NCBI GenBank assembly: GCA_021199635.1 | Contig: JAJQHS010000112.1 | Coordinates: 1 to 39,336, forward strand | Source: Bacillota bacterium | GTDB lineage: Bacteria > Bacillota > Clostridia > Oscillospirales > Oscillospiraceae | Direction: 5' to 3' | Length of the DNA stretch: 39,336 nucleotides | Part shown: one piece after another, positions 1 through 39,336 of the stretch | Position numbering within the stretch: position 1 is the stretch's first letter | Layout: every line of letters starts with the position of its first letter | Position numbers and translations under genes: made by a program | Notes under the pieces: model-generated | Databases searched by the model: none | What the model was told of the DNA's origin: nothing | The model's input: the letters and a program-made list of their open reading frames with translations, nothing else

Positions 1-2
1 CC

Positions 3-872
3 ACCCAGCAGTCCATCGCCAACTTTGAATGCGCCCAAGCCTGGTTCGACCTGGGCGCGAAGCGGGTGGTCCTGGCGCGGGAGCTGAACCTGGAGGAGAT
101 TCACGAGATCCGCCAGAAAACCGATCCGCAGCTGGAGATCGAAACCTTCGGGCATGGCGCAATGTGCGTCAGCTACTCCGGCCGCTGCCTTCTGAGCAAT
201 TATATGACCGGACGGGACGCCAACCGCGGCTCCTGCGCCCAACCCTGCCGGTACCAGTACGCACTGATGGAGGAAAAGCGTCCCGGGGAATACTTCCCGG
301 TTTTTGAGGACGAGAAGGGCACTTACATCCTGAACTCCCGGGATATGTGCATGATCGACCATCTGGGAGAATTGATGGATGCCGGGGTGGACTGCATAAA
401 AATTGAGGGTCGCGCCAAATCTGCGTACTATGCTGCCATCGTCACCGGTGCGTACCGCCATTGTATCGACGATGCATTTTCCGGCCGCCCCCTTGACCCG
501 GTATGGCGGGACGAGGTGGAGCACGTTTCCCACCGTGTCTACTCCACAGGGTTCTACTTCGGCCAGCCGGGGCAGTATACTGCCCACTCCCGCTATATCC
601 GCCAGTGGCAGATTTGCGCGCGGGTGGAGTCCTGCAGTGGGGATGGCCTTGCCCTGTGCAGCCTGAATAATAAATTCCACGCCGGGGACCAGCTGGAAGT
701 CGTGGGCCCGGATGTACGCCCCTTCCCTGTCACTGCCCAGGCAATGACGGACACGGATGGCCAGCCACTTGAGGAACCGCGCACGCCCCAGATGCGGTTC
801 TATCTCCCTCTGCCCCGCCCGGTTCCTCCGTTTTCCATCCTGCGGCGAAGCGTTGCACTTTCCGGTAAATAA
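3..872 (+). CDS. U32 family peptidase / tRNA-rRNA hydroxylation-type protein, 5' truncated by window edge
   Basis: Frame is open from base 3; contains CVSYSGRCLLSNYMTGRDANRGSCAQPCRYQY and GVDCIKIEGRAKSAYYAAIVTGAYR, typical of U32 proteins. Confidence 0.9.
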   Translation, partial: TQQSIANFECAQAWFDLGAKRVVLARELNLEEIHEIRQKTDPQLEIETFGHGAMCVSYSGRCLLSNYMTGRDANRGSCAQPCRYQYALMEEKRPGEYFPVFEDEKGTYILNSRDMCMIDHLGELMDAGVDCIKIEGRAKSAYYAAIVTGAYRHCIDDAFSGRPLDPVWRDEVEHVSHRVYSTGFYFGQPGQYTAHSRYIRQWQICARVESCSGDGLALCSLNNKFHAGDQLEVVGPDVRPFPVTAQAMTDTDGQPLEEPRTPQMRFYLPLPRPVPPFSILRRSVALSGK

Positions 873-895
873 TTTTTGAAAGGCGGGCAATCCCA

Positions 896-1453
896 ATGAA
901 TGAATCCGAAAGTCTGGCGCGGCTGAAATCAGGCAACCGTAAATACCTGGAATCCACCAACCAAATTGGCGATATTTCCAGCAGGATCCGCCGCTATACG
1001 GCAGAAATCGGGCAGCATCCCTTCGCGATCATCGTGGCCTGCTCTGACGCCCGGGAGATTCCGGAGGCGATCTTCTCCTGCGGGATCGGGGAGCTGTTCA
1101 CCATCCGTGTGGCCGGGAACGTGATCGACGAGAGCATCCTTGGCAGCATCGAATACGCGGCAGGACATCTGCACTGCCCGCTGGTGGTGGTGCTGGGGCA
1201 TACCCGCTGCGGCGCTGTGGCAGCCGCCATCTCCGGGGAGAGCTCCGGGTACATCAAAAGTATAACGGACAAGGTTTCCCGGGCGATCGGCTGCGAAACC
1301 GACGACCGTAAGGCCTGCTGCCTGAATGCCCAGGCGACCGCTGCCACCATCCGCAGCGCGTTTGCGGAGCATCCGGAGCTTTCCGGGATCCGGGTGATCA
1401 GCGCGCTGTACGACATCTCCAGCGGTGAAGTGGATTTCCTCCCGGAGGTATAG
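896..1453 (+). CDS. beta-class carbonic anhydrase
   Basis: ACSDAREIPE, RVAGNVID, LGHTRCGAV motifs (Cys-Asp / His-Cys zinc ligands). Confidence 0.93.
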   Translation: MNESESLARLKSGNRKYLESTNQIGDISSRIRRYTAEIGQHPFAIIVACSDAREIPEAIFSCGIGELFTIRVAGNVIDESILGSIEYAAGHLHCPLVVVLGHTRCGAVAAAISGESSGYIKSITDKVSRAIGCETDDRKACCLNAQATAATIRSAFAEHPELSGIRVISALYDISSGEVDFLPEV

Positions 1454-1482
1454 GCGCGGTTACGCGAGTTTTAAGCAGAAAT

Positions 1483-1543
1483 ATCCCCCTGGCGCGTGCC
1501 CGGAAGGAATAGACTTCCATCGGCTGCACCAGGAGGATTTTTT
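1483..1543 (+). terminator. Putative branched terminator between convergent genes
   Basis: ATCCCCCTGG (1483-1492) pairs with CCAGGAGGAT (1529-1538, one mismatch), inner GGAAG/CTTCC hairpin, followed by a T6 run. Confidence 0.5.
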
Positions 1544-1552
1544 AGGACATCC

Positions 1553-2911
1553 TTAGTTTTTCAGGCTTTGCAGAGGTGCGGGAATGCGCCCGCCCCGGGC
1601 GACGAAGGCATCTGCGGACTCCTCATGCACCGGCATCACCGGCGCGCTGCCCAGCAGCCCGCCCAGCTCAACCCGGTCCCCCACGGATTTTCCGGGGGCG
1701 GGTAAAATACGCACGGCTGTGGTCTTGGAATTGACCATGCCGATGGCGGCCTCATCCGCGATGATGGCGGAAATTGTTTGGGCGCTGGTGTCGCCGGGGA
1801 TGGCAACCATGTCCAGGCCGACCGAGCATACGCAGGTCATGGCCTCCAGCTTGGAAAGAGTTAGCGTCCCGGACTCCGCCGCGGCGATCATCCCCTCATC
1901 CTCCGACACAGGGATGAACGCGCCGGACAAACCGCCTACGTGATTGGACGCCATAACGCCGCCCTTCTTCACCGCGTCATTCAGAAGCGCCAGTGCGGCG
2001 GTGGTGCCGTGGGTCCCGCAGACCTGCAGGCCCATTTCCTCAAGGATCCTGGCCACGCTGTCCCCGGCTGCCGGGGTGGGTGCCAGAGAAAGGTCCACGA
2101 TTCCGAAGGGAACATGCAGGCGCTTGGATGCTTCCTGCCCCACCAACTGCCCCATGCGGGTGATGCGGAACGCCGTCTTTTTCACCGTTTCCGCCACCAC
2201 ATCGAAGGGCTGGCCCTTCGCATTCTGCAGCGCGTGATAGACTACGCCAGGACCGGAAACGCCCACATTCAGCACACATTCCGGCTCTCCCACGCCGTGG
2301 AATGCGCCGGCCATAAAGGGATTGTCCTCCACGGCGTTGGCAAAAACCACCAGTTTGGCACACCCCAGCCCCTGGTTATCCGCGGTCAGCTCGGCTGTTC
2401 TCTTGACGATACGCCCCATTTCCGCCACGGCATCCATATTGATGCCCGCTTTGGTGGAAGCGACATTTACGCTGGCGCAGACCCGCTCGGTGGACGCCAT
2501 CGCCTCCGGAATGGAGCGGATCAGCTTCCAATCTCCCTCCGTGCAGCCCTTCTGCACCAGGGCGGAAAATCCGCCGATAAAGTTCACGCCGCATTGCTTC
2601 GCCGCAGCATCCAGCGTCTTGGCAATGGCGACATAGGAATCGGCCTGGCAGGCCCCGGCCACCAAGGCGATCGGCGTCACAGAAATGCGCTTATTCACAA
2701 TGGGAATACCGAATTCCCGCTCCAGATCCTGGCCAACCTGCACCAGGTCCCGGGCACAGCGGGTGATTTTCCGGTAAATTTTCTCACAGCAGCGCTCTAT
2801 ATCCGGGTCACAGCAATCCAGCAGGCTGATGCCCATGGTGATGGTGCGGATATCCAGGTGGCGCTTGTCGATCATATCCTGGGTCTGCAAAATATCATTC
2901 TGATTCAGCAT
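1553..2911 (-). CDS. PFL family protein (UPF0210/DUF711)
   Basis: Full-length 452 aa [21 protein letters not shown] start and [17 protein letters not shown]; pairs with ACT-domain gene upstream. Confidence 0.9.
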
Positions 2912-2920
2912 GGCAACTCC

Positions 2921-3190
2921 TCAGACCCGATGCATGGCTTCAAAAATATCCTCCCGCTGTACGCGGATGGACAGGCCCATTTCCATGCCGGTTTCCTCCA
3001 TTGCGGAGCAAAGCTCCCCCAGCGGCAAGGTGCATTCCGAAGTATCCACAGCCATCATCATGGTAAAGTAGCCCTGCATGACCGTCTGGCTGATATCCAG
3101 CACGTTAACGCGGTAGGCAGCCAACGCGCTGCACACCCCAGCGATAATCCCTACACGGTCCTTACCGACGACTGTAACAATTGCTTTCAT
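2921..3190 (-). CDS. ACT domain-containing protein (UPF0237)
   Basis: MKAIVTVVGKDRVGIIAGVCSALAAYRVNVLDISQTVMQGYFTMMMAVD; start placed at internal Met (3190). Confidence 0.9.
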   Translation of the reverse strand: MKAIVTVVGKDRVGIIAGVCSALAAYRVNVLDISQTVMQGYFTMMMAVDTSECTLPLGELCSAMEETGMEMGLSIRVQREDIFEAMHRV

Positions 3191-3200
3191 GAGCGGCACC

Positions 3201-3482
3201 TCACACTTCATAATCCGCACTGACGCGGGAATCGATCAGATGTCCAAAATGGGATTTGGCCTGCAGGTGCAGCGGATTCTTCTGGTAGGCGCTCAGCGCC
3301 TCCTGGGAGGAAAATTCTGCATACAGCACATAGTCCATGCCCTGGTATGCCTGACATACCTCCATTTTGCTCAGGCCTGGAATCTGTCCAACCAGCGGCA
3401 TCAGGACCGAGCGGATCATATTAACAGATTCCGCCTTGTCCACGCCCTCTTTTAATGTATACATAACAATATGCTTGATCAT
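3201..3482 (-). CDS. Dabb family (stress-responsive alpha/beta-barrel) protein
   Basis: MIKHIVMYTLKEGVDKAESVNMIRSVL..., preceded by GAAAGGGG RBS-like sequence; upstream extension of the listed ORF looks spurious. Confidence 0.85.
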   Translation of the reverse strand: MIKHIVMYTLKEGVDKAESVNMIRSVLMPLVGQIPGLSKMEVCQAYQGMDYVLYAEFSSQEALSAYQKNPLHLQAKSHFGHLIDSRVSADYEV

Positions 3483-3503
3483 AACGAAACCCCTTTCACG
3501 CAG

Positions 3504-3535
3504 ATACCGGGGCCGGCTGCTGCCGGTCCCGGTAT
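3504..3535 (-). other. Intergenic GC-rich hairpin lacking a U-tract
   Basis: ATACCGGGgCCGGC TGCT GCCGGtCCCGGTAT, about 14-bp stem with one mismatch between rpsA-fusion stop and Dabb start. Confidence 0.6.
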
Positions 3536-3546
3536 GTAGCGTTGAA

Positions 3547-5493
3547 TTACGCCTCCTCAGTCGGATCCGCGGGCGCCTCCAGCAGCGCGCGAATGGACAG
3601 GGAAATACGCTTGTTCTCCGCATCGATGTCAGTGATCTTTACGGTGACCGTCTGGCCCTCGGACAGCACATCCTCCGGCTTGCCGATCCGGCGATCGGCG
3701 ATCTGGGAGATGTGGATCAGGCCGTCAACGCCGGGGATAATTTCCGCGAAGGCGCCGAAGGTCATCATCTTCACGACCTTGGCATCCACCACATCGCCCA
3801 CGTTGTAATTGGTCATGAACTGGTTCCAGGGGTTCATCTCAGCGGTCTTGTAGCCCAGGGAGATTTTGTGCTTCTCCGGGTCAAAGGAGATGACGTATAC
3901 GTCGATCTCATCGCCCACCTTGACCACATCGGCAGGGGTCTTGATACGGTTCCAGCTCAGCTCGGAAACATGGACCATGCCATCCACGCCGCCGATGTCC
4001 ACGAATGCGCCGTAAGAAGTCAGGGACTTCACAACGCCGTGATACTTCTTGCCCTTTTCGATCTCGCTCCAGATCTTCTCCTGGGCAGCCTTCCGCTCCT
4101 CCGCCTTGACAGCGCGGATGGAGCCGATGACGCGGCGGCGGGCGCGGTTGACCTCGGTGATCTTCATCTTAACGGTCTTGCCGACCTGGCCGGCCATATC
4201 GCCGCCCTTGGCAATGCCGGACTGGGAAGCGGGGATAAACACGCGGATGCCCTTGACCGTAGCCACCAGGCCACCCTTGTTCTCCTCAGTGATCTGTCCC
4301 TCGACCGTGGTCTTGTCCTCAACGTAGGACGCCATCTCGTCCCAAATCTTCAGGCCATCCAGCTTCTTCTTGGACAGCTGAACGGTGCCCTCCTGATCGT
4401 TGACCCGGACGACGAACACTTCGATTTCGTCGCCCACATGGAGAATGTCCTCCGGCTTCACGGAAGAATCGGCGCTGACTTCGTCATAGGGAATGTAGCC
4501 GGCGTGCTTGGTTCCAAGGTCCACCTGGACTTCGGTATTTCCGATTCCAGTGACGGTGCCGGTAACCTTATCTCCTGTATTTAAAGTCTTGATAGACTGT
4601 TCCAGGAGCTCCTCGAAGTTCTCCTCCTGTACAGCATCAGCATTGGTAATTTCACTCATAGTCTTGTTGACCTCCTTTATTATCCACGCCGGCGTGGAGG
4701 CACCGGCAGTGATTCCAACTTCACTTACACCGCGAAAAAATTCAGGCTCCAGTTCGGAAGCGTTATCCACGAGCATCACCTTATCGCAGTGCTTCCGGCA
4801 GATCGCAGCCAGCTGCATGGTGTTGGAGCTCTTGCTGTCCCCAACCACAACCATGGCGCCGCATTCGGCGCTGAGCTGGGCGGCTTCCGTCTGCCTATAT
4901 TCAGTCGCTCTACATATTGTATCAAAGATTTTCAAGTTAGTAAACTGTTTTTTTGCATTTTGGACGCTTTTTTTCCACAAAAATTCTGCGGAGGTGGTCT
5001 GTGAGACCATGCAAACCGGGGTTTCCGGCGAAATTTCTCCCGATTCGATCCAGTCCTCCAGCGCCTGTGGAGAATCAAAAATCCGGCAATCTTTGCACCA
5101 CCCGGCGATCCCCTGTATCTCCGGATGACTGGGCGTACCCATGATCAGCGGCAGACGCCCGGACGCCTCCTCCTTCTCCACAATACCGTGGATCCGCTTG
5201 ACGAACGGGCAGGTAGCATCAATGATCTCCACCCCCCGGGCCTGAAGCTGCTGGTAAACCGCCCGTGGCACCCCATGGGAACGGATGACCACCGTCATCC
5301 CCGGCTCCGCCTGCTCCGGCGAGTCGATCACGCGAATCCCCATCTGCTCAAAGTGAGCAACCATGTGCCTGTTATGGATGATCGGCCCAAGGGTGACTAC
5401 CTGGGCACCGGAGGAGGCCGCCTGCTCCACCATTTCCACCGCGCGGCTTACGCCGAAGCAGAAGCCCGCGCTTTTCGCGACCCGGACGGTCAT
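3547..5493 (-). CDS. ispH-rpsA: Bifunctional 4-hydroxy-3-methylbut-2-enyl diphosphate reductase / 30S ribosomal protein S1 (IspH-RpsA fusion)
   Basis: N-terminus [23 protein letters not shown] (IspH) continuous with four S1 OB-fold repeats. Confidence 0.95.
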
Positions 5494-6176
5494 ATGCCAG
5501 TCCTCTCCCGGACGATCCTGCGCACCTCCGCCGCCGCTTCCTCCGGGGACATATGGGTGGTGTCCACAGCAATGGAATCCTTCGCCATTTTCAGCGGTGC
5601 GATGGCGCGGTGGGTATCCTGCTCATCCCGCTGGCGGATCTGCCGGAGGATCTGCGAATAGTCCGCCTTCTCCCCCTTGTCCTTCAGTTCCTGGGTGCGG
5701 CGCTGGGCACGGATCTCAGGCTCTGCGGTCAGGAATATTTTCACGTCTGCCCTGGGCAGCACCACCGTGCCGATGTCCCGGCCGTCCATGACCACATTGT
5801 GCTGCCGGGCCAGCTCCCGCTGCATATCCAGCAGTACCTCCCGGACCACTCTGTGGGCGGAAACCTGGGACGCTTTCTGGGAAATTTCCGGCGTCCGGAT
5901 GTCGCTTGTCACATCCATGCCGTTCATGATCATGTGCTGTACGCCGTCCTCATCATACTCTATGCCGATGGTCAGCTCATCGATGTACCGGTTCACACCG
6001 TCCACATCCTTTGGGCTGATGCCCAGCAAATCCATGAAATAGGCAACGGTCCGGTAAATTGCGCCGGTATCCACATAGCAGAAGGAAAGCTCCTTCGCCA
6101 ACGTCCGGGCAATCGTACTTTTGCCCGCACCGGCGGGACCATCAATCGCTATGGAATAGGTCTTGTCCATCATCAA
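5490..6176 (-). CDS. cmk: (d)CMP kinase
   Basis: IAIDGPAGAGKSTIARTLAKEL, MDGRDIGTVVLPRADVKIFLTA. Confidence 0.95.
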   Translation of the reverse strand: MMMDKTYSIAIDGPAGAGKSTIARTLAKELSFCYVDTGAIYRTVAYFMDLLGISPKDVDGVNRYIDELTIGIEYDEDGVQHMIMNGMDVTSDIRTPEISQKASQVSAHRVVREVLLDMQRELARQHNVVMDGRDIGTVVLPRADVKIFLTAEPEIRAQRRTQELKDKGEKADYSQILRQIRQRDEQDTHRAIAPLKMAKDSIAVDTTHMSPEEAAAEVRRIVRERTGI

Positions 6177-6188
6177 ATCCTCATTTCT

Positions 6189-7229
6189 CTATTGTGCATT
6201 ACGGAGCAGAGCCAGCGCGGACGCCTCCCGCTCCAGAACCTCCTGAGAGGTGAGTCCCAGCTTCCTTCCCGCTTCCTCCGGGGACAGGGGCTTGCCGCCG
6301 TCCAGGCCGAACCGAGCGGACAGCAGGGCGGCATCCGCCTCCGGAAGTACCGAGAGCAGCTCGCCGATCCGCTGGCGCATCTGGAAATAGGCGGTATCCT
6401 CCACCGCCTGAGAATCCTCCGGCTGGGGCGAATCGCTCTGCCGAGAAGACTGGGCGCGCTCCATCCGTCTTGCATTCTCCAGCATATCCGCCACCATGGA
6501 AGCCTCATCCGCCGTCATATGGATCTCCAGCGCGATCTCCTCCAGCGTAGGGTTGCGCCCAAGCTCTGTAAGTAGCCGCTGATCCGCCGCCCGGTACGTC
6601 TCCATCGCACTGCGCATCCGCTGGCCAACGCCGTCTTCCCGGGCATGCAATGTGACGGTTTTCGCCAAAGCCCGGGCGATTGCCCGGCCGCACTGAGCGC
6701 GGATATCCCCGCCGTTGTCCAGCAGAATGCCCTGCCATAGCCCCAGGCTGCCCTCTTGGATCAGGTCCATCAGCAGAACGCCCCGGCCGACCAGGGCGCA
6801 GCTCTGCTGCACCACCATGCTGAGCATACAGCCGGCAAGCTGTGACCTGGCGCTCTCCTCACCGGCGCGGCACTGTTCCGCCAGAAGCGCGAGGTCGCCG
6901 CAGGCTGGCAGTCCTGCAATTTCCTCCAGGCACAGCCGCAGGGGGTCTGTTTTCTCCAGGCCCTGGGGAAGCTCTCCCTGGCGCACGAGCTGCTCCTCCA
7001 GGCGAAGGCGCAGCGCCGTCTCCCCGCCGGCGTGTAAATTTGGAAGGTCGGAAATGTCCAGCAGGACATCCTTTTCATCCAGCTCCGCCAGCGCATCCTG
7101 CACCGCGTCCTCGCTCTGATCCTCCATCAGCGCCAGGAACCGGGACGCGGGCAGCGTCCCGCCTGGAGTCAGGCTGTCCAGCGTCAGCTCCCAGGCCGAA
7201 GGCTCGAAGGCAAACTCCAGTCCGTTCAT
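6189..7229 (-). CDS. Divergent sigma-70-like protein (core-binding motif retained, DNA-recognition motifs degenerate)
   Basis: VGRGVLLMDLIQEGSLGLW matches sigma region 2.1-2.2 of adjacent RpoD; region 3-like ELGRNPTLEEIALEIHM; region 4-like RFGLDGGKPLSPEEAGRKLGLTSQEVLEREASALALLR; ATGA overlap with rpoD. Confidence 0.85.
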   Translation of the reverse strand: MNGLEFAFEPSAWELTLDSLTPGGTLPASRFLALMEDQSEDAVQDALAELDEKDVLLDISDLPNLHAGGETALRLRLEEQLVRQGELPQGLEKTDPLRLCLEEIAGLPACGDLALLAEQCRAGEESARSQLAGCMLSMVVQQSCALVGRGVLLMDLIQEGSLGLWQGILLDNGGDIRAQCGRAIARALAKTVTLHAREDGVGQRMRSAMETYRAADQRLLTELGRNPTLEEIALEIHMTADEASMVADMLENARRMERAQSSRQSDSPQPEDSQAVEDTAYFQMRQRIGELLSVLPEADAALLSARFGLDGGKPLSPEEAGRKLGLTSQEVLEREASALALLRNAQ

Positions 7230-8095
7230 TCCAAAAAGTCCTCCAATCCCATGCCGGCTCCCAGCTTTTGCAGCGTATCCATCGCCTGCCGCTCGATCTG
7301 GCGCACTCGCTCCTTGGAGATTCCCAGCATAGTTCCAATTTTTTCCAGAGAATAGCAGGTTCCATCCTCCATGCCGAAACGGAGCCGCAGGATCTGCTGC
7401 TGCCGGGGGCTGAGCATCCCGAGAAGCGTATCCATAGTCTGATTCAGCTCCTCGCGTACCAGTTTTTCGTAGGGCTGCGGGGAATGCAGATCCTCCAGCA
7501 TCACACCGAAATGGTCATCGTCCGCGTCGCCCAGCGGCGCATCCAGCGAGCAGATTTCCGGATACAGCTGCATCAGCTGCCGCAGCTTTTCTACCGGCAT
7601 ATCACACGCCTTGGCAAGAGTCTCCTCGTCCGGCTCCTCGCCGGTAGATTGGATCAGTGCGGTCCGTGCGGACTGAATCTTCCGGATGCGCTCGGCTGTA
7701 TGCACCGGCACGCGGATCAGACTGCCATGGTTGGCGAGGCAACGGGTCACGCCCTGGCGGATCCATTTGGTGGCGTATGTAGAAAAGCGAAAATCCAGCG
7801 TATAATCAAACTTCTTCGCCGCGGCGAGCAGACCAATGCTGCCCTCCTGGATCAAATCCATCAGGGGCACGCCCCGACCGGCATATTCCCTTGCCACGGA
7901 AACGACCAGCCGGAGATTGGAATTGACCATTTTCCGGATGGCGTCCTCGTCCCCTTCGGCGCAGCGCCGGGCAAGCTCCCGCTCCTCCTCAGCGGTCAGC
8001 CGGGGGTAGCTGCGGATTTCATTCAGGTACTGCCGCATATCCTCCTCACCGGCGCTGACCGTAGGGGATTGGGCATCTGTAAGCTGCTGGGTCAT
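7226..8095 (-). CDS. rpoD: Primary-type RNA polymerase sigma factor, short form without an obvious region 1.1
   Basis: RGVPLMDLIQEGSIGLLAAAKKFDYTLDFRFSTYATKWIRQGVTRCLANHGSLIRVPVH; region 4.2 LEKIGTMLGISKERVRQIERQAMDTLQKL. Confidence 0.95.
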   Translation of the reverse strand: MTQQLTDAQSPTVSAGEEDMRQYLNEIRSYPRLTAEEERELARRCAEGDEDAIRKMVNSNLRLVVSVAREYAGRGVPLMDLIQEGSIGLLAAAKKFDYTLDFRFSTYATKWIRQGVTRCLANHGSLIRVPVHTAERIRKIQSARTALIQSTGEEPDEETLAKACDMPVEKLRQLMQLYPEICSLDAPLGDADDDHFGVMLEDLHSPQPYEKLVREELNQTMDTLLGMLSPRQQQILRLRFGMEDGTCYSLEKIGTMLGISKERVRQIERQAMDTLQKLGAGMGLEDFLE

Positions 8096-9867
8096 GTTCC
8101 CATTCCTTTTCTTTCTTTGAGTCGATCGCGAAATGCCAGCAGATCATCCTCCGAGCGGATGCCGGATGCCTGATGCTCCCCGCGGATGATATGCACGCAG
8201 TCCTGGAAGGCCTGCTCGTTCACCGGCTCCTGCTGGCGCTGCAAAATGCCTGCAATGTGCGAGGTTTCCTCCGGTGTCAGACCCTCCAGCACCGCCACGG
8301 ACACGTCCATGCCCTGGCGATAACGCTCAAGCAGCTGGCTGTAAACCTTTCCCAGAAGTGCCGAGGAAAATTCCGACTGCTCCAATCCCCCAACCTGCGA
8401 CAGCAGCGCCGGCTCCCGGAGGATCTGGGCGATGAGGTTTTCCTCCGCCATGGCGGATTTCAGATTGTCATAGCGAATGTCCCGGCTCTTAGGCTGCAGG
8501 GCTTTGGCGGGCTGGAGATCGATTTGCTCCTGCTTCTTCTTATCCTGGTAGGCGCGGCGCTTTCTTGCCCGCTGGATTTCCAGCTTCATGGCATCCATGC
8601 TGATTTCCGCCGCCTCCGCGACCCGGCCGCCGTAGACCTCCCGCTGCACAGCGCTGGACAGGGTGCTGATCAGCTCCGCCGACTCCTGGAGGAATTTCAC
8701 CTTCTGATCGTCTACGCCCAGGTTATATTTGCTGCGGATGGCGTTCAGCTGATATTCCACCCGGTTGGAGGAATCCTCCAGCAGAAGGCGGAACTTGTCC
8801 GCACCGAATTTTTTCAAATATTCATCCGGGTCCTTGGCGTCCCGCATTTGCAGGACCTTCACCTGCAAGCCCGCCTTTTCCAGGATGGGAATGGCGCGCT
8901 TGGTGGCGTTCTGCCCGGCGGCGTCGCCGTCGTAAATCAGGATCACCTGGTCGGTGTACCGGCTGAGGAGCGCGGCGCCATCCTCTGTCAGTGCAGTGCC
9001 CAGGGAGGCCACGGCGCAGTCAAAGCCATACTGGTGCAAGGCAATGGCATCCATATAGCCCTCCACCAGGATCAGGTAACCCTGCTTGCTTTTTTTCGCA
9101 AGATTCAGGGCAAACAGATTCTTCCGCTTGTTGAAAATCAGCGTTTCCGGGGAATTTAAGTATTTCGCTGTATTTTTCTCGTCCGACATGATCCGCCCGC
9201 CGAAGCCGATCACATTGCCCCGCACGTCAATGATTGGGAACATCAGCCGGTTGCGGAAGCGGTCATGCATGTGCCCCGCATTCTCCCGGGACACCGTAAC
9301 CAGTCCGGAATCCTTCATTTCCTGGTCGGTATAGCCCTTTTCGCGGAGGGCCTTGATCAGGCCGTCCCAGCGATCCGGCGCAAAGCCAATGCCAAAGGTG
9401 GTCAGGGTGGATTTGTGCATCCCCCGCCCCAGTGCATAATTCAGTGCTTCCCTGCCTGCCGGCGCGTAGAGCTGGGCATGAAAATAGCGGGCGGCCTCCG
9501 CATGGAGCGCCCAGAGCCGTTCCTGCTGGCGGTAGCGGCTCTCGTACTGGGCATCCTCCGGGACCGTCATACCGGCTCGCTTTGCCAGCGCGCGGACCGC
9601 GTCCGGATAGCTTAAATTCTCGATTTCCATCTGGAAATTGATCACCCCGCCGCCCTTGTGGCAGCCGAAGCAATAGTAAATGCCCTTATCCGGCGCAACG
9701 GAAAAGGAGGCGGTTTTCTCCCCATGGAACGGGCAAAGGCCAAAAAGGTTCCCGCCCGAGCGCTTCAAATTCACATACTGGCTGACCACATCCTCAATGG
9801 GATTGCGCGAAACCAACTCGTCGATAAACGACGGGGGAAATGCCATTGCCTGCCCACTCCTTTCCAA
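8092..9867 (-). CDS. dnaG: DNA primase
   Basis: N-terminal zinc-binding LCPFHGEKTASFSVAPDKGIYYCFGCHKGG; TOPRIM LVEGYMDAIALHQYG. Confidence 0.97.
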   Translation of the reverse strand: MERSGQAMAFPPSFIDELVSRNPIEDVVSQYVNLKRSGGNLFGLCPFHGEKTASFSVAPDKGIYYCFGCHKGGGVINFQMEIENLSYPDAVRALAKRAGMTVPEDAQYESRYRQQERLWALHAEAARYFHAQLYAPAGREALNYALGRGMHKSTLTTFGIGFAPDRWDGLIKALREKGYTDQEMKDSGLVTVSRENAGHMHDRFRNRLMFPIIDVRGNVIGFGGRIMSDEKNTAKYLNSPETLIFNKRKNLFALNLAKKSKQGYLILVEGYMDAIALHQYGFDCAVASLGTALTEDGAALLSRYTDQVILIYDGDAAGQNATKRAIPILEKAGLQVKVLQMRDAKDPDEYLKKFGADKFRLLLEDSSNRVEYQLNAIRSKYNLGVDDQKVKFLQESAELISTLSSAVQREVYGGRVAEAAEISMDAMKLEIQRARKRRAYQDKKKQEQIDLQPAKALQPKSRDIRYDNLKSAMAEENLIAQILREPALLSQVGGLEQSEFSSALLGKVYSQLLERYRQGMDVSVAVLEGLTPEETSHIAGILQRQQEPVNEQAFQDCVHIIRGEHQASGIRSEDDLLAFRDRLKERKGMGT

Positions 9868-9886
9868 ACTGTTTTATTATAGCATA

Positions 9887-10900
9887 TTATCCCCGGACTT
9901 GCCAGCCCATGGGAATAAAAATCTCCGTAAATTTGTCCACGGCGTAGTTGTCGGTCATACCGGCGACATAGTCGCAAACGGTGCGCTCCAGCCCGCCAAA
10001 GCTCATCTGGGGCTGAAAATCCTCCGGCAGCGCCTCGGGATGGGTAAAGTAGTATTCAAAAAGCCGCTGGAGCATATCCTTTGCCTTGCTCTCCTCCCCC
10101 TTGGCCACCGGATTGCGGTAGACCCGCTCAAACATGAACGCCCGCAGGTCCTTCAGCGCCTTGTCCACCATGGGGGAAAGGCAGATCTGCCCCGCCTCCC
10201 TGGAGGTGTGGATAGCATCGCACACCAGCGTATTGATCCGGCTGCTGTGATCATGCCCGAGAATGTCCGTGATTTCCTGTGGGATGTCGTCATTTGTCAG
10301 GATCCCCGCGCGGATAGCGTCGTCAATATCATGGTTGACATAGGCGATCTGATCGGAACGGCGGACCACCTGCCCCTCCAGGGTTTCCGGAATATAGTCG
10401 CCGGTGTGCCCCAGAATGCCCAGGCGCACCTCGTTGCTCAGGTTCAGGCCCTTCCCGTCCTTTTCCAGCACGTCCACGACCCGCAGGCTCTGCTCATTGT
10501 GCCGGAACGGCTTGCCAAGGCAGCGGCTCAGCGCGTCCTCCCCCGCATGGCCAAAAGGAGTATGCCCCAAATCGTGTCCCAGGGAAATAGCCTCCGCCAA
10601 ATCCTCGTTCAGCGCCAGCGCCTGAGTAATGGTTCTGGCGATCCGGGAAACCTCCAGGGTATGGGTCATCCGGGTGCGGTAATGGTCGCCCTCCGGGCGG
10701 AGAAACACCTGAGTCTTGTGCATCAGGCGGCGGAAGGATTTGCTGTGGACGATCCGATCGGTATCCCGCTGGTAGCAGGTACGCACGTCCCCTTCCCTGG
10801 GCGCCTCCGGCATGGGCCTGCCGCTGCTCTGATCGGCAAACGATGCCAGCGGATTCAGCCGCCGGTGCTCCATAATCTCCAGTTCTTCCCGGACAGTCAT
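9887..10900 (-). CDS. dgt: Deoxyguanosinetriphosphate triphosphohydrolase-like HD protein
   Basis: RTRMTHTLEVSRIARTITQALALNEDLAEAISLGHDLGHTPFGHAGE. Confidence 0.93.
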   Translation of the reverse strand: MTVREELEIMEHRRLNPLASFADQSSGRPMPEAPREGDVRTCYQRDTDRIVHSKSFRRLMHKTQVFLRPEGDHYRTRMTHTLEVSRIARTITQALALNEDLAEAISLGHDLGHTPFGHAGEDALSRCLGKPFRHNEQSLRVVDVLEKDGKGLNLSNEVRLGILGHTGDYIPETLEGQVVRRSDQIAYVNHDIDDAIRAGILTNDDIPQEITDILGHDHSSRINTLVCDAIHTSREAGQICLSPMVDKALKDLRAFMFERVYRNPVAKGEESKAKDMLQRLFEYYFTHPEALPEDFQPQMSFGGLERTVCDYVAGMTDNYAVDKFTEIFIPMGWQVRG

Positions 10901-10914
10901 ACCGGTTTCCTCCT

Positions 10915-11541
10915 TTATTCTGTAGGGAAGGCGCGGTATTCCTCCCCGATTTCCAATCCCTCAATGACCCCGGCGGACAGATCCGTCAGCCGTGACAAAA
11001 ACGGCTGCACCGCCTGCTGGGGCACCATGATCTCCATCTCCACCTCAGAGCCAAAGTCCGTTTTGCGGATGATGCCGCCGAAGGCCGCCGTTTCCAGCTT
11101 GACCCGCTCATAGAACGTGTAGGGGCACGGGACGTACAGCGACATCCACACCCGCTTTACGGATTTGCCGGCTGCATCCACGGCAATTTTCGCGCCCTTG
11201 GTATAGGCGCGCACCAGTCCCCCGGCTCCAAGCAAAATGCCGCCAAAATAGCGGGTCACCACGCACACCACATTGTACAGGCCCTCCCTCTGCAGCACCT
11301 GTAAAATCGGCATTCCGGCCGTCCCGCCGGGCTCGCCATCGTCAGAGAAGCGGACCGCGCCATCGCGCAGGATGTACGCCCAGCAGTTATGCGTCGCGTC
11401 GTAATGCTGCTTTCTCATGGCCTGGATTTTTTCCAGCGCCTCCTGCTCGGATTCCACCGGCCAGACCCTGCCAATAAAGCGGGATTTTTTCTCAACAAAT
11501 CCCGCTTCCCCGAACTGGGTGGGGACCAGGTACTCTTCCAA
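10915..11541 (-). CDS. YigZ/IMPACT family protein
   Basis: KKSRFIGRVWPVESEQEAL..., FSDDGEPGGTAGMPILQVL, VTRYFGGILLGAGGLVRAY. Confidence 0.93.
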   Translation of the reverse strand: MEEYLVPTQFGEAGFVEKKSRFIGRVWPVESEQEALEKIQAMRKQHYDATHNCWAYILRDGAVRFSDDGEPGGTAGMPILQVLQREGLYNVVCVVTRYFGGILLGAGGLVRAYTKGAKIAVDAAGKSVKRVWMSLYVPCPYTFYERVKLETAAFGGIIRKTDFGSEVEMEIMVPQQAVQPFLSRLTDLSAGVIEGLEIGEEYRAFPTE

Positions 11542-11543
11542 AG

Positions 11544-12812
11544 TCAGAACTCCTTTGTAATATACTCCCGTACCCTGCCATAGAGGATCGGGTCCACCAC
11601 AGCCTCCACGCGGATGGCATCGGAGCCGTAGTCCACATTCTTGACCAGCGCGCCGCTGTGCAGCGTCTGCACAAGAGCGCCCATGGTGTAGGGCAGGGTC
11701 ACCTCCACATGGTGCCGCCCCTGGTTCAGTGCCCCCTCGATGGCCGACAGGAGCGTATCCAGGCCCTGCCCGGTGGCCGCCGAAATGGCCACCACCTCCT
11801 GCCCCACCGGGATGTCCAATGGGTCGGCCAGGTCGGATTTATTGTAGCAGCGGAGCACCGGGGTGCCCGGCTTGGCCAGCTGCCCGATCAGCTTTTCCAC
11901 AACGGCGATCTGCGCCTGCCGGTTGGGGTCGGAGGCATCGATTACATGCACCAGAAGGTCCGCATACTCCAGTTCCTCCAGCGTCGCCCGGAACGCATCC
12001 ACCAGATGGTGGGGCAGCTTGGCGATGAAGCCAACCGTGTCCGTCAGGATCACTTTCAGATTGTCGGAAACGGTCAGGAGCCGGGCAGTGGTGTCCAGCG
12101 TGTCAAACAGCCGGTTATTTGCCGGGATCCCCGCCCCGGTCAGACGGTTGAGCAGCGTAGATTTCCCCGCATTGGTATACCCAACGATGGCCACCACGGG
12201 GATAGAATTTTTCTGCCTGCGTTCCCGCTGGACGCTGCGCACCTGCCGCACCTGCTCCAGCTCCGACTGCAGCCGGGTGATCCGCTCGCGGATGTGCCGC
12301 CGGTCGGATTCCAGCTTCGTTTCGCCGGGGCCTCTGGTGCCGATGCCGCCGCCCTGCCTGGAAAGGCTCGCGCCCATGCCGGAAAGCCGCGGCAGCAAAT
12401 ACTGGTACTGTGCCAGCTCCACCTGGAGCCTGCCCTCCTTGGTGCGTGCGCGCTGGGCAAAAATATCCAGGATGAGGGTGCTCCTGTCCAGAACGGTCAG
12501 GCCAATGATCTCCTCCAGCGCCCGGATATGCCCTGGGGAAAGCTCGTTATCAAAGATCACCATGGTGGATGCGGTCGCCTCCGCCAGCATCTTTACCTCT
12601 AAGGCCTTCCCCTCGCCGATGAAGCTGTGGGCATCCGGCGCATGACGGTTCTGAAGCACTTTGCCGGTGCAGAAGCCGCCGGCGGTTTCCAGCAGAGCCT
12701 CCAGCTCCTCCAGTGACTGCTCTGTGGTGGTATCCTCTTTCCGGAAACAGTCAGCGTTCAGGCCCACCAGGACGGCGCGCTCCTGCACGTTTTTTTCCAA
12801 TGTTTTTTCCAT
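11544..12812 (-). CDS. hflX: Ribosome-associated GTPase HflX
   Basis: GGGIGTRGPGETKLESDRRHIRERI, VGYTNAGKSTLLNRLTGA, DTVGFIAKLPHHLVDAF; start assigned to MEKTLEKNV. Confidence 0.95.
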   Translation of the reverse strand: MEKTLEKNVQERAVLVGLNADCFRKEDTTTEQSLEELEALLETAGGFCTGKVLQNRHAPDAHSFIGEGKALEVKMLAEATASTMVIFDNELSPGHIRALEEIIGLTVLDRSTLILDIFAQRARTKEGRLQVELAQYQYLLPRLSGMGASLSRQGGGIGTRGPGETKLESDRRHIRERITRLQSELEQVRQVRSVQRERRQKNSIPVVAIVGYTNAGKSTLLNRLTGAGIPANNRLFDTLDTTARLLTVSDNLKVILTDTVGFIAKLPHHLVDAFRATLEELEYADLLVHVIDASDPNRQAQIAVVEKLIGQLAKPGTPVLRCYNKSDLADPLDIPVGQEVVAISAATGQGLDTLLSAIEGALNQGRHHVEVTLPYTMGALVQTLHSGALVKNVDYGSDAIRVEAVVDPILYGRVREYITKEF

Positions 12813-12844
12813 AGATTCTCCTGTTTTCGCCGCATTTCGAAGCG

Positions 12845-12889
12845 GCGGTAATACAAAAAAAGCCCGCACTACCATACGCAGTGCGGGCT
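12845..12889 (-). terminator. Intrinsic terminator downstream of rpmE
   Basis: On minus strand AGCCCGCACT gcgtatggt AGTGCGGGCT followed by a T-run. Confidence 0.85.
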
Positions 12890-12895
12890 TAGCGC

Positions 12896-13105
12896 TTACT
12901 TCAGGCCAAATCTCTTGTTGAAACGGTCAACACGTCCACCAGTGTCAACCAGCTTCTGCTTGCCGGTATAGAAAGGGTGGCACTTGGAGCAGATTTCAAC
13001 GCGGATGTCCTTCTTCGTGGAGCCGGTCGTGAAGACGTTGCCACAGGCACAGCGGATCGTTGTCTGTTCGTACTTGGGATGGATACCTTCCTTCATTTCG
13101 TTCAC
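12896..13105 (-). CDS. rpmE: 50S ribosomal protein L31 (zinc-ligand type)
   Basis: [64 protein letters not shown]; true start may be the second Met. Confidence 0.96.
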
Positions 13106-13207
13106 CTCTTTCGTATCATGTAAAAGGGCATAGAAGCCCTTGCAAATTTCAATCGCCCGGATATCATACCATATGCCAAACCGGATTGCAAGTATTTTTT
13201 TCGTTTT

Positions 13208-13834
13208 TTACGAAATTTCTTCCTCCAGCAGCGCTGGTTCCACCTGCCTGTCCCGGAAGTAGTATGCCCTGTCGCGCTCCCCGACCGGCCTGAGGACCCG
13301 GCAGGGATTGCCCACCGCCACCACACCGGACGGCAGGTCCTTGGTAACGATGCTCCCTGCGCCCACCACGGTATTATCCCCGATGGTGACGCCAGGCAAT
13401 ACAATCACCCCGGCGCCCAGCCAGCAATTCTTCCCGATATGCACGGGGATATTGTATTGCAGGCCCTTGCGGCGCAGCGTCGGGTCGATGGGGTGCCCAG
13501 CTGTTGCGATGGTCACATTGGGGCCGATCATGGTATCGTCCCCCACGTAGATATGGGTGTCGTCCACCAGTGTCAGGTTAAAATTAGCATACACCCACTT
13601 GCCAAAATGCACGTTCCGCCCGCCAAAATTGCTGTAGAAGGGGGACTCCACATAGCTCCCCTCCCCAAATTCGGCAAACATTTCGTGCAGCTTCGCCCAA
13701 CGGCGCTCCGGCTGGGTGTGGGGGATCTCGTTGTACGCCCGCAGATCGTCCAGGTACACCCGCTGTACCTCCTCGATCTGGGGGTCACCGGGGAAATACA
13801 GATCCCCACTGTGCTGCTTTTCCTTCTCCGTCAT
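13208..13834 (-). CDS. Sugar O-acetyltransferase (maltose/galactoside acetyltransferase type, left-handed beta-helix)
   Basis: VYANFNLTLVDDTHIYVGDDTMIGPNVTIATAGHPIDP...; hexapeptide repeats; start at MTEKEKQHSG. Confidence 0.93.
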   Translation of the reverse strand: MTEKEKQHSGDLYFPGDPQIEEVQRVYLDDLRAYNEIPHTQPERRWAKLHEMFAEFGEGSYVESPFYSNFGGRNVHFGKWVYANFNLTLVDDTHIYVGDDTMIGPNVTIATAGHPIDPTLRRKGLQYNIPVHIGKNCWLGAGVIVLPGVTIGDNTVVGAGSIVTKDLPSGVVAVGNPCRVLRPVGERDRAYYFRDRQVEPALLEEEIS

Positions 13835-13845
13835 GGATCGTCCTC

Positions 13846-15069
13846 TCAGAACGCCCAGTTGCCGCCCCGGAAGATGGGCTTCACGCTGTCGTCGGCGCAG
13901 ATGGCATCGATGTCCATGCTGTCGCAGCCGATCATGAAGTCCACATGGATCATGGAGTCGTTGACCCCCAGCTCCCGGCATTCCTCCAGAGTCTTGTTCT
14001 GGAAGTCTTCGATGGTGTCAGCAAAGCCCATGCCAAGTGCCAGGTGGCAGGCGGCGTTCTCGTCAAACAGGGTGTTATAATACAGGATGCCGCTTTCCGC
14101 AATGGGGCTCTTCTGTGGAACCAGGGCGCACTCGCCCAGGTAGGATGCGCCTTCATCCATGGAGATCATGGTTTTCAGCAGCTCCTCGCCCTGCTCCGCG
14201 CCCACCTCTACGGCCTTGCCGCCGGAGAAGCGCACCCAGAAATCCTCGATCAACTGGCCCTGATAGGACAGGGGCTTGGTGGCGTAGACGATGCCCTCCG
14301 CCTTGCCCCGCATGGGGGAAATGAAGCATTCCTCGGTGGGGATGTTGGGATTGAAGAAGATCCCCTGCAGGCTCTTCTCCCCGCCGCCGCAGAAACGGCC
14401 CTGGGGGATCATGCCTACGGTGAGGTCCGTGCCGTTGCCGGCGGTATAGTGCAGACTCTCAATGCCCAGGCTGTTCAGGTAGTCGCACCGGGCTTGCAGA
14501 TCAGCATTGTGGTCATCCCACGCGGCGATGGGGTCGTCTGTCACCCGGGAGGCGGACAAAATCGCCTCCCACAGCTTCTCCACCGCCTGGTTCTTGCTCA
14601 TGCCGGGGAATACCTTCTTCGCCCATGCCACACCAGGCACGGCGGCGATGCACCACTGGTCCTTATTCTCCATCTGGTCATGATAGGGCTTGACGATGGG
14701 ATAGGACATCTGGTTCGCCTTAGCCATTTTCTCCCGATTGATGCCCTTCAGCCCGTCCGGGTCCGCGGAGGTCAGGTGGATGCGGCAGGGAATGGTGTCG
14801 CAGTAATATTGCAGCCTTGCCTTCTCCCACTCCTTCACCGTGCCTAGGGTCTTCAGGGTGCGGTAACGGTAGTGCAGCTTGGTCAGGGGCTGGTAGTTCC
14901 ACTCCACGATTACCTCCGTGGCCTTGGCCTTATAGGCCTCCTCCACCACCATCTGGACAAACTCCGGCTGGTCAAGCCCAGCATTGACGATGACGGTCTG
15001 CCCTTTCTGGACATTGACGCCGCAACGGACGATCAGGCGGGCGTATTCCCGTAAAACAGTCTTTTTCAT
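13846..15069 (-). CDS. M29 family aminopeptidase
   Basis: YARLIVRCGVNVQKGQTVIVNAGLDQPEFVQMVVEEAYKAKATEVIVEW; NVPTEECF-like FNPNIPTEECFISPMRGKAEGIVYATKPL; C-terminal HVDFMIGCDSMDIDAI. Confidence 0.93.
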   Translation of the reverse strand: MKKTVLREYARLIVRCGVNVQKGQTVIVNAGLDQPEFVQMVVEEAYKAKATEVIVEWNYQPLTKLHYRYRTLKTLGTVKEWEKARLQYYCDTIPCRIHLTSADPDGLKGINREKMAKANQMSYPIVKPYHDQMENKDQWCIAAVPGVAWAKKVFPGMSKNQAVEKLWEAILSASRVTDDPIAAWDDHNADLQARCDYLNSLGIESLHYTAGNGTDLTVGMIPQGRFCGGGEKSLQGIFFNPNIPTEECFISPMRGKAEGIVYATKPLSYQGQLIEDFWVRFSGGKAVEVGAEQGEELLKTMISMDEGASYLGECALVPQKSPIAESGILYYNTLFDENAACHLALGMGFADTIEDFQNKTLEECRELGVNDSMIHVDFMIGCDSMDIDAICADDSVKPIFRGGNWAF

Positions 15070-15131
15070 GGTTTTTCTCCTCCTTCGGTTTTTCCTATCT
15101 TAGCAGATTTTTCAGAAAAGGTCAATGCCGA

Positions 15132-15160
15132 TTGCATTTTTCCCGATTTGCTAGTATAAT
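15132..15160 (+). promoter_or_regulatory. Sigma-70-type promoter for homocysteine methyltransferase gene
   Basis: TTGCAT (15132-15137) - 17 nt - TATAAT (15155-15160). Confidence 0.8.
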
Positions 15161-15193
15161 AGCCGACAGAATCACGCTTTGGAGGATACGGAT

Positions 15194-16093
15194 ATGCTCA
15201 CGAGAGAGGATTTTTGGGAAAAATTAGGCGACGGAGTGTACTTTCTGGATGGCGCCACCGGCTCCAATCTGCTTGCGGCCGGGATGCCCAGGGGGATCTG
15301 CTCTGAAAAATGGGTGCTGGAGCACCCGGATATTCTGGTGGATCTGCAGCGCCGCTATGCCGCATCCGGGGCGCAGATCATTTACGCACCCACCTTCCAG
15401 GCGCAGCCAATTGCCCTGAAAGCCGTTGGTTGGGAGGCGCAGACCGAGGATGTGAACCGGCGCCTGGTAGCGCTCTCCCGCTCTGCCGCGCCGGATTGCC
15501 TGATCGCCGGGGATATCGCCACCCTGGCTGCCTTCTGCGACAGCTGGGACCCGAAGAATTTCGACCTTTTGGTGGAGAATTACCGCCGCCAGATTCGGGG
15601 GCTTCTGGATGCGGATCTTCTGATCGCGGAAACCCTCCTTTACCCACAGGAGGCTGAGGCCGTCCTGTGCGCCGCAGAGCTGGAGGGGGCGGGGGCTGTG
15701 ATGTACAGCTTCACCATGCAGCCGGATGGTACGCTGTTCTCCGGGGCGGATGCCGGTCCGGTCCTGCGGGAGCTGGAGGCGGCGGGAGCCGCCGCTGTAG
15801 GCTTCAACTGTGTCGCGGCGGACATGATGACGCCGTACCTGGTGAGCAAGCTGCGGCGCTATGTAAAGGGCCCCCTGCTGTGCAAGCCCAATGCCGGTTT
15901 GCCGGTGATCAACGACCAGGGCATCGCGGAATACCCCATGGAGCCGGAGGAATTCTCTCAGATCCTGCTGCAATGCGGCCAGAACGGCGCCCGGCTCCTG
16001 GGCGGCTGCTGCGGGACCACGCCTGCGCATATGACCGCCGCAGTGCAGAAAAGAATGGAAATTTCCGATTTTTCCAAGAAAACCGGAAATTAA
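15194..16093 (+). CDS. Homocysteine S-methyltransferase family protein
   Basis: FLDGATGSNLLAAGMPRG; C-terminal GARLLGGCCGTTPAHM zinc-binding motif; GGAGG upstream of ATG at 15194. Confidence 0.92.
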   Translation: MLTREDFWEKLGDGVYFLDGATGSNLLAAGMPRGICSEKWVLEHPDILVDLQRRYAASGAQIIYAPTFQAQPIALKAVGWEAQTEDVNRRLVALSRSAAPDCLIAGDIATLAAFCDSWDPKNFDLLVENYRRQIRGLLDADLLIAETLLYPQEAEAVLCAAELEGAGAVMYSFTMQPDGTLFSGADAGPVLRELEAAGAAAVGFNCVAADMMTPYLVSKLRRYVKGPLLCKPNAGLPVINDQGIAEYPMEPEEFSQILLQCGQNGARLLGGCCGTTPAHMTAAVQKRMEISDFSKKTGN

Positions 16094-16095
16094 GG

Positions 16096-16124
16096 TTGCG
16101 AATATTGGCGACGTCTGTTATAAT
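16096..16124 (+). promoter_or_regulatory. Sigma-70-type promoter very close to start codon
   Basis: TTGCGA (16096-16101) - 17 nt - TATAAT (16119-16124). Confidence 0.75.
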
Positions 16125-16133
16125 GGCATTGTT

Positions 16134-17555
16134 ATGGAAAGAAGAATGCGTCTACATCTGTATGTCAGCCGGAAAAATCCGCTGGCATGGCTGATGGCAC
16201 TCTGCCTTGTCGGCTCGGCAGTGGCCCGCATTGTGATCGCCTGTTTGAAAGGGTCAGGTGAATCGCTTCAAGTGTGGAGCCAAATTGTTCTGCCAGTAGC
16301 AGCCACACTGCTGTTTGTGCTCATCGTACTCCTGGACGGGAAAGAGCGGTTTTATAAAACGGCCATTCCTGTCGCCCTGATGGCGGTTTTCTACGCCATC
16401 CGTCCCCATGAGATCATGACCAGCACCATCGTCCGTGGGATGTACTACACCTGCCTGGTGTTCTACTGCCTGGTGTATCTGGTGATCTCCTCCGGGCGGC
16501 TGCGCTACCCCTGGCTGCTGCTGTTTCTGTTCGGCGCGCCCCTGGCCGCTGTGGGCTATGCCCACTGGACCCTGATCGGGCGTGGCTTTGTGGAGATTCT
16601 GTACTATGTGCTGCCGGAGTATTTGCTGTTCCTGGGCGGGATCCTGCTGGTCTTCGCCATCCGGGTGCATACGGACGGCACATATCACCCCACCTGGGGC
16701 GACCGTTCGGACGGGCGGCGCATCCGCAGCCTGTCCGCTATGAATCAGGTTTCGCCCTACATCATGGTGACCCGGAATTCCTCCGACAATAGCTTTGAGG
16801 ATTCCTTCGAAATCAGCCATGTGGATCGTTATATCCGCAAAAAGCGGAAGGAGGGCCTGACAAACTTCGGCATCACCCATGTCCTGCTGGCCTGCTATCT
16901 GCGCACCCTGTGCAAATACCCCGGGCTGAACCGATTCCTGGCTGGCCAGAAGGTGTACACCCATGGGGACGACGTGCAGTACTGCATGACGATCAAGAAG
17001 GAAATGTCCGCCGAATCCCCTGACACCGTCATCAAGGTTCACCTGAAGCCCACCGATACCGCGGACGATGTGTACCGAAAGCTCCAGGCCGCTGTGGACG
17101 AAGTGAAGAATTCCTCGCTGGATTCCGATTTCGACAATACCGCCGCCGCGTTTACCCTGATTCCCGGTGTGTTCCTGAAATTTGTGGTGTGGCTGCTGCG
17201 GACGCTGGATTATTTCGGACTGCTGCCCAAATTCCTGCTGGAAGTCAGCCCGTTCCATGGCAGCCTGTTCTTCACCTCCATGGGCTCGCTGGGTATTCCG
17301 CCTGTGTACCATCACCTTTATGACTTCGGCAATCTGCCGGTCTTTGCCGCCTTCGGCTGCAAGCGCAAGGCCATCGAGGTGCAGGAAGATGGCACGGTCG
17401 TCCAGCGCAAGTATGTGGATGTGAAATTCACCCTGGACGAACGGATCGTGGATGGCTACTATTACGCCGCGTTCTTCAAGCATTATAAGCGGCTGCTTGC
17501 CCATCCCGAGGTCCTGGATAATCCCCCGGATGTCGTGCTCCAGGACATTGACTGA
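16134..17555 (+). CDS. Membrane protein with C-terminal 2-oxoacid dehydrogenase E2 / CAT-like acyltransferase domain
   Basis: N-terminal hydrophobic segments; C-terminal FFTSMGSLGIPPVYHHLYDFGNLPVFAAFGCKRKAIEVQEDGTVVQRKYVDVKFTLDERIVDGYYYAAFFKHYKRLLAHP resembles E2 catalytic core (DHRxxDG -> DERIVDG). Confidence 0.8.
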   Translation: MERRMRLHLYVSRKNPLAWLMALCLVGSAVARIVIACLKGSGESLQVWSQIVLPVAATLLFVLIVLLDGKERFYKTAIPVALMAVFYAIRPHEIMTSTIVRGMYYTCLVFYCLVYLVISSGRLRYPWLLLFLFGAPLAAVGYAHWTLIGRGFVEILYYVLPEYLLFLGGILLVFAIRVHTDGTYHPTWGDRSDGRRIRSLSAMNQVSPYIMVTRNSSDNSFEDSFEISHVDRYIRKKRKEGLTNFGITHVLLACYLRTLCKYPGLNRFLAGQKVYTHGDDVQYCMTIKKEMSAESPDTVIKVHLKPTDTADDVYRKLQAAVDEVKNSSLDSDFDNTAAAFTLIPGVFLKFVVWLLRTLDYFGLLPKFLLEVSPFHGSLFFTSMGSLGIPPVYHHLYDFGNLPVFAAFGCKRKAIEVQEDGTVVQRKYVDVKFTLDERIVDGYYYAAFFKHYKRLLAHPEVLDNPPDVVLQDID

Positions 17556-17560
17556 TACTT

Positions 17561-18358
17561 ATGATTGATTCGATTTTAGCTGCTCTGCCAGGGGATTTCC
17601 CCTGGCAGAATCAAATTCACTGGTTCGACACCATCGACTCCACCAACACCCGCGCCAAAGCTATGGCACGCCAGGGCGCGCCCCACGGGACCATCCTCAT
17701 CGCGGACCGGCAGACCGGTGGGCGCGGCAGGCTGGGGCGCAGCTTCCACTCCCCCGCCGGGATGGGCATTTACATGAGCGTGCTGCTGCGGCCCCAGTGT
17801 CCGCCGGAGGCGCTGATGCACCTGACCTGCGCGGCTGCGGTTGCCATGTGCGATGCCGTAGAAGAGGTGACCGGCATACGCCCGGGCATCAAGTGGATCA
17901 ACGACCTGGTGATCGGCCACCGGAAGCTGGCTGGGATCCTGACGGAGCTGACCCTTGGCAGCCACAGCGAGCACGTGGACGCGGCTGTGGTTGGCATCGG
18001 CATCAACTGCTGCCAGGCGGTTTCTGATTTTCCCCCGGAAATCCGGGATATGGCCTGCTCGCTGGAAATGGCGCTGGGCAGTCCGATTGACCGCGCGGCG
18101 CTGGCCGGCGCTATGATCCGTCACCTTTACCGGATGGGCAATGCGCTTCCCCAGAGAGATCAGATCCTGACCCGCTACCGCCGGGACTGCGTGACCCTCG
18201 GGCAGGAAATCTCCATTGCCCAGCCTGGGCTTGTGCGGCATGGTACCGCGCTGGATGTGGACGGAAACGGCGCGCTGCTGGTTCGCCTGCCGGACGGACA
18301 GGAGGAGGCAGTCAATTCCGGGGAGGTCAGCATCCGCGGGATGTACGGATACCTATAA
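17561..18358 (+). CDS. birA: Biotin--[acetyl-CoA-carboxylase] ligase, no N-terminal HTH
   Basis: DSTNTRAKAMARQGAPHGTILIADRQTGGRGRLGRSFHSPAGMGIYMSVLLRP, KWINDLVIGHRKLAGILTE. Confidence 0.95.
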   Translation: MIDSILAALPGDFPWQNQIHWFDTIDSTNTRAKAMARQGAPHGTILIADRQTGGRGRLGRSFHSPAGMGIYMSVLLRPQCPPEALMHLTCAAAVAMCDAVEEVTGIRPGIKWINDLVIGHRKLAGILTELTLGSHSEHVDAAVVGIGINCCQAVSDFPPEIRDMACSLEMALGSPIDRAALAGAMIRHLYRMGNALPQRDQILTRYRRDCVTLGQEISIAQPGLVRHGTALDVDGNGALLVRLPDGQEEAVNSGEVSIRGMYGYL

Positions 18359-18383
18359 TTTACAGAATATTCTAAATTAATTG

Positions 18384-18412
18384 TTGCAATTTCATCCGTT
18401 TGCGGTTATACT
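18384..18412 (+). promoter_or_regulatory. Sigma-70-type promoter for the small Cys-rich protein gene
   Basis: TTGCAA (18384-18389) - 17 nt - TATACT (18407-18412); palindrome AGAATATTCT just upstream. Confidence 0.7.
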
Positions 18413-18446
18413 GATAATGGATTTTTACAAAAAAGGAGGAATTACC

Positions 18447-18770
18447 ATGAAAGTATTCAATATTATCGCGAAGATCGTGGTTGCCCTTGCCGCTGTAGCC
18501 GGTGCTGTGTATGCTGCAGCCACCTATGGCGACAAGATCGTTGCCTGGGCAAAGAAGACGCTGAAGTGCTGCGGTGGCTGCTGCGGCGGCGACTGCACCT
18601 GCACGACTGAGGATACCGCTCCCGAGGAAGCCGTGCCGGAGGCGCCCTGCGCAGAGGAAGCTCCCACCGAGGAGGAAGTCCCTGCCTCCGAGGAGCCGGA
18701 AGCACCCGCCGAGGATGCCCCTGCTGAGGAAGACGGCGAACCCGCTTCCGAAGCCGACTTTGAAAACTGA
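18447..18770 (+). CDS. Small hypothetical protein: hydrophobic N-terminus, Cys-rich motif, acidic Pro/Glu/Ala tail
   Basis: AAAGGAGG RBS before ATG 18447; MKVFNIIAKIVVALAAVAGAVYAAATYGDKIVAWAKKTLKCCGGCCGGDCTCTTEDTAPEEAVPEAP... Confidence 0.8.
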   Translation: MKVFNIIAKIVVALAAVAGAVYAAATYGDKIVAWAKKTLKCCGGCCGGDCTCTTEDTAPEEAVPEAPCAEEAPTEEEVPASEEPEAPAEDAPAEEDGEPASEADFEN

Positions 18771-18786
18771 GATTGACCCAAAGATT

Positions 18787-18817
18787 GGGCTGCTGCGTGT
18801 GCAGCAGCCCTGTTTTT
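18787..18817 (+). terminator. Intrinsic terminator
   Basis: GGGCTGCTGC GTGT GCAGCAGCCC followed by TGTTTTT. Confidence 0.88.
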
Positions 18818-20021
18818 ATGCCTGTGTCAGAATGCCTACCAGCATATCGACGCATTTCTCCATATCCTCAACAGGGATATACTCGAACCGTCCGTGGTAA
18901 TTCTCCCCGCCGGTGCAAAGGTTCGGGCAGGGCAGCCCCTCGTAGCTAAGCCGCGCACCGTCCGTGCCGCCGCGAATAGGGACCTCCCGCGGCTCCATCC
19001 CGGCGCTGCGCATGGCGTGCTTGGCCCGCTGCACGATGTGCATGCATGGCTCAATGCACTTTTTCATGTTGAAATAGCTGTCCTGCACTGTCAGCGTAAC
19101 GGTTCCCTCCCCATATTTCCGGTTCAGGAACGCGGCAGCATGGGCCAGGATTTCCTTCTTCAGCTGGAATCGCGCCAAGTCGTGATCCCGGACGATGTAG
19201 CGCAGCACGGAATGCTCCACTTCTCCCTGCATATCCGTCAGGTGGAGGAACCCCTCATACCCTTCGGTATACTCCGGCTTCTGCTCCGCCGGGAGAAGGC
19301 TCTGGAATTCCATGGCGATGTACTGGGAATTGACCATCTTACCCTTGGCCGAGCCAGGATGGATGTTCAGTCCGCGGAACTCCACCTTTGCCGAAGCGGC
19401 ATTGAAGTTTTCGTATTCGATCTCCCCCAGCGTTCCGCCGTCCGCGGTGTAGGCAAAATCCGCGCCGAACCCCTTTACATCAAAGCGGTCCGCTCCCCTG
19501 CCGATCTCCTCATCCGGGGTGAAGCCGATTTTCAGCGTGGCATGGGGCAGCCGCGCGGTGAGCAGGAACTCCGCAGCAGCCATGATCTCCGCGATCCCGG
19601 CCTTATCATCCGCGCCCAGCAAGGTTGTACCGTCTGTGACGATCAGATGCTTGCCTGTGTGACTGTTCAAGCTGGGGTAATCCGATGGGCGGAGCCAGAT
19701 ATCCCTTTCTGGATTCAGGCAGATGTCCCCGCCGCCGTATTCCACGGTGCGCGCCTGGATCTGGGCGCCGGAAGTGTCCGGCGAGGTATCCATATGGGCG
19801 ATCAGCCCGATGACCGGGAACTTCGGATCACCCGGCACAGTGCCGTATACATAGCCGTTTTCGTCCATATGTGCGTCGGAAATGCCCATTTCCTGCATTT
19901 CCGTCACCAGGAGCGCAGCCAATTTCTTCTGCCCCGCTGTGGAGGGGCAGGTTTCGGAAAATTCGTCCGATTGGGTGTCATAGGACACATAGCGCAGGAA
20001 GCGCTGCGTTACCGTTTGCAT
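18816..20021 (-). CDS. pepT: Peptidase T (tripeptide aminopeptidase)
   Basis: RFLRYVSYDTQSDE, GLIAHMDTSPDTSG, LLGADDKAGIAEIMAA, IGFTPDEEIGRGAD, RGGTDGARLSYEGLPCPN. Confidence 0.96.
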   Translation of the reverse strand: MQTVTQRFLRYVSYDTQSDEFSETCPSTAGQKKLAALLVTEMQEMGISDAHMDENGYVYGTVPGDPKFPVIGLIAHMDTSPDTSGAQIQARTVEYGGGDICLNPERDIWLRPSDYPSLNSHTGKHLIVTDGTTLLGADDKAGIAEIMAAAEFLLTARLPHATLKIGFTPDEEIGRGADRFDVKGFGADFAYTADGGTLGEIEYENFNAASAKVEFRGLNIHPGSAKGKMVNSQYIAMEFQSLLPAEQKPEYTEGYEGFLHLTDMQGEVEHSVLRYIVRDHDLARFQLKKEILAHAAAFLNRKYGEGTVTLTVQDSYFNMKKCIEPCMHIVQRAKHAMRSAGMEPREVPIRGGTDGARLSYEGLPCPNLCTGGENYHGRFEYIPVEDMEKCVDMLVGILTQA

Positions 20022-20040
20022 TGCATTTCTCCTTCCATTT

Positions 20041-20068
20041 CAAAAAGCGGGGGCGAATCGCCCCCGCT
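20041..20068 (-). terminator. Intrinsic terminator downstream of ackA
   Basis: Minus strand AGCGGGGGCG att CGCCCCCGCT TTTTG. Confidence 0.8.
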
Positions 20069-20126
20069 CTGTCATGTTCCCGTCTGCGCGCCAGCATGTC
20101 CTGTACAGGCGCGGCGGCAGGGCAAT

Positions 20127-21317
20127 TTATTTTGCGGCGTTGACCAAGTCGGCGGTATCCTGGGCGATCATCAGCTCCTCGTTGGTGGGGATGACCCAGA
20201 CCTGGACGGCGGAATCGTCGGCAGAAATCTTCGCTTCCTTGCCGCGGACATTGTTCTTCTCCGGGTCGATTTTCACGCCCATAAAGCCCAGATATTCGCA
20301 CACAGCGGCACGGGTGGAGGGGCCATTCTCGCCCACGCCGGCGGTGAAGGTCAGCACATCGATGCCATTCAGCGCGGCAGTATAGGCGCCAATATACTTG
20401 GCGACCTCGTAATAGAACTTCTCCAGCGCAAGAACGCACTCGGCATTACCGGCCTTTGCTCCGGCTTCCAGGTCCCGGAAGTCAGAGGACACGCCGGACA
20501 GCGCCAGGACGCCGGATTTCTTATTCAGCATGGTCAGGCAATCGTCCACGCTCATGGAATACTTGTTGCAGATGAACTGCACCACGCACGGGTCGATATC
20601 GCCGGAGCGGGTGCCCATGGGGACGCCGGCCAGCGGCGACAGGCCCATGGAGGTATCCATGCACTTGCCGTCCTTCACAGCGGACAGCGAGGAGCCGTTG
20701 CCCAGGTGGCAGTTGATCATCTTGAAGTTCTTCGTCCCCATCAGCTCGGCGGCGCGGCGGGCGATATACTTGTGGGAGGTACCATGGAATCCATAGCGGC
20801 GGATATCGTCATTTTCATAATACTCCTTGGGGATGGCATAGCGATAGGCCTTGGGAGGCATGGTCATGTGGAAAGCCGTATCAAATACCGCCACCTGGGG
20901 TGTGCCGGGCATGACCGCCTGGCAGGCGCGGATGCCCATCAGGTTCGCCGGGTTATGCAGAGGTCCCAGGGGAATGCAGTCCTCGATGGCCTTGATGCAG
21001 GCGTCGTCGATGATGCACGAATCGCTGAACTTCATGCCGCCGTGGAGCACCCGGTGGCCGACGGCATCGATCTCGTCTACAGACTGGATCACGCCATATT
21101 CCGGATCCACCAGGATCTGCAGAACCGCCTGGATGGCTTCGGAATGGGTGGGCATGGGGATGTCCTTGACGACCTTGCTGTCACCGGCCTTGTGGGTCAG
21201 GCGGCCGTCAATGTAAATACGCTCGCACAGGCCCTTGGCGGAAACCTCACCGGTTTCGGGATTCATCAGCTGGTACTTCAGGGAAGAGCTTCCGGCGTTA
21301 ATAACCAGAACATTCAT
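20127..21317 (-). CDS. ackA: Acetate kinase
   Basis: MNVLVINAGSSSLKYQLMN, AVFDTAFHMTMPPKAYRYAIP, GFHGTSHKYI, FTAGVGENGPSTR. Confidence 0.97.
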   Translation of the reverse strand: MNVLVINAGSSSLKYQLMNPETGEVSAKGLCERIYIDGRLTHKAGDSKVVKDIPMPTHSEAIQAVLQILVDPEYGVIQSVDEIDAVGHRVLHGGMKFSDSCIIDDACIKAIEDCIPLGPLHNPANLMGIRACQAVMPGTPQVAVFDTAFHMTMPPKAYRYAIPKEYYENDDIRRYGFHGTSHKYIARRAAELMGTKNFKMINCHLGNGSSLSAVKDGKCMDTSMGLSPLAGVPMGTRSGDIDPCVVQFICNKYSMSVDDCLTMLNKKSGVLALSGVSSDFRDLEAGAKAGNAECVLALEKFYYEVAKYIGAYTAALNGIDVLTFTAGVGENGPSTRAAVCEYLGFMGVKIDPEKNNVRGKEAKISADDSAVQVWVIPTNEELMIAQDTADLVNAAK

Positions 21318-21387
21318 GGGAAATGCCTCCTAAAAAATAATATTTCATTTTTTTGCCATATGTGGTATGATACCCATAGATAAGCTT

Positions 21388-21416
21388 ATTTTACCGCACA
21401 ATCCCAAATTTCTCAA
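21388..21416 (-). promoter_or_regulatory. Putative ackA promoter
   Basis: Minus strand TTGAGA - 17 nt - TAAAAT. Confidence 0.6.
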
Positions 21417-21455
21417 CCCCTGAAAGTGATTTTTTTCCAAAAAGGAGGGATTATT

Positions 21456-22607
21456 TTGAAGGTCATCGGTATCATTGCGGAGTATAACCCTTTCCATCTG
21501 GGGCACTGGAAGCAGCTGCGCCTCGTCCGGCAGGTCGCCGGGGAGGATTGCGGCATTGCTGTGCTGATGAGCGGAAGCTTTGTCCAGCGGGGCGCCCCCG
21601 CGATATTTGACAAATCCCTCCGGGCCCGAGCCGCTGTGGAATGCGGCGCTGACCTGGTGCTGGAGCTGCCGGTCAACTATGCCCTGGCCTCGGCGGAGGG
21701 GTTCTGCTCCGGCGGCGTTCGGGTGCTGTCCGGGTTCTGCGACGGGCTGTGCTTCGGCACCGAATCCGGGGACCTGAACACGCTGAACGCCGTGGCGTCC
21801 GCCCTGCTCAGCGGCGACTTCTCCCCTGCGCTGCACCGGGAGCTTGAAAGCGGGATGTCCTTCCCCGCTGCCAGGCAGGCAGCACTTGCCAGAGTGGGGG
21901 CGGACGCTTCCCTGCTGGAAAAGCCCAACGACATTCTGGCGGTTGAGTACTGCAAAGCGATCCTTGCCCAGCACAGCACCATGCAGCCCATGCCCATTCG
22001 GCGGGAAGGGAGCTACCACGCAGATGTCCCCGACAAATCGAATCCCTCCGCCACAGCTCTGCGCGGAAGGATCGAATCCCAGGAGCCCTGGATGGACTAT
22101 GTGCCCCGCAATGCCCGTGAGGTATTTTCCGGCGCCGCAATCCACACCCTTGCCGCCGGAGAACGGGCTATGCTTGGCCGGCTCAGATGTATGGAGGATG
22201 CGGAATTTGCAGCGCTCCCCTACGGATCGGAGGGGCTATGGCGCAAATTTATGCACCAGTGCCGCGCCGGGCAAACCTTGGAGGAAATTTTGACACAGAC
22301 AAAATCCAGGCGCTACACCCGCAGCCGCCTGGATCGTATGGCAATGTGTGCTTACCTGGGTCTGACCCAATCCGCGATGGATACGCCCGCGCCCTACACA
22401 AGAGTGCTGGCCTTTAACGGCACCGGTCGGGAAATCCTCAAAATGGCCCGCCGCTCCGGCAGGTTCCCCCACGTGGGAGAACCGCAGCTGGAAGCGTTCT
22501 GGGACCTGGAGCAGCGCTGTACCGACCTATACGGCCTGTTCTGCGTGGATGCGCCGGAGCCGGCCGGACTGGAGGCAAAGCGCAGGGTGTGGATGCCCGG
22601 CAAGTAG
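21456..22607 (+). CDS. tmcAL: tRNA(Met) cytidine acetate ligase (TmcAL/YlbM family), TTG start
   Basis: LKVIGIIAEYNPFHLGHWKQL; AGGAGGG RBS at 21442-21448 with TTG at 21456. Confidence 0.9.
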   Translation: MKVIGIIAEYNPFHLGHWKQLRLVRQVAGEDCGIAVLMSGSFVQRGAPAIFDKSLRARAAVECGADLVLELPVNYALASAEGFCSGGVRVLSGFCDGLCFGTESGDLNTLNAVASALLSGDFSPALHRELESGMSFPAARQAALARVGADASLLEKPNDILAVEYCKAILAQHSTMQPMPIRREGSYHADVPDKSNPSATALRGRIESQEPWMDYVPRNAREVFSGAAIHTLAAGERAMLGRLRCMEDAEFAALPYGSEGLWRKFMHQCRAGQTLEEILTQTKSRRYTRSRLDRMAMCAYLGLTQSAMDTPAPYTRVLAFNGTGREILKMARRSGRFPHVGEPQLEAFWDLEQRCTDLYGLFCVDAPEPAGLEAKRRVWMPGK

Positions 22608-22617
22608 CCGGATGCGT

Positions 22618-23712
22618 TCAGCCGGCCTGGGCGATCTTCGCAAGCAGCTCCCGGATGGGCAGGTGCTGGGGGCAAATCTCCTCGCACTGGCCGCAGCCCA
22701 CGCAGTCCGCCGGTGTGCCGCCGGAGATGCTGCTGTCACCAGCCCAGGCGCGGATGGTCCGCTTATTGTTCTCCCGCTTGAAGAAAGCCGGAATCTCGAT
22801 CTGCATGGGGCAGCCCGGCACGCAGTAGCGGCATTCGGTGCAGGCGATCAGATCCTGCCCCCGGTAAATGGCGCAGGCCTTGGCGACCGCCTCCTGCTCC
22901 GCAGGGCTCAGCGGATGGAAATCCGCCATATATCCGATGTTGTCCTCCATCATTTCCATACTGCCCATACCGGACAGCACCATAGCGATTCCCTCAAAGC
23001 CTGCGGCGAATCGGATCGCGTAGCTGGCGTGGGAGCCGCCGTGGAGAGAATCGAGGATATTCGCGGCCTCCTCCGGCAGATTCACCAGCTTCCCGCCCTT
23101 CACCGGCTCCATGACGATCACCGGCTTGCCATGGCTGCGGCAGACCTCATAACACTTACGGCTCTGAATCTTTGGGTCCTCGAAGTCCGCATAGTTGAAC
23201 TGCAGCTGGACGATCTCAATTTCCGGATGCTCCGTCAGGATGCGGTCCAGGAAGGCCGCGGTATCGTGGAAGGAGATGCCCAGGTGGTGGATCTTCCCCT
23301 CCTGCTTCAGTGCCTGCGCCACTTCATAGGCATGGCACTGCTGATAATGGTCATAGTTCCGGCTCCCCTGGGCATGCATCAGGTAAAAATCGAAGTAATC
23401 CACGCCGCAGGCCGCCAGCTGGGTTTCAAACAGCGGACGGATATCCGCCTCGGTTTTGAAGCAGCTCTCAGACAGCTTATTAGTGAGGACATAGGCTTCC
23501 CGCGGGTAGCGGGAGGTCAGGCAGCTGCGCAGCGCAGTCTCGCTCTGACCGTCTATGTAGACATGGGCGGTGTCAAAGTAATTGAAGCCCGCCGCCAGGA
23601 ACGCGTCCACCATCTTGGTAAATTCTTCCAGGTCGACTTCCTTCCCGTTCATTTTCATGCGCATGCAGCCAAAGCCAAAGTTCTTCTTGATTTCCGGAAA
23701 ATAGGAATTCAT
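22618..23712 (-). CDS. Aldo/keto reductase with C-terminal 4Fe-4S ferredoxin-like domain
   Basis: NYFDTAHVYIDGQSE, KIHHLGISFHD; CTECRYCVPGCPMQIEIP and CVGCGQCEEICPQHLPI. Confidence 0.95.
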   Translation of the reverse strand: MNSYFPEIKKNFGFGCMRMKMNGKEVDLEEFTKMVDAFLAAGFNYFDTAHVYIDGQSETALRSCLTSRYPREAYVLTNKLSESCFKTEADIRPLFETQLAACGVDYFDFYLMHAQGSRNYDHYQQCHAYEVAQALKQEGKIHHLGISFHDTAAFLDRILTEHPEIEIVQLQFNYADFEDPKIQSRKCYEVCRSHGKPVIVMEPVKGGKLVNLPEEAANILDSLHGGSHASYAIRFAAGFEGIAMVLSGMGSMEMMEDNIGYMADFHPLSPAEQEAVAKACAIYRGQDLIACTECRYCVPGCPMQIEIPAFFKRENNKRTIRAWAGDSSISGGTPADCVGCGQCEEICPQHLPIRELLAKIAQAG

Positions 23713-23750
23713 GTCATTGCTCCTTCTCCCCTGTGGGGTATATTTATCGT

Positions 23751-23779
23751 ATTATAGCACATTCCGAAAAATTTCGCAA
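23751..23779 (-). promoter_or_regulatory. Promoter of aldo/keto reductase gene
   Basis: Minus strand TTGCGA - 17 nt - TATAAT. Confidence 0.75.
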
Positions 23780-23797
23780 CTTCCGCCGGATAAATTC

Positions 23798-23826
23798 TTG
23801 ACACCGAAACGGAATCGTGGTAGAAT
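23798..23826 (+). promoter_or_regulatory. Promoter of riboswitch-mntP transcript
   Basis: TTGACA (23798-23803) - 17 nt - TAGAAT (23821-23826). Confidence 0.8.
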
Positions 23827-23831
23827 CGTTC

Positions 23832-24004
23832 CAATTCATGGGGGAGTAGCTAGCGCGGTTCCCCGCGCAGCAAGTCAACATACTGGCCTTGCCGGCCTGG
23901 CTTGCTTTTCAATGCAAGACTCATGTATCCCTTCCGGGGGCTATGCGTGGGTTGTTTTTTTGATACTCAGGTGTGGCCCAGCGGTCAATCTGAGTATTTT
24001 TTTG
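23832..24004 (+). promoter_or_regulatory. yybP-ykoY manganese riboswitch with terminator expression platform
   Basis: P1 CAATTCATG (23832-23840) pairs with CGTGGGTTG (23946-23954); GGGGAGTAGC, GTCAACATACTGG and GCAAGAC core elements; terminator ATACTCAG...CTGAGTAT-T7 at 23963-24003; directly upstream of mntP. Confidence 0.9.
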
Positions 24005-24017
24005 GGGGAATTTAATC

Positions 24018-24596
24018 ATGCAGTGGAGCTTCCAGTTCTTTTTCAACAGCATTCTGCTGGGCGTCGGCCTGGCAATGGACGCATTTTCGGTCTCTCTCTC
24101 CAACGGCCTATATGAGCCGGATATGAAGGTTCGGAAAATGTGCGGCATTGCCGGGGTTTTTGCTTTTTTCCAGGCGCTGATGCCTATGATCGGGTGGATC
24201 TGCGTGCATACAATTGTGCAGTACTTCCAGTCCTTCGAGCGGCTGATTCCCTGGATCGCCCTGGTCCTGCTGGGTTACATCGGTGGAAAAATGCTCTACG
24301 AAGGCCTGCACGGCGGAGAAGTGGCCAAGCCGGAGGTAGGGTTTTCTGCCCTGCTGCTTCAGGGGGTGGCCACCTCCATTGACGCGTTGTCCGTCGGATT
24401 CACCATTTCCGGTTATGATCTCCCCACGGCGCTGAGCTGTGCGCTGATCATTGCGGCAGTTACCTTCGTCATCTGCATGGTCGGCCTGTGGCTTGGCAGG
24501 AAGGTCGGCGTGCGCCTGGCCGGGCGCGCCGGGATACTGGGTGGCAGCATACTCATTTTGATCGGCCTGGAAATTTTCATTTCCAGCTTTTTCTGA
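24018..24596 (+). CDS. mntP: Manganese efflux pump MntP
   Basis: LGVGLAMDAFSVSLSNGL..., GVATSIDALSVGFTISGYDLP; preceded by Mn riboswitch. Confidence 0.95.
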   Translation: MQWSFQFFFNSILLGVGLAMDAFSVSLSNGLYEPDMKVRKMCGIAGVFAFFQALMPMIGWICVHTIVQYFQSFERLIPWIALVLLGYIGGKMLYEGLHGGEVAKPEVGFSALLLQGVATSIDALSVGFTISGYDLPTALSCALIIAAVTFVICMVGLWLGRKVGVRLAGRAGILGGSILILIGLEIFISSFF

Positions 24597-24644
24597 CGGA
24601 AAGTGTGGAAATTTCAGATTTTTTTCTTTTCCGGCATTCTTCTG

Positions 24645-24673
24645 TTGCGAATTCCGGCGAACTATGGTACAAT
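24645..24673 (+). promoter_or_regulatory. Promoter of C39-like protein gene
   Basis: TTGCGA (24645-24650) - 17 nt - TACAAT (24668-24673). Confidence 0.75.
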
Positions 24674-24743
24674 GGCCTGGTAAGAACGTAACGATTTCGC
24701 GCCCTGCTCACCAGGGCAACCGGAACCAATCTATCCGTTTACG

Positions 24744-25682
24744 ATGGAGGGTACCATGCCGCATTCGAAACCGCGCCGCCGTGCCGCCAGGCGCAATCCC
24801 CTGGCGTTCACTCTGCTGATTGCAATTGGATTGGCTTTGATCCTGATCCTGGTCACGTCTCACCGCACTTCCCCTGCATCCCAGGATAATTCCACTGCCA
24901 GCAGCACTGCGGAGAGCACCACGCAAGCCACAGAATCCACTGAAAGTACCACTGAGCCTGTCACCGAAACCGTCACCGAGCCTCCGGCCACCACAGAAAT
25001 GATATTCGCGTCCGAGGCGGAGGAAAAAATCTACGCCTACGCAATGGCCAACGGCCTGAGCATGGACGATTACCCGGATTTCATGGTGGAACTGCTGAAC
25101 ACCAACCCGGAAACAGAAACCTATGTCCTGGAATACCCGTTCGCGAAAGACGCATCCTACACCATTGACCTTTCCGACCTGGCCGGATGCACTGAGGTGC
25201 CGCTGCTGCTGCAATGGGATTCCCGCTGGGGCTACATAGAATACGGTTCCAGTCTCGCCGGGCTGACCGCCTGCGGCCCCACCTGCCTGTCCATGGTGGC
25301 CATATATCTGACCCAGAACACCAGCTATACCCCTGCCTATATGATTCAGTACGCGCTGGATAACAATTACTACGTAGTTGGCAGCGGGACCTCGTGGTCA
25401 TTGTTCAGCCAGGGAACCGCTGCATTGGGAATGCAGGCGGAGGAGCTTCCCCTGTCCAAGAGCGTCATCATTTCCCGCCTTGAGGCGGGCCAGCCGGTAG
25501 TATGCTCCATGGGTCCGGGGCTCTTTACCACACAAGGGCATTTTATCGTTCTGGTAGGTGTGGAGGATGGAAAATTCCGAGTCAACGACCCGAACAGCCC
25601 CCAGCGCTCCGCAATGCTCTGGGACTACGATGACATTGAAGACCAGATCCGGAACCTTTGGGCGATTTCCCTGAGTTCCTGA
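24744..25682 (+). CDS. Membrane-anchored C39-family-like peptidase
   Basis: N-terminal TM, Ser/Thr/Glu-rich linker, LLLQWDSRWGYIEYGSSLAGLTACGPTCLSMVAIYLT (Cys) and GHFIVLVGVEDGKFRVNDPNS (His/Asp); start may be MEGTM or MPHSK. Confidence 0.85.
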   Translation: MEGTMPHSKPRRRAARRNPLAFTLLIAIGLALILILVTSHRTSPASQDNSTASSTAESTTQATESTESTTEPVTETVTEPPATTEMIFASEAEEKIYAYAMANGLSMDDYPDFMVELLNTNPETETYVLEYPFAKDASYTIDLSDLAGCTEVPLLLQWDSRWGYIEYGSSLAGLTACGPTCLSMVAIYLTQNTSYTPAYMIQYALDNNYYVVGSGTSWSLFSQGTAALGMQAEELPLSKSVIISRLEAGQPVVCSMGPGLFTTQGHFIVLVGVEDGKFRVNDPNSPQRSAMLWDYDDIEDQIRNLWAISLSS

Positions 25683-25708
25683 CCCCCACGCAACTATGAG
25701 GTGCTGCT

Positions 25709-27364
25709 ATGAAAAAATTTGTCCGTAAAGTCGCATCCATTTCCGTCGTCTTCTGCCTGGTGTGCATCATGCTCACCGGTGTCAGCGCCGCATCCACTAA
25801 AATCACGACCACAGCCACCGGATATACCAGCGCATCCGATGTGGAATACGTCATCGTCAGCGGGACCGTAGTGAACTGGGGCGCCCGGAATGAGGACTGC
25901 GTCTTCTTATCCACCTATGCCCTGGAGTACTACACTGGCAGCTATACTTACGATACCTTTGCCGCCCTGGACGGCGGCACATCCCAGAGCAGCGCTCCCA
26001 GCAGTGCGCTGTACAGCGCTTTGCAAAGTATGATGCAGGCCATGCACACAAACATCCAGACCTATCAGGCCACCCGCCAATACTACCAATATACCGATTG
26101 CGTCAGCAATAATTACGCCAAAATTTCCGCCTTCTACTCCGGCACCCTGGTGAACAGCACATGGGACGGCGGCGTGACCTACAATCGGGAGCATATCTGG
26201 CCGGACAGCAAGTGCATCGATTCCGGGCGCAGCACCAACGACAGCGCGGACATTATGACACTGCGGGCAACCACCCCCTCTGAAAACGGCTCCCGCGGCA
26301 ACACCGCCTACGGGGAGAGCAGCGGCTATTTTGATCCAGGCGTTTCCGTCCGGGGCGACTGCGCCAGAATGCTGCTGTATACCTACGTCCGCTGGGGCAA
26401 CACCAGCAAGATGTGGGGCACCAGCGGCGTAATTGAGAATCTGGATGTGCTTCTGCGCTGGATGGAGGAGGACCCGGTGGACACCTGGGAAATGGGCCGC
26501 AACGATGCGGTGCAGTCCATCACCGGCGTGCGGAACGTGTTTGTGGACTATCCGGAGCTGGCCTGGCTGCTGTTTGGTGAGGAAGTACCTGAGGACATGG
26601 TGACGCCCTCCGGTGAGGCCGCAAGCGGCTCCTCCGGCGGTTCCTCTTCCGGCGGTACCACCACCTGCTCCCACACCCATACAACGATCCGCAATGCCAC
26701 GGAAGCCACCTGCACAACGGACGGCTATACCGGCGATACCTACTGCACCGACTGCGGCGTGAAGCTGTCCTCCGGCACCACGATCAGCAAGACCGGGCAT
26801 AAGGGCGTTACTGTGAACCAGAAAAACGCGACCTGTGGGACGGATGGCTACACCGGGGATACCGTGTGCAAATACTGCGGAACCAAGCTGTACTCCGGCA
26901 TTGTCCTGGAGGCCACCGGCGCCCATACTTACGGCGAATGGGTGGTGACTGTGGAAGCAACAGATTCTACCCCGGGCAGTCAGGAGCACACCTGCACTGT
27001 ATGCGGCGCAACAGAAACCCAGGAGATCCCTGCGCTTTCCAGCAGCGGCACTGCGGACACTACCGCACCAGCGGAAACAGCAGAGCCTGAGGAAACGCTC
27101 CCCCCTTCGGAAGCAACAGAAGCTACGGAAGCAGACCAGACCTCCCCCGCCCAATCGGAAACCGATCCTGCGGAAACGGACAACTCCGACGCGGCCACCG
27201 AAGCGGGGCAGACCCTCTCCCCCACGGAATCCGGAGATGATTCCGCCACCGCGATCAGCGGGATCAGGTCGATCGTTCTGGTTTGCGCCGCAGTGCTGGC
27301 CGGTGCCGCGATCGTCATCATAATCCTTGTCCGTAAGAAACGGTCAGAGTCCGAACAACAGTAA
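25709..27364 (+). CDS. Secreted/membrane-anchored endonuclease I-like nuclease with CxxC repeats
   Basis: Signal peptide; YNREHIWPDSKCID and SENGSRGNTAYGE match EndA/NucM-type nucleases; two DGYTGDTxCxxCG repeats; C-terminal TM plus RKKR. Confidence 0.85.
   Translation: MKKFVRKVASISVVFCLVCIMLTGVSAASTKITTTATGYTSASDVEYVIVSGTVVNWGARNEDCVFLSTYALEYYTGSYTYDTFAALDGGTSQSSAPSSALYSALQSMMQAMHTNIQTYQATRQYYQYTDCVSNNYAKISAFYSGTLVNSTWDGGVTYNREHIWPDSKCIDSGRSTNDSADIMTLRATTPSENGSRGNTAYGESSGYFDPGVSVRGDCARMLLYTYVRWGNTSKMWGTSGVIENLDVLLRWMEEDPVDTWEMGRNDAVQSITGVRNVFVDYPELAWLLFGEEVPEDMVTPSGEAASGSSGGSSSGGTTTCSHTHTTIRNATEATCTTDGYTGDTYCTDCGVKLSSGTTISKTGHKGVTVNQKNATCGTDGYTGDTVCKYCGTKLYSGIVLEATGAHTYGEWVVTVEATDSTPGSQEHTCTVCGATETQEIPALSSSGTADTTAPAETAEPEETLPPSEATEATEADQTSPAQSETDPAETDNSDAATEAGQTLSPTESGDDSATAISGIRSIVLVCAAVLAGAAIVIIILVRKKRSESEQQ
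26700..26930 (+). repeat. Two in-gene CxxC repeats of about 40 codons
   Basis: ATCTTDGYTGDTYCTDCGVKLSSGTTISKTGHK and ATCGTDGYTGDTVCKYCGTKLYSGIVLEATGAH. Confidence 0.85.
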
Positions 27365-27370
27365 AAAATC

Positions 27371-27397
27371 AGGTGTGCGGAGCAAATCCGCACACCT
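27371..27397. terminator. Bidirectional terminator between convergent genes
   Basis: AGGTGTGCGGA gcaaa TCCGCACACCT; T-run on minus strand, ATTTTA on plus. Confidence 0.8.
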
Positions 27398-27401
27398 AAT
27401 T

Positions 27402-27665
27402 TTATGGCTTCAGGCCGCAGAGCTTCTGCTTATCAGCCCGGGAATACGCTTTCACTTCCAGCTCCCGCTTAAGCGCATCCGAATGGGAGCCTACCTCCTC
27501 CGTATACACCAGCTCCATTGGGCCGCGACCGCGGGTATACTTTGCGCCCTTCCCTGCCCGATGGGCCGCCAATCGCGCAGGTACGTCCACCGTGATGCCT
27601 GTGTACAGGCTGCCGTCGCCGCAGCGCAGGATGTACAGCTTCCAGCTTTTTTCCATGGCGCCCAT
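27402..27665 (-). CDS. GIY-YIG nuclease family protein (UPF0213-like)
   Basis: WKLYILRCGDGSLYTGITVDVPARLAAHRAGKGAKYTRGRGPMELVY. Confidence 0.92.
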   Translation of the reverse strand: MGAMEKSWKLYILRCGDGSLYTGITVDVPARLAAHRAGKGAKYTRGRGPMELVYTEEVGSHSDALKRELEVKAYSRADKQKLCGLKP

Positions 27666-28162
27666 CACCGCCTGAACCGGTTGGAAAGCAGAGTGTCCAG
27701 CAGCAGGAATGTCAGATTCCCCAGCACCAGCATAACCGCCGCCATGGCCGCGCCGATATTCTGATAGTCGTTTACCATCTCCTCCAACTGGAACAGCCGC
27801 AGGAACACCAGGTACATAACGCCGATTGCGCAGTTGAACAGCAGAAGCTTCCACAGCCACGAGAGCTTCTTCCTGTCCAGCTTTGGCTTGACGATGGGGT
27901 AAAACCCCAGGAATAGGAAAACCGCCGCTGCCTCCTTGTCCGGCCCCAGCAGAAGGCTGAGGAGCGCCACTGCGGCGTACCATGTCCAGGCGATCCTGCT
28001 GCCGCACTGCTTCCGGATCACCTCCAGGAGCAGCATACATATGATCGGGCAAAGGAAGGTCGCCACCGGAATCAGCCCGCCCATACACATAATCACTACG
28101 GCCAGCGCCGCAAGGACGCCGCCAAATGCCACGGCAAAAGCCGGGCTGTTCTTTCGCTGCAT
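27665..28162 (-). CDS. Hypothetical multi-pass membrane protein
   Basis: MQRKNSPAFAVAFGGVLAALAVVIMCMGGLIPVATFLCPIICMLLLEVI...; ATGA overlap with GIY-YIG gene. Confidence 0.8.
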   Translation of the reverse strand: MQRKNSPAFAVAFGGVLAALAVVIMCMGGLIPVATFLCPIICMLLLEVIRKQCGSRIAWTWYAAVALLSLLLGPDKEAAAVFLFLGFYPIVKPKLDRKKLSWLWKLLLFNCAIGVMYLVFLRLFQLEEMVNDYQNIGAAMAAVMLVLGNLTFLLLDTLLSNRFRR

Positions 28163-28198
28163 GATATACTTTCCTGCCCTTTCTGACGAATTTTCTTT

Positions 28199-28264
28199 AT
28201 TATAGTCCTGAAAACGCAAATTGGCAACTGTTTTCTTGACAGGAGCCGGATTCCGGGGTATATT
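28199..28264. promoter_or_regulatory. Divergent promoter pair
   Basis: Minus TTGCCA-17-TATAAT (28227-28199) and plus TTGACA-17-TATATT (28236-28264). Confidence 0.78.
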
Positions 28265-28279
28265 TGTGCAGGAAAGGTC

Positions 28280-28675
28280 GTGATAGATATGACAATTACC
28301 GTAGGGATGACCGGCCGCGCGGAAACCCTGGCCGAGCGGGAGGACACTGCGGCGGAGGTCGGCTCCGGCTCGCTGCTGGTGTATGCCACCCCCTGCATGG
28401 CGGCACTGATGGAGGGTGCGGCCTGCGAGGCCATCGCCCCAGGACTGAGCGAGGGGGAAACCTCCGTCGGCATCGCGCTGGACCTGAAGCACAATTCCGC
28501 CACGCCTGTCGGGCTGGAGGTGCATGCCCAGGCCACGGTCACCGCTGTGGAGGGGAAAATAATCACCTTCTCCATAGAGGCATTCGACGAGGCGGGTTCC
28601 ATCGGCACCGCGACCCACAAGCGCGCCGTGGTCAACGCCCAGCGCTTCCTGGAAAAGGCCTACGCCAAGCTGTAG
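28280..28675 (+). CDS. Thioesterase family (hotdog) protein, fluoroacetyl-CoA thioesterase-like
   Basis: VYATPCMAALMEGAACEAIAPGLSEGETSVGIALDLKHNSATPVGLEVHAQATVT; start at Met 28280 or 28289. Confidence 0.9.
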   Translation: MIDMTITVGMTGRAETLAEREDTAAEVGSGSLLVYATPCMAALMEGAACEAIAPGLSEGETSVGIALDLKHNSATPVGLEVHAQATVTAVEGKIITFSIEAFDEAGSIGTATHKRAVVNAQRFLEKAYAKL

Positions 28676-28677
28676 AG

Positions 28678-28711
28678 CAAAAAAGAGCAGTACAGAAAAC
28701 GTGTACTGCTC
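28678..28711 (-). terminator. Intrinsic terminator downstream of recR
   Basis: Minus strand GAGCAGTACA cgttttc TGTACTGCTC TTTTTT. Confidence 0.85.
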
Positions 28712-28718
28712 TCTTACT

Positions 28719-29318
28719 TTATATCTCCTGCCGGCCCTCCAGGGCGCGGGATAGGGTGACCTCATCCGCGTATTCCAGCTGGCCGCCTACGGGCATACCA
28801 TAGGCCAGCCGGGTCACCTTGATCTCCATAGGACGCAGCAGTCGGGAGATGTACATCGCCGTGGCCTCCCCCTCTGTATCCGGGTTGGTAGCCATGATCA
28901 CCTCCCGCACGCCACCGGCGGCCACCCGCTGCAAAAGCTCCTTAATGCGGATGTCGTCCTGGGTAACGTGATTCAGGGGCGAGATCACGCCGTGCAGCAC
29001 ATGGTACACGCCGCGATACTCCCGGCTCCGCTCCATGGCGATCACGTCCCGGGGCTCAGCGACCACGCAAACGGTGCTTTTGTCCCGCAGATCATCGTCA
29101 CAGATGGGGCAGATGTCCCGATCCGTCAGGTTCTGGCACACGGGGCAGGTTTTCACGGCTTTTTTCGCCGCGACAATGGCATCGGCAAAGGCCTGAGCCT
29201 CCTCCATTGGCAGGCTCAGCACATGAAACGCCAGGCGCTGTGCGGTTTTGCCGCCAATGCCGGGGAGCCTGGCAAATTGGTCGGCAAGCTCCTGGAGCGC
29301 CGCAGGAAAATACTGCAT
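28719..29318 (-). CDS. recR: Recombination mediator RecR
   Basis: LADQFARLPGIGGKTAQRLAFHVL, CPVCQNLTDRDICPIC. Confidence 0.97.
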   Translation of the reverse strand: MQYFPAALQELADQFARLPGIGGKTAQRLAFHVLSLPMEEAQAFADAIVAAKKAVKTCPVCQNLTDRDICPICDDDLRDKSTVCVVAEPRDVIAMERSREYRGVYHVLHGVISPLNHVTQDDIRIKELLQRVAAGGVREVIMATNPDTEGEATAMYISRLLRPMEIKVTRLAYGMPVGGQLEYADEVTLSRALEGRQEI

Positions 29319-29328
29319 GGCGCTTCCC

Positions 29329-29673
29329 TCAGAACATTCCGCCCAGATTCATGCCGCCGGTGAGCCGGGACATATTATTGGCGGCTTCCGTGTCTGCCGT
29401 GCGCATTGCCTCGTTGACCGCGGCGATCACCATATCCTGGAGCATTTCCACATCCTCCGGGTCTACCGCTTCCGGCTGGATCTGCAAACTTACCACCTCA
29501 TGCTTGCCATTGACTGTAGCAGTAACCATCCCGCCGCCGGAGGTGGCAGAGTAGGTCTTCGTTTCCTGCTCCTCCTGCATCCGCAGAAGCTCCTGCTGCA
29601 TTTTTTGCGCCTGCTTCATCATCGCGGCCTGGTTCATTCCTCCGGGCATCCCCCGGAAATTATTCTTTGCCAT
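29329..29673 (-). CDS. YbaB/EbfC family nucleoid-associated protein
   Basis: MNQAAMMKQAQKMQQELLRMQEEQETKTYSATSGGGMVTATVNGKHEVVSLQI. Confidence 0.96.
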   Translation of the reverse strand: MAKNNFRGMPGGMNQAAMMKQAQKMQQELLRMQEEQETKTYSATSGGGMVTATVNGKHEVVSLQIQPEAVDPEDVEMLQDMVIAAVNEAMRTADTEAANNMSRLTGGMNLGGMF

Positions 29674-29688
29674 GATCGAACTCCTGTC

Positions 29689-31296
29689 TTAAGATTCTTT
29701 AATGTGGATAATATCCTGATGGGCACGGCCAAAATCCATCAGCCGCTCCATTTTTTCACTGGTTTGTGGTCTGGCGCTCCTGTCCTCCGCGGTGGCGGAC
29801 ACAGGCCGTCCGAGGATGGCTGTGGCTTTCCGCCCTACCAGGGAAAGGATTTCCGGCGTAGACACCATTTCCAGCGTAAACGCATTAGCGCACTCCAGGA
29901 TCACCTGGCTGCCGCGAACGATCCCCTGCACCGGTGCGTTGACCGCCGGGGTGAAAAAGCCGGAAATCGGCGGCTTCAGCTCCTGGCGGACGGCGTTCAC
30001 CAGCTCCGGCCAGAATCCCAGCGGTGTCTCCTCCTCAGTGGGCTGTTCCGCTTCTGTGGGCTCCTGCGCCGGCTCCGGAGGAATCTCCTGGACGGCCTGG
30101 CGCTCCTTCGGGGGCTGGGTTGAAGCCGGCGCGAGAGGGATGCCGCTTCTCATCTGCTCCTCCAGGCGAGTCAGCCGTGCGTTCAGGCTGACAGCATCCA
30201 ACTGCAGCTCCGGGCGGCACAGGCGGATCAAGCAAAGCTCCGCGTCCATCCGGCGGCTTGCGCTGCGGGTAAAGCCTGCCATGGTCGTTTCCAGCTGCTC
30301 CATCATCCGGATCAGCTCTCCGCCGGAGAATTTCCCGGCCAGGGTTTCCGCTTCCGCGTCCGATGCCACACCGGAGAGCATGGCGATCCCCGCATCCGGG
30401 GCGTTTTTCAGGATCAGCAGGTCCCGGGTCAGGCATGCCAGCTCATCCAGCAGTGCACCCAAGTCCTTCCCATCGGCGTAAAGCCGGTTAAACAGCGCCA
30501 GCGCGCCGCCGGTATCATGGTTGGCGATATACCCCATCATCTCGGCGCATTTCCGTTCCCCGGCAATGCCCAGGCAGGCGTAAACCCGCTCCGCTGTAAG
30601 CTCCCCCGTGGTGGCGGAGGCGCACTGATCCAGCAGGCTCAGGCCATCCCGCATTCCGCCATCAGCCATCCGCGCCAGGACCCGCGCCGCACCATCGTCC
30701 AGGTCAATATTCTCCTGATAGGCCACATACTGCAGCCGGGCGGCAATGTCCTCCTGGCTGATTCTGCGGAAGGCGAACCTCTGGCAGCGGGATAGGATCG
30801 TGGCCGGGACCTTATGCAGCTCCGTGGTGGCCAGGATAAACAGCAGATGCTCCGGCGGCTCCTCAATGATCTTCAGCAGCGCGTTGAACGCGGGGACGGA
30901 AAGCATATGCACCTCGTCGATGATATACACCCGCATTTTCACCTGGGACGGCGTGTAGACCGCATCGTCCCGCAGGTCGCGCACATTGTCCACGCCGTTG
31001 TTGGACGCAGCGTCGATTTCCAGAACGTCCATGCATGCGCCGGAGTCAATGGCGCGGCAGGCAGCGCACCGGTTGCAAGGATTGCCGTCCTGCGGCTCCA
31101 GACAATTCACCGCCTTGGCTAGGATTTTGGCGCAGGTGGTCTTTCCCGTCCCCCGGGAGCCGGTGAACAGGTATGCATGGCTCATTTTCCCCGTGACCAG
31201 CTGGGTTTTCAGGGTTTGCGTCACCGCCATCTGGCCGGACACATCGTCAAAGGTCTGGGGGCGGTATTTTCGGTATAGTGCCTGATAGGCGGACAT
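29689..31296 (-). CDS. dnaX: DNA polymerase III subunit gamma/tau
   Basis: MSAYQALYRKYRPQTFDDVSGQMAVTQTLKTQL, FTGSRGTGKTTCAKILAKAVNC; start placed at Met 31296. Confidence 0.96.
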   Translation of the reverse strand: MSAYQALYRKYRPQTFDDVSGQMAVTQTLKTQLVTGKMSHAYLFTGSRGTGKTTCAKILAKAVNCLEPQDGNPCNRCAACRAIDSGACMDVLEIDAASNNGVDNVRDLRDDAVYTPSQVKMRVYIIDEVHMLSVPAFNALLKIIEEPPEHLLFILATTELHKVPATILSRCQRFAFRRISQEDIAARLQYVAYQENIDLDDGAARVLARMADGGMRDGLSLLDQCASATTGELTAERVYACLGIAGERKCAEMMGYIANHDTGGALALFNRLYADGKDLGALLDELACLTRDLLILKNAPDAGIAMLSGVASDAEAETLAGKFSGGELIRMMEQLETTMAGFTRSASRRMDAELCLIRLCRPELQLDAVSLNARLTRLEEQMRSGIPLAPASTQPPKERQAVQEIPPEPAQEPTEAEQPTEEETPLGFWPELVNAVRQELKPPISGFFTPAVNAPVQGIVRGSQVILECANAFTLEMVSTPEILSLVGRKATAILGRPVSATAEDRSARPQTSEKMERLMDFGRAHQDIIHIKES

Positions 31297-31326
31297 AGTG
31301 CCCCCTCCTTTCCGGGATATGGAAAA

Positions 31327-31626
31327 CCGGCTCATAACAAGATCGCACACCCACATTTGAACCTGCTGAATACCCGGCAGCCCCGCAGCCAGCTCAGGAC
31401 CAGCAACCTCGCGGCACACACGCAGATCCGCTTAATGCTGCTTGGTTCCCCACCTGACATGGTTCACGGGAGCGCGTTGCGCAAGACCAATCCCTCAACG
31501 CCGCTTACAGGGTTCAGACAATACTCAGACAAGCCCGGGTGTGGGAATTCATCCCTGCTGTAGCGGATTGCAGGCCACAGGGCACCGCTAACTCCCCGAC
31601 TAGTGCGACCTTGTTATAAGCCGGTC
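31327..31626 (-). ncRNA. ffs: Signal recognition particle RNA, large (Alu-domain) type
   Basis: Minus strand has TGTCAGGTGGGGAACCAAGCAGCATTAAGC (helix 8/apical motif), terminal helix ATAACAAGGTCGCAC (5') with GTGCGATCTTGTTAT (3'), located upstream of dnaX-ybaB-recR as in Bacillus. Confidence 0.92.
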
Positions 31627-31654
31627 CGCCATAACAAGGCTATTTGATTGATGC

Positions 31655-31876
31655 TCAGTTCACCTTGGCGTCGATAAACGCAGCCAGTTCGCCGAAGGTG
31701 GCAATGTTCTCCCCTTCGATATCCAGTTCTACGCCCAGCTCAGTTTCCAGATCCATAATCATTTCCACCACATCCAGGGAATCGATTCCCAGGCTCTCGA
31801 AAGAGCTTTCCGGCGTGATGTCCTCAGGGTCCAGCTCCAGCTGTTTGGCAGCGTAAGCAACCAGCTTTTCGTACAT
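31655..31876 (-). CDS. acpP: Acyl carrier protein
   Basis: FESLGIDSLDVVEMIMDLETELGVELD with DSL phosphopantetheine site; start at MYEKLV. Confidence 0.96.
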   Translation of the reverse strand: MYEKLVAYAAKQLELDPEDITPESSFESLGIDSLDVVEMIMDLETELGVELDIEGENIATFGELAAFIDAKVN

Positions 31877-31921
31877 AATGTATCCCTCCAATAATAGTCT
31901 AAAAGGCATTACTGTCCACTC

Positions 31922-31950
31922 ATTTTAGTACAGCTTTGCCGGTTTGTCAA
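31922..31950 (-). promoter_or_regulatory. acpP promoter
   Basis: Minus strand TTGACA - 17 nt - TAAAAT. Confidence 0.78.
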
Positions 31951-31981
31951 TGGTTCTTTTTCGCTCCACCCGGGAAAGCGT

Positions 31982-33109
31982 TTACTTCTGCACCCAGTTG
32001 CCGGTGGCTAAGCAGTTCAGATACGCCTCGATAAACGGGTCCAGTGCCCCGTCCATCACTGCGCCCACATTGGAGGTTTCGCACCCGGTGCGGGTATCCT
32101 TCACCAGTGTATAGGGCATAAAGACGTAGTTGCGGATCTGGCTTCCCCATTCGATCTTCTGCTGGACGCCCTTGATGTCCGAAATCTTCTCCAGATGCTC
32201 CCGCTCCTTGATCTCCACCAGCTTGCTGCGAAGCATCCGCAGGCAGGTTTCCTTGTTCTGGAACTGGCTGCGCTCCGTCTGGCAGGATACGACAATGCCG
32301 GTAGCCTTATGGATCAGGCGGACGGCGGAGGACGTCTTATTGATGTGCTGGCCGCCGGCGCCGGAGGAGCGGTAAACCTGCATCTCGTAATCCTCCGGGC
32401 GGATCTCCACATCCTGGCTGTCGTCCTCAATGTCGGGCACGACCTCAATGGCGGCAAATGAGGTTTGGCGCCGGGCGTTGGCATCAAAGGGCGAAACCCG
32501 CACCAGCCGGTGGACGCCATTTTCCCCTTTCAGGAAGCCATATGCGTTCTCCCCCTCGATGAGGATGTCCGCACTTTTCAGTCCGGCCTCATCCCCTTCC
32601 AGGTAGTCCAGGATTTTGTAGGTAAAGCCGTGGCGCTCCGCCCAGCGGGTGTACATCCGGTAAAGCATCTGGCACCAGTCCTGCGCCTCTGTGCCGCCAG
32701 CGCCGGAGTGGAAGCTCATCAGGGCGTTATTCTTGTCATAGTGGCCAGTGAGCAGCGTTTCCAGGCGGCAGGATTCCATTTTCTCCGTCAGATTTTCGAA
32801 GCTCTCCTTCAGTTCCGGGAGCATAGAGTCATCGTCCTCCTCTGCGGCCATCTCGCAGATGGTGATCATATCGTCCCAGGAGGCGGTCATTTTCTCATAT
32901 TGGGCAATTTTACTCTCAGTCTGCCGGGTTTTTACCACGATTTTCTGACTTTTTTCCGGATCATCCCAGAAACCGGGCGCCTCCTGCATAGCGTGGAGCC
33001 GCTCCAGCTCATTTTTAAGCCCCTCCAGGTTCAGGGAATCCGCCAGGCCATCCAGCGCAGGCTTGATATCGATTAATTTCTGCTTGTATGTGTCAAATTC
33101 AATGTTCAT
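31982..33109 (-). CDS. prfB: Peptide chain release factor 2, in-frame (no programmed frameshift)
   Basis: GAGGTEAQDW, RVSPFDANARRQTSFAAIEV (SPF motif), SSGAGGQHINKTSSAVRLIH (GGQ). Confidence 0.96.
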   Translation of the reverse strand: MNIEFDTYKQKLIDIKPALDGLADSLNLEGLKNELERLHAMQEAPGFWDDPEKSQKIVVKTRQTESKIAQYEKMTASWDDMITICEMAAEEDDDSMLPELKESFENLTEKMESCRLETLLTGHYDKNNALMSFHSGAGGTEAQDWCQMLYRMYTRWAERHGFTYKILDYLEGDEAGLKSADILIEGENAYGFLKGENGVHRLVRVSPFDANARRQTSFAAIEVVPDIEDDSQDVEIRPEDYEMQVYRSSGAGGQHINKTSSAVRLIHKATGIVVSCQTERSQFQNKETCLRMLRSKLVEIKEREHLEKISDIKGVQQKIEWGSQIRNYVFMPYTLVKDTRTGCETSNVGAVMDGALDPFIEAYLNCLATGNWVQK

Positions 33110-33152
33110 AGCATCCAGCCCTCATTTCCTTCCAATTCGCATTTCCGGATGT

Positions 33153-33181
33153 ATTATATCCGAAAACAGCGTCCGTGTAAA
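33153..33181 (-). promoter_or_regulatory. prfB promoter
   Basis: Minus strand TTTACA - 17 nt - TATAAT. Confidence 0.72.
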
Positions 33182-33222
33182 GTGGAAAACCGGGATTTTT
33201 CCAAAATCCGCGGAAGTGAATG

Positions 33223-33251
33223 TTGACAGTTCCCGATTTTTCCGTTACAAT
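33223..33251 (+). promoter_or_regulatory. tRNA-Arg promoter
   Basis: TTGACA (33223-33228) - 17 nt - TACAAT (33246-33251). Confidence 0.82.
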
Positions 33252-33356
33252 GATGTGGCTTGATGCGTCCTGCGGAGCCGCCCCCGCAGGCATCTTTGCA
33301 AATCCAATGCGTGCCCTTTTCACAAGGCGGAAGGCTCCGCGTCCCATTTCATACAC

Positions 33357-33433
33357 GCCCCAATAGCTCAGCAGGATAGAGCGTCCGCCTCCTAAGCGGA
33401 AGGTCGTTGGTTCGAATCCAATTTGGGGTGCCA
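33357..33433 (+). tRNA. tRNA-Arg(CCU)
   Basis: GCCCCAA/TTGGGGT acceptor stem, TCCGC CTCCTAA GCGGA anticodon arm, GGTTCGAATCC T-loop, encoded CCA. Confidence 0.96.
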
Positions 33434-33440
33434 GAATTCA

Positions 33441-33482
33441 AGCCGAAAACCCTGATTTTCAAGGGTTTTCGGCTCTTTCTGT
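33441..33482 (+). terminator. Terminator of tRNA-Arg
   Basis: AGCCGAAAACCCT gattttca AGGGTTTTCGGCT followed by CTTTCTGTT. Confidence 0.8.
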
Positions 33483-33597
33483 TGCAGGCATTGCATCCGG
33501 AGGAAACACTTCCCGCCGTCTTTGATCAGTAGCCACCCCAGAAAATGGCGAAGGAGTCTTGCCTCAAAGGAGATCTGTCTGCCTGTCTAGAGAACGT

Positions 33598-34461
33598 TTA
33601 CTTCCTTTCAGTTGACTTTGTCCGATTATTGACACAGGTGTCCACCATATCTCGGATGAATTGGTCGTAGTTGGTGTTGAGCAGTGCTGTGAACAGTGCA
33701 TCAATGACATTCAGTGTGGAGATCCGGCTGGACATTCCGCCCAACCGGTCCCAGCTTTCACTGGCATCCACGCAGAGCGTATACTTGCAAATGCGGGCAA
33801 CTGAGTTGTCGGTGGAGGCAGTCAATGCAACGGTATCTACCCGATGGCGGCGCAGCTCCTGGGCAACCTCAATAATGTCATCGGTTTCACCAGTGTAGGA
33901 AATGAGGAAGGCCAGCACGCCATTCTCGGTGTTCTTTGCCTGAATCAGCATAGAAACGCGATCGCTAAAGGCTGTAGATGGGATTTTCAGCCGCATACAT
34001 TTAAATTGTGCATCCTTTGCTACCACATTCGACGGACCGACACCGTAAAAATCGATCCGTTTGGCTGCGGCCATCAGGCTCACCACCGTTTCGAGGGTTG
34101 CACCGTCGACAATATGGCTGGTGTCCAGTATTGAGGCTGCATTTTGCTGGGATACCTTCTCCAGTACCTCCCCGACCGAGTCATATCGGCTTACGGGTGC
34201 CCGATTGCCGCGGAGAATATCCTGGTGCTTGTACTGGTTCTGCGCCGCGGAAAGCATCATGCGAAAGCTGGTGTAGCTGTCTATCCCCAGCTTTCTGCAT
34301 AGCCGCTTCACAGTCGTCGTGGAAGTAAAGGTCTTCTCGCTTAATTCCACGATTCCCATGCTGCATACGTCTTTATAATGTTCCAGAATATAATCTGCCA
34401 CGTGGCGCTCTGAAGGCGACAAGTCCTTAATTTCCGCCATCTTAATCAGAATATTCCCCAT
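33598..34461 (-). CDS. MurR/RpiR family transcriptional regulator with SIS domain
   Basis: LSPSERHVADYILEHYKDVCSMGIVELSEKTFTSTTTVKRLCRKLGIDSYTSFRMML; SIS-like IDFYGVGPSNVVAKDAQFK. Confidence 0.95.
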   Translation of the reverse strand: MGNILIKMAEIKDLSPSERHVADYILEHYKDVCSMGIVELSEKTFTSTTTVKRLCRKLGIDSYTSFRMMLSAAQNQYKHQDILRGNRAPVSRYDSVGEVLEKVSQQNAASILDTSHIVDGATLETVVSLMAAAKRIDFYGVGPSNVVAKDAQFKCMRLKIPSTAFSDRVSMLIQAKNTENGVLAFLISYTGETDDIIEVAQELRRHRVDTVALTASTDNSVARICKYTLCVDASESWDRLGGMSSRISTLNVIDALFTALLNTNYDQFIRDMVDTCVNNRTKSTERK

Positions 34462-34476
34462 TTCAGCCTCCAGAAA

Positions 34477-34740
34477 TCACAGCTTCTCAGCTTCAAAAAC
34501 ACCTCGTATTGTATCGGCGATCTCCTTTTCATTCTCACCGTCCACGGTGACAGTAATCATCTCGTTCTGCTTCACCTGAAGCGCCATGACCGCAAACATC
34601 CGCTTCGCATCGGCCGTTTTGCCGCCGTGAGCGATTGTAATGACTGTATCTTTATAGGGCTTAACTGCCTTGACCAGCAGTCCAACAGGTCTGGCATGCA
34701 GTCCCATCTCATCGTGAATCCGGTAGTCAAACGATACCAT
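34477..34740 (-). CDS. HPr family phosphocarrier protein (His15 present, Ser46 position changed)
   Basis: DEMGLHARPVGLLVKAVKPY; GKTADAKRMFAVMALQV. Confidence 0.93.
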   Translation of the reverse strand: MVSFDYRIHDEMGLHARPVGLLVKAVKPYKDTVITIAHGGKTADAKRMFAVMALQVKQNEMITVTVDGENEKEIADTIRGVFEAEKL

Positions 34741-34752
34741 CCTTGCTCCTCC

Positions 34753-35484
34753 TTACTCGCGCTCCAAGACTGTGTGGTCCTCCAATGCTGCTTTAATCAT
34801 ATCCGAATAGTAGGAATTTTGCAAGTTCTTTCTTGCGCGCTTCAGATAAATCTGTACCATGTGGCTGTCCCCGGAAAAGTGATAAAGCTTGGCCAGCCTG
34901 TATTGGAGGATGCCACGTTCCACAGGGTCTGCGGTGGCTGCTGCCTGCGTTTTCATTAGGGGGATCAGGCTTGTGTCACGGTCCACATACACGCCAATGA
35001 TCTGGTTTGCATCCTCAATCATTTTCTGGTACTTCCCGCCCCTGCGATTGGCTTTGGTTTTGCAGAGAAAATCTACCAACTGATCGCGGCTGATTCGGGC
35101 CTGCTGGCCGTTTCCGGCAGAGGCAAAGTAAGACAGTCGGCTCTGATAAAACGCCAGCCGATCCCGGGGCTGGAGTTTCTGCTTGTCCAGCTGGGCGATC
35201 AGGGCACAAATGTCCGCATCGTTTCCCAGCTTCATCTGGCCTTCCAGCCGGTAAAGGAGCAAGACGGAATTCCGGAACACAAGGCGGAGCAGACGGTTAT
35301 GCTCCAGGCGCTCCAAGTAGAGCGGCGTATCCACGTGATACAGCATCCTAAGCGTCTTTTCCGCGTAAGCGCGAGCGGTGCCTAGCAGCCACAGGCTTAG
35401 GAACACCAGCAACATCATCCCAGCCGTCAGGAATATTACCCACCAGCGCACATGCTGCGATACAATAAGGAAGAAGCTGTCCAT
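34753..35484 (-). CDS. Uncharacterised N-terminally membrane-anchored helical (possibly TPR-like) protein in PTS operon
   Basis: VRWWVIFLTAGMMLLVFLSLWLLGTARAYAEKTLRMLYHVD... followed by long helical, charged region. Confidence 0.82.
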   Translation of the reverse strand: MDSFFLIVSQHVRWWVIFLTAGMMLLVFLSLWLLGTARAYAEKTLRMLYHVDTPLYLERLEHNRLLRLVFRNSVLLLYRLEGQMKLGNDADICALIAQLDKQKLQPRDRLAFYQSRLSYFASAGNGQQARISRDQLVDFLCKTKANRRGGKYQKMIEDANQIIGVYVDRDTSLIPLMKTQAAATADPVERGILQYRLAKLYHFSGDSHMVQIYLKRARKNLQNSYYSDMIKAALEDHTVLERE

Positions 35485-35489
35485 GTCGC

Positions 35490-35879
35490 TTATTCCTTTG
35501 GGGGATAGATCAGAATGGACTGCAACGTCACATCCCGGGCCAGCTCCGCCAACTCATAAGCAGACATCTCTAGATGGAATGAAATCTCCGAGTATGCGGC
35601 GGTATTGATACCGGCCACTACCGCCCAATCAGGATGCGCCGAGCAGATCACAGCTGCCGTACGAAACGGGGAACCTCCGGCGAGGTCACAGGCGAATAGG
35701 ACCTGGGCATCCGCAATTTGTGCCAGCACCAGATTCAGTCGGTTCTGGAGAATCTCCAGAGAGTCCCCTTCATCAAAATCCACGAAGTAAAAACCTTCCA
35801 CATCCCCTACCAGCATACCCAGGTTCCGCTGCATGGCGGAAGCATAGCCGCCATGACCTGTGACGATAACTTTGGACAT
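35490..35879 (-). CDS. PTS mannose-family EIIA component
   Basis: MSKVIVTGHGGYASAMQRNLGMLVGD..., LFACDLAGGSPFRTAA. Confidence 0.93.
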   Translation of the reverse strand: MSKVIVTGHGGYASAMQRNLGMLVGDVEGFYFVDFDEGDSLEILQNRLNLVLAQIADAQVLFACDLAGGSPFRTAAVICSAHPDWAVVAGINTAAYSEISFHLEMSAYELAELARDVTLQSILIYPPKE

Positions 35880-35992
35880 TTTGTTTCCCTCCTTTTAATC
35901 CGTTGAAACATGGATAAGAATCGCAGAGGACACCGCTCAAATGTCATTTGGCTGAGGAAGCGTACCACTGGCAATAATCCAATAGACAATAG

Positions 35993-36032
35993 AGGCTCAG
36001 GGGAAAGCCCATTGTGCTTTCCCCCAAAGCCT
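35993..36032 (-). other. Intra-operon hairpin without U-tract
   Basis: AGGCT ca GGGGAAAGC ccattgt GCTTTCCCC caa AGCCT between SIS and EIIA genes. Confidence 0.6.
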
Positions 36033-36039
36033 GTGGACG

Positions 36040-36801
36040 TTACATGTTGCTGTTATCAAAGACAATTCTGCGGTAGTCAGCGTAAACCTCGTGCATGTAT
36101 TCTTTCGGTACCTGTGTTACATTCGGGGAGACGAAAATATGCATTTGGTGGCCCAACCTCTCCAGCCGCAAGGCTGTCTCCGAAGCGATAGACTGTGCAA
36201 TGGTGATTGCAGCAACGGTGGACGAAGCTCCGACCTTCTGATGGTAGCCGGGAACAGCAACCAGTGCATCCTCCAGCGGGCAGCAGTTGTCAATGAGAAT
36301 GTCCGCGTAATCGCCCAACTTTCTGCCGGAGGAATGCGTAGCCATTGCCTTCCTATAATTTTCGCCGCTGGTGATGGCTATGACCTTCAACCCCCGTTCC
36401 TTGGAATACATGGCCGCCTCGATCGGTGCTGCATTCAATCCGCCATGGGAAAAGACAATCATGACCTCGCCTTCCTGGAAGTGATAGCTTTGCAGAAAGT
36501 TGGCGATATAACCCTCCTGACGCTCGATCCACAACAGCTCACGGGCACCGCCAGGACCAATTACATTGCTCCACATCAGGCGCGGATCCATGCATGGATG
36601 CCATCCCACCAATCCACCGTAGCGGGGAAAAACATCCTGAACCGGAAGTACACTGTGTCCGCTGCCAAATAGATGCACCAATTTGCCGGAGTGGATCGCG
36701 GCCGCGCATAGATCGGCGGCAGCCTGGATATTGTTAGATTGTTCCTGGTCGATTGTTGTGATGACCTCTGAAATTTGATTCAGGTAATCCAGTTGAGCCA
36801 T
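36040..36801 (-). CDS. SIS domain sugar isomerase-like protein (UPF0309-type)
   Basis: AAIHSGKLVHLFGSGHSVLPVQDVFPRYGG, VMIVFSHGGLNAAPIEAAMYSKERGLKVIAITS. Confidence 0.9.
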   Translation of the reverse strand: MAQLDYLNQISEVITTIDQEQSNNIQAAADLCAAAIHSGKLVHLFGSGHSVLPVQDVFPRYGGLVGWHPCMDPRLMWSNVIGPGGARELLWIERQEGYIANFLQSYHFQEGEVMIVFSHGGLNAAPIEAAMYSKERGLKVIAITSGENYRKAMATHSSGRKLGDYADILIDNCCPLEDALVAVPGYHQKVGASSTVAAITIAQSIASETALRLERLGHQMHIFVSPNVTQVPKEYMHEVYADYRRIVFDNSNM

Positions 36802-36854
36802 TGTTTATAATCCTCCTTATGAATTGCGAAATACGATCTATCCAATGCGTCTGC

Positions 36855-37733
36855 TCAGGCAAAAGCGCCGACGACAGGAATGTAGCCAATTGCGGTAAGG
36901 ACTGCGGCCAGGGCCAAAATCAGGACCATGATGGCCAGTGGAGTCCAGTTCCTCTTGGTGTACAACCGGTACACACCCAGTGTAAGGGCAAGGGGCACGA
37001 TTTGCGGGAAGACGCTGTTGAGCAGATTGTCGAGGTTGAACACGGAGATAATACCGTTTACATAGGTGCCGGTCGTCTCATCGAAAACCTGAGCAGTGGT
37101 CTTGATGTCGATATTGAGTGAGCAGGACACAAAGCTGGCAGTCAGTGCGCCCACCACGATCAGGCCCAAAATGGTAACAGCCTGCATAATGCGGTCCAGC
37201 TGTCCCGATGCCATAAATCGTTGGACGCCCTCCAAACCTGCCTTATAGCCCAGATTAAACAGCTTCCAGCTTAGAAAATATGTGCCCGCAGGGTATATAA
37301 GGATATAGATAACTGCGCCTACCCATGGAGCTGCGGTCAGCGCGCTGGCAACCGACAGGCAGATAGTCAGAAGCAACGGTATGATGGTAGCGACCCACAA
37401 GGAGTCACCAATCGCAGACGTGGGGCCGATCAGCGCCACTTTTGCCTCCTGAATAGCCTCGGGGCTACCATTGCCGTTAGCCAGCTGCTCCTCCATGCCG
37501 ATGGCAATGCCATTGCAAATAGAGCCGACCTGGGACTCGGTATTAAACAACGTAATGTGACGCTGGAGAGCGGCGGACTTATCCTCTTTGGTGTCATACA
37601 GCTCTTCAATCACCGGCGCCATGGACTGTCCAAAGGCCATGCCCAGCATAGTCTCGGCTTGCTGCGAACATCCGTTCCAAAAGAACCAGTTAAGGAACGA
37701 CTTTTTTAGCGTTTTTTTGCTTACGGTCTTCAT
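36855..37733 (-). CDS. PTS mannose/fructose/sorbose family IID component
   Basis: KSFLNWFFWNGCSQQAETMLGMAFGQSMAPVIEELY, ALIGPTSAIGDSLWVATIIPLL. Confidence 0.94.
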   Translation of the reverse strand: MKTVSKKTLKKSFLNWFFWNGCSQQAETMLGMAFGQSMAPVIEELYDTKEDKSAALQRHITLFNTESQVGSICNGIAIGMEEQLANGNGSPEAIQEAKVALIGPTSAIGDSLWVATIIPLLLTICLSVASALTAAPWVGAVIYILIYPAGTYFLSWKLFNLGYKAGLEGVQRFMASGQLDRIMQAVTILGLIVVGALTASFVSCSLNIDIKTTAQVFDETTGTYVNGIISVFNLDNLLNSVFPQIVPLALTLGVYRLYTKRNWTPLAIMVLILALAAVLTAIGYIPVVGAFA

Positions 37734-37735
37734 AT

Positions 37736-38521
37736 TTACGTTTCCCCCTCTGCGGTGCTGCCACTCATCGCAAAGTAGCAGATCACGGCCATGATGGTTG
37801 CAACTACAGCCACAGCCATAGTGCTCAGGCCAAAGTATGTGACCAGAACAAATCCTCCAAGGAATATAGCCCAATGCGCGCCTTTTTTTACCAGGAAGGA
37901 GAGAATGATGCCCATTCCGAGCGCAGCCATCATGCTGCCAAAGGCGGAAATGCCGGTAACGAACCAGTCGGGAATGGCAATTCCGCCAGCTGCTCCGGCC
38001 ACACGAATGGCGCTAAGGACAATAACTGCGGGGATAAACCGGCACAAGAATCCGATGACCTGCCCGCCAATGACGTTCGGCATCCACATCCGTTTGGTGT
38101 CACCACTCTCTGCGACCTTGTTTGCCCAACGGTTGACGAACACATCCAGAGCATAATGGACGTTCCACATAGTTCCGCCAACCACACCGCCAACACCGGC
38201 ACCGGTAAAGGCCAGGCCGATCAGTGCAGCTTCATCCCCAACGGTGTTCTTGAGTGCAATTGCCATAGCGGTTCCTATGTAGGTGGCATAGGATAGATCC
38301 CAGGCCACCGCGCCACCAGGGGTGACATTAGCCAGGTAAGCAATTTGCAAAGGAATACCCACGAGCATGGCAGTGGACATATCTCCCATGATAAGTCCTA
38401 CCACAAAGGCCGCAATCAGCGGTCGGCCAAGGCAATACCACCCGATGGTATTGCCCACGACGGATCCGATCGCGCCCAGGTAGATAAACAGGGCGATCAG
38501 GATCACCTGCAATGTGTTCAT
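37736..38521 (-). CDS. PTS mannose/fructose/sorbose family IIC component
   Basis: VVGLIMGDMSTAMLVGIPLQIAYLANVTPGGAVAWD. Confidence 0.94.
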   Translation of the reverse strand: MNTLQVILIALFIYLGAIGSVVGNTIGWYCLGRPLIAAFVVGLIMGDMSTAMLVGIPLQIAYLANVTPGGAVAWDLSYATYIGTAMAIALKNTVGDEAALIGLAFTGAGVGGVVGGTMWNVHYALDVFVNRWANKVAESGDTKRMWMPNVIGGQVIGFLCRFIPAVIVLSAIRVAGAAGGIAIPDWFVTGISAFGSMMAALGMGIILSFLVKKGAHWAIFLGGFVLVTYFGLSTMAVAVVATIMAVICYFAMSGSTAEGET

Positions 38522-38575
38522 AAAATAGTCCCTCCAAACTTTATAATTTCCAAGGGATGAGCCCCATTGGATTCC

Positions 38576-39076
38576 CTATTTCAGCCGGATACCCTTGCGG
38601 ATGTCGGCCCACTCCTTTGCCGGGGATTTCGGTACTGTCTGGTAAATCAGCCTTATCCCGTCGGCGCTGATGCTGTCGAACAGGCGGATATCGTCTTCAC
38701 TGGCAAAAAAGACACTTCCCCCTCCTTTGGTAAGGTTGTATTTTGTGCCGGGTCGTTTTGCCGCGTTGCCAATAATCACCATCTCGCATTGCTTTAGCTC
38801 CTCCCGCAAATTCCCCAGATCCTGGGGAAAACGGGTAACGAACAGATGATTCCCATCGCTTGGCAACGCGAACATCTCCTTTGCCTGGGCCATAGTGACC
38901 ACATGTGCCTTATACTGCCTAGGAATACCCATGAGCATGATGGACTGGAGCATAGTGTTTGCCGCCAATGCGTCGTCAATAGCCACAATTTTGTCAATTT
39001 TCAGGTGCCCGCACCAAGCGGTGACAATTTGCCCATGAATCAGTCGGTCGTCTATCCGAACATAATGGTGTCCCAT
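38576..39076 (-). CDS. PTS mannose-family EIIB component
   Basis: YVRIDDRLIHGQIVTAWCGHLKIDKIVAIDDALAAN. Confidence 0.95.
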   Translation of the reverse strand: MGHHYVRIDDRLIHGQIVTAWCGHLKIDKIVAIDDALAANTMLQSIMLMGIPRQYKAHVVTMAQAKEMFALPSDGNHLFVTRFPQDLGNLREELKQCEMVIIGNAAKRPGTKYNLTKGGGSVFFASEDDIRLFDSISADGIRLIYQTVPKSPAKEWADIRKGIRLK

Positions 39077-39163
39077 ATCGGTTCCTCCTTTCCAATATGT
39101 TTTGCTGGCTTATGCTTTGCGTTGAGTGTATCATACAAGGATGGAGGGCGCAACGTTTTAACC

Positions 39164-39188
39164 AATTTTGTCAATAATTAACAAAATT
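39164..39188. promoter_or_regulatory. Near-perfect palindrome, candidate operator of the PTS operon
   Basis: AATTTTGTCAATAATTAACAAAATT: 8-bp outer arms and inner AAT/ATT match, one mismatched pair. Confidence 0.65.
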
Positions 39189-39204
39189 CAGTAGCATTTT
39201 TTGG

Positions 39205-39232
39205 TTGACCTTTGGCAATGATGTGCTAAAAT
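39205..39232 (+). promoter_or_regulatory. Divergent promoter reading out of the window
   Basis: TTGACC (39205-39210) - 16 nt - TAAAAT (39227-39232). Confidence 0.55.
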
Positions 39233-39336
39233 ATATGTGCGTATATGTACGTCATACAGAAACAAGCCACTTTTGTCAGATCAGAAAGACTAACTATTAA
39301 AAGTCAAGGCCCAAAGTGGGGGAATTTGCAGATTGT

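Follow-up and report, generated by a model that had tools for sequence, protein, structure and literature searches.

Among the described systems closest to the locus considered here are the catalytic cores of the E2 proteins of 2-oxoacid dehydrogenase complexes (PF00198; e.g., PDB 1b5s and 3mae) and chloramphenicol acetyltransferase type A (CAT), which is placed in the same fold superfamily and forms a homotrimer with the active sites at its interfaces. Loss of the catalytic histidine normally kills the activity of CAT/E2 enzymes. The mitochondrial E3-binding protein (protein X), a component of the PDH complex, is related to E2 but lacks a functional catalytic histidine; it contains both lipoyl and E3-binding domains. 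The Asp-His-Arg combination is common to every E2 sequence, and in E. coli E2p a salt bridge between the Asp and the Arg holds the catalytic His, which acts with Ser551 of the neighbouring subunit (PMC8421416). CAT requires its motif His as a general base, and in saCAT1, the CAT of S. aureus, the residues Phe152 and Leu154, located 10 and 12 positions past the transition-state Ser142, line the substrate pocket (PMC12549896).

The window, i.e., the whole stretch of 39,336 nucleotides that was analysed, contains a gene (Table 1) whose product was described in an earlier note as a repurposed acyltransferase or an acyl/CoA-binding pseudo-enzyme at the membrane. This turned out to be the right short list, as the CAT/E2 fold is present and DHR is absent throughout the family. 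In the AlphaFold2 model, obtained from a 56-row alignment (pLDDT 87.3), six long helices (residues 16-175) precede a CAT/E2-like alpha/beta domain, and the several hydrophobic segments already pointed out correspond to helices, of which six are predicted within the first ~175 residues. The structure comparison, set beforehand as a test able to refute the proposal, found the expected fold: all 50 among the Foldseek matches listed against the PDB were E2 cores or E2-related proteins (E ~1e-11 to 1e-9), and the TM scores of the listed E2-related matches were mostly 0.65-0.78 by target length. The profile of the family, aligned by hhalign with 19 Bacillota E2s, gave a probability of 98.9 and an E-value of 1.8e-17. 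The absence of a lipoyl domain, claimed earlier, was confirmed by Pfam, which gave PF00198 as the sole match of the focal protein (residues 415-460, 28.6 bits vs the curated cut-off of 23) and detected no peripheral subunit-binding domain either. For the focal protein NCBIfam gave no match near any cut-off, and no NCBIfam model reached its cut-off for the family.

Table 1. Features of the focal gene and its immediate surroundings (positions within the window)
Feature	Position	Strand	Details
Promoter-like site TTGCGA-17-TATAAT, extended -10 TG	16096..16124	+	just 5' of focal gene; consensus scan
Focal gene	16134..17555	+	473 aa from ATG 16134 (ORF and translation)
Likely true start of focal gene	ATG 16146 (Met5)	+	gives 469 aa
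Six transmembrane helices	16179..16658	+	residues 16-39, 44-68, 73-89, 98-119, 128-143, 153-175 (AlphaFold2 secondary structure)
CAT/E2-fold domain	16701..17528	+	residues ~190-465; Foldseek and hhalign
Family-specific insert, amphipathic hydrophobic helix	17130..17255	+	residues ~333-374; absent from E2 (hhalign gap)
T381	17274..17276	+	aligned with E2p transition-state Ser (hhalign); T 120 / S 26 of 146
His393-His394	17310..17315	+	invariant 146/146; 11 and 12 residues after E2 transition-state Ser (hhalign)
DERIVDG motif	17436..17456	+	residues 435-441; E436 stands where DHRxxDG has catalytic His
birA-type biotin ligase gene	17561..18358	+	5 bp 3' of focal gene; Pfam/NCBIfam; synteny within genus
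Terminator-like hairpin	18787..18810	+	consensus scan

The C-terminal sequence LDERIVDGYYYAAFFKHYKRLLAHP and the PVYHHLYDFG segment (His 393-394), both quoted previously, are present in the 473-aa translation, and the reported change of His to Glu holds for DERIVDG. Its conservation across orthologues, which had been put forward as a point to survey, was also found: canonical DHR occurs in no family member. The substitution therefore marks a whole family and not one protein, which goes beyond the earlier note. Conservation was counted in 148 distinct sequences, 146 of them aligned at the active-site columns. Position 436 is Glu in 140 of these and Asp in 6, never His; D435 and R437 are kept in 146/146, and S385, G399, G441, and N266 are likewise invariant. 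The D-x-R frame that positions His in E2 is thus retained. The last Asp of the motif is less constant, with D440 replaced by Ser or Asn in 6/146; in variants such as DERICSG, DDRVESG, DERIASG, and DERVSNG (L191, L193, L198, L199, L201, L206) this residue is altered, D-[ED]-R and the HH pair being kept, which indicates that D440 is dispensable and the acid at 436 is not. The hhalign alignment with the 19 Bacillota E2s places E436 on the catalytic His and T381 on the transition-state Ser. In the same alignment, Y392 corresponds to Phe568 of A. vinelandii E2p (transition-state Ser558), and H393/H394 occupy the two positions that follow. By mapping on Phe152/Leu154 of saCAT1, the His393-His394 pair is predicted to lie on the wall of the acceptor pocket. 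When compared to CAT, the family has a counterpart of the transition-state Ser/Thr (T381 by alignment, T/S in 146/146), whereas the CAT motif HHxxxDG with its general-base His is replaced by the acidic DERIVDG in the focal protein. The strict retention of the D-x-R frame, of an acid at 436, and of two new pocket histidines argues for altered chemistry rather than drift or decay.

The family shares with the E2 core the CAT fold, the D-x-R, the DG of the motif, and the transition-state Ser/Thr; it differs in lacking lipoyl and subunit-binding domains, in having Glu/Asp for the catalytic His, and in possessing an invariant His-His pair, a hydrophobic helical insert, and either a transmembrane anchor or lipid-gene partners. 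PF00198 scores above its cut-off in the focal protein and is matched in all 56 family members scanned, which might suggest a true E2 that works in a 2-oxoacid dehydrogenase complex and in which His has changed to Glu as an isolated event. This candidate is extremely improbable and was rejected, since Glu/Asp is fixed family-wide, the family forms a separate branch, and the host genome shows no E2/lipoyl system. In the host genome (95% complete), canonical E2 is absent, and the only two PF00198 proteins both belong to the family. A single Biotin_lipoyl domain was found there, with the biotin motif EAMKM, and no lipoyl-type domain; thus the focal protein has no lipoyl domain in this assembly to act on. 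No E1/E3 partner genes were recognised by eye among the open reading frames of the window. When the tree is rooted on 10 true E2s, a long branch with 100% support sets the family apart. It is related to the E2/CAT superfamily but does not function in 2-oxoacid dehydrogenase complexes.

The family is referred to here as DER/HH, after D-[ED]-R and the invariant HH, which together with the hydrophobic insert and the lack of a lipoyl domain define it and are all found in the focal protein. Dozens of genomes of Faecousia-like Oscillospiraceae carry close orthologues, mostly with the gene order unchanged. Searches gave matches in 91 of the 293 sampled Clostridia genomes; ~73 of them score E < 1e-58, the other ~18 match only weakly and over short stretches (E 1e-8 to 1e-4), as true lipoyl E2s do, and none falls between. 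The DER/HH family is thereby found in about a quarter of the sampled Clostridia genomes. It is rarer in the rest of the phylum, where the weak matches, as far as they are readable, are canonical DHR E2s, and among viral contigs one partial locus was found. Most members are ~290 aa long and have no transmembrane part. An example is WP_212821301.1 from a cultured strain of Vescimonas fastidiosa (277 aa, "hypothetical protein"), a member of the soluble type without a transmembrane part, 32% identical to the focal protein over query residues 191-464. A 548-aa reading frame (L106) was considered as a fusion and rejected, its extra N-terminus looking like non-coding read-through. The family is unstudied and widespread in gut Clostridia; targeted searches of the open-access literature returned no description of it. 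Its genes are annotated as hypothetical, as in V. fastidiosa, or are open to misreading as dihydrolipoamide acyltransferases.

The membrane-anchored type is confined almost wholly to one part of the tree, 8 of the 9 anchored rows forming one starred clade. Under an N-in/C-in topology, 14 basic residues (K+R) of the focal protein lie on inner segments vs 2 on outer ones, so the CAT domain is probably cytosolic. Modelled alone, the transmembrane domain reaches a pLDDT of 89 (AlphaFold2); the PDB holds no fold that matches it at E<0.001, Pfam gives no match, and no credible homologue was found outside its clade in 243 Clostridia genomes. A multi-helix protein, acyltransferase-3-like by eye, was the sole match beyond the clade (G279, E 6e-5); the resemblance was put down to chance similarity of hydrophobic segments. 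A degenerate PAP2 domain was also considered and dismissed, as PAP2 motifs, Pfam, and PDB folds gave no support and a locus of the same clade (L044) has a separate PAP2 gene. It is also worth noting that the insert segment 340-372 comprises 31-33 residues in all 56 diverse members, with a helix at 345-360 in the AlphaFold2 model. The amphipathic, hydrophobic character of the insert, which adds ~40 residues relative to E2, suggests contact with membranes or acyl chains in the "soluble" members as well.

Gene context was compared across the family. The sister branch adjoins a gene of long-chain acyl-CoA ligase in 18 loci from many families, of which 16 are co-directional and within 73 bp and two (L121, L122) were added on re-check. 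In G082 and G213, the E2-like domain is fused to a PAP2-like part, and PlsC is encoded directly upstream. The fusion, a natural one in which the PAP2-like domain has six helices, is seen at L164:8392-9900 and L186:6022-7530. Three loci have a MarR-type regulator ahead of the gene. The linkage to lipid genes is strong in the sister branch, whereas in the focal membrane-anchored clade it consists of a single PAP2 neighbour, a PAP2_3 gene 17 bp downstream in L044; the usual neighbours of the focal gene (homocysteine methyltransferase and birA) give no hint of lipids. Acyl groups and lipids are indicated by this recurrent association with acyl-CoA ligase, PlsC, and PAP2. The second family member of the host genome (G000:C99) belongs to the sister branch, is 27% identical to the focal protein, and has the motif DERIADG with YHH kept. 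Around it, at ~39100-43100 of its contig (L166:7103-11107, minus strand), the genes of a PlsC-like, a PAP2-like, an E2-like DER/HH, and a long-chain acyl-CoA ligase protein overlap; this four-gene run is a candidate for an uncharacterised lipid operon, parts of which are conserved across many Clostridia families.

One explanation, for which the chances are judged to be even, is that the focal protein is a lipid-directed acyltransferase at the inner face of the membrane with relocated catalytic histidines. It is proposed that the six transmembrane helices would hold the CAT/E2-fold domain at the cytosolic face, where the acyl group of acyl-CoA would be transferred to an acceptor in the membrane, either a lipid or a lipid-linked molecule. 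His393-His394 on the wall of the acceptor pocket would serve as the base, the Glu/Asp at the old position of the catalytic His would orient or polarise the pair, and Thr/Ser381 may stabilise the oxyanion. The active site would be trimeric, at the trimer interface, with CoA-dependent transfer by CAT as the model. The known effect of losing the catalytic His counts against an active enzyme, and every member lacks this residue, which favours a CAT-fold protein without catalytic activity, serving to bind acyl-CoA or acyl-lipid or to scaffold or regulate a neighbouring enzyme (acyl-CoA ligase, PAP2, or PlsC). The replacement of D440 in some members fits such a protein, and the PAP2 fusion or coupling and the adjacency to acyl-CoA ligase would suit a partner protein too. 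The E3-binding protein provides a precedent in having the E2 fold without the catalytic His, as does the family; its structure 6h60 was weakly matched (E 0.31). However, it has the lipoyl and E3-binding domains that the family lacks, and members down to ~25% identity still share the polar pocket residues (HH, E/D, T/S, S385, N266), a retention beyond usual structural need. A non-catalytic role is the main alternative, though the less likely one.

The other alternative concerns the type of chemistry. An invariant His-His pair with an acid is unlike the CAT mechanism, and PAP2 and ligase partners are compatible with various reactions, so that the His-His-Glu set might serve another reaction on acyl-CoA or lipid (e.g., hydrolysis or non-acyl transfer), perhaps with the help of a metal. 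This is unlikely, as the Thr/Ser at the E2 transition-state position and the Asp-x-Arg are retained, as in acyl transfer. Taken together, the evidence leans to a working enzyme, short of proof. The acyltransferase explanation can be extended to a wider scheme, in which catalysis would have moved from the otherwise universal C-terminal His to His-His and Glu/Asp, the protein would form with a dedicated acyl-CoA ligase, PlsC, and PAP2 a so far unrecognised pathway of membrane-lipid acylation, and the family would have gained its own six-helix anchor in Faecousia-like gut bacteria; this scheme is tentative and is given somewhat less than an even chance. The motif His is held indispensable in CAT/E2, and a family that lacks it and fixes another pair of pocket histidines offers a direct test of a rebuilt catalytic centre. 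If the protein is active, it would also point to an uncharacterised way of modifying lipids in Clostridia that are abundant in the gut.

The focal gene probably starts at Met5, because its homologues start near this codon and an SD-like GGAAAG (16136-16141) lies just 5' of it. The promoter-like site upstream, a good one of the sigma-70 type, is at most suggestive, since the consensus scan gave 3 such sites vs 1.8 expected in 3.9 kb. The focal gene and birA are possibly co-transcribed, and the hairpin is a possible end of a unit formed by the focal gene, birA, and a small gene 3' of birA. The protein encoded by the latter (18438-18770, + strand) has a hydrophobic segment at its N-terminus and a cluster of cysteines, CCGGCCGGDCTC; its tail is long and acidic. 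On the 5' side, a gene at 15179-16093 (+ strand), kept in this place within the genus, encodes a homocysteine S-methyltransferase domain (PF02574) alone, without the rest of MetH. The metH-like and birA neighbours were considered as clues to function and set aside, as divergent members of the focal clade are flanked by other genes. Elsewhere in the window, three observations were made by eye: one open reading frame (3547-5493, - strand) appears to fuse an IspH-like domain with S1-type RNA-binding repeats, another (25709-27364, + strand) encodes a nuclease-like protein that is secreted, has a tail rich in Ser/Thr/Glu, and carries a transmembrane segment at the C-terminus, and a C39-like peptidase (24744-25682) adjoins the latter.
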